Positions 1 through 41,117 of a stretch of 41,117 bases of DNA are shown in pieces. The translations under genes and the position numbers were made by a program. The notes beneath the pieces were generated by a model. That model searched no databases, had not been told where the DNA came from, and saw nothing but the letters and a program-made list of their open reading frames with translations. Within the stretch, counting starts at the first letter, position 1; each line of letters begins with the position of its first letter. Location: positions 1 through 41,117 of the forward strand of contig JAUXHA010000010.1 of assembly GCA_030621845.1 (NCBI GenBank), in the 5' to 3' direction. This DNA comes from Spongiibacteraceae bacterium (GTDB lineage Bacteria > Pseudomonadota > Gammaproteobacteria > Pseudomonadales > Dasaniaceae).

Positions 1-24
1 CTACGACTGGGCAATGGGTAAAGA

Positions 25-75
25 GTGGGTGTCTATGATTGGATTCCAGGTCGAAAGGGTGGGTGTCTATGATTG
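25..75. repeat. 17-bp direct repeat, two copies
   Basis: The 17-mer GTGGGTGTCTATGATTG occurs at 25-41 and again at 59-75, a period of 34 bp, and the bases just before each copy are also similar (AAAG followed by A or G). The period is not a multiple of three, so the repeat would fall in different frames and does not look like a protein repeat. Frame 2 is open from the window edge to a TAG at 116-118, but it resembles no family I know. It may be a relic of a REP-like intergenic element. The origin is unknown. Confidence 0.5.
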
Positions 76-154
76 CAGCACAGGGCTGGAGAGTGTTAAT
101 TTGATTCGTCCTATTTAGCTATTGAGTGAGAGGGGGGTGGTGAATAGTATGCGT

Positions 155-166
155 GGTTAATTAACC
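155..166. promoter_or_regulatory. 12-bp palindrome upstream of the propeller gene
   Basis: GGTTAATTAACC is a perfect 12-bp palindrome about 80 bp upstream of the ATG at 247. It could be an operator, but AT-rich palindromes of this size also arise by chance. Apart from this and the direct repeat at 25-75, bases 1-246 show no gene or RNA that I can support. Confidence 0.2.
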
Positions 167-246
167 GGGGCATGGTGATCCGGGGTGAAGTCGGTATTTG
201 ATTCGCTGTTATAGTTCTTTCATCGCTTCAATAGAGGATTTGCAGA

Positions 247-1863
247 ATGTTTTTTAATGCGAGTAATGGTTTATTGACCTTGTCCGGGGGGATGTTGGCC
301 GCTTCACTGCTACTGCTTTCTGCAGCGGTTAGTGCCTTTGAAATGCCGCCCAAAAATCCTTATTTGGCTGATTCCAATTACGCTATGGGTCACGCTGATG
401 CCGCCCAGCAGGATGCGGTACCGCAGGCGGGCCCGATGGGGCCAAGTCGTACACTGAATAGCGATGAGTTGCAGTACAGTCCCACCGGTCCCGGCTATTT
501 TGGTATTAACACCTCCAATGTCTATGCCGATGGCAAGCGCGTATTCTGGGGTAACGGCCTCGATCGCCTGGTGAAACTGGACTACGACAGCTATGAAATC
601 ATTGCCGAAAAGTTTTTCCCCGGGGTAGAGCGCTACACGGAAGCGCAAGCCAATGAATCGATTGCTAAATTTGATCAAAGCAATGACGGGATTTTTGCGC
701 TCTACCACGCTTTTCAGGATGCGCAGAAGCTGCGCAACTTGTCGAATATTTATACGGTAATGGATATCGACAATAATTATTATGTTGGCAGCAAGTCCGG
801 CCTGATCACCGTTTACGGTGACCAGGATCCGAAGGATTCCCGTTCGCCGATTGTCGAGTTACGCACATTCCAGTTGCCCGCCGAGGCCACCGGCCCGATT
901 ATGGGCTTGAATATGACCTACGATGGCTGGCTGATTGCGGCGACGGAACACGGTTATATTGTGGCGATTAAGCGTGATTTTAGCGACTATAAATTAATTC
1001 GCATCAAGCATAGCGAGGGAGCTGAAGATAAAAGTACCGGGCGCGCCGGTTATGGCTGGATTCGCAATGCCTACGCTATTGATAAGGATGGCGGTATTTA
1101 TATCGCTTCGCAGGGGCATATGCACAAGGTTGTCTGGATCGGTGAAAGGCTCAGTACCGATGAGCGGGACGGGGCCTGGTCGGAGCCCTACCTGAATGAC
1201 TGGGGCCATGGTACCGGTGCCACGCCCTCATTAATGGGTTTCGGCGAGGAAGACCAGTTTGTGGTGATTACCGATGGCCAGCCACAGATGAATGTGGTGT
1301 TGTTCTGGCGCAATGCTATTCCCGAGGATTGGCAGCAGCTGGACGCTGCGCCGAGTCGTCGTATTGCCGGCCAGTTACCCGTCACCATGGGCGATCCCTC
1401 GCTGACAGAGATTCAGTCCGAGCAGTCGGTAGTGGTCGCGGGTTACGGTGCGCTGGTGGTCAACAATCGCCCGCGCAATATTCCCTGGTATATGCCCAAG
1501 CAGGCAGCCAGCTTGTTGATTAGCTATCTTGGTAGTAATCCGAAACACCAGCCCTACGGCGTGCAAAAATTTGCATGGGATGCCGAAGCGGGTGCGCTGA
1601 AGGAAGATTGGGTGAATCGGGAAATCAGCTCGCCCAGTACTGTGCCGCTGGTGGGTGTGGGTTCTAATAGTGTGTACCTGGTCGGTGCCCGCAATAATCG
1701 CTGGACGCTGGAAGCGCTGAACTGGGATAGCGGTGAATCCCGGTTCCACTATGTGATTGGCGGGCAGCGTTATAATGTGTTGTTTTCCGGCACCTTGCTG
1801 GATGAAGACGGTCGCATTCACTATGGCACGCCTTGGGGGCGGGTACGGCTTAACGTCAAGTAG
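247..1863 (+). CDS. Exported beta-propeller-like protein of unknown function
   Basis: 538 residues. Residues 1-30 have a long hydrophobic stretch ending near AVSAFE, consistent with a signal peptide, so the protein is probably periplasmic or surface-exposed. The body repeats short motifs with an acidic/Gly turn followed by a beta strand, such as MDIDNNYYVG, AIDKDGGIYIAS and LDEDGRIHYG, typical of blades in PQQ/NHL-type beta propellers. No catalytic motif or quinone-binding signature was recognised. The ATG is preceded by AGAGGA with a suitable gap. It converges on the MaoC-like gene, the stops being 2 bp apart. A second propeller protein is encoded at 36608-38341. Family assignment is by pattern only, and function is unknown. 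Confidence 0.75.
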   Translation: MFFNASNGLLTLSGGMLAASLLLLSAAVSAFEMPPKNPYLADSNYAMGHADAAQQDAVPQAGPMGPSRTLNSDELQYSPTGPGYFGINTSNVYADGKRVFWGNGLDRLVKLDYDSYEIIAEKFFPGVERYTEAQANESIAKFDQSNDGIFALYHAFQDAQKLRNLSNIYTVMDIDNNYYVGSKSGLITVYGDQDPKDSRSPIVELRTFQLPAEATGPIMGLNMTYDGWLIAATEHGYIVAIKRDFSDYKLIRIKHSEGAEDKSTGRAGYGWIRNAYAIDKDGGIYIASQGHMHKVVWIGERLSTDERDGAWSEPYLNDWGHGTGATPSLMGFGEEDQFVVITDGQPQMNVVLFWRNAIPEDWQQLDAAPSRRIAGQLPVTMGDPSLTEIQSEQSVVVAGYGALVVNNRPRNIPWYMPKQAASLLISYLGSNPKHQPYGVQKFAWDAEAGALKEDWVNREISSPSTVPLVGVGSNSVYLVGARNNRWTLEALNWDSGESRFHYVIGGQRYNVLFSGTLLDEDGRIHYGTPWGRVRLNVK

Positions 1864-1865
1864 CG

Positions 1866-2318
1866 CTACTGTTCGTCCGGCCGGCGCCACAACAGGTTGA
1901 TGATTTTATAGCTTACGGCTACGGAGTCATCGGCCTTAATTAATTCCATTAAGGTGGTCATAATGCCGCGCTCCGGTTTGCTTTTGGAGGCGCGCTTATC
2001 GATTACCGTGCTTCTTATCCTGAGCGTATCGCCGGCGAAAACGGGTTGTGGAAAGCGCACATCCTGCCAGCCCAGCCCGGCAATAATAGCAATCTCTTCA
2101 CTCATCATTTCGTGGCCCAGCTTGACCCCGATGGCGATGCTGTGCACGCTGGAAGCGAAGAGTTGACCAATGGGTGATTGCTTCGCCGCCGCCTCATCGA
2201 TGTGAAAGGGCATGGGGTCCCATTCGCGGGCATAATCAATAATCTCTTGTGCGGTCAGGGTGTAGGAGCGGGTGGATAACCTGGACTGGTTTAATTCAAC
2301 ATCTTCCCAATATTTCAT
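1866..2318 (-). CDS. MaoC-like hot-dog-fold dehydratase/hydratase
   Basis: 150 residues, the usual size of a single-domain MaoC/(R)-specific enoyl-CoA hydratase. The hydratase motif is visible as AREWDPMPFHIDEAA (residues 30-44), with the expected catalytic Asp34 and His39, followed by a helix and SSVHSIAIG. The FPQPVFAGDTLRIRS segment (about 88-102) matches the conserved P-V-(F/Y)-x-G-D strand of the family. It would hydrate or dehydrate a trans-2-enoyl-CoA-type thioester in the cytosol. The substrate cannot be told, and there is no adjacent fatty-acid oxidation cluster. It is transcribed alone, opposite to its neighbours. Confidence 0.85.
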   Translation of the reverse strand: MKYWEDVELNQSRLSTRSYTLTAQEIIDYAREWDPMPFHIDEAAAKQSPIGQLFASSVHSIAIGVKLGHEMMSEEIAIIAGLGWQDVRFPQPVFAGDTLRIRSTVIDKRASKSKPERGIMTTLMELIKADDSVAVSYKIINLLWRRPDEQ

Positions 2319-2436
2319 CTGCTGGCCTTGTTGGTGTGTTATCTCAGTGGGCTATTTGAGCTAATTCTGCCGCCCGGGTCAAATGGGAAGGTGTATCCCT
2401 GGTAATCTTCACAACGCTTCTCTCCTGAGTAGGTTA

Positions 2437-2455
2437 AAATAACGCACGGTTATTT
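2437..2455. promoter_or_regulatory. Inverted repeat upstream of the RND operon
   Basis: AAATAAC (2437-2443) and GTTATTT (2449-2455) form a perfect 7-bp inverted repeat with a 5-bp spacer, about 30 bp before the chosen start of the membrane fusion gene. The position suits an operator for a local repressor, but no regulator gene lies in the window next to the operon. Confidence 0.3.
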
Positions 2456-2483
2456 GATTGATGGGCGGAGGTTGTTCCCGGGT

Positions 2484-3671
2484 ATGAAAAAATTTAGAGT
2501 CGCCGCGGCTATTTTACTGGTCACCCTTTTATCGGTGGCCATACTGGCCATCTTTAAGCCGGGCACAGAAAGACAGCCCCCCGCGCGTCCGCCGGCTATT
2601 CCCGTTGAGGCGTTAACTGTCGCTGCACAAAGCTACCAGGTGCTGATACAAAGCCAGGGTATTGTCGAGGCGTCGACCCGGGCCACGCTGGCGGCACAGG
2701 TCAGCGGTAACGTGGTGTCGCGCAATGTTCGTTTTGAGCGCGGTGGCAGTTTTAAAAAAGATGAGTTACTGGTCACTATTGATGACAGCGATTACCTGGC
2801 GGCACTGAAATTCGCGGTGGCCAACCAGAGCAAGGCAAAAGTGAAGCTGGAAGAAGAGCAGGCTCGCTCTACCGCGGCGATCAAGGACTGGAAGCGTCAG
2901 GGGTATAAAAAGCAGCCAAGTAATTTTGTGGCGCGCCTACCGCAAGTGGCGGCGGCAAAAGCCGAGCTGGAGTCTACCGATGCGGCGGTCATTAAAGCAG
3001 AACTGGATCTGTCCCGGACGCGTATTAAGGCGCCCTTTGATGGCCGGGTAATCGATGGCGCTATCGATGTTGGCAATTATGTCACCCCGGGTACACCGCT
3101 GGGCAGTATTGTCGAATCTGGACAGTTAAAAGTGGCTCTGCCAGTGAGTAGCCAGTGGCGCGATAGGCTGGATTGGAATCAACCCTTTGCCGAGGCCGCT
3201 ATCCGCCTGCCTGGTATCGAGGGCGCGCAGTGGCTAGCAGCTATCGATAAAGCCAGTGCCGATATTAGCCGGGCATCGCGACAATTTTATCTGATGGCGA
3301 CTATCGACACTGACAGTGCCAGTCGCAAGGATATTGGTTTGTTAATTGGCGATTATATTAGCGCGTCGATTAAAGGTCGGGTGATGACTGACGTTTTCGT
3401 TATTCCCAGGGGCGCGTTACATGACGGTCGTTTTGTCTGGCTTATCGATAATAACAAGCTCTATAAGCGGGAGGTTAATGTGGTGTGGACCGACGCCAAT
3501 GCCGCGGTGATTGACCGGGGTTTGCTACCCGGTGAACAGATTAATATTACACCGGTTGGGGCGGTGGTGAGTGGTACTGAAGTGCGCTTGTTGCAATCGG
3601 TATCGGCGCCGCAACCGCTGGTGACGAATGATGCCGCCACCGAAGAGAGCGGAGAGCAGCTTAATGATTAG
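2484..3671 (+). CDS. RND efflux periplasmic adaptor (membrane fusion protein)
   Basis: 395 residues from the ATG at 2484. The frame is open back to a TTG at 2454, but MKKFRVAAAILLVTLL gives a proper N-terminal anchor, and GGAGG lies 12 nt upstream. HlyD/AcrA-type order is visible: a membrane anchor (residues 3-22), a beta-barrel/lipoyl half near VEASTRATLAAQVSGNV, a helical hairpin with many Ala/Lys/Glu (about 110-170), then the second lipoyl half with RTRIKAPFDGRVI and a barrel domain containing IPRGAL. It links the inner-membrane pump to an outer-membrane channel. The last codons overlap the start of the pump gene, so the two are translationally coupled. Substrate unknown. Confidence 0.9.
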   Translation: MKKFRVAAAILLVTLLSVAILAIFKPGTERQPPARPPAIPVEALTVAAQSYQVLIQSQGIVEASTRATLAAQVSGNVVSRNVRFERGGSFKKDELLVTIDDSDYLAALKFAVANQSKAKVKLEEEQARSTAAIKDWKRQGYKKQPSNFVARLPQVAAAKAELESTDAAVIKAELDLSRTRIKAPFDGRVIDGAIDVGNYVTPGTPLGSIVESGQLKVALPVSSQWRDRLDWNQPFAEAAIRLPGIEGAQWLAAIDKASADISRASRQFYLMATIDTDSASRKDIGLLIGDYISASIKGRVMTDVFVIPRGALHDGRFVWLIDNNKLYKREVNVVWTDANAAVIDRGLLPGEQINITPVGAVVSGTEVRLLQSVSAPQPLVTNDAATEESGEQLND

Positions 3672-6600
3672 CTGGTTTGCCCGTAACAGTGTTGCTGCCA
3701 ATTTTTTACTGTTGTCTATTGTTGCGGCTGGGGCCTATAGCGTTCTGTTCGCCATTCCGCTGGAGGTGTTTCCCGCGACCGAACTCGACCAGGTGGTGAT
3801 CAGTGTGACCCAGCGCGCGGCGACCCCGGAGGATATGGAGAGCGGCGTCACCAACCGTATTGAAGAAGCGGTGGCCGACCTGCCCTATATTGATGAATTG
3901 AAATCCACCTCCTCAGAACAACGCTCCGTGGTCACGGTGATGCTGGATGCCGGTACCAATACCCAGAAGGCCCTCAACGAAGTGAAAAGTCGTGTTGATG
4001 CGCTGTCGACATTGCCAGAGGCGGCGGAGCGACCGGTGATCGAGGTGCCTCTTATTACCATGGAAGTACTAAGCCTGGTCATATACGGCGAGCTCGACGA
4101 AATCGAGATGGCGGCCATCGCACGTAAAATTCGCGATGATATTGTGCGTTACGATGGCGTTTCCCAAGCCAGTATCGAGGGTATTCGCCCTTATCAGATC
4201 AGTATTGAAGTGACACAGGCCACCCTGCGTGCCTATGACCTGACGCTGCAGGATGTTGCCGTCGCGCTGGATCAGCAGGCGATGGATTTGTCCGCAGGCC
4301 AGTTGCGCAGTAGCACCGGCGATGTGTTATTGCGCAGTAAAAACCAGGCTTACGATTTTGATGATTACGACAAAATTGTGTTGCGACGTTTTAGTGATGG
4401 CTCAATGATTACACTGGGGCAGATCGCTACGATTAACGACGGTTTTGATGAGAATCCTATCGTCACCCGATTTAATGGCAAGCATGCCGCCGTCATTAAT
4501 ATCTACCGGGTGGGGGATGAAAGCGCCATCTCGGTTTCTGATGCTGTTCGCGAATACCTTGTCAGCGAAATACAGCGTTACCCCGACAGTGTCCAGTTTG
4601 CTATTTGGGACGATGACTCACGTATTGTTCGCGAGCGCCTGAGTACCTTGCTCAATAGTGCCTGGCAGGGTGCTTTGCTAATTGCCATTTTGCTGACCTT
4701 GTTTTTACATCCCACTGTGGCAATTTGGGTGGTGGCGGGTATTCCCGTTTGTTTCGCCGGAGCGCTGGCTTTTTTCCCGCTGATGGGGGTAACGCTGAAT
4801 GTGATTAGTATGTTCTCCTTCATCCTGGTACTGGGGGTGGTAGTGGACGATGCTATTGTTACCGGCGAAAATATTTACAGTCACCGCGCCCGGGGTGCGG
4901 AGGGCATGGCGGCGGCTATTGATGGCACCCACGAAGTCGCCGTGCCGGTAGTGTTTGGCATTCTTACCACTATCCTGGCGTTTATTCCTATGCTGTTGTT
5001 GACCGGGGAGTCCTCCGTATTTGGCACCAGTATTGGCGGCGCGGTTATTGTCACCCTGGTGTTTTCACTGATTGAAAGCAAGCTTATTTTGCCCGCACAT
5101 TTGAGTCATCTGGAGATTCATACACAATCAAAAAATCCGCTGATGTTAATGCTGGATCGCGCCCGAGCCAAGGTCTCGGGTGGTCTGGACTACTTTCTAC
5201 GACGACTCTATCAACCGGCGTTGATGCGCTGTCTGAAGCATCGCTATATCACCTTGCTGGGTTTTATCTGTACCCTGGTGGTGGTGTTGTCCCTTGCCGG
5301 TTTCGGTTGGGTCAGGTTTACATTTTTACCCATCGTCAATTCGGAGAAGGCCAGTGCGGTAGTGAGCTTTCCCGTCGGTACACCGCTGAGTGTCACCGGT
5401 GCCGCCATTGAGCGTCTGGAACAGGCGGCGGTTGATATGCGTGAACATTACCGTACCCCGGATGGGCAAGAGAGCCTGGTCAATAATATTATTTCTACCC
5501 TGGGTTCGCAGGGCGGTAATGCGGCGGGGGCGCATCCGCAAAGTGAAAACAGTATCGGTGCCAGCAATAAAGGGCGGGTAAAGTTTGAGGTTAACCAGCA
5601 GTTGATCAACGATAGCGATCTCACTATTGATGATTTAATAAAAGAGTGGCGCCAGCGTGTTGGCTTGATCGTCGGCGCTGAACAACTGAGGTACTACGCA
5701 AAATTATTTAGTGCGGGTAGTCCTGTGTCGGTGCAACTCTATGGTAATAATGTGCAGCAGTTGGAAGAAGTGGTCGATAAAATTAAAGAATTTTTGGCCG
5801 GTTACCAGGGTGTGTATGATATTGAAGATTCGCTGCAAGATGGTAAGCCGGAATTAAAAATCCAGTTAAAGCCTGAGGCAGAATTGCTAGGCTTAAATTT
5901 ACAATCGCTTACGCGGCAGGTGCGCAACGCATTTTTTGGGGTGGAGGCGCAGCGTATCCAGCGCGGTCGAGACGATGTTCGGGTGATGGTACTTTACCCC
6001 GCCACTGAGCGGGAAAACCTCAGTCATCTTGATGAACTGTTGATCACTACCCCGGCGGGTGACGAGGCGCGCTTTGGTGACATCGCCGATGTGGAATGGA
6101 GCCGGTCGCCGTCCAGTATCTCGCGCAAGGATCAATTGCGCACGGCGATGGTGAATGCGGATATCGATCGGGATACCGTGGTGCAAGGCGCCTTGGTGAG
6201 TGAAGTCGATGCCTATGTCAGTGAATTGCTGAAAGACTATCCCGATATCAACCACGATATGAGCGGCGAAGCAGATCTTCAACAGGAGGCCGGTGGTACG
6301 CTTTTTTTTGGTCTGATCGGTTTGTTGCTGGGTATTTTTGCGCTGTTATCTATTGCGTTTAAATCCTATGCCCAGCCGATAATTATTATGTCGGTAATTC
6401 CCTTTGCCCTGATCGGCGCCATCATGGGGCATGTGTTAACCAATGTTGGTCTTTCCATGTTCAGTATTTTTGGCATCCTCGCGCTGGTCGGTGTCGTCGT
6501 CAACGACAGTCTGGTATTGGTGGACTGGATCAACCGTCGCCTGGCCGAAGGTCGACCCATGCACGAGGTGGTTAACGCTGCCGGTGCAGCGCGTTTTCGT

Positions 6601-6846
6601 GCGGTATTGTTAACCTCGCTGACCACGTTTATCGGTCTGTTACCGATACTGTTTCAAACCAGCGCCGGTGCACAGTTTTTAATTCCGATGGCCACATCGC
6701 TGGCATTTGGTATTCTATTTGCCACCATGATTACGCTGATTCTGGTGCCCTGCAATTATCTTATGCTGGAAGATGTGCGGCGCTTGAAGCGTAAATTATT
6801 GGGGACTGAAAACAGTGTGTCGGTGGCTGAGTCCGGCGCTGAATAA
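3664..6846 (+). CDS. RND-family inner-membrane efflux transporter
   Basis: 1060 residues from the ATG at 3664, which overlaps the adaptor stop codon and is preceded by CGGAGAG; an in-frame ATG at 3628 would only add 12 non-conserved residues. MISWFARNSVAANFLLL is a typical RND N terminus. There are two repeats, each a large periplasmic domain followed by a bundle of membrane helices. TM4 carries LGVVVDDAIVTGEN with paired Asp395/Asp396, the proton-relay acids of RND pumps. Length and layout fit the AcrB/HAE superfamily, closest by eye to the less-studied branch with this N terminus rather than classical AcrB. It is proton-driven and exports an unknown compound. No outer-membrane channel gene follows. 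Confidence 0.92.
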   Translation: MISWFARNSVAANFLLLSIVAAGAYSVLFAIPLEVFPATELDQVVISVTQRAATPEDMESGVTNRIEEAVADLPYIDELKSTSSEQRSVVTVMLDAGTNTQKALNEVKSRVDALSTLPEAAERPVIEVPLITMEVLSLVIYGELDEIEMAAIARKIRDDIVRYDGVSQASIEGIRPYQISIEVTQATLRAYDLTLQDVAVALDQQAMDLSAGQLRSSTGDVLLRSKNQAYDFDDYDKIVLRRFSDGSMITLGQIATINDGFDENPIVTRFNGKHAAVINIYRVGDESAISVSDAVREYLVSEIQRYPDSVQFAIWDDDSRIVRERLSTLLNSAWQGALLIAILLTLFLHPTVAIWVVAGIPVCFAGALAFFPLMGVTLNVISMFSFILVLGVVVDDAIVTGENIYSHRARGAEGMAAAIDGTHEVAVPVVFGILTTILAFIPMLLLTGESSVFGTSIGGAVIVTLVFSLIESKLILPAHLSHLEIHTQSKNPLMLMLDRARAKVSGGLDYFLRRLYQPALMRCLKHRYITLLGFICTLVVVLSLAGFGWVRFTFLPIVNSEKASAVVSFPVGTPLSVTGAAIERLEQAAVDMREHYRTPDGQESLVNNIISTLGSQGGNAAGAHPQSENSIGASNKGRVKFEVNQQLINDSDLTIDDLIKEWRQRVGLIVGAEQLRYYAKLFSAGSPVSVQLYGNNVQQLEEVVDKIKEFLAGYQGVYDIEDSLQDGKPELKIQLKPEAELLGLNLQSLTRQVRNAFFGVEAQRIQRGRDDVRVMVLYPATERENLSHLDELLITTPAGDEARFGDIADVEWSRSPSSISRKDQLRTAMVNADIDRDTVVQGALVSEVDAYVSELLKDYPDINHDMSGEADLQQEAGGTLFFGLIGLLLGIFALLSIAFKSYAQPIIIMSVIPFALIGAIMGHVLTNVGLSMFSIFGILALVGVVVNDSLVLVDWINRRLAEGRPMHEVVNAAGAARFRAVLLTSLTTFIGLLPILFQTSAGAQFLIPMATSLAFGILFATMITLILVPCNYLMLEDVRRLKRKLLGTENSVSVAESGAE

Positions 6847-6863
6847 AGTCGGCAGCAGTGATG

Positions 6864-7781
6864 TTACTTTTCGTGTTTTAAATTCTTTTTCACTGCCCTG
6901 GGGTGTGCGGCATCATACACTTTGGATAGATGTTGAAAATCCAGGTGGGTGTAAATCTGGGTGGTAGAAATATTGGCGTGGCCCAATAGTTCCTGTACTG
7001 CACGGAGATCGCCGCTGGACTCCAGCAGGTGGCTGGCAAAAGAATGCCTTAACATATGCGGGTGGACGTTTTGCCCCAGGCCCTGTTGCTGGCTGTGTTT
7101 TTTCAGCCGTGCCTGGATCGAGCGTGGGTTGAGTCGCCGCCCCTGTTTGGAAATAAAGATAGCCTGGTCTTGTGGCTTTCCTTCCTCGCGTACTTGCAAC
7201 CATTGTCGCAACGCCGTTACGGCATAACTGCCCACGGGCAGGATACGGGTTTTTTTACCTTTGCCCGTTGTGGTCAGGGTAGCGTCGTGCAAGTCAATGT
7301 CGATGATATCCAGGTTAATTAATTCTGCCAGGCGCAGGCCGCAGGAATAGAACAGTTCAACGATGGCGCGATCGCGACAGCTAATCCAGTCATCACCTTT
7401 GATCTCCAGCAATTGCTGCATGCGATCGGTATCGAGGACCTTGGGTAATTTTTTCGCCGACCGGGGTGCCTTAATCCCTATGGCGGGATTGTGTTGGGCG
7501 GAAGAAAAACGGCCAGCATATTTGTAAAAACTGCGCAGTGCTGACAGCGCGCGCTGCAGGCTGGTACCGGAGAGTCCCTGTCGATGCATGCTGGCAACCC
7601 ACTGGCGGACATCGGCGCTATGCGCCTGTTGCGGTGTGAGGATATTTTTTTGCAGGCAATAAGCGGAAAAACGCTCGAGGTCGCGCTGGTAATTGCTAAT
7701 GGTGTGAGCGGAGAGTTGCCGAGTGATTTGCAGATAAGCGAGAAACTCTCCACTGAGTGCTTGCCAGGCATTTTCACTCAT
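6864..7781 (-). CDS. xerC: Tyrosine site-specific recombinase XerC
   Basis: 305 residues, normal for XerC. The N-terminal core-binding SAM-like domain (about 10-95) is followed by the catalytic domain. All six catalytic residues are visible: Arg150 (SCGLRLAEL), Lys174 (TTGKGKKTR), His242 and Arg245 (HPHMLRHSF), His268 (LLGHANIS) and nucleophile Tyr277 (TTQIYTHL). With XerD it resolves chromosome dimers at dif during division. It is the last gene of the lptM-lysA-dapF-DUF484-xerC operon, starting 14 bp after the DUF484 stop. In Pseudomonas the same gene is called sss. No dif-like site was noticed here. It converges on the RND gene across a 17-bp gap. Confidence 0.95.
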   Translation of the reverse strand: MSENAWQALSGEFLAYLQITRQLSAHTISNYQRDLERFSAYCLQKNILTPQQAHSADVRQWVASMHRQGLSGTSLQRALSALRSFYKYAGRFSSAQHNPAIGIKAPRSAKKLPKVLDTDRMQQLLEIKGDDWISCRDRAIVELFYSCGLRLAELINLDIIDIDLHDATLTTTGKGKKTRILPVGSYAVTALRQWLQVREEGKPQDQAIFISKQGRRLNPRSIQARLKKHSQQQGLGQNVHPHMLRHSFASHLLESSGDLRAVQELLGHANISTTQIYTHLDFQHLSKVYDAAHPRAVKKNLKHEK

Positions 7782-7795
7782 AATCGATAGCCGCC

Positions 7796-8494
7796 TTATT
7801 TAAGGTAGGCGGGCAGGATACGGTTTAATACGTCGGCGATATAACCAAGAAACAAGGTGCCCATGCTGGAGCGAAAATAATGTGTGTCGCGGCTGCCGAT
7901 TGCCAGAACGCCGAGGCTGCTGCCGTAGTTCAATGGTATCACCGCAGCGGAGCCCACTTTTTCACCCTCGTCACCAAACAGGAAGCTGAGTTCTTCCGGG
8001 CGCAGTGCACCACAGGTGACGTTTTTGCTTTTTAGCAGGCCGGGAATCAGTCGGTGTGCCTCATCGAGGGACACGAAGCGGGTGCTATCACCCTGAAAAG
8101 CTTTGGGACTGCCGAACAGGGTCAGGGCGGCAAAATCCATAGTAAAATCATTGAGCAGGCTTTGCACGCAGCTACGGCTTACGGCGTCCAGTTGTTCAGC
8201 TTCCAGTAGCTTGATCACCAGTGCCTTGGTTTTTTCAAACAGGCGGTCATTATTGCGGGCATTATCGAGCAGGTTATTGAGCCGGCCGCGCATATCCAGG
8301 TTGCGCTCGCGCAACAGTGATGCCTGCCGCTCAAGCAGTGATACCGCGCCACCGCTGGGGTGGGTCAGCGCAATATCGATTAATAAATCATCCCGGTTGA
8401 GGAAGAAGTCGGGATGGTTTTTTAAATAGAAGGCAACCTGCTCTTCAGATAATTCAAGCTGATTATTTTTATCGGCAGTATCGGCCACTGTCAC
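7796..8494 (-). CDS. DUF484 family protein (GAF-like)
   Basis: 232 residues. The N terminus contains the family hallmark FYLKNHPDFFLNRDDLL (about 22-38), followed by a coiled-coil-prone segment (LLRERNLDMRGRLNNLL) and a GAF-like domain with DFAALTLFGSP and GVLAIGSRD. DUF484 proteins have no established biochemical role. They are found almost always between dapF and xerC, as here, which hints at a link to cell-wall supply or division. No catalytic residues are recognisable. It sits between dapF (51 bp upstream) and xerC (14 bp downstream) in the same operon. Confidence 0.9.
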   Translation of the reverse strand: MTVADTADKNNQLELSEEQVAFYLKNHPDFFLNRDDLLIDIALTHPSGGAVSLLERQASLLRERNLDMRGRLNNLLDNARNNDRLFEKTKALVIKLLEAEQLDAVSRSCVQSLLNDFTMDFAALTLFGSPKAFQGDSTRFVSLDEAHRLIPGLLKSKNVTCGALRPEELSFLFGDEGEKVGSAAVIPLNYGSSLGVLAIGSRDTHYFRSSMGTLFLGYIADVLNRILPAYLK

Positions 8495-8545
8495 TCCCCT
8501 TGTTGGGTTTGTTAGTGCTATTTCATGGTCAGCGCTTAACCGACC

Positions 8546-9376
8546 TTATATCAATATTTGCCCTTCAAATACGGTGCTGGCAGGCCCTGTCATCATAACG
8601 GGATGCCCCTCTCCGCGCCACTCTATCGTTAAGCTGCCACCGGGCAGGTTAACTTTGACATGCTGGTCGAGGAGACCGCGCAATTGACCGGACACAGCGG
8701 CGGCACAGGCGCCGGTGCCACAGGCCAGGGTCTCGCCCACGCCACGTTCAAATACCCGCAGATTGATTTCGCCGCGATCGATGATCTCCATAAAGCCGAC
8801 ATTGACCTTTTGTGGGTAGCGCGGGTGGCACTCGAGTTCGGGGCCCAGGCTTTCTACCGGCGCCGAGCGGACACTGTCGACGACGAGGGTCAGGTGCGGA
8901 TTGCCGATAGACACCGCACCGATCTCATAACTTTCGCCGCGTGCTTCCAGTGTGTAGCTGTTGGCGCGGGCCTCCGCCAGGAACGGAATGGCTTCGGGTT
9001 CCAGTACCGGCTTGTCCATATTGACGCGAATCTGGCGGTTAGCAGTAAAAGACAGCTCAATGAGGCCGTTACCGGTTTCTACCCGAATGCGTTGCTTGCC
9101 AGTGAGTTTCTTGTCGGTGACAAATTTGGCGAAGCAGCGGGCACCATTACCGCATTGTTCGACCTCATTGCCGTCTGCGTTATAGATGCGGTAACGAAAG
9201 TCAGCGTCGGGGCGTCGCGGGGGTTCTACGACCAGCAGCTGGTCACAACCGATGCCAAAGCGGCGATCGGCCAGCTTGCGGATGTGCTTTTCCTGCAGGC
9301 TGAAACGCTGGGTAATCAGGTCGACAACGACAAAGTCGTTGCCCAGACCGTGCATTTTTGTAAAGCGAAGCAACAT
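8546..9376 (-). CDS. dapF: Diaminopimelate epimerase
   Basis: 276 residues, the normal length. It converts LL- to meso-diaminopimelate, used for peptidoglycan and as the lysine precursor. The start [19 protein letters not shown] is canonical. The two active-site cysteines are present: Cys75 in EQCGNGARC and Cys219 in ACGTGACAAA. The two homologous alpha/beta halves are both complete. It lies downstream of lysA with a 78-bp gap, so epimerase and decarboxylase, consecutive steps of lysine synthesis, are co-transcribed. Confidence 0.97.
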
Positions 9377-9454
9377 GACTACTTTCCTGGCGCCTCGCCG
9401 TCAGCGCGGTCAGTGATTGGATGCGGGATTGAGGATGTGGTTACCCGGTAATAG

Positions 9455-10702
9455 CTAGGGTAACAGGGCCTCGCCTCGCATCAAGTCGGCGATAGTTTCA
9501 CGAGCACGAATAAGGTGGACGGTATCACCGTCGACCATGACTTCAGCTGCGCGTGTACGACTATTGTAATTGGAACTCATGGTAAAGCCATAGGCACCGG
9601 AGGAGGCGACGGCTAATAAATCCCCTGCCTGCAGGTTTAATTCTCGCTCCTTGCCGAGGAAATCCCCGGTTTCACAGACCGGGCCGACCAGATCATAGAG
9701 CTGCGTTTCGCCATCACGGCGGGGTTGCACCGGGTCGATGTTGAGCCAGGCCTGGTAGAGCGCAGGGCGAATCATATCGTTCATCGCCGCATCAATCAGG
9801 GCAAAATTGCGGTGCGGGCCGGGCTTGAGGTATTCGACCCGGGTCAGTAATACACCGGCGTTGGCGGCGATGGAGCGCCCGGGTTCAAAAGCCAGGGTCA
9901 GCTCGCGATCACCTAATTTTGCCAGTACCGCCGCCACATACTCAGCGGGCGCTGGTGGTTGTTCATCGCGGTAGCGCACACCGAGGCCGCCGCCCAGATC
10001 GAGGTGGCTGATAGCGATATTGTCTTCGGCCAGTTGGTCAATCAAAGCCAGCACCCGCTCCAGGGCATCCAGAAACGGGCTGATGTCGGTCAGCTGTGAG
10101 CCGATATGGCAATCCACGCCGATGATCTCGATCGCCTCGAGTTCCGCCGCGCGGCGATAGACCGCGGGTGCTTGCTCGATATCAATACCGAACTTGTTTT
10201 CCTTGAGCCCGGTAGAAATATACGGGTGGGTGTTGGCATCGACATCGGGGTTGACTCGCAGCGAGATGCGCGCGGTCTGGCCCAATCCGGCGGCCACCTG
10301 CGCCAGCGTTTCCAGCTCGGCCGCCGACTCGACGTTAAAACAATGAATGCCGACAGTCAGTGCCCGCTGCATCTCACCGGCTGTTTTAGCGACGCCGGAG
10401 AAGACGATTTTGGTGGGGTCGCCACCGGCGGCCAGTACACGTTCCAGTTCGCCCTGTGAGACAATGTCGAAACCGGCGCCCAGTCGAGCCAGCACATTGA
10501 GTACGGCGATATTGGCGTTGGCCTTGACCGCATAGCAAATCAGGTGCTTCCTGCCGATGAGGGCTTGCTGGTAGGAAAGAAACTGTTGTTCCAGGTAGGC
10601 TCGCGAATAGACGTAGGTAGGCGTACCATAGCTTTCAGCAATGGTGCTGAGGGGAACATTTTCGGCATACAGTTCGCCGTTGCGATACGTAAAGGTATCC
10701 AT
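9455..10702 (-). CDS. lysA: Diaminopimelate decarboxylase
   Basis: 415 residues. This PLP-dependent fold-type III decarboxylase makes lysine from meso-diaminopimelate. [13 protein letters not shown] places the Schiff-base lysine at Lys60. DCHIGSQ and [11 protein letters not shown] are the TIM-barrel phosphate and PLP-binding segments, and [10 protein letters not shown] carries the active-site Cys-Glu pair contributed across the dimer. [16 protein letters not shown] is also family-typical. It starts 25 bp after the lptM stop and is followed by dapF. A MarR/LysR-type lysA regulator was not seen nearby. Confidence 0.97.
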
Positions 10703-10727
10703 GATTCAACCTGTTATGCAGGGGATA

Positions 10728-10850
10728 TTAAAGCCTAGCCGATCGTGTAATTTGTGCTTGCTCATCCTGGGGGAGATAAAGCGGGCCCTTCTGGCCGCAG
10801 GCGGTCAAAAGTAAACTGCCAAGCAATAAGCTGATGAGTAATACGCGCAT
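10728..10850 (-). CDS. lptM: LptM-type small lipoprotein (YifL/LppL family)
   Basis: This 40-residue ORF on the complement begins with ATG at 10850 and ends with TAA at 10728. It encodes a basic-hydrophobic signal, then the lipobox LLTAC (Cys18) followed at once by GQKGPLYLP, the hallmark of the LptM/YifL/LppL lipoproteins. LptM helps LptD fold and form correct disulfides in the outer-membrane lipopolysaccharide translocon. GGGAG lies 8 nt upstream of the ATG, and a good promoter lies just beyond. Position directly before lysA and divergent from cyaY matches Pseudomonas lppL. It is easily missed because of its length. Confidence 0.93.
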   Translation of the reverse strand: MRVLLISLLLGSLLLTACGQKGPLYLPQDEQAQITRSARL

Positions 10851-10877
10851 CGAAAGCTCCCGTTTATCGTGCGGTGG

Positions 10878-10906
10878 ATTATAGCGTGACATGGTCGTAG
10901 GCCCAA
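10878..10906 (-). promoter_or_regulatory. Promoter of the lptM-lysA-dapF-DUF484-xerC operon
   Basis: On the minus strand a perfect -10 hexamer TATAAT (10883-10878) follows TTGGGC (10906-10901) after exactly 17 bp. Transcription would begin near 10871, leaving about 20 nt of leader with the GGGAG ribosome-binding site before lptM. The -35 matches consensus at only three of six positions, but the -10 and spacing are ideal. Confidence 0.65.
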
Positions 10907-10946
10907 CGTTAATTTACAATAAGCGCGCCAGCAATGAGAGACTACT

Positions 10947-11264
10947 ATGACAGAAACCGAGTTTAACGATCTTATCGATCACACCTTTACCCTGATCGAA
11001 GAGGCAATAGACGAATGTGAGGCCGATATTGATAGTGAAGACAGCGCGGGGGTACTAAGCCTGGGCTGTGAAGACGGCAGCGCTATCATTTTTAGCCGGC
11101 AGGCGGCGAGCCGGGAGTTGTGGCTGGCAGCTCGCTCTGGCGGGTTTCATTTTATTTATCGGCAGGGTCAATGGTATTGCCCTAAATATGAAAAATCCCT
11201 GGCACAGTTGTTTGCTGAAATTACGGAGGCACAAGCGGGTGAAACCATTACCCTGGATTGCTAG
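10947..11264 (+). CDS. cyaY: Frataxin homologue CyaY
   Basis: 105 residues, the usual CyaY size. The acidic first helix (FNDLIDHTFTLIEEAIDECEAD) supplies the iron-binding ridge, and the beta sheet carries GVLSLGCEDGSAIIFSRQ and ELWLAARSGGFHF, matching the frataxin sheet with its conserved Trp. It modulates iron-sulfur cluster assembly with IscS in the cytosol. It is divergent from lptM, as in many gammaproteobacteria, and its end overlaps the next gene by 26 bp. TACAAT at 10915-10920 is a possible -10, with no clear -35. Confidence 0.93.
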   Translation: MTETEFNDLIDHTFTLIEEAIDECEADIDSEDSAGVLSLGCEDGSAIIFSRQAASRELWLAARSGGFHFIYRQGQWYCPKYEKSLAQLFAEITEAQAGETITLDC

Positions 11265-12240
11265 AGGGCTGGCGTTGACGGTCTGGTTGGCTTCGCTCCC
11301 GGTGACGGCAGACAGCGAATTAAATACGCCTTTCTTCAGTTCTAATCTTAATCCGCTGGTGCAGGTTTATGGCCTGCCGACGACCCGGGGTGCGGTGTTG
11401 GCTGACAAAGGACAATGGAAAGCCGGGGTGCAACTGGAGGCAGCCAATAGTTTCGCTTTTGACGATAACGCCAATGAGGCTATTTTCCTGGATGGTGAAA
11501 CGTATCGGGCAACGCTGCTGGTGGATTATGGACTGAGCGATAAATTCGAGTTTAGTATTGAACTGCCTTATCTTAGCCACGATGGTGGCAAGCTGGATAA
11601 GTTGATAGAGAATTGGCATGATTTCTGGAATTTACCCAAGGGCGATCGCGATGATTTCCCCCGCGATCAACTGAATTATAGTTATCAGCATGAAAATAAT
11701 GTATTGGTCAATTTACAGGATTCAGCAAGCGGTATTGGCGATGTTAGCCTGATGTTCGGTTATCAATTGGCGGCGAATACGCAGACCGAGTGGTCATTGC
11801 GTGGCGGGGTTAAATTACCCACCGGGGATGCTGACGAATTAACCGGTTCGGAATCAACGGACCTTCATCTGGGTGTTTATGTTAGCAGGCAGAGCTTGTT
11901 TGCGTTGCCTTCACTCTATGCGCATGCCAACGTCGGTTTGTTGTGGATGGATGACGGCGAGGTAGCTAACGAGGTGCGCGAGGACTGGGTGGCTTATGGC
12001 TCTACCTCCTTGAGCTGGATGGTAAGCCGGGTTGTTAGCCTGAAAGCACAGCTGGATTTTCATAGTGCATTTTACGACAGCAGGCTGGAAGAAATTGGCG
12101 AATTTACCGCGCAGTTGGTTTTTGGTGCTTCGATTCGCGCGAGTAAAAACACAGTCGTTGATCTATCCATGAGTGAGGATATTGTGGTGAATGCCTCGCC
12201 GGATGTTGTCTTTCAGCTGGGTGTGCGCTCAGCCTTTTAA
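11239..12240 (+). CDS. DUF3187 family exported protein (putative outer-membrane beta barrel)
   Basis: 333 residues from the GTG at 11239. The frame stays open back to 11068 inside cyaY, but GGAGG at 11225-11229 with a 9-nt gap and the signal peptide beginning MKPLPWIARGLALTVWLASL identify the GTG. The mature part is rich in alternating hydrophobic and aromatic strands, such as FEFSIELPYLSH, SLRGGVKLPTG and HLGVYVSRQ, and ends in GVRSAF, a C-terminal Phe of the kind recognised by the BAM complex. It is therefore likely an outer-membrane barrel of about 12 strands. Function unknown. It overlaps cyaY, suggesting translational coupling, and its stop shares bases with that of cyaA. Confidence 0.8.
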   Translation: MKPLPWIARGLALTVWLASLPVTADSELNTPFFSSNLNPLVQVYGLPTTRGAVLADKGQWKAGVQLEAANSFAFDDNANEAIFLDGETYRATLLVDYGLSDKFEFSIELPYLSHDGGKLDKLIENWHDFWNLPKGDRDDFPRDQLNYSYQHENNVLVNLQDSASGIGDVSLMFGYQLAANTQTEWSLRGGVKLPTGDADELTGSESTDLHLGVYVSRQSLFALPSLYAHANVGLLWMDDGEVANEVREDWVAYGSTSLSWMVSRVVSLKAQLDFHSAFYDSRLEEIGEFTAQLVFGASIRASKNTVVDLSMSEDIVVNASPDVVFQLGVRSAF

Positions 12241-15056
12241 ACTTTTTGTAGCGCGTGATTCAGTGCTTTTTCCAGTTTTTGTTTATAGCGTAAATAATCC
12301 GTGGTCTGGATTGCGCCACGGCGCTGGCGATTGATGCAGCGGCTGAGGTCGAGGTCGGTGATATAACAAGGGTAGCGTTCGTGGGAAACGCGGCGCTCTA
12401 TAATAAATCGGGCAACGGTGTCGAACAGTTTGTTACCGAGTTCCAGTTCAGTAAATTCGTTTTGATCACAGTAAATATTAAACACGATACGGCCATCAAT
12501 ATCGCGTTCCCCAATCGCCTGGACATTGAAAAAATAACCTTTGCTGGTGTCGTTGTTCAGCGCGCAGCGATCAAGTTGCAGGGCGTCGGCCGGGCCGCTG
12601 ATCTGATAGTATTCCAGTTGAAAGTGCTGAAAACTGAATTCCGTTGAGTTGTCTGCGGTTTCGGTACTCTCCCGAAATAGCATGGAATGCATGAACTGGT
12701 CCAGTGGAGCGAGCAAGGTATGTTCATCGCGAAAAGGGGTGCTAAAGAAATACAGCGAACCCATTTCATCAAGCACATAAACATCGGCGTTGTTATTATT
12801 TTGCTCATAGTAGAGCTGGATGCGGTTCGGTTTTTCCGATTGAATGACAGCTTGCAGTACGGTGTCCTGCAGGCAGTGATCGTCCAGTTTAATCGGGCTG
12901 TAATGGTTTTGGGTTTTGCCGAGTATTTCCAGCAGTTTATTATAATTCTCTGCACGTTCGATGTTGGGTCGATTCTGGTCAAACTGAATCACAAAAAAAT
13001 GTTTTTGCAATTGTAAAATATAGCGACTGTGAATTGAATGCGCACCCTGATAGTAGCAATTATTGATGTTGGAAAATAACTTTTCTACGCGGTTTGCCGT
13101 GCCCGAGGAACGATTAGCGGTAAAACAATAGGTGTCCAATGGGGGCGGCTGGACATCTTTACCCGGCGGCAGCATTTGCAAATATTCACGCAAACAGCGA
13201 ATTAGTGCATATTCCCCATCGAAACGCCGGGTGGTAATTTCTCCCCAGCTATTGAGTATGACCTCTTCAATATTGTCGATGGCCATGCTGTCGAGAATAG
13301 TTGTCGGCTGATCGCCGGTATCACTGTGGCTACGGCCTACATTGATAAATAGCTGGATATGACTGGGGCGTTTATTATCGCTGTAGCAGTGTTTGTGATC
13401 AATAATTTCATTGTTGTTGTCGGCAGTGAGCGGAATTTTTTCTCGCAGGCTGCGCGCCATATTTTGCAGTTCAAAATCATTGATGCCATGTTCGCCTTCA
13501 ATGATCGAAAGTTTCGTACTGGTATTGGTGAGCCCATTAAAATGACACCATGCCAGTAGTGAGACCAGACTGTTTGAGCGTTTAAGTACAGTGGCTTTGT
13601 ACGCGTTATCGGCGGTGATGGCTTGCGAGCTAAGCGCCCAGGCACGCTTATCGGCGGTTTGGTAAAAATACAGCTGCTCTTCTGCCAGGTTGCTCGAAAG
13701 GCTGGAATTGATCCGTTCAATTTTTCCCGCTTTGCGCTCGAAGGTGGCAAATAATTTCCTGCCAAGAATATTCATCGATTCCGGGTTGATGCTGCTGGTC
13801 TCGTTGCAATTGCGTACAAAATCGAGCAGAAAACGATAGTGGCTGGTTAGCTCGCTGGCCAATTCTTTTTGTTCCGGCATGGCCTGGCCAATTTTCCACT
13901 GGCTGCGGGCATCCAGTTGTTGCAGGTAGTTCGGCGACCACTGCCACTCGGCGATCAGCTTTTCCATTAATTGCCGCTTCCAGGGGGTCTGCCTGGCGCT
14001 ATCTGCCTGGGAGAGCTGAATGCCCGCTTTATAATAAAAACAGCGTCGTACCAGTTCCAGTCTTTTAGGTTCGCTGCGTTGGATCAAGTGTTTTTCAATG
14101 CAGCGATAGATTATTACATCGGGGTCCAGCTCGTCGAGATTAACCTGGTTATTGTGTATAGCCGTTTTAAATTGTTGGCTCAGGAGTTTGATTTTTGGAA
14201 ATACGGCGGCATGAATCTCGGCCATGACGATGTTCAGGATTGCCTGATAGGGCTGGTCTATGCCCTGATTGAGCTGCATAGCGCTGGTTTCGATAAATTC
14301 GGCGGCGCTGATTTCATCGATGCAGCCAAAATCCAGGCATTCATCGCTGCCAATTAACTGTTTTTTGTGCAGCATGAACAGGTATTGCTCGTAATGTTTC
14401 TCCATGCTGGCGGGAACCAGCCACCAGGCCGGGATGCGACCGCCAATCAATAGTCCGTATTGGTAAAGCTCATCCAGTTGGAAGTTTTCCAGCGGGTGTC
14501 GGGTTTCAGTCGCACTGAGGCCCTGGTCAAGTTCCAATCGATAGTGTTGCTCGGCCATCAGTGAGAACTGAACCTGTAAATCCAGTTCGCTGGCCCAATG
14601 ACTGAGCATGTCAGTTTTTTGCCGCAATAATTCCAGCTGCTGTTCGTTTAAGTCCCGGCGATGACACAGCGAAAGTTTAAACGTATCGCTGTGTTTCTGG
14701 GCAATGGTGCCACAACCGCCCAGCAGCCAGATGCTGACAATGTCGCCGCCGCTAGTGGTCTGCTTATTATGGGTAAAGCTGCGCGCCAGGCGTTGGGTTT
14801 TCTGGATCAGGGTGCGTGAAGGCGTAAAACCCTCCAGCCCGCAGGGTGCCTGGGGTGAAACATAGCCCGGCAGCATCGGGTGGTTAATGTGCAAGAGCAT
14901 GGGTAGCAGTTCGAGAAAGATCTGCTGCCGGCTTTCCAGCGCCGATTTACTGCGTGCCAGCCGGGCATTATTAACAAGCAGGAAACGCTCGCGCAGGGCT
15001 GACAGCGTTCCCCGGTCGAGGTTGACCCGTTGATTGGGTGATTTAAGGTGGGGCAT
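12237..15056 (-). CDS. cyaA: Class I adenylate cyclase homologue with degenerate catalytic motif
   Basis: 939 residues from the ATG at 15056; the frame is open to a TTG at 15113, but the Pseudomonas-like start falls at MPHLKSPNQ. The N-terminal domain (ALRERFLLVNNARLARS, WLLGGCGTIAQKHSD, GGRIPAWWLVP) and the long C-terminal domain are characteristic of class I cyclases, which make cAMP from ATP. The nucleotidyltransferase signature, normally Gly-Ser then Ser-Asp-x-Asp-x-Trp, reads Gly-Gly (113-114) and SDTFKL (123-128). The first Asp (124) is kept, but the second Asp is Phe126, Trp is Leu128 and Ser is Gly114. The reading frame is intact. Either activity is lost or altered, or the protein has become regulatory. 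Position between argH-hyuA and cyaY matches other cyaA loci. Confidence 0.9.
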   Translation of the reverse strand: MPHLKSPNQRVNLDRGTLSALRERFLLVNNARLARSKSALESRQQIFLELLPMLLHINHPMLPGYVSPQAPCGLEGFTPSRTLIQKTQRLARSFTHNKQTTSGGDIVSIWLLGGCGTIAQKHSDTFKLSLCHRRDLNEQQLELLRQKTDMLSHWASELDLQVQFSLMAEQHYRLELDQGLSATETRHPLENFQLDELYQYGLLIGGRIPAWWLVPASMEKHYEQYLFMLHKKQLIGSDECLDFGCIDEISAAEFIETSAMQLNQGIDQPYQAILNIVMAEIHAAVFPKIKLLSQQFKTAIHNNQVNLDELDPDVIIYRCIEKHLIQRSEPKRLELVRRCFYYKAGIQLSQADSARQTPWKRQLMEKLIAEWQWSPNYLQQLDARSQWKIGQAMPEQKELASELTSHYRFLLDFVRNCNETSSINPESMNILGRKLFATFERKAGKIERINSSLSSNLAEEQLYFYQTADKRAWALSSQAITADNAYKATVLKRSNSLVSLLAWCHFNGLTNTSTKLSIIEGEHGINDFELQNMARSLREKIPLTADNNNEIIDHKHCYSDNKRPSHIQLFINVGRSHSDTGDQPTTILDSMAIDNIEEVILNSWGEITTRRFDGEYALIRCLREYLQMLPPGKDVQPPPLDTYCFTANRSSGTANRVEKLFSNINNCYYQGAHSIHSRYILQLQKHFFVIQFDQNRPNIERAENYNKLLEILGKTQNHYSPIKLDDHCLQDTVLQAVIQSEKPNRIQLYYEQNNNNADVYVLDEMGSLYFFSTPFRDEHTLLAPLDQFMHSMLFRESTETADNSTEFSFQHFQLEYYQISGPADALQLDRCALNNDTSKGYFFNVQAIGERDIDGRIVFNIYCDQNEFTELELGNKLFDTVARFIIERRVSHERYPCYITDLDLSRCINRQRRGAIQTTDYLRYKQKLEKALNHALQKV

Positions 15057-15143
15057 GCAACACAGTATAGACAGCGAATGGAAAAATGGCGTGGAAAACG
15101 AGTAATTGTTCAAACAAATGACATCGGCGAGAGATTGCCAGGC

Positions 15144-17117
15144 TTAAATCGACTTGCTTAGCAGTAAATTGCCGAAATTATCGACAGATGCCTGCCAGTT
15201 CTCGTCAATCAGGGTGGTGGCTATCGGCTCTGTAATCAGTGCGGGACCCTCAAACCGCTGCCCGGCCTGTAGCTGCTCGCGGTCATAAATAGCCGTGGGC
15301 CTGGAGAAGCCTTCGAGCATCATCGTCGCCGCGCTGGGTGCAAGCAGCTTGCCGCCGGCTTGTCGTGGTAATTCGATGGTTTTGCCCGGAGCCCTGAGGG
15401 CGAGGCGGACAGTGACCAGCTCGATGGACAGCGCCATGCGGTGGCCATAGCGCTGTTGGTGGGCATGATGGAAGTCATCATTGCATTGGGCGAGGTGATG
15501 GTAGGGAATGTTGAGGGTGAAGGTCTGGCCCTGGTAGCGCAAATCAAGGCTGGCCTGGGTAGTAATGGCGGTGGCTTCAATGCCTTCACCTGCCAGCTGT
15601 TGCAGGCCATCGCTGCGTAGCTGCTTGAGAACAGCTTCGATTTCGAGCGCGTCCAGATCCTCCAGCCGCTTTTGGTAAGTAAGTGATAACTGTCGCTCTC
15701 TTGGCGCAACCAGCATGCCAAGAGCCGAAAGCACGCCGCCATTGAAGGGTATTAAAATGGATTTTATGCCCAGGTTCTCGGCCAGTGAACAGACATGCAA
15801 GCCGCCGGCACCACCAAAGCAGCAGAGGGTGAAATCGGCGGGGTCATAGCCGCGCTGAACCGATATCACGCGCAGGGCCCGGGTCATGTGCTCGTTGGCA
15901 ATGGCCAGGATGCCCAGTGCTGTTTCCTGGATGCTCAGTGCCAGTGGTGTGGCGATAGTGGCGATGGCTGTTTCCGCTGCAGCCAGGTCCAGGGTCATTT
16001 TACCGCCCAGAAAGGCATCGGGACGTAGCCGTCCCAACACGGCATTGGCATCGGAAACGGTGGCCCGCCGGCCGCCGCGGCCATAGCAGGCAGGGCCCGG
16101 GTCAGCCCCGGCCGATTCGGGGCCAACGCGTAACATGCCGCCATCATCTATATAGGCGATGGAGCCGCCACCGGCACCAATGGTGTGCATATCGACCATC
16201 GGCACGGCGACCGGGTAATGGCCAATATGGCCTTCGCTGGTGAGCTGGATTTTACCATCAATCAGCGCCACATCGGAGGAGGTGCCGCCCATATCAAAGG
16301 TGATCAGGCGCTGAAGTCGGGTTTGTTCACCGATGAATTTGGCCGCCGCCAGACCGCCCGCCGGGCCGGATAATAACAGGGTGACCGCTCGTCGAGCCGC
16401 CTGTGCGGCATCGATGGTGCCCCCTGAGGATTGCATTACTGCCACCGGACTGGGGGCGAGGTGTTGCCTGAGGGTGTCGAGATAGTCCTCGACCAGTGGT
16501 CCCAGCCAGGCATTGAGCCAGGTTGCCATGCCGCGTTCATATTCCTTGTATTCGGGTAATACAAAGGAGGAGCGGGAGCAGAATATGTCGTCAGCTACGA
16601 TGGCCTCAATGGCTTTTTCCTGCTGGTCATCGATAAAGGAAAACAGCAGATTGATTGCCACTGCCTGCGGTTTGAGCTTGATCAGTCGGGCTTTGAGCTG
16701 TTCCAGTTCGGCGGCGTCAAGCGCCTGTACCGTGGAGCCATCGGCGGCCAGTCGGCAGTTTACCTCCAGGCAGAGGGCCTCTGGCACGGGGGCGGCGATG
16801 AGCGGTGGTTGCAGCTGGTAAAGTTCGCGCCGGTTCTGGCGGCCGATGGTGAGCGTGTCCTTAAAGCCCCGGTTGGTAATATAGACCGTGCGCACGCCCT
16901 TGCCTTCGAGAGCGGCATTGGTAGCGACGGTGGAGCCGTGAACCACCACCAGTTCGCCGCGACGGGCGGCGGCTTTCAGCCCGAGTTCGGCAATGCCCTG
17001 GAGAATCGCCCGTTCCGGTGCGCTGGGGGTAGACAGCACTTTATGGATGCGGATGTCTTGCCCGTCGATGAGGACAAAATCGGTGAAGGTACCGCCTGTG
17101 TCTACGCCGAGTAACAT
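15144..17117 (-). CDS. Hydantoinase/oxoprolinase subunit A family protein (HyuA-like)
   Basis: 657 residues, typical for HyuA. It has the actin-like ATPase start GVDTGGTFTDFVLIDG (4-19), HGSTVATNAALEGKG (60-74) and the second phosphate-binding loop FDMGGTSSDVALIDG (274-288). The family cleaves cyclic amides such as hydantoins or 5-oxoproline using ATP, usually with a HyuB partner. No HyuB gene is adjacent, so the partner lies elsewhere or this protein works alone. It begins 4 bp after the argH stop, so it is co-transcribed with arginine synthesis, and ends 87 bp before cyaA. Substrate unknown. Confidence 0.88.
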   Translation of the reverse strand: MLLGVDTGGTFTDFVLIDGQDIRIHKVLSTPSAPERAILQGIAELGLKAAARRGELVVVHGSTVATNAALEGKGVRTVYITNRGFKDTLTIGRQNRRELYQLQPPLIAAPVPEALCLEVNCRLAADGSTVQALDAAELEQLKARLIKLKPQAVAINLLFSFIDDQQEKAIEAIVADDIFCSRSSFVLPEYKEYERGMATWLNAWLGPLVEDYLDTLRQHLAPSPVAVMQSSGGTIDAAQAARRAVTLLLSGPAGGLAAAKFIGEQTRLQRLITFDMGGTSSDVALIDGKIQLTSEGHIGHYPVAVPMVDMHTIGAGGGSIAYIDDGGMLRVGPESAGADPGPACYGRGGRRATVSDANAVLGRLRPDAFLGGKMTLDLAAAETAIATIATPLALSIQETALGILAIANEHMTRALRVISVQRGYDPADFTLCCFGGAGGLHVCSLAENLGIKSILIPFNGGVLSALGMLVAPRERQLSLTYQKRLEDLDALEIEAVLKQLRSDGLQQLAGEGIEATAITTQASLDLRYQGQTFTLNIPYHHLAQCNDDFHHAHQQRYGHRMALSIELVTVRLALRAPGKTIELPRQAGGKLLAPSAATMMLEGFSRPTAIYDREQLQAGQRFEGPALITEPIATTLIDENWQASVDNFGNLLLSKSI

Positions 17118-17121
17118 CGGT

Positions 17122-18519
17122 TTAGCGTTGCTGGAGTTTACTTCCCGCCCGCGCCGCCGCTGCTTTTACCTGGTTGGGGGCGGTGCCGCCGATATGGTTG
17201 CGGGCATTGACGGAGCCCTCCAGGGTGAGTACCTCGAAGACATCCTGGCTAATAATGTCGCTGAATTGACGGAGTTCATCCAGTGACATTTCTGACAGGT
17301 CTTTTTGTTGCGCAATGCCATAGGCGACAGACTTGCCAACCACTTCATGGGCGTCGCGAAAGGGCATGCCCTTGACCACGAGGTAATCGGCGAGGTCAGT
17401 GGCGGTGGAAAAGCCACGCCGTGCTGCCTCTGCCATGACGGCGTGGTTGGCCTGGATCGCGGGGATCATATCGGCATAGGCATGGAGGCTGTCGCGTACC
17501 GTATCGATGGTATCGAACAGGGGTTCCTTGTCCTCCTGGTTGTCCTTGTTATAGGCCAGCGGCTGTGACTTCATCAGCATTAGCAGGCTGATCAGGTGAC
17601 CGGTGACCCTGCCGACCTTGCCGCGAACCAATTCCGGTACGTCGGGGTTTTTCTTTTGCGGCATAATCGAGGAGCCGGTACAAAATCGGTCGGGCAGGTC
17701 GATAAAGTTAAACTGGGCCGAGGCCCACAGCACCAGTTCTTCGCTAAAGCGTGACAGGTGAGTCATCAGCAGGCTGGCACAGGCGGTAAATTCAATGGCA
17801 AAGTCGCGGTCACTGACTGAATCCAGGGAGTTTTCTGTGGGTGCATCAAAGCCCAGCAGTTGCGCGGTGTAGGCGCGGTCAATCGGGTAGGTTGTGCCGG
17901 CCAGGGCAGCGGCGCCAAGGGGGCTCTGGTTGAGCCGTTTACGACAATCCATTAGTCGGCTGTAGTCCCGCTCCAGCATTTCGTTCCAGGCCAGTAAATG
18001 GTGGCCGAAGGTGACGGGCTGGGCGGTTTGAAGGTGAGTGAAGCCCGGCATGATGGTGCTGGCTTCCTCTTCGGCCTTCGTTACCAGACCCTGTTGCAGA
18101 CGGGTCAGCTCCGCGGCGATGTTGTCGATTTCATCGCGTAAATACAGCCGAATATCGGTAGCAACCTGATCATTACGCGAGCGGCCGGTATGCAATTTTT
18201 TGCCACTAATGCCGATTTTTTCGGTGAGGCGCGCTTCGATATTCATGTGCACATCTTCAAGGCTGACCGACCAGTTAAACTCACCGCTGATGATTTCTTC
18301 GCGGATATCTTCCAGACCCTGGGCAATATCCAGGTACTCCTGTTCGGTCAGGATGCCGGCCCGGGAGAGCATGTGGGCGTGAGCCAGCGAACCGTTGATG
18401 TCGTGGTGATAGAGTCGCTGGTCAAAGCTGACCGAGGCAGTAAAGCGTTCAACAAAGGCATCGGTGGGTTCAGTAAAACGACCGCCCCAGGGCTTGATCA
18501 CTTGCTCCTTATCGCTCAT
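17122..18519 (-). CDS. argH: Argininosuccinate lyase
   Basis: 465 residues, full length. It cleaves argininosuccinate to arginine and fumarate, the last step of arginine synthesis. The N terminus ([12 protein letters not shown]), [15 protein letters not shown] (109-122), the catalytic His in THLQTAQPV (161-169) and the mobile signature loop [12 protein letters not shown] (282-293) are all intact. It is divergent from algZ, the same arrangement as argH/fimS-algR in Pseudomonas, and is followed 4 bp later by the HyuA-like gene. Confidence 0.97.
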
Positions 18520-18558
18520 GGAAATCTCTTTACACTATTGGCAGATGATGGAGGTGCC

Positions 18559-18567
18559 AGTATACCA
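18559..18567 (-). promoter_or_regulatory. Possible extended -10 promoter for argH
   Basis: On the minus strand TGGTATACT (18567-18559) is an extended -10 element: a TG one base upstream of a hexamer matching five of six positions of TATAAT. No good -35 is present, as allowed for extended -10 promoters. It lies about 40 nt before the argH start codon. Confidence 0.45.
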
Positions 18568-18637
18568 GTTGTAACAGCCAGGCGGGGAGCCAATAAATGG
18601 GAAAGAGCAACACCGCTTGAAAAACTTCCCGGGCTGT

Positions 18638-18657
18638 TGAATTTGAGAACAAATTCA
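18638..18657. promoter_or_regulatory. Inverted repeat in the argH-algZ intergenic region
   Basis: TGAATTTG (18638-18645) and CAAATTCA (18650-18657) form perfect 8-bp arms around AGAA, in the 199-bp region between argH and algZ and about 60 bp before algZ. It may be a regulator binding site or a short hairpin in the algZ leader. The binding protein is not known. Confidence 0.35.
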
Positions 18658-18718
18658 GCTCTGGCAGGGGGTTTATCGACTATATTCAGGTCATCGAATT
18701 GTTAAAAACCGCCAGCCG

Positions 18719-19783
18719 ATGAATAATACTGAGCAAGAGTCGAATCTCGACGCGAATTTTTTCCTGCCCGACCTGTGTAATGTCCAGGCCGTGTTGTTTC
18801 TGGTATTAGTGGCCGAATTGCTGGCGCTGGTGCTGGAGCTGGCGTCTAACGGCCTGTTTTTGTTCAGCTGGTATCACTTTGCTATCATTTCGTTATTTTT
18901 ACAGTGGTCGGTACTCTGCAGTGCGGCCTGTCTCTGCCGCCTGCGGCCGGTGTTGTCGGGTTGGCCATTGCCGCAGGCCGCCGCGGCCTGTTATTTGCTG
19001 ATCCTGCTGGTGGTGCTGTTATTCAGTGTGCTGGGTCAGTGGCTGCTTTACGGCGTGCTCGATAATGCGGCGCAGTGGCACCTGAACCTGTGGACGGTCA
19101 CTACCAATGTGTTGATCTGTGCGGTGCTGGCAGGGATTGCCCTGCGTTATTTCTACCTGACCAACCAGCTCAGCCTGCGCAAGCAGACAGAATTACAGGC
19201 GCGTATCCAGGCTTTGCAATCGCGCATAAGACCCCATTTTTTATTCAACAGTATGAATATTATTGCCAGCTTAATTGCAGTGGACCAGGAGGCGGCGGAG
19301 ACGGCGGTGGAAGATTTGTCGGGCTTGTTTCGTGCCAGCCTGGCGGAGTCGGACACCGAGGTCAGGCTCGCCGAAGAACTGGATTTGTGTCGTCGCTATG
19401 TGCGTATAGAACGTTTGCGCCTGGGTGATCGGCTACAGGTTGAATGGCGGTTTGATCGGGCTATCGAGCAGTTGAAAATCCCCGGACTCTGTTTACAGCC
19501 GCTGGTGGAAAATGCGATTTACCACGGTATTCAACCAATTCCCGAGGGCGGAACAGTGACTATTTCGGGCGAGGTTACAGACGGTGTACTGCACTTGGTG
19601 GTGGTCAATCCGGTGGTCGATAACCATCCTATTGCGCACAAGGGTAACCAGATTGCGCAACATAATATCCAGCAGCGTCTGCAGGCGCTGTATGGCCCTA
19701 AAGCGGGTTTATTGGTGCAGCGCTCGGCGGGTTATCACCGCGCTGAAATTTTCTACCCCCTGCCTGAGGGCAATACGGCATGA
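18719..19783 (+). CDS. algZ: LytS-type sensor histidine kinase, AlgZ/FimS homologue
   Basis: 354 residues. Four membrane segments (about 24-43, 50-72, 88-112 and 125-145) precede a His_kinase domain of the LytS class. The phosphoacceptor box is IRPHFLFNSMNIIASL with His173, and the ATP-binding N box is LQPLVENAIYHGIQP with Asn265. The glycine-rich ATP lid is reduced (KGNQIAQHNIQQRL), as in Pseudomonas FimS/AlgZ from memory. In Pseudomonas the pair controls alginate, twitching motility and virulence; no such target gene is in this window. The stop overlaps the algR start in ATGA. No clear ribosome-binding site precedes the ATG. Confidence 0.9.
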   Translation: MNNTEQESNLDANFFLPDLCNVQAVLFLVLVAELLALVLELASNGLFLFSWYHFAIISLFLQWSVLCSAACLCRLRPVLSGWPLPQAAAACYLLILLVVLLFSVLGQWLLYGVLDNAAQWHLNLWTVTTNVLICAVLAGIALRYFYLTNQLSLRKQTELQARIQALQSRIRPHFLFNSMNIIASLIAVDQEAAETAVEDLSGLFRASLAESDTEVRLAEELDLCRRYVRIERLRLGDRLQVEWRFDRAIEQLKIPGLCLQPLVENAIYHGIQPIPEGGTVTISGEVTDGVLHLVVVNPVVDNHPIAHKGNQIAQHNIQQRLQALYGPKAGLLVQRSAGYHRAEIFYPLPEGNTA

Positions 19784-20505
19784 GGGTGTTGATCGTCGAT
19801 GACGAGCCCTTGGCCCGCAGTCGCCTGGCGCGTCTGCTGCAGCGACAGGGTAATGGTGAAGTGGTGGCGGAGGCGAGCAATGGCCAACAGGCTATCGAGG
19901 CGTTTCAGCAGTATCACCCCGATGTTATTTTAATGGATATCCGGATGCCGGTGATGGATGGCCTCACCGCCGCACGCAGTATTTCAGACAGCGATGAGCC
20001 CCCGGCGATTATTTTTTGCACGGCTTACAGTGATTATGCGCTGGATGCGTTTGATGCCAGCGCGGTTGATTACCTGCTCAAGCCAGTCAGCCGCGAGGCG
20101 TTGCGACTTTCACTGGAGAAAGCCCGTCGATTAACCAAAGTGCAGATAAGCTCACTGGCGGAAAGTGTCGGAGAGCAACGCAGCCATATTAGCGCGAAAA
20201 CGGCTCGCGGTATTGAGTTGGTGGCGTTGAGCGAGGTGCGTTATTTTATTGCCGACCACAAATATGTCACGGTGGTGCATGGTGACGGTGAAGTGCTAAT
20301 CGATGACCCGCTGAAAGAACTGGAGCAGGAGTTCGGCCAGGCGTTTATTCGCATCCATCGCAATGCCCTGGTGGCCGTGGCGCATATCCAGGGACTGGAA
20401 AAAATCGAAGCGGGGCACCGGCTTAAATTGAAAGACATTGCCGAAGGTCCCCTGGTCAGTCGCCGGCACTTGCCGGATATTCGCAAGTTGCTGCAAACCT
20501 TGTAA
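19780..20505 (+). CDS. algR: LytTR response regulator, AlgR homologue
   Basis: 241 residues. The receiver domain (1-115) has the acidic pair Asp7-Asp8, phosphoacceptor Asp53 (VILMDIRMPVMD), Thr81 and Lys101 (LLKPVS). The C-terminal LytTR DNA-binding domain spans about 140-238 and contains VRYFIADHKYVTVVH and FIRIHRNALVAVAHI. It overlaps algZ by 4 bp, its cognate kinase, and is followed 87 bp later by hemC, the same order as in Pseudomonas. Confidence 0.93.
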   Translation: MRVLIVDDEPLARSRLARLLQRQGNGEVVAEASNGQQAIEAFQQYHPDVILMDIRMPVMDGLTAARSISDSDEPPAIIFCTAYSDYALDAFDASAVDYLLKPVSREALRLSLEKARRLTKVQISSLAESVGEQRSHISAKTARGIELVALSEVRYFIADHKYVTVVHGDGEVLIDDPLKELEQEFGQAFIRIHRNALVAVAHIQGLEKIEAGHRLKLKDIAEGPLVSRRHLPDIRKLLQTL

Positions 20506-20520
20506 GCCCTCACGGTTCTT

Positions 20521-20526
20521 TATACT
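20521..20526 (+). promoter_or_regulatory. Weak candidate -10 for the hemCDXY operon
   Basis: TATACT (20521-20526) matches five of six -10 positions and lies about 67 bp before hemC. The best upstream hexamer, TTGTAA at 20500-20505, is only 15 bp away, so the promoter is tentative. Read-through from algR is also possible across this 87-bp gap. Confidence 0.3.
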
Positions 20527-20592
20527 CTGGCTCCAGTCCTTTATCATTGACGCAGTTGATTTCCCAGTCATTGCCAGCGGAACCCGTTTTCT

Positions 20593-21525
20593 ATGTCCGA
20601 GCTTGTTCGCATTGCTACCCGTAAAAGCCCGCTTGCCCTGTGGCAGGCTGAATACATTAAGTCCGGTCTTGAGGCTGCCCACCCCGGTATTGAGGTTGAG
20701 CTGCTGGCGATGACCACCCGCGGTGACAAGATCCTCGATGCGCCGCTGGCGAAAGTGGGGGGCAAGGGCCTGTTTGTGAAGGAGCTGGAAACGGCGATGC
20801 TGGAGGGGCGCGCCGATATTGCCGTGCACTCAATGAAAGATGTGCCGATGGCGTTTCCCGCTGGGCTGGAGCTGTCGATTATTTGCTCGCGGGAAGATCC
20901 CCGCGATGCCCTGGTCAGCAATGACTACCGTTCATTGGCACAATTGCCAGCGGGCAGCCGTGTCGGGACTTCCAGCTTGCGGCGTCAGTGCCAGTTGCGG
21001 CAGCAGCGCCCCGATCTCAGCATTCTCGACTTGCGTGGCAACGTCAATACCCGCCTGCGTAAACTCGACGAGGGTGGGTATGATGCCATTATCCTCGCCA
21101 GTGCAGGTTTGCTGCGACTGGGCATGGCGCAGCGGATTGCGCAATCGATTCCGGTGGAGCAAAGCCTGCCCGCCGGTGGCCAGGGTGCGGTGGGTGTGGA
21201 GACCCGCTGCGATGACGCGCGGATGCAAGCCTTGTTGGCGCCCATGCATCATCGCGCCACTGCAGAATGTGTTATCGCCGAGCGGTCGATGAATAAACAG
21301 CTGGAGGGGGGCTGCCAGGTGCCGATCGCCTGTTATGCTATCGCCGATCCCGATGCCCCCGGGCAGCTCTGGCTGCGCGGATTGGTGGGGCGTCCCGACG
21401 GCACCGAAATTCTCGTTAGCGAGCATCGTGCCGTTCGCTCGGAAGCCGAGGCGTTGGGAGTGACGGTGGCGATGGACTTGTTATCCCAGGGCGCCGATCG
21501 AATCCTGCGAGAGGTGTATCGCTAG
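20593..21525 (+). CDS. hemC: Porphobilinogen deaminase (hydroxymethylbilane synthase)
   Basis: 310 residues, normal length. It joins four porphobilinogens into hydroxymethylbilane. The start [19 protein letters not shown] is canonical. VHSMKDVPM carries the catalytic Asp83, the Arg-rich segment [12 protein letters not shown] (125-136) binds substrate carboxylates, and [10 protein letters not shown] places the dipyrromethane cofactor cysteine at Cys241. First gene of a four-gene run with hemD 3 bp downstream. Confidence 0.97.
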
Positions 21526-21528
21526 CCT

Positions 21529-22308
21529 ATGTCGCTCTCGACGATGAAAGTATTGCTGACCAGGCCCGAGGGACAGGGCGATAACTTGAAGGCGGCGATA
21601 AAACAACAGGGCGGCCAGAGTATTCACTACCCGGTGATGGCTATCCAGCCATTAGACCCGCTTAGCGATCAGTTGGTTTGGCAGCAGACGAAAGACAAAA
21701 TACTGAATCTCGATCAATACCAGCAGCTGGTTTTTATTAGTACCAATGCCGTTCGTTTCGGTACCGCGTTGATAGAGCAATACTGGCCGCAACTGCCAGT
21801 GGGTATTCAGTGGCATGGTATTGGCTCGGCAACGGTGAAAGCGTTGCTGGCGGCAGGCATACCCTGTGCTGACAGTGATCGGGCAATGAATACTGAAGCC
21901 TTGCTGCAGCAGCCGGCGCTGCAGGCATTGAGCGAACAACGGGTGCTGATCGTGCGCGGTGTCGGTGGCCGCGAGGCCCTTGCAGAAGGGTTGCGAGAAA
22001 GGGGTGCCAGAGTGCATTATGCAGAATGTTATCGTCGCGCACGGGTAGATAAACCGGTGGGTGAGCTGGGGCAGCTGTTGCAAACGGAACGGGTGAATAG
22101 CATGGTCATTAACAGCGGTGAGACCCTGCAGTATGTTTGTGACTTGCTCGGTGGCCAGCTACCGCTAACGCTGCCGGTTATTGTGCCAGGAAATCGTGTT
22201 GCCGGGCTGGCAGAGCAGCGGGGTTTTAGTAATATAGTGCGGGCAGACAATGCCAGCACGCCGGCCATTATCGAGGCGCTGCTAAGCGTCGCCAAACATC
22301 AACAGTGA
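21529..22308 (+). CDS. hemD: Uroporphyrinogen-III synthase
   Basis: 259 residues. It closes and inverts ring D of hydroxymethylbilane to give uroporphyrinogen III. The family is weakly conserved, but VLLTRPEGQGDNL at the start, LVFISTNAVRF, WHGIGSATVKALLAAG and VLIVRGVGGREALAEGL mark the two Rossmann-like lobes. The position after hemC and before hemX settles the call. An alternative ATG at 21544 would remove five residues. Its stop overlaps the hemX start. Confidence 0.9.
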   Translation: MSLSTMKVLLTRPEGQGDNLKAAIKQQGGQSIHYPVMAIQPLDPLSDQLVWQQTKDKILNLDQYQQLVFISTNAVRFGTALIEQYWPQLPVGIQWHGIGSATVKALLAAGIPCADSDRAMNTEALLQQPALQALSEQRVLIVRGVGGREALAEGLRERGARVHYAECYRRARVDKPVGELGQLLQTERVNSMVINSGETLQYVCDLLGGQLPLTLPVIVPGNRVAGLAEQRGFSNIVRADNASTPAIIEALLSVAKHQQ

Positions 22309-23432
22309 GAATTCGCGTGGAAGCAGATAAAGCAGTAACAGCAACACAGACCGAGACGACAAGCCCGGCATCGGTGACAAAAACCAAAGCGCAAAAAACC
22401 TCGGCACCGGGTTGGATGGCATGGGGGTTTGTACTGGCGCTTGCCCTGGCGGGCGTCGCCGCGACGGCTTATTTGTGGCAAATGGAGGCCAGCCAGCAAC
22501 AGCGTTTGCAGACCAGTGTGGCGGCCGCTGTGCAGCGAGTGGATAGCGAAGTGGCTCAGGCGCGTGAAATCAGGCGCGAGCTGGATCAGCAAAAAATGCT
22601 TGCGGCAGCGGCGGAAAAGAATCTGCAGCAACAAATACAGGCGCTGCAGGCGGCACTGCACAGCCAGCAAAAGCAGTTGCAGTCGATGTCGACAACGGAC
22701 CGTGAAGATTGGTTGCTGGCGGAAGTAGAATACCTGATTCGATTGGCCAACCAGCGTTTACTGATGGGTGAGGATATCGCCAGTGCGGCAAAATTATTGC
22801 GCGCTGCCGATGAAATCATTCGTGAACTGGACGATGCCGCACTCTACGGCGTGCGTAAAATTATTGCGGAAGATCGGGTCGCACTGCAAGCAGCGACTAC
22901 CCTGGATATCGAAGGGCTGTACCTGCAGGTGGCCGCCGTAGCCGTGCAGGCAGCGAAGTTACGGCTATACCAGCCTCCGGAGTTATTAGTCGAAACACAG
23001 GCGACGCAGTTTGAGGGAGGCTGGCGGCAGAAACTGGGCCAGGGCTTTACCGCCGCGTGGGAAAAACTCAGTAGTTATATACAAATTCATCGCCGTGATG
23101 AAAAGTATTCACCGGTATTGGCACCGGAATATGAAGAAGCGGTCCGGCAAAATGTGCAACTGATGTTTGAGCAGGCACAACTTGCCCTGTTGTCGGGCAA
23201 CCAAGCATTATATCGGCATAGTCTGGACAGGGCGGAGCAGTGGTTGCAGGATTACTACACCGTAGACCTAAATTCTACCATCGCCGTTATTGATAGTTTA
23301 AAGACCCTGCAAGAACAAAACATCACCATTGTGGTGCCGGATATCTCCCGCTCACTGCGGCAGTTGAAAAATTACATAGAAATGATCCATGCGGTTTCTA
23401 TTGCCGATAAGCCAGTGGAGTCAGCGCCATGA
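22305..23432 (+). CDS. hemX: HemX family membrane protein
   Basis: 375 residues from a GTG overlapping the hemD stop in GTGA; a GTG at 22317 is an equally possible start. A Thr/Ala/Lys-rich cytosolic N terminus leads to one membrane helix (about 37-58, MAWGFVLALALAGVAATAYL), a Gln-rich coiled coil (about 60-115) and a periplasmic helical domain with DWLLAEVEYLIRLANQRL, the best-conserved segment of the family. Once annotated as a methyltransferase, the family has no demonstrated enzymatic role; it probably supports heme synthesis with HemY. It overlaps hemY by 4 bp. Confidence 0.88.
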   Translation: MRIRVEADKAVTATQTETTSPASVTKTKAQKTSAPGWMAWGFVLALALAGVAATAYLWQMEASQQQRLQTSVAAAVQRVDSEVAQAREIRRELDQQKMLAAAAEKNLQQQIQALQAALHSQQKQLQSMSTTDREDWLLAEVEYLIRLANQRLLMGEDIASAAKLLRAADEIIRELDDAALYGVRKIIAEDRVALQAATTLDIEGLYLQVAAVAVQAAKLRLYQPPELLVETQATQFEGGWRQKLGQGFTAAWEKLSSYIQIHRRDEKYSPVLAPEYEEAVRQNVQLMFEQAQLALLSGNQALYRHSLDRAEQWLQDYYTVDLNSTIAVIDSLKTLQEQNITIVVPDISRSLRQLKNYIEMIHAVSIADKPVESAP

Positions 23433-24661
23433 AGCGGATATTTATTGCCTGCCTGCTGGTGCTGATTGCATCGGTGGCACTGGTTGCCGGCATTGAATAC
23501 GACCCCGGGTATTTACTAATCAGTTACGGTTATTACACCATTGAAAGTACACTCTGGGTGGCGCTGTTGGCGCTCCTGTTGCTGTTTGTTGTGGTCTACG
23601 GCACCTTCAGTTTGTTTCGGCGTTTCATCCAGCAAGGCAATAATATGAGTGGTTGGTGGACTGGCTTTGGTCAGCGCCGCAGCCAAAAGCAGGCGATCAA
23701 GGGGGTGATTGATTACTATGAAGGTAATTGGTCACGCGCGTATAAAACCCTCTCGCGCTGCGCAGAACACTCAGAGGCACCCTTGGTGAGTTACTTGTTA
23801 GCGGCGCGCGCCAGTAATGCCCTGAATGATATGGCAACGGCAAAAACCTTATTACAAAAGGCCGAAGAAACCGTTTCTGGCTCGTCGCTTGTCATCGGGA
23901 TTACGCAATCCGAATTGCACCTGGAAAATAAAAATTATGACTTAGCCCTGGCGATTTTGATCCGCCTGCGCTCACAAGCGCCAAAAAATACTCATGTGCT
24001 TAAATTGATAAAACAGGCATTTATTGGTTTGAATGATTGGGCCGGGGTGATCGATTTGTTGCCAGATCTGCGCAAGCATAAAATCCTCGGTCACGATGAG
24101 TTGGAAGCGCTTGAATTGAGGGCGGCGAGGGCACAATTGGATGAGGCGGTACGGGTTAAGGTGAAGCCGGCGGATATGTTACATGGCGCCTGGAAAAGTT
24201 TTCCTAAAAGTCTGAGACGCAATGGTCGGCTGGTGGCCAGTTATGCGGGTTATTTAATTCAACTGGGCGATCAGGCCACAGCGGAGAAAATTATTCGCAA
24301 ACAGTTGAATCGCCACTGGGAAAAACCCCTGCTGGATCTTTACGGTAGCGTGGTCGGTGCGGATAGTTCCCTGCAGTTAATCGAAGCAGAGTCCTGGTTA
24401 AAGGCACGCAGCAATGATGCGGCGCTGATGTTGTGCCTGGGGCGGTTGTCGTTGCGCAATGAATTGTGGGGCAAGGCCAGGGATTACTTTGAGGGCAGTG
24501 TAAAGCTGGAACTCAATGCCGAAGCCTGTGGCGAATTGGGACGACTGTATGCGCACCTGGGTGAGCATGAAAAAAGCACTGAGTATTTCCAGAAAGGCCT
24601 GCTAGTGGATTTACAGGGTTTGCCTGAACTGCCGATGCCGAACAAATCGAGCCAGCAGTAA
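23429..24661 (+). CDS. hemY: HemY family TPR membrane protein
   Basis: 410 residues. There are two membrane helices (about 4-22 and 41-63) with the HemY_N signature between them (YDPGYLLISYGYYTIEST), followed by TPR-like helical repeats, for example ELGRLYAHLGEHEKSTEYFQKGL near the C terminus. This is the proteobacterial HemY, a partner of HemX, and not the protoporphyrinogen oxidase of the same name. It starts inside the hemX stop (ATGA) and ends the heme operon. The gene converges on the cupin gene across 18 bp, with no obvious terminator. Confidence 0.88.
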   Translation: MKRIFIACLLVLIASVALVAGIEYDPGYLLISYGYYTIESTLWVALLALLLLFVVVYGTFSLFRRFIQQGNNMSGWWTGFGQRRSQKQAIKGVIDYYEGNWSRAYKTLSRCAEHSEAPLVSYLLAARASNALNDMATAKTLLQKAEETVSGSSLVIGITQSELHLENKNYDLALAILIRLRSQAPKNTHVLKLIKQAFIGLNDWAGVIDLLPDLRKHKILGHDELEALELRAARAQLDEAVRVKVKPADMLHGAWKSFPKSLRRNGRLVASYAGYLIQLGDQATAEKIIRKQLNRHWEKPLLDLYGSVVGADSSLQLIEAESWLKARSNDAALMLCLGRLSLRNELWGKARDYFEGSVKLELNAEACGELGRLYAHLGEHEKSTEYFQKGLLVDLQGLPELPMPNKSSQQ

Positions 24662-24679
24662 CGCTAGGGCAATATCGGC

Positions 24680-25015
24680 CTAACAGCGCACAGAAAAATA
24701 AGTAACGACCAGTGCAGCATCGCCAGTGTTCTCCAGTTCGTGCCGCTCGCCGGCTTCGATGATAATGCTGCTGCCCGCAGCGAGTTCATGGCGGCGACCG
24801 TCAACTCGAATTTGCGCTTTACCTCGCTCGATAAAAAAAACTTCGATCATATCGCTATGACTGTGCGCGGGTGCGATGGCGCCGGGAGGAAAGGTCGCTT
24901 GCGCAAATTGGGTGATGGGTGCCATCTCACCCTGCTCGATCATTACCTTTTTTCTGATTTCGGGATTGTGGGAAACAGCCTGCTCATTCAGTTGATGGAG
25001 ATGATTAATTTTCAC
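24680..25015 (-). CDS. Small single-domain cupin protein
   Basis: 111 residues with a GTG start at 25015 and AGGA about 9 nt upstream. Cupin motif 1 is visible as PGAIAPAHSHSDMIEVFFIERG, with paired His and a Glu as metal ligands, and motif 2 as IEAGERHELENTG, with the final ligand His. Such small cupins bind a divalent metal and may be enzymes, isomerases or sensors, so the role cannot be named. It sits alone on the minus strand at the boundary between the heme block and the DUF3426-prmA-accC block. Confidence 0.85.
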   Translation of the reverse strand: MKINHLHQLNEQAVSHNPEIRKKVMIEQGEMAPITQFAQATFPPGAIAPAHSHSDMIEVFFIERGKAQIRVDGRRHELAAGSSIIIEAGERHELENTGDAALVVTYFSVRC

Positions 25016-25100
25016 TGTCTCAGTCCTGTCTGGTTGAATCGGTGGTTCAATGCGCGACTGGCTATGCTGAGCGGTTAATCAATCTTGAGACGGTGTGCGA

Positions 25101-26660
25101 TTAGCTGTCGCGATTGGGGAACAGTTTGAGCTGGTAATTAACCGCTTTTTTGCCGGGATCAATGATTTCGACGGAGATATGTACTTGCTGTTGGCTGGGC
25201 ATTTGGGTATTGCCGGTGAGTTCACCGGCGAGGTATTCCTCGGGTTTGAAATGCCGGCCGGCAACGACCTTGCCGCTGAGATCGGTAAAAACAAGCTCCA
25301 TGATGGGGAAGGCTTGCTGGAATTTGGCGCGATTGGTGATGAGCACATCGACGACCAGGGTATTTCTCCGTTCGCTGCTGCTGCGCACCATCAGGTTACT
25401 GGTGCGAATTTGTTTAATGTCGTCCAGACCGGGAATCTGGCAGCCCGCTATCTCGCAGAGGCTGGCAAGGACCGGGCGGTAGGCGGGGTTCCGCGCCAGG
25501 GTGTCGAAATTAAAAATGAGGTGCTGGCCTGCCAATCCCAGCACGGCCAGTGCAGCGGCGGTAAGCCACAGCCGTTGCGGCCAGTTCCTGCGCTGAACCA
25601 GCGCGGGCATTTCCACGGGCTCAGGCTCTATATTGGCTAGCAGGGCGCTGTTGTCGCCGATACGTTCGCCCGCCAGCATCGGCTCATCGCCAAGAACGAA
25701 TTCGTCTTCTTGTATTGGGGCTGGTTCATCTTCCAGAATATTTAATAACTCCGGGTCCAGCATGGGCTCGCCGGGCTCTTCGGGAATATCCTCGAGGAAG
25801 TCGTTCAGCTCCTTGTCCTGCTCCTGCTCCTGCTCCTGCTCTTGCTGTTGTTCGGTATTTTCCGGTGGGTCTGTATCTTCATCATCGAGTAGCTTTTTGG
25901 CCCAGTCATCGTTGTCGACGGGGGTGCTGTCACCCAGATTGTCCAGGTCTTTGAAAACGCCGTCTTCTTCCTCCCAGCTGTCTATGTCGAGAAAGCTGTC
26001 GCTGAGTTCCTGGCTACCGGTAGTGCCATCCTCCAGATTTAAGTCGTTGGCACTGATCATGCCGGTGTCGATAACAAGCCCGGTTCTGGTGTCCTTGATG
26101 CTGGTCTCATCAGGCTCAGTTTCATCCTCAAAAAGCAACTCGTTATCTTCTTCCGCAGTTGCCTGAGCCTTGTCGTCATAATCATCAAGCTCATCGAGCA
26201 GTGTTTCATCATCGTCCTTTTCGATCAGGCTAATCGCTTTTTGCTGGACGGTATCGCTGAATAAAATGTCATCGCTATCCTCATCCAGCTCAGACAGCAA
26301 ATTCTCCTCCAGTTGCGTTTGCTCGTCATCATCGATCAGCAGCGCATTATTTTCGATGCTGCCCTGGCCGTCTTCTTCAAAAATATTATTGATTACTTTT
26401 TGCTGCTGGGTGTCGCTGAACAGTGGGTCGTCATCCTCGTCTGAGAATATTTGATCCAGCTCCGAGGCATGTTGTTCCAGCAGGGAATCCAGCTCAGGTT
26501 CGTCATCGATGGCTATTTCCTGCTCAAGCCAGTGTTGCGGGGCTTTGAAAATATGCAGGCATGAGCCGCAGCGCACTGCGCCGTCTGCAATCGCCAGTTG
26601 CGCCTCCGAGACGCGAAAGGAGGTTTTGCATTCAGGGCATTGGGTGACCTTACTGGTCAT
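25101..26660 (-). CDS. Zinc-ribbon DUF3426 membrane protein with long acidic linker
   Basis: 519 residues. The N-terminal MJ0042-type zinc ribbon uses Cys8, Cys11, Cys31 and Cys34 (CPEC and CGSC knuckles). A very acidic, disordered-looking region follows (about 45-350) with an internal repeat, LFSDTQQQKVI at 80-90 and LFSDTVQQKAI at 133-143, and a Gln-Glu run at 271-281. One membrane helix (about 363-385) precedes the DUF3426 domain, with NPAYRPVLASLCEIAGCQIP as its best-known segment. Function is unknown. Genes of this family commonly follow prmA, as here. The usual dus-fis neighbours are absent. Confidence 0.85.
   Translation of the reverse strand: MTSKVTQCPECKTSFRVSEAQLAIADGAVRCGSCLHIFKAPQHWLEQEIAIDDEPELDSLLEQHASELDQIFSDEDDDPLFSDTQQQKVINNIFEEDGQGSIENNALLIDDDEQTQLEENLLSELDEDSDDILFSDTVQQKAISLIEKDDDETLLDELDDYDDKAQATAEEDNELLFEDETEPDETSIKDTRTGLVIDTGMISANDLNLEDGTTGSQELSDSFLDIDSWEEEDGVFKDLDNLGDSTPVDNDDWAKKLLDDEDTDPPENTEQQQEQEQEQEQDKELNDFLEDIPEEPGEPMLDPELLNILEDEPAPIQEDEFVLGDEPMLAGERIGDNSALLANIEPEPVEMPALVQRRNWPQRLWLTAAALAVLGLAGQHLIFNFDTLARNPAYRPVLASLCEIAGCQIPGLDDIKQIRTSNLMVRSSSERRNTLVVDVLITNRAKFQQAFPIMELVFTDLSGKVVAGRHFKPEEYLAGELTGNTQMPSQQQVHISVEIIDPGKKAVNYQLKLFPNRDS
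25815..25850. repeat. CTCCTG hexamer tandem repeat inside the DUF3426 gene
   Basis: Three perfect CTCCTG units (25821-25838) are flanked by degenerate copies GTCCTG, CTCTTG and CTGTTG, giving roughly six units. On the coding strand they specify alternating Gln and Glu. A hexamer repeat keeps the frame when copies are gained or lost, so only linker length would vary. Confidence 0.7.
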
Positions 26661-26827
26661 ATGAGCTGATCCTTTGGTGGATGGTATGCCAGCGAGCCTG
26701 TGGCTGGTGTCTGTGATGGCAGTCTATGATGCTTAAGTGTATCGCTTTTTTGAGAAAAAACGAGGAGTTAAGACGGATTTGTGAAGTGAATACGAGGTTT
26801 TTGAGCTGTTGTTTGTGGCGGCTGGGT

Positions 26828-27709
26828 TTATCGTCGAATCCCGGTCAGTCGAGTCCAGTCCTGGTCAAATTCAGCGGCGTCCATGCTAAACCAGTGTTGA
26901 TAGTGTGCCGATAGCTCGCTGGCCTGGTTGGCGAGGATACCGGATAACACCAATTGCCCCCCGCTATCAGTCATTCGAGACAGTAGCGGTGCCAGCTCCA
27001 GCAGGGGGCCGGCGAGAATATTGGCCAGCATTAATTCGGCATGACTATCCGCTGGTAATTGTTCTGGCAGAAACGGCTGTAATTTCCCCGGGTCAATCCC
27101 GTTACGCCGGGCATTTTCCTCGGTGGCGAGCAGGGCCTGGGGATCGTTGTCGACGGCAATGACGCTGCGGGCGCCCAGTAACAGCGCCGCGATTGCCAGC
27201 ACTCCCGAGCCGCAGCCGTAATCGATAACCGTTTTCCCCTGCACATCGTGTCCGTCCAGCCACTGCAGGCACAGGGCTGTGGTGGGGTGGGTGCCGGTGC
27301 CGAAGGCGAGTCCGGGGTCGAGCATTAAATTACAGGCTTGTGGTTCCGGGGGCTGTTTCCAGCTGGGGCAAATCCACAGGCGCCGGCCAAAACACATGGG
27401 CTTGAAATCATCCATCCAGGCGCGTTCCCAGTGCCTGTCCTCAAGGATTTCCCAGTGGTAGTTGGGGAGTGTTTCGCCCAGGTGGGCGGTGGCGGTGACC
27501 GTGGCCAGGTCGGTGTTGGTGTCGGCCGTAAACAGGCCGGTAACACGAATTTTTGGCCACAGCGGGGTTTCGCCCGGTGCGGGCTCCAGAATGGCCTGGT
27601 CGGCATTGTCTTCCAGGGTGACTGAGCAGGCACCGGCAGCTAGCAGGGCATCTTCAATAGCGGCGGATTGCTCGCGGGTGCTGTCAATGCGAAATTGTAG
27701 CCAGGACAT
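26828..27709 (-). CDS. prmA: Ribosomal protein L11 methyltransferase
   Basis: 293 residues, as expected. The N-terminal L11-recognition domain (MSWLQFRIDSTREQSAAIED) is followed by DRHWERAWMDDFKPMCFG, then DPGLAFGTGTHPTT (131-144), and the S-adenosylmethionine site VIDYGCGSGVLAIAALLLGA with VDNDPQAL. It trimethylates L11. It lies 17 bp after accC in the minus-strand run accB-accC-prmA, a widespread order. Confidence 0.96.
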   Translation of the reverse strand: MSWLQFRIDSTREQSAAIEDALLAAGACSVTLEDNADQAILEPAPGETPLWPKIRVTGLFTADTNTDLATVTATAHLGETLPNYHWEILEDRHWERAWMDDFKPMCFGRRLWICPSWKQPPEPQACNLMLDPGLAFGTGTHPTTALCLQWLDGHDVQGKTVIDYGCGSGVLAIAALLLGARSVIAVDNDPQALLATEENARRNGIDPGKLQPFLPEQLPADSHAELMLANILAGPLLELAPLLSRMTDSGGQLVLSGILANQASELSAHYQHWFSMDAAEFDQDWTRLTGIRR

Positions 27710-27726
27710 GGTTTTTTCCCGGCGCG

Positions 27727-29070
27727 TTAACGCGCAAGCTTTTCCTCCAGGTAGTGAATGTTGACGCAGCCTTTACGGAAGGCGTCATCGCGTACCAGCT
27801 CTTTTTGCAGGGCGATATTGGTGTTAATGCCCTCTATCACCATTTCATCCAGGGCACCACGCATGCGATCCAGGGCAATTTTACGGTTGCGTCCGTGGAC
27901 AATCACCTTGGCAATCATCGAGTCGTAGTTGGGGGGCACGGTGTAACCGCTGTAGAGGTGCGAATCGACCCTGACGCCAGGGCCTCCCGGCGCATGAAAT
28001 ATATTAACCTTACCCGGATTGGGTATAAAGGTTTTAGCGTCTTCGGCATTGATACGGCATTCCAGTGCATGGCCGGTGAGGATAACGTCCTGTTGAGTCA
28101 ACGGCAGTTTTTCACCGGAGCAGACTAAAATCTGCTGTTTGATCAGGTCGATATTAGTGACTTGTTCGGTCACCGGGTGCTCCACCTGAATCCGTGTATT
28201 CATTTCGATAAAGTAAAAACAGCCATCTTCATAAAGAAACTCGAAGGTGCCCGCTCCGCGATAGTTGATATCAACACAGGCTTTGACGCAAGAAGCATAG
28301 ACTTCTTCACGCGCATCATCGGGAATGCCGGGAGCTGGTGCTTCCTCCAGTACTTTCTGGTGTCGACGTTGCAGCGAGCAATCGCGGTCGTAGAGATGTA
28401 TGGCATTGCCCTGGCCGTCAGAGAGAATCTGTACTTCTACATGACGGGGGTTTTGGAGAAATTTTTCCATGTAGACGGTGCCGTCACCGAAGGCCGCGGC
28501 GGCCTCGGTTCGGGTTATCTGTATGGCATTTAACAGCGCGGCTTCGGTGTGCACCACACGCATGCCGCGGCCGCCGCCACCGGAGGCTGCCTTGATAATG
28601 ACCGGGTAACCAATGTCCCGGCCGTGTTGCATGCATACCTCGTTATTATCTTCAGGCAGCGGGCCGTTAGAGCCGGGCACGGTGGGTACACCCGCTGCAC
28701 GCATCGCCTGGATGGCGGATACCTTATCGCCCATCAGGCGTATCACATCGGCGTCGGGACCGATAAAGGTGAAGCCGCTCTTCTGTACCTGCTCGGCAAA
28801 GTCGGCATTTTCGGCCAAAAAACCATAGCCTGGATGAATGCCGGTGGCATCGGTTATTTCAGCCGCGCTGATAATAGCGGGAATATTCAGGTAACTGTCG
28901 ACAGAGGGCGGCGGGCCGATGCAAACAGCCTCATCAGCTAGCCGGACATGCATCAGCTCGCTGTCGGTGGTCGAGTGTACGGCCACTGTTTTAATGCCCA
29001 TTTCTTTACAGGCACGCAGTATGCGGAGTGCAATCTCGCCACGGTTGGCAATAACAATTTTTTCAAGCAT
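27727..29070 (-). CDS. accC: Acetyl-CoA carboxylase biotin carboxylase subunit
   Basis: 447 residues from the ATG at 29070, preceded by AAAGGAA; the frame is open to 29205 but the extra residues are not conserved and [17 protein letters not shown] is the canonical start. It carboxylates the biotin on AccB using ATP and bicarbonate. The ATP-grasp glycine loop [10 protein letters not shown] spans 162-171, and [14 protein letters not shown] holds the catalytic Glu/Arg set. It starts 43 bp after the accB stop and is followed by prmA. Confidence 0.97.
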
Positions 29071-29113
29071 GCAACGGTTTCCTTTGAAGTCGCTATGAGT
29101 TGCTATTGGCGAT

Positions 29114-29551
29114 TCAGGTGATAGTGAACAATGGCTGGTCAAATTCAACGGGTTGGCCGTCTTCTGCCAGGATTTCTCCAATAACACCGTTTTTGTCGGC
29201 TTCAATCTGGTTCATCATTTTCATCGCTTCGATAATACAAATGACATCGCCAACCTTGACGGTTTGCCCAGGGCTGACAAAGGACGGGGAGCCTGGTGCC
29301 GGAGACTGGTAAAAGGTACCGACCATCGGCGATTTGACCACGTGGCCGGTTGGGGCGGGTGCCGGGGCGACCTCGGCGGCGGCCGCGGCCACAGGTGCAG
29401 CCGCGGGTGCCGCAGCGACGGCTGCCGCGAGTGGCGCGGGACTAACACCACGACTGATACGTACAGACTCTTCGCCTTCCTTGATTTCAATTTCATTGAC
29501 GTTGGATTCTTCCAACAGCTCGATTAATTTTTTTACTTTGCGTATGTCCAT
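29114..29551 (-). CDS. accB: Biotin carboxyl carrier protein of acetyl-CoA carboxylase
   Basis: 145 residues. The N-terminal helix ([20 protein letters not shown]) is followed by an Ala/Pro linker (38-68) and the biotinyl domain with [14 protein letters not shown], placing the biotinylated lysine at Lys111. It carries the carboxyl group between AccC and the carboxyltransferase for malonyl-CoA synthesis. It starts 32 bp after the aroQ stop. Confidence 0.97.
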
Positions 29552-29583
29552 GGTCGCTCTCTGACGTTTTTAGGAAAAATGAA

Positions 29584-30024
29584 TTAGGCTCCAAGCCGAT
29601 TAAGGGCGGCTTGAAGCGCCAGTGAATAGCTGTCGGTACCCAGCCCGCAAATCACTCCCTCGGCAATATCGGAAAGATACGAGGTATGGCGGAAAGGTTC
29701 GCGTGCATAGATGTTGGAAAGGTGCACTTCAATAAACGGGATTTTTACCCCGAGCAGAGCGTCGCGAATGGCAATGCTGGTGTGGGTGAATGCGCCGGGA
29801 TTGATGATAATAAAGTTAATGCCTTCCTGACTCGCTGCGTGGATGCGCTCAATAATTTCGTATTCAGCGTTACTTTGCATGGTTAGCAGGTGATGGCTGG
29901 CGTTCAGGGCGATGTCGGTTAATTGCCGGTTGATCTCATCCAGGGTGGTGGTGCCGTAGCGTTCAGGTTCGCGGCTGCCTAGCAGGTTCAGGTTGGGTCC
30001 GTGTATCACCAGAATTGAAGCCAT
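29584..30024 (-). CDS. aroQ: Type II 3-dehydroquinate dehydratase
   Basis: 146 residues from the ATG at 30024; a TTG at 30039 would add five residues that the family lacks. It dehydrates 3-dehydroquinate in the shikimate pathway. [20 protein letters not shown] contains the lid and catalytic Tyr23, NPGAFTHTS (76-84) binds substrate, and [14 protein letters not shown] carries catalytic His101. It heads the aroQ-accB-accC-prmA run, an order common in gammaproteobacteria. The 275 bp between it and dsbD hold AT-rich sequence that probably contains its promoter (TATAGT on the minus strand near 30074), with no other gene I can support. Confidence 0.96.
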
Positions 30025-30299
30025 GATCAAGCTCGCCAATGAGGACTGAAATAAGATATTTTTTGATTCTGCACTATAACCGGCTTTTAGTCCAATAATT
30101 GTTTATTTTAATGGAGATAGGCGCTAATGGCGGACATTTCCATGCAAGATGTTATCTGGGATTGGGCGGGGAGAACACGTTCGCTGCAATAGCAGGCAAT
30201 ATAGTGTGGGTTTAAAAGAAGTTTATGGGCATTGTGGATAACATCGTGGATATGCGGCAATCTTGCAGGTAACTTGTGGCGATTAGGAGTCAAAATCGC

Positions 30300-32003
30300 T
30301 TATTGCTCCTTAAATGTCCTTAGCAGTACGTCCGTAGTCAATATTTGTGGCAGCAGCACGGTTTCGCCGCTGTTATTGGCGGGGTAAAACAGGTACAGCG
30401 GAATACCGGTGCGATTGAACTCGGTCAGCAGGGCAGTGATCTGTGGGTCGTAATTGGTCCAGTCGCCTTTTAAATAAACAATATTGCCCTCCAGCAAGGC
30501 TTTTTTTACCGGCGCGGTATTCAAGGTCAGTTTTTCATTGGCCAGGCAGGTGATGCACCAGTCAGCGGTGATGTTAACGAACACCGGTTTCCCTTCTTGT
30601 CTCAGGCTGGCCAGGGTGTCGGGGCTGTAGTGCTGCCAGTTGGTGGCAACGGGCTCGGCGCTGGTTTGCAAAAAAGAACTGCTGAGGAAGCTGATGGCAG
30701 CGGCCGCACAGAGTGCGCTGAGACTGCGGCGAAAGAGATTGCTGTTCCATAACCACATCGCCATCGCCAGCAAGATACAGCCCAGTAATATCAAGCCCAT
30801 GGCATTGACGCCGACCTGTTTGCCGGCAACCCAGCACAACCAGGCGGCGGTGGCGTAGAGGGGAAAGGCCAGCAATTGCTTTAGGGTTTCCATCCAGGCC
30901 CCGGGCCTGGGGATTTTGTTCAGTAGTGCGGGAGAATAGGACAGTATCAGTAGCGGTAACGCCATGCCGAAACCGAGGGCGGCAAACACGGCCAGGGCGA
31001 TGATGGTGGGTTGGGTGACGGCGAAGCCCAGTGCGGTGCCCATAAAAGGGGCGGTACAGGGGCTGGCCACGACGGTGGCGAGTACGCCGGTAAAAAAGCT
31101 GCCGCTGTAACCGGATTGATCGCTGAGCCTGCCGCCGAAGTTCATCCAGTTACTGCCCATTTCAACCAGCCCCGACAGTCCGAGACCCATAATAAAAAAC
31201 AAATAAGCCAGGCTGGCCACAAACCAGGGTGATTGCAAATGAAAGCCCCAGCCAATGGCTTCGCCAGCGGCTTTCAGTGACATCAGGATGGCGGCAATGA
31301 AGACAAAGCTGGCCACGACCCCTGCACTGTAAACCCAGCCATGAAGTTTGTGGTCGTGGTCCTTGTCGCGGGCAAAGCTCAATACCTTGAGGCTAAGCAC
31401 GGGAAATACACAGGGCATCAGGTTAAGGATCATGCCGCCCAGCATGGCGAGGATTAACATATAAACCAGTGAGCGATCTTCAGCCTGGGCGGCTGTGACC
31501 GGCTCCGGGGCCTGCGATAATGATGAAACGGTCTGTGTTTGGCTGTTGAGGGAAAAAAACAGGGTCTGTGGAGGATAGCAAAGGCCGGCATCGGCACAGC
31601 CCTGGCTGGTAACCGATAAGCTTAAATTTTCTCCGGGAGGGAGTGAAGCCAGATAGATATCCGCTTGTCGGTAATAGACTTCAACGCGGCCAAAGTATTC
31701 GTCATCATGGGACAGGCCGGAGGGGATCTCCGGGGCCAGCGCGATGCTTTGGCCGTTGTGCGTGAGTTCAAGCTTGAAACCGTGGCGATAGAGATAGTAG
31801 CCGTCGGCAATTTGCCAGTTAAGCCGCAGTTGGTCGGCGGCCTCGAATTCAACGCTGAGCTGGTAAGCGTCCTCCACCGGAAGGAACTCATCGGTGACAC
31901 CAAAAGCGGGGTTGTCATTATCAGTAACAAGGGTGTCACCGGTTTGTGCTTGTAGCGGCGTGAGCAGGCTGAGGCAGAGCAGGATGAAAACGGGAAAACG
32001 CAT
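30300..32003 (-). CDS. dsbD: Thiol:disulfide interchange protein DsbD
   Basis: 567 residues from the ATG at 32003, with AAAGG upstream; the frame is open to 32270, but that part runs into the MITE and is not conserved. MRFPVFILLCLSLLTPLQAQ is the signal peptide. The N-terminal domain has the redox pair Cys136/Cys142 (SQGCADAGLC). The membrane domain of about eight helices has Cys198 (LMPCVFPVLSLK) and Cys316 (SPCTAPFMG). The C-terminal thioredoxin domain has Cys483 and Cys486 (TADWCITCLAN). It passes electrons from cytosolic thioredoxin to periplasmic partners such as DsbC and cytochrome c maturation factors. Confidence 0.95.
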   Translation of the reverse strand: MRFPVFILLCLSLLTPLQAQTGDTLVTDNDNPAFGVTDEFLPVEDAYQLSVEFEAADQLRLNWQIADGYYLYRHGFKLELTHNGQSIALAPEIPSGLSHDDEYFGRVEVYYRQADIYLASLPPGENLSLSVTSQGCADAGLCYPPQTLFFSLNSQTQTVSSLSQAPEPVTAAQAEDRSLVYMLILAMLGGMILNLMPCVFPVLSLKVLSFARDKDHDHKLHGWVYSAGVVASFVFIAAILMSLKAAGEAIGWGFHLQSPWFVASLAYLFFIMGLGLSGLVEMGSNWMNFGGRLSDQSGYSGSFFTGVLATVVASPCTAPFMGTALGFAVTQPTIIALAVFAALGFGMALPLLILSYSPALLNKIPRPGAWMETLKQLLAFPLYATAAWLCWVAGKQVGVNAMGLILLGCILLAMAMWLWNSNLFRRSLSALCAAAAISFLSSSFLQTSAEPVATNWQHYSPDTLASLRQEGKPVFVNITADWCITCLANEKLTLNTAPVKKALLEGNIVYLKGDWTNYDPQITALLTEFNRTGIPLYLFYPANNSGETVLLPQILTTDVLLRTFKEQ

Positions 32004-32079
32004 GATGGGCCTTTGTGTGAGCTGTGTGCCGCTACGTGAAGTGGATTTCCCCGCAGGCCAGCTAAGTATTGTATAGTAG

Positions 32080-32107
32080 ATTCTAGGGCACCTCTGAATA
32101 ATGGCAA
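32080..32107 (-). promoter_or_regulatory. Promoter-like junction of the MITE facing dsbD
   Basis: On the minus strand TTGCCA inside the element's terminal repeat (32107-32102) is followed after 16 bp by TAGAAT (32085-32080), a five-of-six match to the -10 consensus that straddles the insertion boundary. Transcription would run into dsbD about 70 nt away. It is not experimentally supported. Confidence 0.35.
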
Positions 32108-32116
32108 ATGCTATCT

Positions 32117-32213
32117 GGCCTCCAGACAACTTCAGGATTAAGGCAGCGCTTCGAAGGCATGCTGGTTGCACGTCAAGAAGTGCTAACGCAGAGCCTGAAT
32201 TTGTCTGGAGGCC
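32117..32213. repeat. MITE internal hairpin 1
   Basis: The arms 32117-32136 (GGCCTCCAGACAACTTCAGG) and 32194-32213 are reverse complements with one mismatch over 20 bp. Further in, AGCGCTTC and GAAGTGCT give another seven of eight paired positions, so most of this half can fold on itself. Confidence 0.75.
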
Positions 32214-32220
32214 CCGAAGG

Positions 32221-32321
32221 GCGTGACCAGAAGGGCACAGCTGCTGCGTTGCAAACCTCGCCAAGGACAACCAGCCTTGGCCTTCGGCTTGCGTCTTGCA
32301 TCTGCACCCTTCTGGTCACGC
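32221..32321. repeat. MITE internal hairpin 2
   Basis: The arms 32221-32244 and 32298-32321 pair at 21 of 24 positions, starting GCGTGACCAGAAGGG. The loop holds a further small inverted repeat, CCAAGG with CCTTGG at 32261-32280. Confidence 0.75.
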
Positions 32322-32330
32322 AGAGAGCGT

Positions 32331-32358
32331 TTGCCATTATTCAGAGGTGCCCTAATCT
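32331..32358 (+). promoter_or_regulatory. Promoter-like junction of the MITE facing the lipoprotein gene
   Basis: TTGCCA (32331-32336) in the right terminal repeat is followed after 16 bp by TAATCT (32353-32358), which crosses the element boundary. The start codon of the next gene lies 33 bp beyond. The -10 is weaker than that on the dsbD side. Confidence 0.25.
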
Positions 32359-32391
32359 TTCTAGCTGTTCTGGAATAAATATTCTGCTGTT

Positions 32392-33075
32392 ATGTTAGTA
32401 ATACCTTATCGTTTTGTGACACTCATCGTGTGTGTGCTGTTGGCCGCCTGTGTTCCATCAGCGCAGCCTGCGCCTGTGTCCGAGGTGTACGCGGTGCCGC
32501 CACCGACCGCAGAGCAGCGGCAGCAACGCTTGCTGAGGATGTTGTTGGCACGGGCACAACTGGCGTTGCACAAGGATCAGTTGATGACACCGGCCAATGA
32601 TAATGCCTATGGTTGGTATCTGCAGGTATTGTCACATGACGGCAGTAATGCCGAAGCGCATTGGGGCATGCGGGAGATCGGCGATCGTTACCTTGAGCTG
32701 GCTGAGCAGGCGTTTGTCAGCGGCAATGATAATAAGGCCGAGGTCTTCCTGAGCCGCGCCCAGCGCATTTCTGTGACACCGGCGATAGCCGCGCAATTGC
32801 GCGGTAAGTACACGACCAAAGCGCCGCCGGAGAATGAGTTCCCCCTTGAGCGCAGAGCGTTATCGGCGAAAAGCGATGCCATCATTGCGCAGCTGGTGGA
32901 GATTGCCGTGCTGGCCAGGGAACAATCTTCACGCTTGACCATCTATGCCCGTACTGATGCCGAAGGGCGCTGGATTTATAAACAGATGCGCAATGCCGTT
33001 AATGGTTATCGCCTGCGCGGAAATATTCAGTTGAGCAAAGTGCCCAGGGTGGTATTAATCGATTTAAATGGCTAA
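32392..33075 (+). CDS. Putative lipoprotein of unknown function
   Basis: 227 residues. The signal ends in the lipobox LLAAC with the acylated cysteine at Cys20. The mature part has a Pro/Ala-rich linker followed by helices with a TPR-like pattern, such as ARAQLALHKDQLMTPANDNAYGWY, YLELAEQAFVSGNDNKAEVFLSRAQ, and a C-terminal basic segment RWIYKQMRNAVNGYRLRG. It may be an envelope scaffold or assembly protein, and I do not recognise the family. The start has no good ribosome-binding site. It begins 38 bp after the MITE and is followed by the PCu(A)C and YajG-like genes on the same strand. Confidence 0.7.
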   Translation: MLVIPYRFVTLIVCVLLAACVPSAQPAPVSEVYAVPPPTAEQRQQRLLRMLLARAQLALHKDQLMTPANDNAYGWYLQVLSHDGSNAEAHWGMREIGDRYLELAEQAFVSGNDNKAEVFLSRAQRISVTPAIAAQLRGKYTTKAPPENEFPLERRALSAKSDAIIAQLVEIAVLAREQSSRLTIYARTDAEGRWIYKQMRNAVNGYRLRGNIQLSKVPRVVLIDLNG

Positions 33076-33097
33076 AAAATATCGGGGAGGTGCTATA

Positions 33098-33553
33098 GTG
33101 CGTTGCCAAAATTATCGGTGTTTGATGGTGAGAAAAATAGTTGTTCTTTTTTTGTTCTTGCTCTGCCCGGCGCTCTGTAGCGCGGCGATTGTAGTGAGCG
33201 AGGGCTATGTCAGGGAGATGCCACCAGGTCAGCCGGTCAGTGCAGCTTTCCTTTATTTGCACAATGACAGTGATCAGCCGGTAGTGCTATTGGCGGTATC
33301 AAGTGATAGTGCTGAGCGGGTGGAAATGCATCAACACAGTCATAATAATGGCATGATGCGAATGGAAGAAGTGGCGAGCGTCACCGTGCCGGCGAAAGGG
33401 ACATTTATTTTTGAGCCGGGCGCGTATCACCTGATGCTAATTGATATCAAGCGACCGCTGCGGGAAGGTGATACGGTAAAGTTTAAATTCGAATTCAGTA
33501 ATGCTGCAGCGTTAGAGGTTGGTTTGCCGGTGCGCAACATTATGCGTGAGTAA
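33098..33553 (+). CDS. PCu(A)C-type periplasmic copper chaperone
   Basis: 151 residues from the GTG at 33098, chosen because GGGGAGG at 33084-33090 sits 7 nt upstream; ATGs at 33068 and 33125 are alternatives. A signal peptide covers about 1-29. The copper site matches the family rule exactly: His78, ten residues, Met89, twenty-one residues, His111-x-Met113, in VEMHQHSHNNGMMRME and GAYHLMLIDI. These proteins deliver Cu(I) to the CuA centre of cytochrome oxidase, usually with a Sco protein, which is not seen here. The gene lies 22 bp after the lipoprotein gene. Confidence 0.9.
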   Translation: MRCQNYRCLMVRKIVVLFLFLLCPALCSAAIVVSEGYVREMPPGQPVSAAFLYLHNDSDQPVVLLAVSSDSAERVEMHQHSHNNGMMRMEEVASVTVPAKGTFIFEPGAYHLMLIDIKRPLREGDTVKFKFEFSNAAALEVGLPVRNIMRE

Positions 33554-33596
33554 AAATCAGTAGTAAAAACCAGGGTAAAAAGCTAAGGAGCAAAGT

Positions 33597-34166
33597 GTGA
33601 AAAAAATAGCGATTTTGATCTCGATGTTATTAATGGTGGCCTGTGCCATCAGTCCCCAGCAATTAACGGTGACGCCGGTGCTTGCTATGGATGGTGAGGC
33701 TTACGGCAACAGTCGTCCGGTTAATTTGGCGGTGGAAGATCGCCGTGCATCGAAAGATATTGGCAGCCTGGGTGGTGTCTATGCAGATACCAGTAATATC
33801 ACTATCGGTAATGACGTAAACCAGGCGGTGCTAGCTGCTGCCAAGGGAAAAATGGCGGCGCTGGGTTTTAATGTTAACAGCGGTGAGGTTAATGTAACCA
33901 CGATGACAATTGTGTTGAAAGAAATCAATTACAAGCCGTTAAATACCAGTATGGGTAATAAGATTGAAGCAGAAGTGGTGATGTTGGCGGAACTCAACAG
34001 CCAGGGTGAAGGATTTACCGGTCGCTATAAAAGCAAGACGACCCGGCAGTATGTCAGCGCACCCGATGCCGAGGATAATTCCAAAATGCTCACGGAGTTG
34101 ATTTCCGAAACGATGGACAGAATGTTTGTGGATCCGAACCTGAAAGCCTTCCTCATTAATATCTAA
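33597..34166 (+). CDS. YajG-like lipoprotein
   Basis: 189 residues from a GTG with AAGGAG placed 6 nt upstream. The signal MKKIAILISMLLMVAC ends in a lipobox with Cys16. The body, with LTVTPVLAMDGEAYGNSRPVNLAVEDRR and the final segment MLTELISETMDRMFVDPNLKAFL, follows the YajG pattern of a small alpha/beta envelope lipoprotein whose function is not established. It ends 6 bp before polB and is probably transcribed with it unless the hairpin at the polB start stops transcription. Confidence 0.8.
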   Translation: MKKIAILISMLLMVACAISPQQLTVTPVLAMDGEAYGNSRPVNLAVEDRRASKDIGSLGGVYADTSNITIGNDVNQAVLAAAKGKMAALGFNVNSGEVNVTTMTIVLKEINYKPLNTSMGNKIEAEVVMLAELNSQGEGFTGRYKSKTTRQYVSAPDAEDNSKMLTELISETMDRMFVDPNLKAFLINI

Positions 34167-34198
34167 ACCCCTATGGCTGCTGGCCAGCAGGGTTTTTT
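34163..34198 (+). terminator. Terminator-like hairpin over the polB start
   Basis: The palindrome CTGCTGGCCAGCAG (34177-34190) is followed by GG and six T residues (34193-34198), the form of an intrinsic terminator. AAACCC before the ATG could also pair with GGGTTT. The element lies in codons 2-9 of polB, so it could end yajG transcription, attenuate polB, or mask its start codon. The stem is short. Confidence 0.4.
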
Positions 34199-36527
34199 GC
34201 TTACGCGGCAGTGGCGTGATAGTCGCGACGGTGTCGAACTTGAATTTTGGCTGGCCTCTGATCAGGGGCCGGTTCAGTTGCTTATCGGCAAGCAGCATCC
34301 GCTATTTTTTCTTCGAATTGACCAGTGCCAACAAGCCGAGAAATTACTGGCTACTATTCCTGGCTGTCATAGCAAGTCACTGCCGCTGCGCGACTTTTCA
34401 GCGACGGCAGTAAAAGCCTTTTATTTTAAGCAGCAGGCCAATTTACGCAAGGCCAGAGAGCGCTTGCGTGATGCCGGTCTCGACCCTCTTGAGGCAGATA
34501 TCAACCCGCAAGATCGTTTCCTGATGGAGCGTTATATTCGAGGCGGCATCGCCTTCGAGGGTTCATCGCAGTCATTGCCATCCTATCGGCGCTATGCTCA
34601 GCCGAAAGTTACGGCCAATGATTATCAGCCTCGACTTAAAGTAATTTCACTGGATATAGAAACGGCAATGGATGATCTGCAGCTGTATTCTATCGCGGTG
34701 TATGCAGAAACTGCTGAGAATAAATTACACAAAGTCTTTATGGTTTCCAGTGAGCCGGTGGCGGGCGCGTTAACTTTTCCGGATGAGCGGCAATTGCTGG
34801 AAGCATTTTTCTATTGGCTTGGCGAGTACGATCCAGACATTATTATTGGCTGGAATGTGGTGAATTTTGATTGCTGGTTTCTGCAGCGTCTTTGCACCAA
34901 ACACAATATTGACTTGCGCCTGGGTCGTGGTGACGGCAAACCTTATTGGCGCGACCTGGACGATGACGGCGATCGTAAAGCGATTACTGTTTCTGGACGC
35001 GTGGTACTTGATGGAATCGAGTTGTTAAAAGCGGCTAGTTACCGTTTTGAAAGTTTTTCCCTGAATGCAGTTTCCTCGGCGTTACTCGATGAAAGCAAAT
35101 TAATTCAAGGCAGTGATCGCGGTGAGAAAATTGCAGAATTATTTGAACATAATAAGCCGCAGCTGGCTCAGTACAATCTTCAGGATTGTATTTTGGTTTG
35201 GAATATTTTCCAGAAAACCCGCTTGCTGGAATTCGTTATCGCCCGCAGTAAATTAACCGGTTTGCCGCTGGACCGTATCGGTGGCTCGGTGGCCTCCTTT
35301 GATTTTCGTTATTTGCCGCATTTGCATCGCAAAGGCTATGTGGCGCCCAATGGACATTTGTCTGAGGAGATACAGCGTAGCCCCGGTGGTTTTGTGATGG
35401 ACTCCCGTCCGGGGATATACCAGCAGGTGATTGTGCTGGATTTTAAAAGTCTGTACCCGAGTATTATCCGCAGTTTTAAAATAGACCCGCTGGGCCTGGT
35501 GGTAGGTTTGTCCGGCGATCTGGATCAACGCGAGCTGGTGGCTGGATTTAATGGGGCGTGGTTTTCTAAAACGGAAACCATTCTTCCAGAAATTATCGCC
35601 GAGCTGTGGCAGGCCAGGGACGCGGCTAAGCGGGATAGTAACCAGCCCTTGTCACAGGCTATTAAAATTATTATGAATTCTTTTTACGGGGTATTGGGGT
35701 CGGCCGGTTGCCGTTTTTTTGATTCGCGCCTGGCCAGCTCGATTACCCGCCGGGGGCATCAAATTATTCAACAGACAGCGGCTTATATTGAGGCGCAGGG
35801 TTGGCCGGTAATTTATGGTGATACCGACTCTGTATTTGTCTGGATAAATTCCGCGGAGAGTGATCAGCAGGTAACGCAAATTGGTAAAAGCCTGGAGGCA
35901 GACTTAAATCAGTGGTGGCAGCAACGTTTGAAAAAAGAATATGCCATCGACTGTTTTCTGGAGATTGAGTTTGAAACGCACTACCAGAAATTCCTGATGC
36001 CGACGATACGTGGTTCGGAGAAGGGCAGTAAAAAACGTTATGCCGGTGTCGTGCGTTCAGGGCAGCAGCAACGTCTGGTGTTTAAGGGGCTGGAAAATGT
36101 TCGTACCGACTGGAGTCGATTGGCCAGGGAGTTTCAACAGGAGCTCTATCGACGTATCTTTTTTGATGAGCCCTATCGCGATTATATAAAAGCCGTGGTG
36201 GCGGGATTGCTGCAGGGGCAATATGATGAACAGTTGGTTTATCGTAAACGCCTGCGACGCAAACTCCATGAATACCAGCGCAATGTCCCGCCCCATGTGC
36301 AAGCGGCACGCAAGGCGGTTGCGCTGGCGGGTGTTGATATTCGCCGGGGTGACTGGATTGAATATGTAATGACTGTCAACGGCGCCGAGCCGGTATTGGC
36401 ACAGCGCTCAATGCTGGACTATCAGTATTATATTGATCGCCAGTTGGCGCCGGTGGCTGATAGTATTCTGTATTTTCTTGAAGACAGCCTGGCCGCGGTG
36501 ATTGATCGGCAATTGGCGATGTTTTAA
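34173..36527 (+). CDS. polB: DNA polymerase II (family B)
   Basis: 784 residues, almost the same length as the E. coli enzyme. The N terminus GFLLTRQWRD matches Pol II. The 3'-5' exonuclease motif SLDIETAMDD gives Asp161 and Glu163, and IIIGWNVVNFDCWFL is ExoII. Polymerase motif A is DFKSLYPSII (Asp423), motif B is KIIMNSFYGVLGS (498-510), and motif C is YGDTDSVFVW (Asp550 and Asp552). It acts in replication restart and translesion synthesis. No LexA-type CTGT-N8-ACAG box was found upstream, unlike SOS-controlled E. coli polB. The start codon has no visible ribosome-binding site and is covered by a hairpin. Confidence 0.96.
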   Translation: MAAGQQGFLLTRQWRDSRDGVELEFWLASDQGPVQLLIGKQHPLFFLRIDQCQQAEKLLATIPGCHSKSLPLRDFSATAVKAFYFKQQANLRKARERLRDAGLDPLEADINPQDRFLMERYIRGGIAFEGSSQSLPSYRRYAQPKVTANDYQPRLKVISLDIETAMDDLQLYSIAVYAETAENKLHKVFMVSSEPVAGALTFPDERQLLEAFFYWLGEYDPDIIIGWNVVNFDCWFLQRLCTKHNIDLRLGRGDGKPYWRDLDDDGDRKAITVSGRVVLDGIELLKAASYRFESFSLNAVSSALLDESKLIQGSDRGEKIAELFEHNKPQLAQYNLQDCILVWNIFQKTRLLEFVIARSKLTGLPLDRIGGSVASFDFRYLPHLHRKGYVAPNGHLSEEIQRSPGGFVMDSRPGIYQQVIVLDFKSLYPSIIRSFKIDPLGLVVGLSGDLDQRELVAGFNGAWFSKTETILPEIIAELWQARDAAKRDSNQPLSQAIKIIMNSFYGVLGSAGCRFFDSRLASSITRRGHQIIQQTAAYIEAQGWPVIYGDTDSVFVWINSAESDQQVTQIGKSLEADLNQWWQQRLKKEYAIDCFLEIEFETHYQKFLMPTIRGSEKGSKKRYAGVVRSGQQQRLVFKGLENVRTDWSRLAREFQQELYRRIFFDEPYRDYIKAVVAGLLQGQYDEQLVYRKRLRRKLHEYQRNVPPHVQAARKAVALAGVDIRRGDWIEYVMTVNGAEPVLAQRSMLDYQYYIDRQLAPVADSILYFLEDSLAAVIDRQLAMF

Positions 36528-36560
36528 TTGGCTATCTCTCTACTGGCTGTATTCGACGCG

Positions 36561-36582
36561 GGACATGTATTACAATATGTCT
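36561..36582. promoter_or_regulatory. Operator-like inverted repeat GGACAT-N10-ATGTCT
   Basis: This 22-bp site, 26 bp before the ATG of the propeller gene, has half-sites GGACAT and ATGTCT around a 10-bp centre. The site at 40070-40091 has the same half-sites at the same spacing but a different centre, the pattern expected of two operators for one dimeric repressor. Confidence 0.5.
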
Positions 36583-36607
36583 CATTACGTTTACTGGTTT
36601 GGTAGCG

Positions 36608-38341
36608 ATGAGCAATAACAAAATGCGGCATTGGCTGAGACGATTCCTCTATGTGATGGCTTTGCTATTGGCCTTATGCGTAGGCCTGCTTGTGTATTTA
36701 AAGATCCCTCCGCCCCAGATCATCACCCCCAACGATAAACAACCGCCCTTTGTGCAGCCGCTGCCTCATAGTTTACAGGGCCTGCCCTATGCTGCGACGG
36801 AGTGGCCTTCGGTGCATGGTGGCCCCGCCAATAATGATTATGTGGCAGTTAAGCACGGCGTTGAATTCAAGAAAGACTGGCAGGCGTTGTTGGGGATGGC
36901 AACAATTGTCGCGCCAACGACTGGTCCCGAAGGGAATATTTATCAGACTACCGGTAATCCGCCCGGCGGCGCCAACCTGTTTGCTTTGGATCGGCAGGGT
37001 AATATTCTCTGGCAGACACCACCCTGGCACGGCAAGCAGGATTTCGACAGTTGTGCGGTGTTGAACGGCCCCATCGTCGACAGCGATGGCGATATTTATG
37101 TCGCCGACTGTAATCAGTTTTGGGCTTTTAGGCCTGATGGTGAGGTGAAATGGGTGGTCGATTTACCGGCGCCAGCACCCGGTACGGTTTATCAGGATGT
37201 GGATGAAGAGCTTGAAATTTTCAATCCGGATAAGCCTGCAGAAAAAATCATCGTTAAGCGGCTCACCGAAATCCGTACCTTTGTTACCGCCTTTTTTACT
37301 GCTGACGGTGCCGTTGGCGGTATCACCGTATTTGGTGATGTACTAATTGTCGACCGGCAAACAGGTGCGTTGCTTGCAAAGCCTTTTCGCCTGCCCGGCG
37401 CTTCACCGCCACCGACGCAGCCACCGGAATCCGATCGGTTTTTAGTGGGGCTGCTGGATGGACGTTTAATTCAACCGTTGTTTGATCTGGTGGTTGGCCG
37501 TACCTTTAACTCTTCTAATACGCCCGCAGTAAATGCTCGCGATGGTCGTATTTTTGTCGCGGCAACTGGCCGGGAAAAAAATACCGGCGCGTTGTACGGT
37601 CTGGATTTTATTCCGGCGCGTGAGGCATCTGCACTGGGCGTGGTTAAACTTGCCACCACTAGCGTGATTGGCAAGGAGAGCGGTTCGTCGCCTTCGATCT
37701 CTCCCGATGGTAAGCAGGTTTATCTGACCGATGAGACAGGCAGGCTCTACGCGATTGATACTGCGAGCGGTGCGGTGGACTGTAAAACGGCTGAGTTGGA
37801 TGCACAGCCGGGCTCACCGACCATTGGCAGCGATGGCACGGTGCTGATACAAACCTTTGATGGCGCCGCAGCCATCGACCCGAATAACTGTGCAGTTGTC
37901 TGGCGTTTGGATTTGGATTGGCTGCTACAGCGTGAACTCCCGGCTGCCTTCGAGTTACTATTGGGTGAGCGCTTTCTGATGGGTGGTGGCACGATCGCGG
38001 TGACTGATACCGGGTTAATTATGCCGGTGATTCTGGGCTATAACTTTTCAATTTTTGGTAAAACATTACCCCTGGTGGTGAAAATTTTTTATCTTAACGT
38101 ACATCCGCAAACGGGCACTTTACTGGCGGGTAGTGTGCCCTATGAGGCTGAAGACAGTAATGATGCCTGGGTGGTGCCACTCAAGGATGGGCAGTTAATT
38201 TTTAACAATGGCTCCATGCGCAGTTCAATCGGCGCGTTAGTTGCCCCGCTAGTAAACCCGATTCTATCGCTGCAGGGGTTGCAATTGTTACAGCCCAAGG
38301 GTGGTATCGAATCGATCCGGGCGGTGCGCTACGCCGAGTAA
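36608..38341 (+). CDS. Membrane-anchored PQQ/BamB-type beta-propeller protein
   Basis: 577 residues from the ATG at 36608; a TTG at 36599 would add three. A basic N terminus and one membrane helix (about 13-32) anchor it with the propeller in the periplasm. Repeated blade motifs are clear: GPEGNIYQTTG, VDSDGDIYVADCNQFWAF, ARDGRIFVAAT, SPDGKQVYLTDETGRLYAID and GSDGTVLIQTFDG. These are pyrrolo-quinoline quinone-like repeats, but no dehydrogenase active site was seen, so it may be structural or a binding protein. Two cysteine pairs may form disulfides. The upstream operator suggests joint control with the flavoprotein and phosphotransferase genes downstream. Confidence 0.8.
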   Translation: MSNNKMRHWLRRFLYVMALLLALCVGLLVYLKIPPPQIITPNDKQPPFVQPLPHSLQGLPYAATEWPSVHGGPANNDYVAVKHGVEFKKDWQALLGMATIVAPTTGPEGNIYQTTGNPPGGANLFALDRQGNILWQTPPWHGKQDFDSCAVLNGPIVDSDGDIYVADCNQFWAFRPDGEVKWVVDLPAPAPGTVYQDVDEELEIFNPDKPAEKIIVKRLTEIRTFVTAFFTADGAVGGITVFGDVLIVDRQTGALLAKPFRLPGASPPPTQPPESDRFLVGLLDGRLIQPLFDLVVGRTFNSSNTPAVNARDGRIFVAATGREKNTGALYGLDFIPAREASALGVVKLATTSVIGKESGSSPSISPDGKQVYLTDETGRLYAIDTASGAVDCKTAELDAQPGSPTIGSDGTVLIQTFDGAAAIDPNNCAVVWRLDLDWLLQRELPAAFELLLGERFLMGGGTIAVTDTGLIMPVILGYNFSIFGKTLPLVVKIFYLNVHPQTGTLLAGSVPYEAEDSNDAWVVPLKDGQLIFNNGSMRSSIGALVAPLVNPILSLQGLQLLQPKGGIESIRAVRYAE

Positions 38342-38394
38342 CTGACCGGTGGTGGAAGGGCTAAAAAAGTGCCTTAAGTATTACTGCCTGTGCA

Positions 38395-40035
38395 TTATGC
38401 CGCTCTAGCTGCGGCATCGATGTCATTTTTTGTGTCGGCACTCTTGGCGTACTGCATGACTTCGTGAGCGCAATTATAACCGGGCAGAAAGGTGACGCCA
38501 GGGCCAGGATGACAAGAGGCACCACAGAGAAACAGATTGTCGATCGGTGTTACGTGACCGGTGCCCTCGACCAAACAGCGCTCGCCCAACATTTGTTCTG
38601 GATGTAGTGAGCCGTGAGTCCAGTCACCATTGGTGGCGCCGTGCATGCTTTCAAAATGATCGGAAGAAAAAATGGCCTGGTCACAAATTAATTCCCGGAA
38701 GTTGGGCATGTACTCACTGATATGATCGATGATCATCTCGGCGGCGCGATCGCGTAGTTTACCGCGCAGTGACTTATCCGCCGCACAGGGGAAGTAAAAA
38801 CCGTAGGCACTGGCGATGTGATAGCCGGCGGGTGCCAATGTGGGATCCATGACGGTGGGGATCTGGAAAGCCAGTGGCATTTTGGCTGGCATTTCACCCT
38901 TGATACAGGCCTCGTAACAGCTCTGCATTAACTCGGGTTCGACTACCATGGCGCTACCAAAGCGTGCGCCTTCAATATGGTTGAGTTTATCCATGTGTGG
39001 GGAGTAATCGGGCAGCCCGTTTAATTTGAACAGCATATGCACGAAGGCGCCGTTATGCTTGGCGCCGTCGACCTTGCTCTGGAACGCTTCGGCCAGGGGC
39101 TGATCGCTCAGCAGACCCTTAAATGTTGCCGGCTTGTCGAGGTTGGAAATAATCGTATTGGCAAAAATCTGCTCACCGTTTTTCATTTCAACGCCGATCG
39201 CACGGTTGTTCTCGACCAGAATAGTTTTTACCCGTTGCTTCATGCGCACTTCGCCACCCAGTGCTTCGATCTGTTCGACTAGTGACTCAGAGAGTTTACC
39301 GATACCGCCTTTAACCCGTTGCATCAGTCCGCCGGAACCCTCCTGGGCCAGGGTGTAGATCAGGCATAGTCCGGAACCCGGTGTATAGGGGCCTTTATAA
39401 GTGGCCTGTACTGCAGCGAAGGCCATACTGCCACGCAGCTCCTTGTGTTTTTCCTTGTCGGGGAAGAACTGGTCGATGATATCCATAGCCGAACCCTTAA
39501 AGGCCAGCTCCAGTTGCTTACGTTGTTTTGGTGTCTCGGCGGCGGCAATAATATCTTCCAGATTACGCGGCGCTTTGCGGGCGGTGAAACGGTCGACCAT
39601 TTGCGCGGGATATTTACAGAAGGCCAGTAACTTAACCATACCGACCATGGCCGAGAAGCCAAAGGTTCTCAGCACATTAAAAGCGAGGCGCAGCGGGTTT
39701 TTAAAAAAGATCAGTGGCCGCGCATCGGCGCCACAGAAATTAACCGCCATCACCGGCAGCGGGATCAATTCGACGCCATTATGTTCAAAGTCATAGTAGT
39801 CCCTGATCTCTTTAGAGAGCGGGAACAGGCAGCTGGCGCCGACTTCATTGCTGCAACCCTTGAGAATTTCACGGGTACCACTCATGCCGCCGACATAGTT
39901 GTTTTTTTCCAGCACCAGTACGGATTGACCGTTTTTGGCCAGCACGGTAGCTGCAGCCAAGCCATTGTGGCCGCCGCCGATGATCAGTGCGTCATAGTGC
40001 GGGTGCTGGCTGGTTTGTTGTTCGCTTGCGCTCAT
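38395..40035 (-). CDS. FAD-dependent phytoene-desaturase-family oxidoreductase
   Basis: 546 residues from the ATG at 40035, with AAGGAGCC 8 nt upstream; ATGs further upstream lack a ribosome-binding site. The dinucleotide-binding site ALIIGGGHNGLAAATVLA (16-33) is followed by Glu43 (VLVLEKNNYVGGM), and the C terminus has NLFLCGASCHPGPGVTFLPG, the second FAD-binding region of carotenoid-desaturase and PYROXD2-like proteins. Mid-sequence GGIGKLSESLVEQIEALGGEV and ISNLDKPATF also fit. It probably oxidises a hydrophobic polyene, isoprenoid or lipid; no carotenoid cluster is adjacent. It is divergent from the phosphotransferase across a 104-bp region with an operator-like repeat. Confidence 0.88.
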   Translation of the reverse strand: MSASEQQTSQHPHYDALIIGGGHNGLAAATVLAKNGQSVLVLEKNNYVGGMSGTREILKGCSNEVGASCLFPLSKEIRDYYDFEHNGVELIPLPVMAVNFCGADARPLIFFKNPLRLAFNVLRTFGFSAMVGMVKLLAFCKYPAQMVDRFTARKAPRNLEDIIAAAETPKQRKQLELAFKGSAMDIIDQFFPDKEKHKELRGSMAFAAVQATYKGPYTPGSGLCLIYTLAQEGSGGLMQRVKGGIGKLSESLVEQIEALGGEVRMKQRVKTILVENNRAIGVEMKNGEQIFANTIISNLDKPATFKGLLSDQPLAEAFQSKVDGAKHNGAFVHMLFKLNGLPDYSPHMDKLNHIEGARFGSAMVVEPELMQSCYEACIKGEMPAKMPLAFQIPTVMDPTLAPAGYHIASAYGFYFPCAADKSLRGKLRDRAAEMIIDHISEYMPNFRELICDQAIFSSDHFESMHGATNGDWTHGSLHPEQMLGERCLVEGTGHVTPIDNLFLCGASCHPGPGVTFLPGYNCAHEVMQYAKSADTKNDIDAAARAA

Positions 40036-40066
40036 CGGGTGGCTCCTTGGGTTAAAATGCATCAAT

Positions 40067-40094
40067 ATCGGACATATTAGCTTTTATGTCCGAT
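40067..40094. promoter_or_regulatory. Perfect operator-like inverted repeat between the divergent genes
   Basis: ATCGGACATA (40067-40076) and TATGTCCGAT (40085-40094) are perfect 10-bp arms with an 8-bp spacer, in the region shared by the flavoprotein and phosphotransferase starts (32 and 45 bp away). The central GGACAT-N10-ATGTCC core (40070-40091) matches the site at 36561-36582. A TetR-type dimeric regulator would suit, but none is encoded in the window. Confidence 0.55.
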
Positions 40095-40139
40095 GCTGGC
40101 AAGTTACACTGTGATTCTCTTTGGTCAATAGCAGTGTAT

Positions 40140-41117
40140 ATGATGAAAGCTATGAATCAGCTTAAGTTACTTCTATCCGCGCTCAAGCAGTGGGGTCTGG
40201 TGGTCAGGGATGCGGCGGGGGACGTCACTGGCAGTAGCTTTTCCTTTCACCCGGAGGTTGTGGCCGAGTCTCAATATCTCAGTAATATCATCAATCAGCA
40301 CGGAGTCGAGCCCCTGGCGGGGCCGGCGAGGATTAGCGGCGTTGAACAGTTGGGCATCCCCTCGGTTAGTAGCAACTGCAATAACCTGGTGGTTCGTATC
40401 GAGCAGCCCAGTGGCCAGCAGGTTTTGCCGGATACCCTGTTTATCAAGCTGCCGAGCCCTTCGCTGGTGACGCGCTGGTTTTTTAACGTCATTGAATCCT
40501 GGAAGCTGGAGTCGTATTTTTTTCGTCATGTGGCCCACACCCTGCCGATTCGGACCCCCAAGGCCTATGCCGTGGTGACCCAGGGTACGCGCTTTTGCCT
40601 GGTGCAGGAAAACCTCCATGCCGACCCCTCGGTCGAGCTGTTTACTAATTTTGACATGCTGAAAGGCCCTTCAATTGAACGGGTCAGGCAGTGCCTCGAT
40701 ACTTTTGCCCGTATGCACTGTGCACATTACGACCTGACCGAAGCCGAGCGGCTGGCTATTCTACCGCTGGATCATCACCCCTTCTTTGGTAAAACCATGC
40801 GAGTGGTTTCGCAGTCGCTCAATACACTGGGCCTGGCACCCTGTCTGAAAAAACAGCCCGGAGTGATCTCTGAACGGTTGATCGAGGTGTATAAAAAAAC
40901 GCTGGAGAACTGGGACTTGATGCTCGACTATTGGTTTGCCGGCCCCCTGTCACTGTGTCATGGCGATAGCCACCTCGGCAACTTTTTTGTTTCGGGTGAG
41001 GAAATGGGCATGCTGGATTTTCAGGCGGTGCACTGGGGTAATGGTATCCGCGATGTACAGTATTTCCTGATCGACTCGCTGCCCGCCGAGGTGTTGGCCG
41101 AGCACGAACAGGCGCTG
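40140..41117 (+). CDS. Aminoglycoside-phosphotransferase-fold kinase, cut by the window end
   Basis: 326 residues are visible, with the C terminus beyond 41117. The start is the first of two adjacent ATGs; a third ATG is at 40152, and no strong ribosome-binding site is present. The kinase fold is marked by FIKLPS (Lys103, likely ATP-binding), LCHGDSHLGNFF with the catalytic Asp276 and Asn281, and MLDFQAVHWG with the metal-binding Asp293. These belong to the APH/choline/ecdysteroid-kinase group, which phosphorylates hydroxyl groups of small molecules. The long N terminus with SNCNNLVVRIEQPSG resembles the ecdysteroid-kinase-like branch. The substrate is unknown, and antibiotic resistance is not implied. 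Confidence 0.82.
   Translation, partial: MMKAMNQLKLLLSALKQWGLVVRDAAGDVTGSSFSFHPEVVAESQYLSNIINQHGVEPLAGPARISGVEQLGIPSVSSNCNNLVVRIEQPSGQQVLPDTLFIKLPSPSLVTRWFFNVIESWKLESYFFRHVAHTLPIRTPKAYAVVTQGTRFCLVQENLHADPSVELFTNFDMLKGPSIERVRQCLDTFARMHCAHYDLTEAERLAILPLDHHPFFGKTMRVVSQSLNTLGLAPCLKKQPGVISERLIEVYKKTLENWDLMLDYWFAGPLSLCHGDSHLGNFFVSGEEMGMLDFQAVHWGNGIRDVQYFLIDSLPAEVLAEHEQAL

Follow-up and report, generated by a model that had tools for sequence, protein, structure and literature searches.

The window, the whole stretch of 41,117 nucleotides analysed here, contains on its minus strand (12237..15056) a gene for a full-length homologue of the class I adenylate cyclases, with the catalytic motif destroyed. 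Translation from the ATG at 15056 gives an open reading frame of 939 codons, free of stops and frameshifts. The 939-residue protein matches PF12633 with 153.7 bits and PF01295 with 330.2 bits (cut-offs 27), and the two domains together span most of its length. Its best NCBIfam equivalog score is 918 bits against a cut-off of 1300, these cut-offs being seemingly set for narrow groups. In length, domain order, genomic position and predicted fold it is like E. coli CyaA (PF12633 and PF01295; NCBIfam PRK09450), but it lacks all the metal-binding and motif residues of that family. The source genome (G000) is represented by a single fragmented assembly of 176 contigs, 83.6% complete, in which no other class I cyclase was found. 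A single-protein scan of the genome contigs gave no close relatives of the window protein.

The ancestral locus argH / cya / lysA-dapF-xerC is kept around the gene, with argH and a hydantoinase gene on one side and DUF3187-lysA-dapF-DUF484-xerC on the other, and the adjoining genes are intact. The position of cya is the same in most relatives of the family and order, and in tblastn the proteins of relatives align with the window gene over its whole length in a single frame. A preliminary description of this DNA had taken the gene to be intact and in its usual place, and both statements hold. The DUF3187 gene (11068-12240, plus strand) converges on cya and overlaps its stop codon by 4 bases; it lies beside cya throughout the family, and remains where cya has been deleted. 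The hydantoinase/oxoprolinase A gene (15144-17117, minus strand) adjoins cya on the argH side, and among the relatives inspected only G004 and G032 have it at this place.

The register of the motif was set by a gapless alignment of the window protein with 26 relatives and E. coli CyaA. Residues 124-129 (DTFKLS; 14670..14687, minus strand) lie at the family S-D-x-D-x-W, residues 113-118 in E. coli, and with the motif start at L112/G113/G114 the family MGS ... SDxDxW reads LGG ... DTFKLS. The flanks GCGTIAQ (114-120) and LCH (130-132) align with the family without gaps, and the alternation F126/L128/L130 corresponds to E. coli L115/I117/V119. E. coli M101, S103, S113, D114, D116 and W118 become L112, G114, D124, T125, K127 and S129, and in this register both metal-binding aspartates are gone. 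The changes of D114 to T (ACG) and of D116 to K (AAA) each require at least two base changes. S103, S113, D114, D116 and W118 are reportedly essential in E. coli CyaA, in work attributed to Linder in 2008. Further along the chain Q161 stands at the E. coli E150 position, Q163 at the next-but-one His conserved in the relatives, and Q199 at R188. An alignment with relatives had been suggested in the preliminary description; G-S-S-D-D-W-E-H-R is kept at these positions without exception in the 79 other class I cyclases of the genome contigs in which the region is included, but not in the window protein. In nucleotidyltransferases two metal ions are held by three conserved acidic residues, with Tam41 and RelA as exceptions that have fewer or altered acidic residues (PMC11646218). 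Judged by the fold, the E. coli E150 position is probably that of the third carboxylate.

Both GG in place of GS and the letters SDTFKL are present as the preliminary description gave them, and its statement that the second metal-binding Asp and the Trp are lost is true in either register. Its equation of these with Phe126 and Leu128 is off by one, the SD having been placed one residue early, and the loss goes far beyond one Asp and one Trp. There are 83 near-invariant columns in 27 reference sequences, and the window protein is changed at 25 of them, all within residues 112-313. Inside 109-315 the changed columns make up 25 of 47, against none of the 36 outside, every one of which is kept (Fisher p = 1.6e-8). 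In a leave-one-out comparison the other relatives differ at 0-9 near-invariant columns, and E. coli at 13. The replaced E. coli-equivalent positions include S103, S113, D114, D116, W118, E150, R188, K253, K260 and K264; those of W249, K253, K260 and K264 are now M260, Q264, Q271 and N275. Alignment and codon model delimit two decayed segments on the minus strand, residues 109-200 of the nucleotidyltransferase core (14457..14732) and residues 241-315 (14112..14336). Alignment A1 places a 13-residue in-frame deletion relative to the relatives at about residues 575-587 (approximately 13296..13332, minus strand).

The AlphaFold2 model of the window protein (mean pLDDT 78.6) keeps the nucleotidyltransferase fold, matching AadA with Z = 10.4 and an rmsd of 5.0 over 223 residues; for an active relative, whose model was built from the same alignment rows, Z is 11.6. 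Strand 2 of the model is formed by residues 126-132, in agreement with the gapless register. The catalytic residues are lost and the fold is predicted to be kept, as in a pseudoenzyme, and from its residues the window cyclase very likely makes no cAMP. A sequence search found no solved structure of a relative. The C-terminal region (~560-740) gave weak matches to actin-like and pantothenate kinase folds (Z 5-6.6 over ~70 residues) that are not interpretable.

We compared the rates of evolution along the protein on a tree fixed by eight control proteins of the same locus. The window branch takes 4.5% of the tree length for the controls and 4.1% for cyclase residues 701-939, rising to 6-9% for residues 1-108, 201-240 and 316-700, 20% for 241-315 and 24% for 109-200. 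Codon models fitted to each region with free branch lengths were unstable because of saturation, and a joint fit was therefore used. The ratio of omega on the window branch to that of the background was 6.9 in 109-200 and 8.4 in 241-315, 2.5-2.9 in most other regions and 1.0 in 701-939 (LRT 0); with synonymous sites near saturation the absolute values of omega are rough, and the contrast between regions is the result. Omega = 1 was rejected in every region of the window cyclase, omega being here averaged over a long, near-saturated branch leading to a single sequence. One neutral period shared by all regions was also rejected (LRT 60.8, 6 df). The regional rates show that catalysis was lost selectively and that the protein did not decay uniformly. 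Constraint is nevertheless relaxed in part of it, since rates are raised 2.5-3 fold across most of residues 1-700. The C-terminal quarter (residues 701-939; 12240..12956, minus strand) has the rate of active relatives by both tree share and codon model.

The preliminary description had also proposed a search of the genome for another cyclase and for Crp/Vfr. G000 has an intact Crp/Vfr above the curated cut-off (368.7 bits versus 266), and three class III cyclase genes. By inspection the canonical metal Asp, Lys/Asp and Asn/Arg pattern is present in the class III cyclases of contigs C43 and C143. Contig C85 (L154:4129-6446) encodes a class III cyclase that carries a response-regulator domain and is divergently oriented to a gene for a Crp-like regulator; because its motifs read DEFIGD and VGHTVN, this cyclase may act on a substrate other than ATP. 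In several relatives, too, class III and Crp-type genes are near neighbours. Two members of the family, G006 and G007, have no class I cya, and DUF3187 is followed directly by argH (L159, L160). The removal was clean, with all neighbours kept, and the class I gene is therefore dispensable in this clade.

EIIA-Glc is the regulator of the class I cyclase in enterics. No match to PF00358 was found in G000 (83.6% complete) or its family, and we have therefore rejected EIIA-Glc as the partner of the C-terminal region. The CyaA of P. aeruginosa belongs to class I, and that organism has a class I cyclase, a class III cyclase and a Vfr-type Crp in one genome, as is found here. In the strain studied, deletion of cyaA did not significantly change cAMP, although cAMP comes from CyaA and CyaB alone (PMC3019171). 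CyaA is a working but minor source in P. aeruginosa (PMC3019171), whereas the window copy is without its catalytic residues.

The window protein is not the only member of the family in this condition. PF12633 scores surveyed across 293 genomes of the order and 369 of the class have a clear low-scoring tail, and reading it revealed destroyed motifs in full-length open reading frames of 878-967 residues in G096, G064/G171, G246, G139, G379, G451 and G428/G635. The motif reads GY and QQYIQVW in G096, GD and EQNIRIW in G064 and G171, and GT and GTELMIW in G246. In G211 and G637, which also score low, the motif is retained, and therefore a low PF12633 score alone is no proof of death. The D116 position in the dead lineages is K, Q, R, M or K, and that of K253 is Gln in four of them and Arg in a fifth. 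These homologues resemble the window protein: they are full length with a destroyed motif, have lost several of the lysines that it lacks, and come from genomes with Crp. They differ in having several separate origins, different replacement residues and in some cases other loci. All ten genomes with dead copies have a Crp that exceeds the curated cut-off, and a class III cyclase was found in nine of them; we claim no association from this, since such cyclases are frequent in the order in any case (48 of 57). The open-licence papers that we searched contained no report of dead class I cyclases.

In a tree of the C-terminal region the dead copies fall in separate places, so that class I cyclases have died in several independent losses, at least three. 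The window protein lies among active members of the family, G246 groups with active members of its own genus, and the f14 copies and G139 are placed elsewhere; for G064/G171, G379, G451 and G428/G635 the branches are so long that their deep positions are unreliable. G246 has the same acceleration in 109-200 as the window protein. Between the dead copies of G064 and G171 dN/dS is 0.078 (0.059 in 109-200 and 0 in 201-315), and between those of G428 and G635 it is 0.108. Dead class I cyclases can therefore be kept by purifying selection, since dN/dS between species is 0.08-0.11 in two same-genus pairs. G064 and G171 have two dead copies per genome (L164, L165, L168, L169), and the second is only 24-25% identical to the window protein, yet has a dN/dS of 0.100 between the species.

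A sequencing or assembly artefact, or a set of compensated frameshifts, might be suspected because the single assembly is fragmented (176 contigs) and because genes of some relatives (G003 and G005) are broken up by what look like frame errors. This is hardly credible here. Every relative aligns over the full length in a single frame, 25 separate near-invariant positions are changed, those at D114 and D116 by at least two bases each, and the neighbouring genes are intact. On these grounds we reject both compensated frameshifts and a base-call error that would restore DxD, as the preliminary description had envisaged. In G003 (L055) it is LysA and HemC that are split into two frames, and in G005 (L062) the HK, HemD and cya genes, all probably through assembly errors. 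We have not taken G005 as a second decaying cya, because with HK and HemD split too a sequence error is likelier. The core could alternatively have been re-purposed, as a nucleotidyltransferase of a different, unorthodox chemistry, or as a nucleotide-binding sensor. The fold kept in the model, omega below 1 in the core, and the ability of Tam41 and RelA to function with altered acidic sets (PMC11646218) are consistent with this. Against it, all three carboxylates, the GS motif and the conserved lysines have been replaced, and the replacements mostly differ between dead lineages, unlike a new shared active site; we consider such re-purposing very improbable.

The gene might instead be in early decay, made redundant by class III cyclases, with the catalytic residues lost first and the reading frame still unbroken. 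The class III genes provide the redundancy, cya has been cleanly lost at the same locus in G006 and G007, and the raised rates over residues 1-700 and the 13-residue deletion are also in accord with this explanation. But neutral decay should strike all regions alike, which the model test rejects; all 36 near-invariant columns outside the core survive, and 701-939 has no excess of rate. From the fitted neutral fractions we estimate some 260 neutral substitutions in 109-315, from which roughly ten stops would be expected, and none is seen. Moreover dead copies elsewhere are conserved between species. We therefore think early decay unlikely, while giving it some weight. Of the two options offered in the preliminary description, relaxed selection on cAMP signalling finds no support in that form, given the intact Crp/Vfr, the canonical class III cyclases and the strongly non-uniform relaxation. 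Its other option, a regulatory pseudo-enzyme, has the stronger support, although it is the role itself that we infer.

Our preferred interpretation, which we think probable, is that the window protein is a pseudo-cyclase, that its retained part serves in regulation independently of cAMP, and that class III cyclases make the cAMP. The protein would fold like its family but be unable to bind two metal ions or make cAMP, and class III genes at other places in the genome would provide the cAMP for Crp/Vfr. Its gene would have been kept because the non-catalytic part, chiefly residues 701-939, still does a job without cAMP. That job would most likely be protein-protein regulation, as a sensor, scaffold or sink for the former controlling partner of the enzyme. 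Retention for a cAMP-independent regulatory function is the explanation we favour, and the case for it is weaker for the single sequence of the window than for the conserved dead pairs.

The recurrence of separate losses suggests that class I cyclases also do a job that does not involve cAMP synthesis. They might be bifunctional, combining cAMP synthesis with a cAMP-independent module, with several gammaproteobacterial lineages independently dropping the cyclase and keeping the module as a conserved pseudo-cyclase; we regard the chances of this as evenly balanced. Recurrent dead copies under purifying selection suggest that this textbook enzyme has a second function. The dead copies are natural mutants that distinguish catalytic residues, lost in parallel, from residues required for the other role, which are kept. 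There is also a practical consequence. Annotation calls such proteins adenylate cyclases and models of cAMP signalling assume that they synthesize cAMP, of which those described here are very probably incapable. One of the genomes with a dead class I cyclase, G451 (L178), has no class III match and a Crp just above the cut-off, and judged by its gene content it may be without a conventional adenylate cyclase of these two classes.
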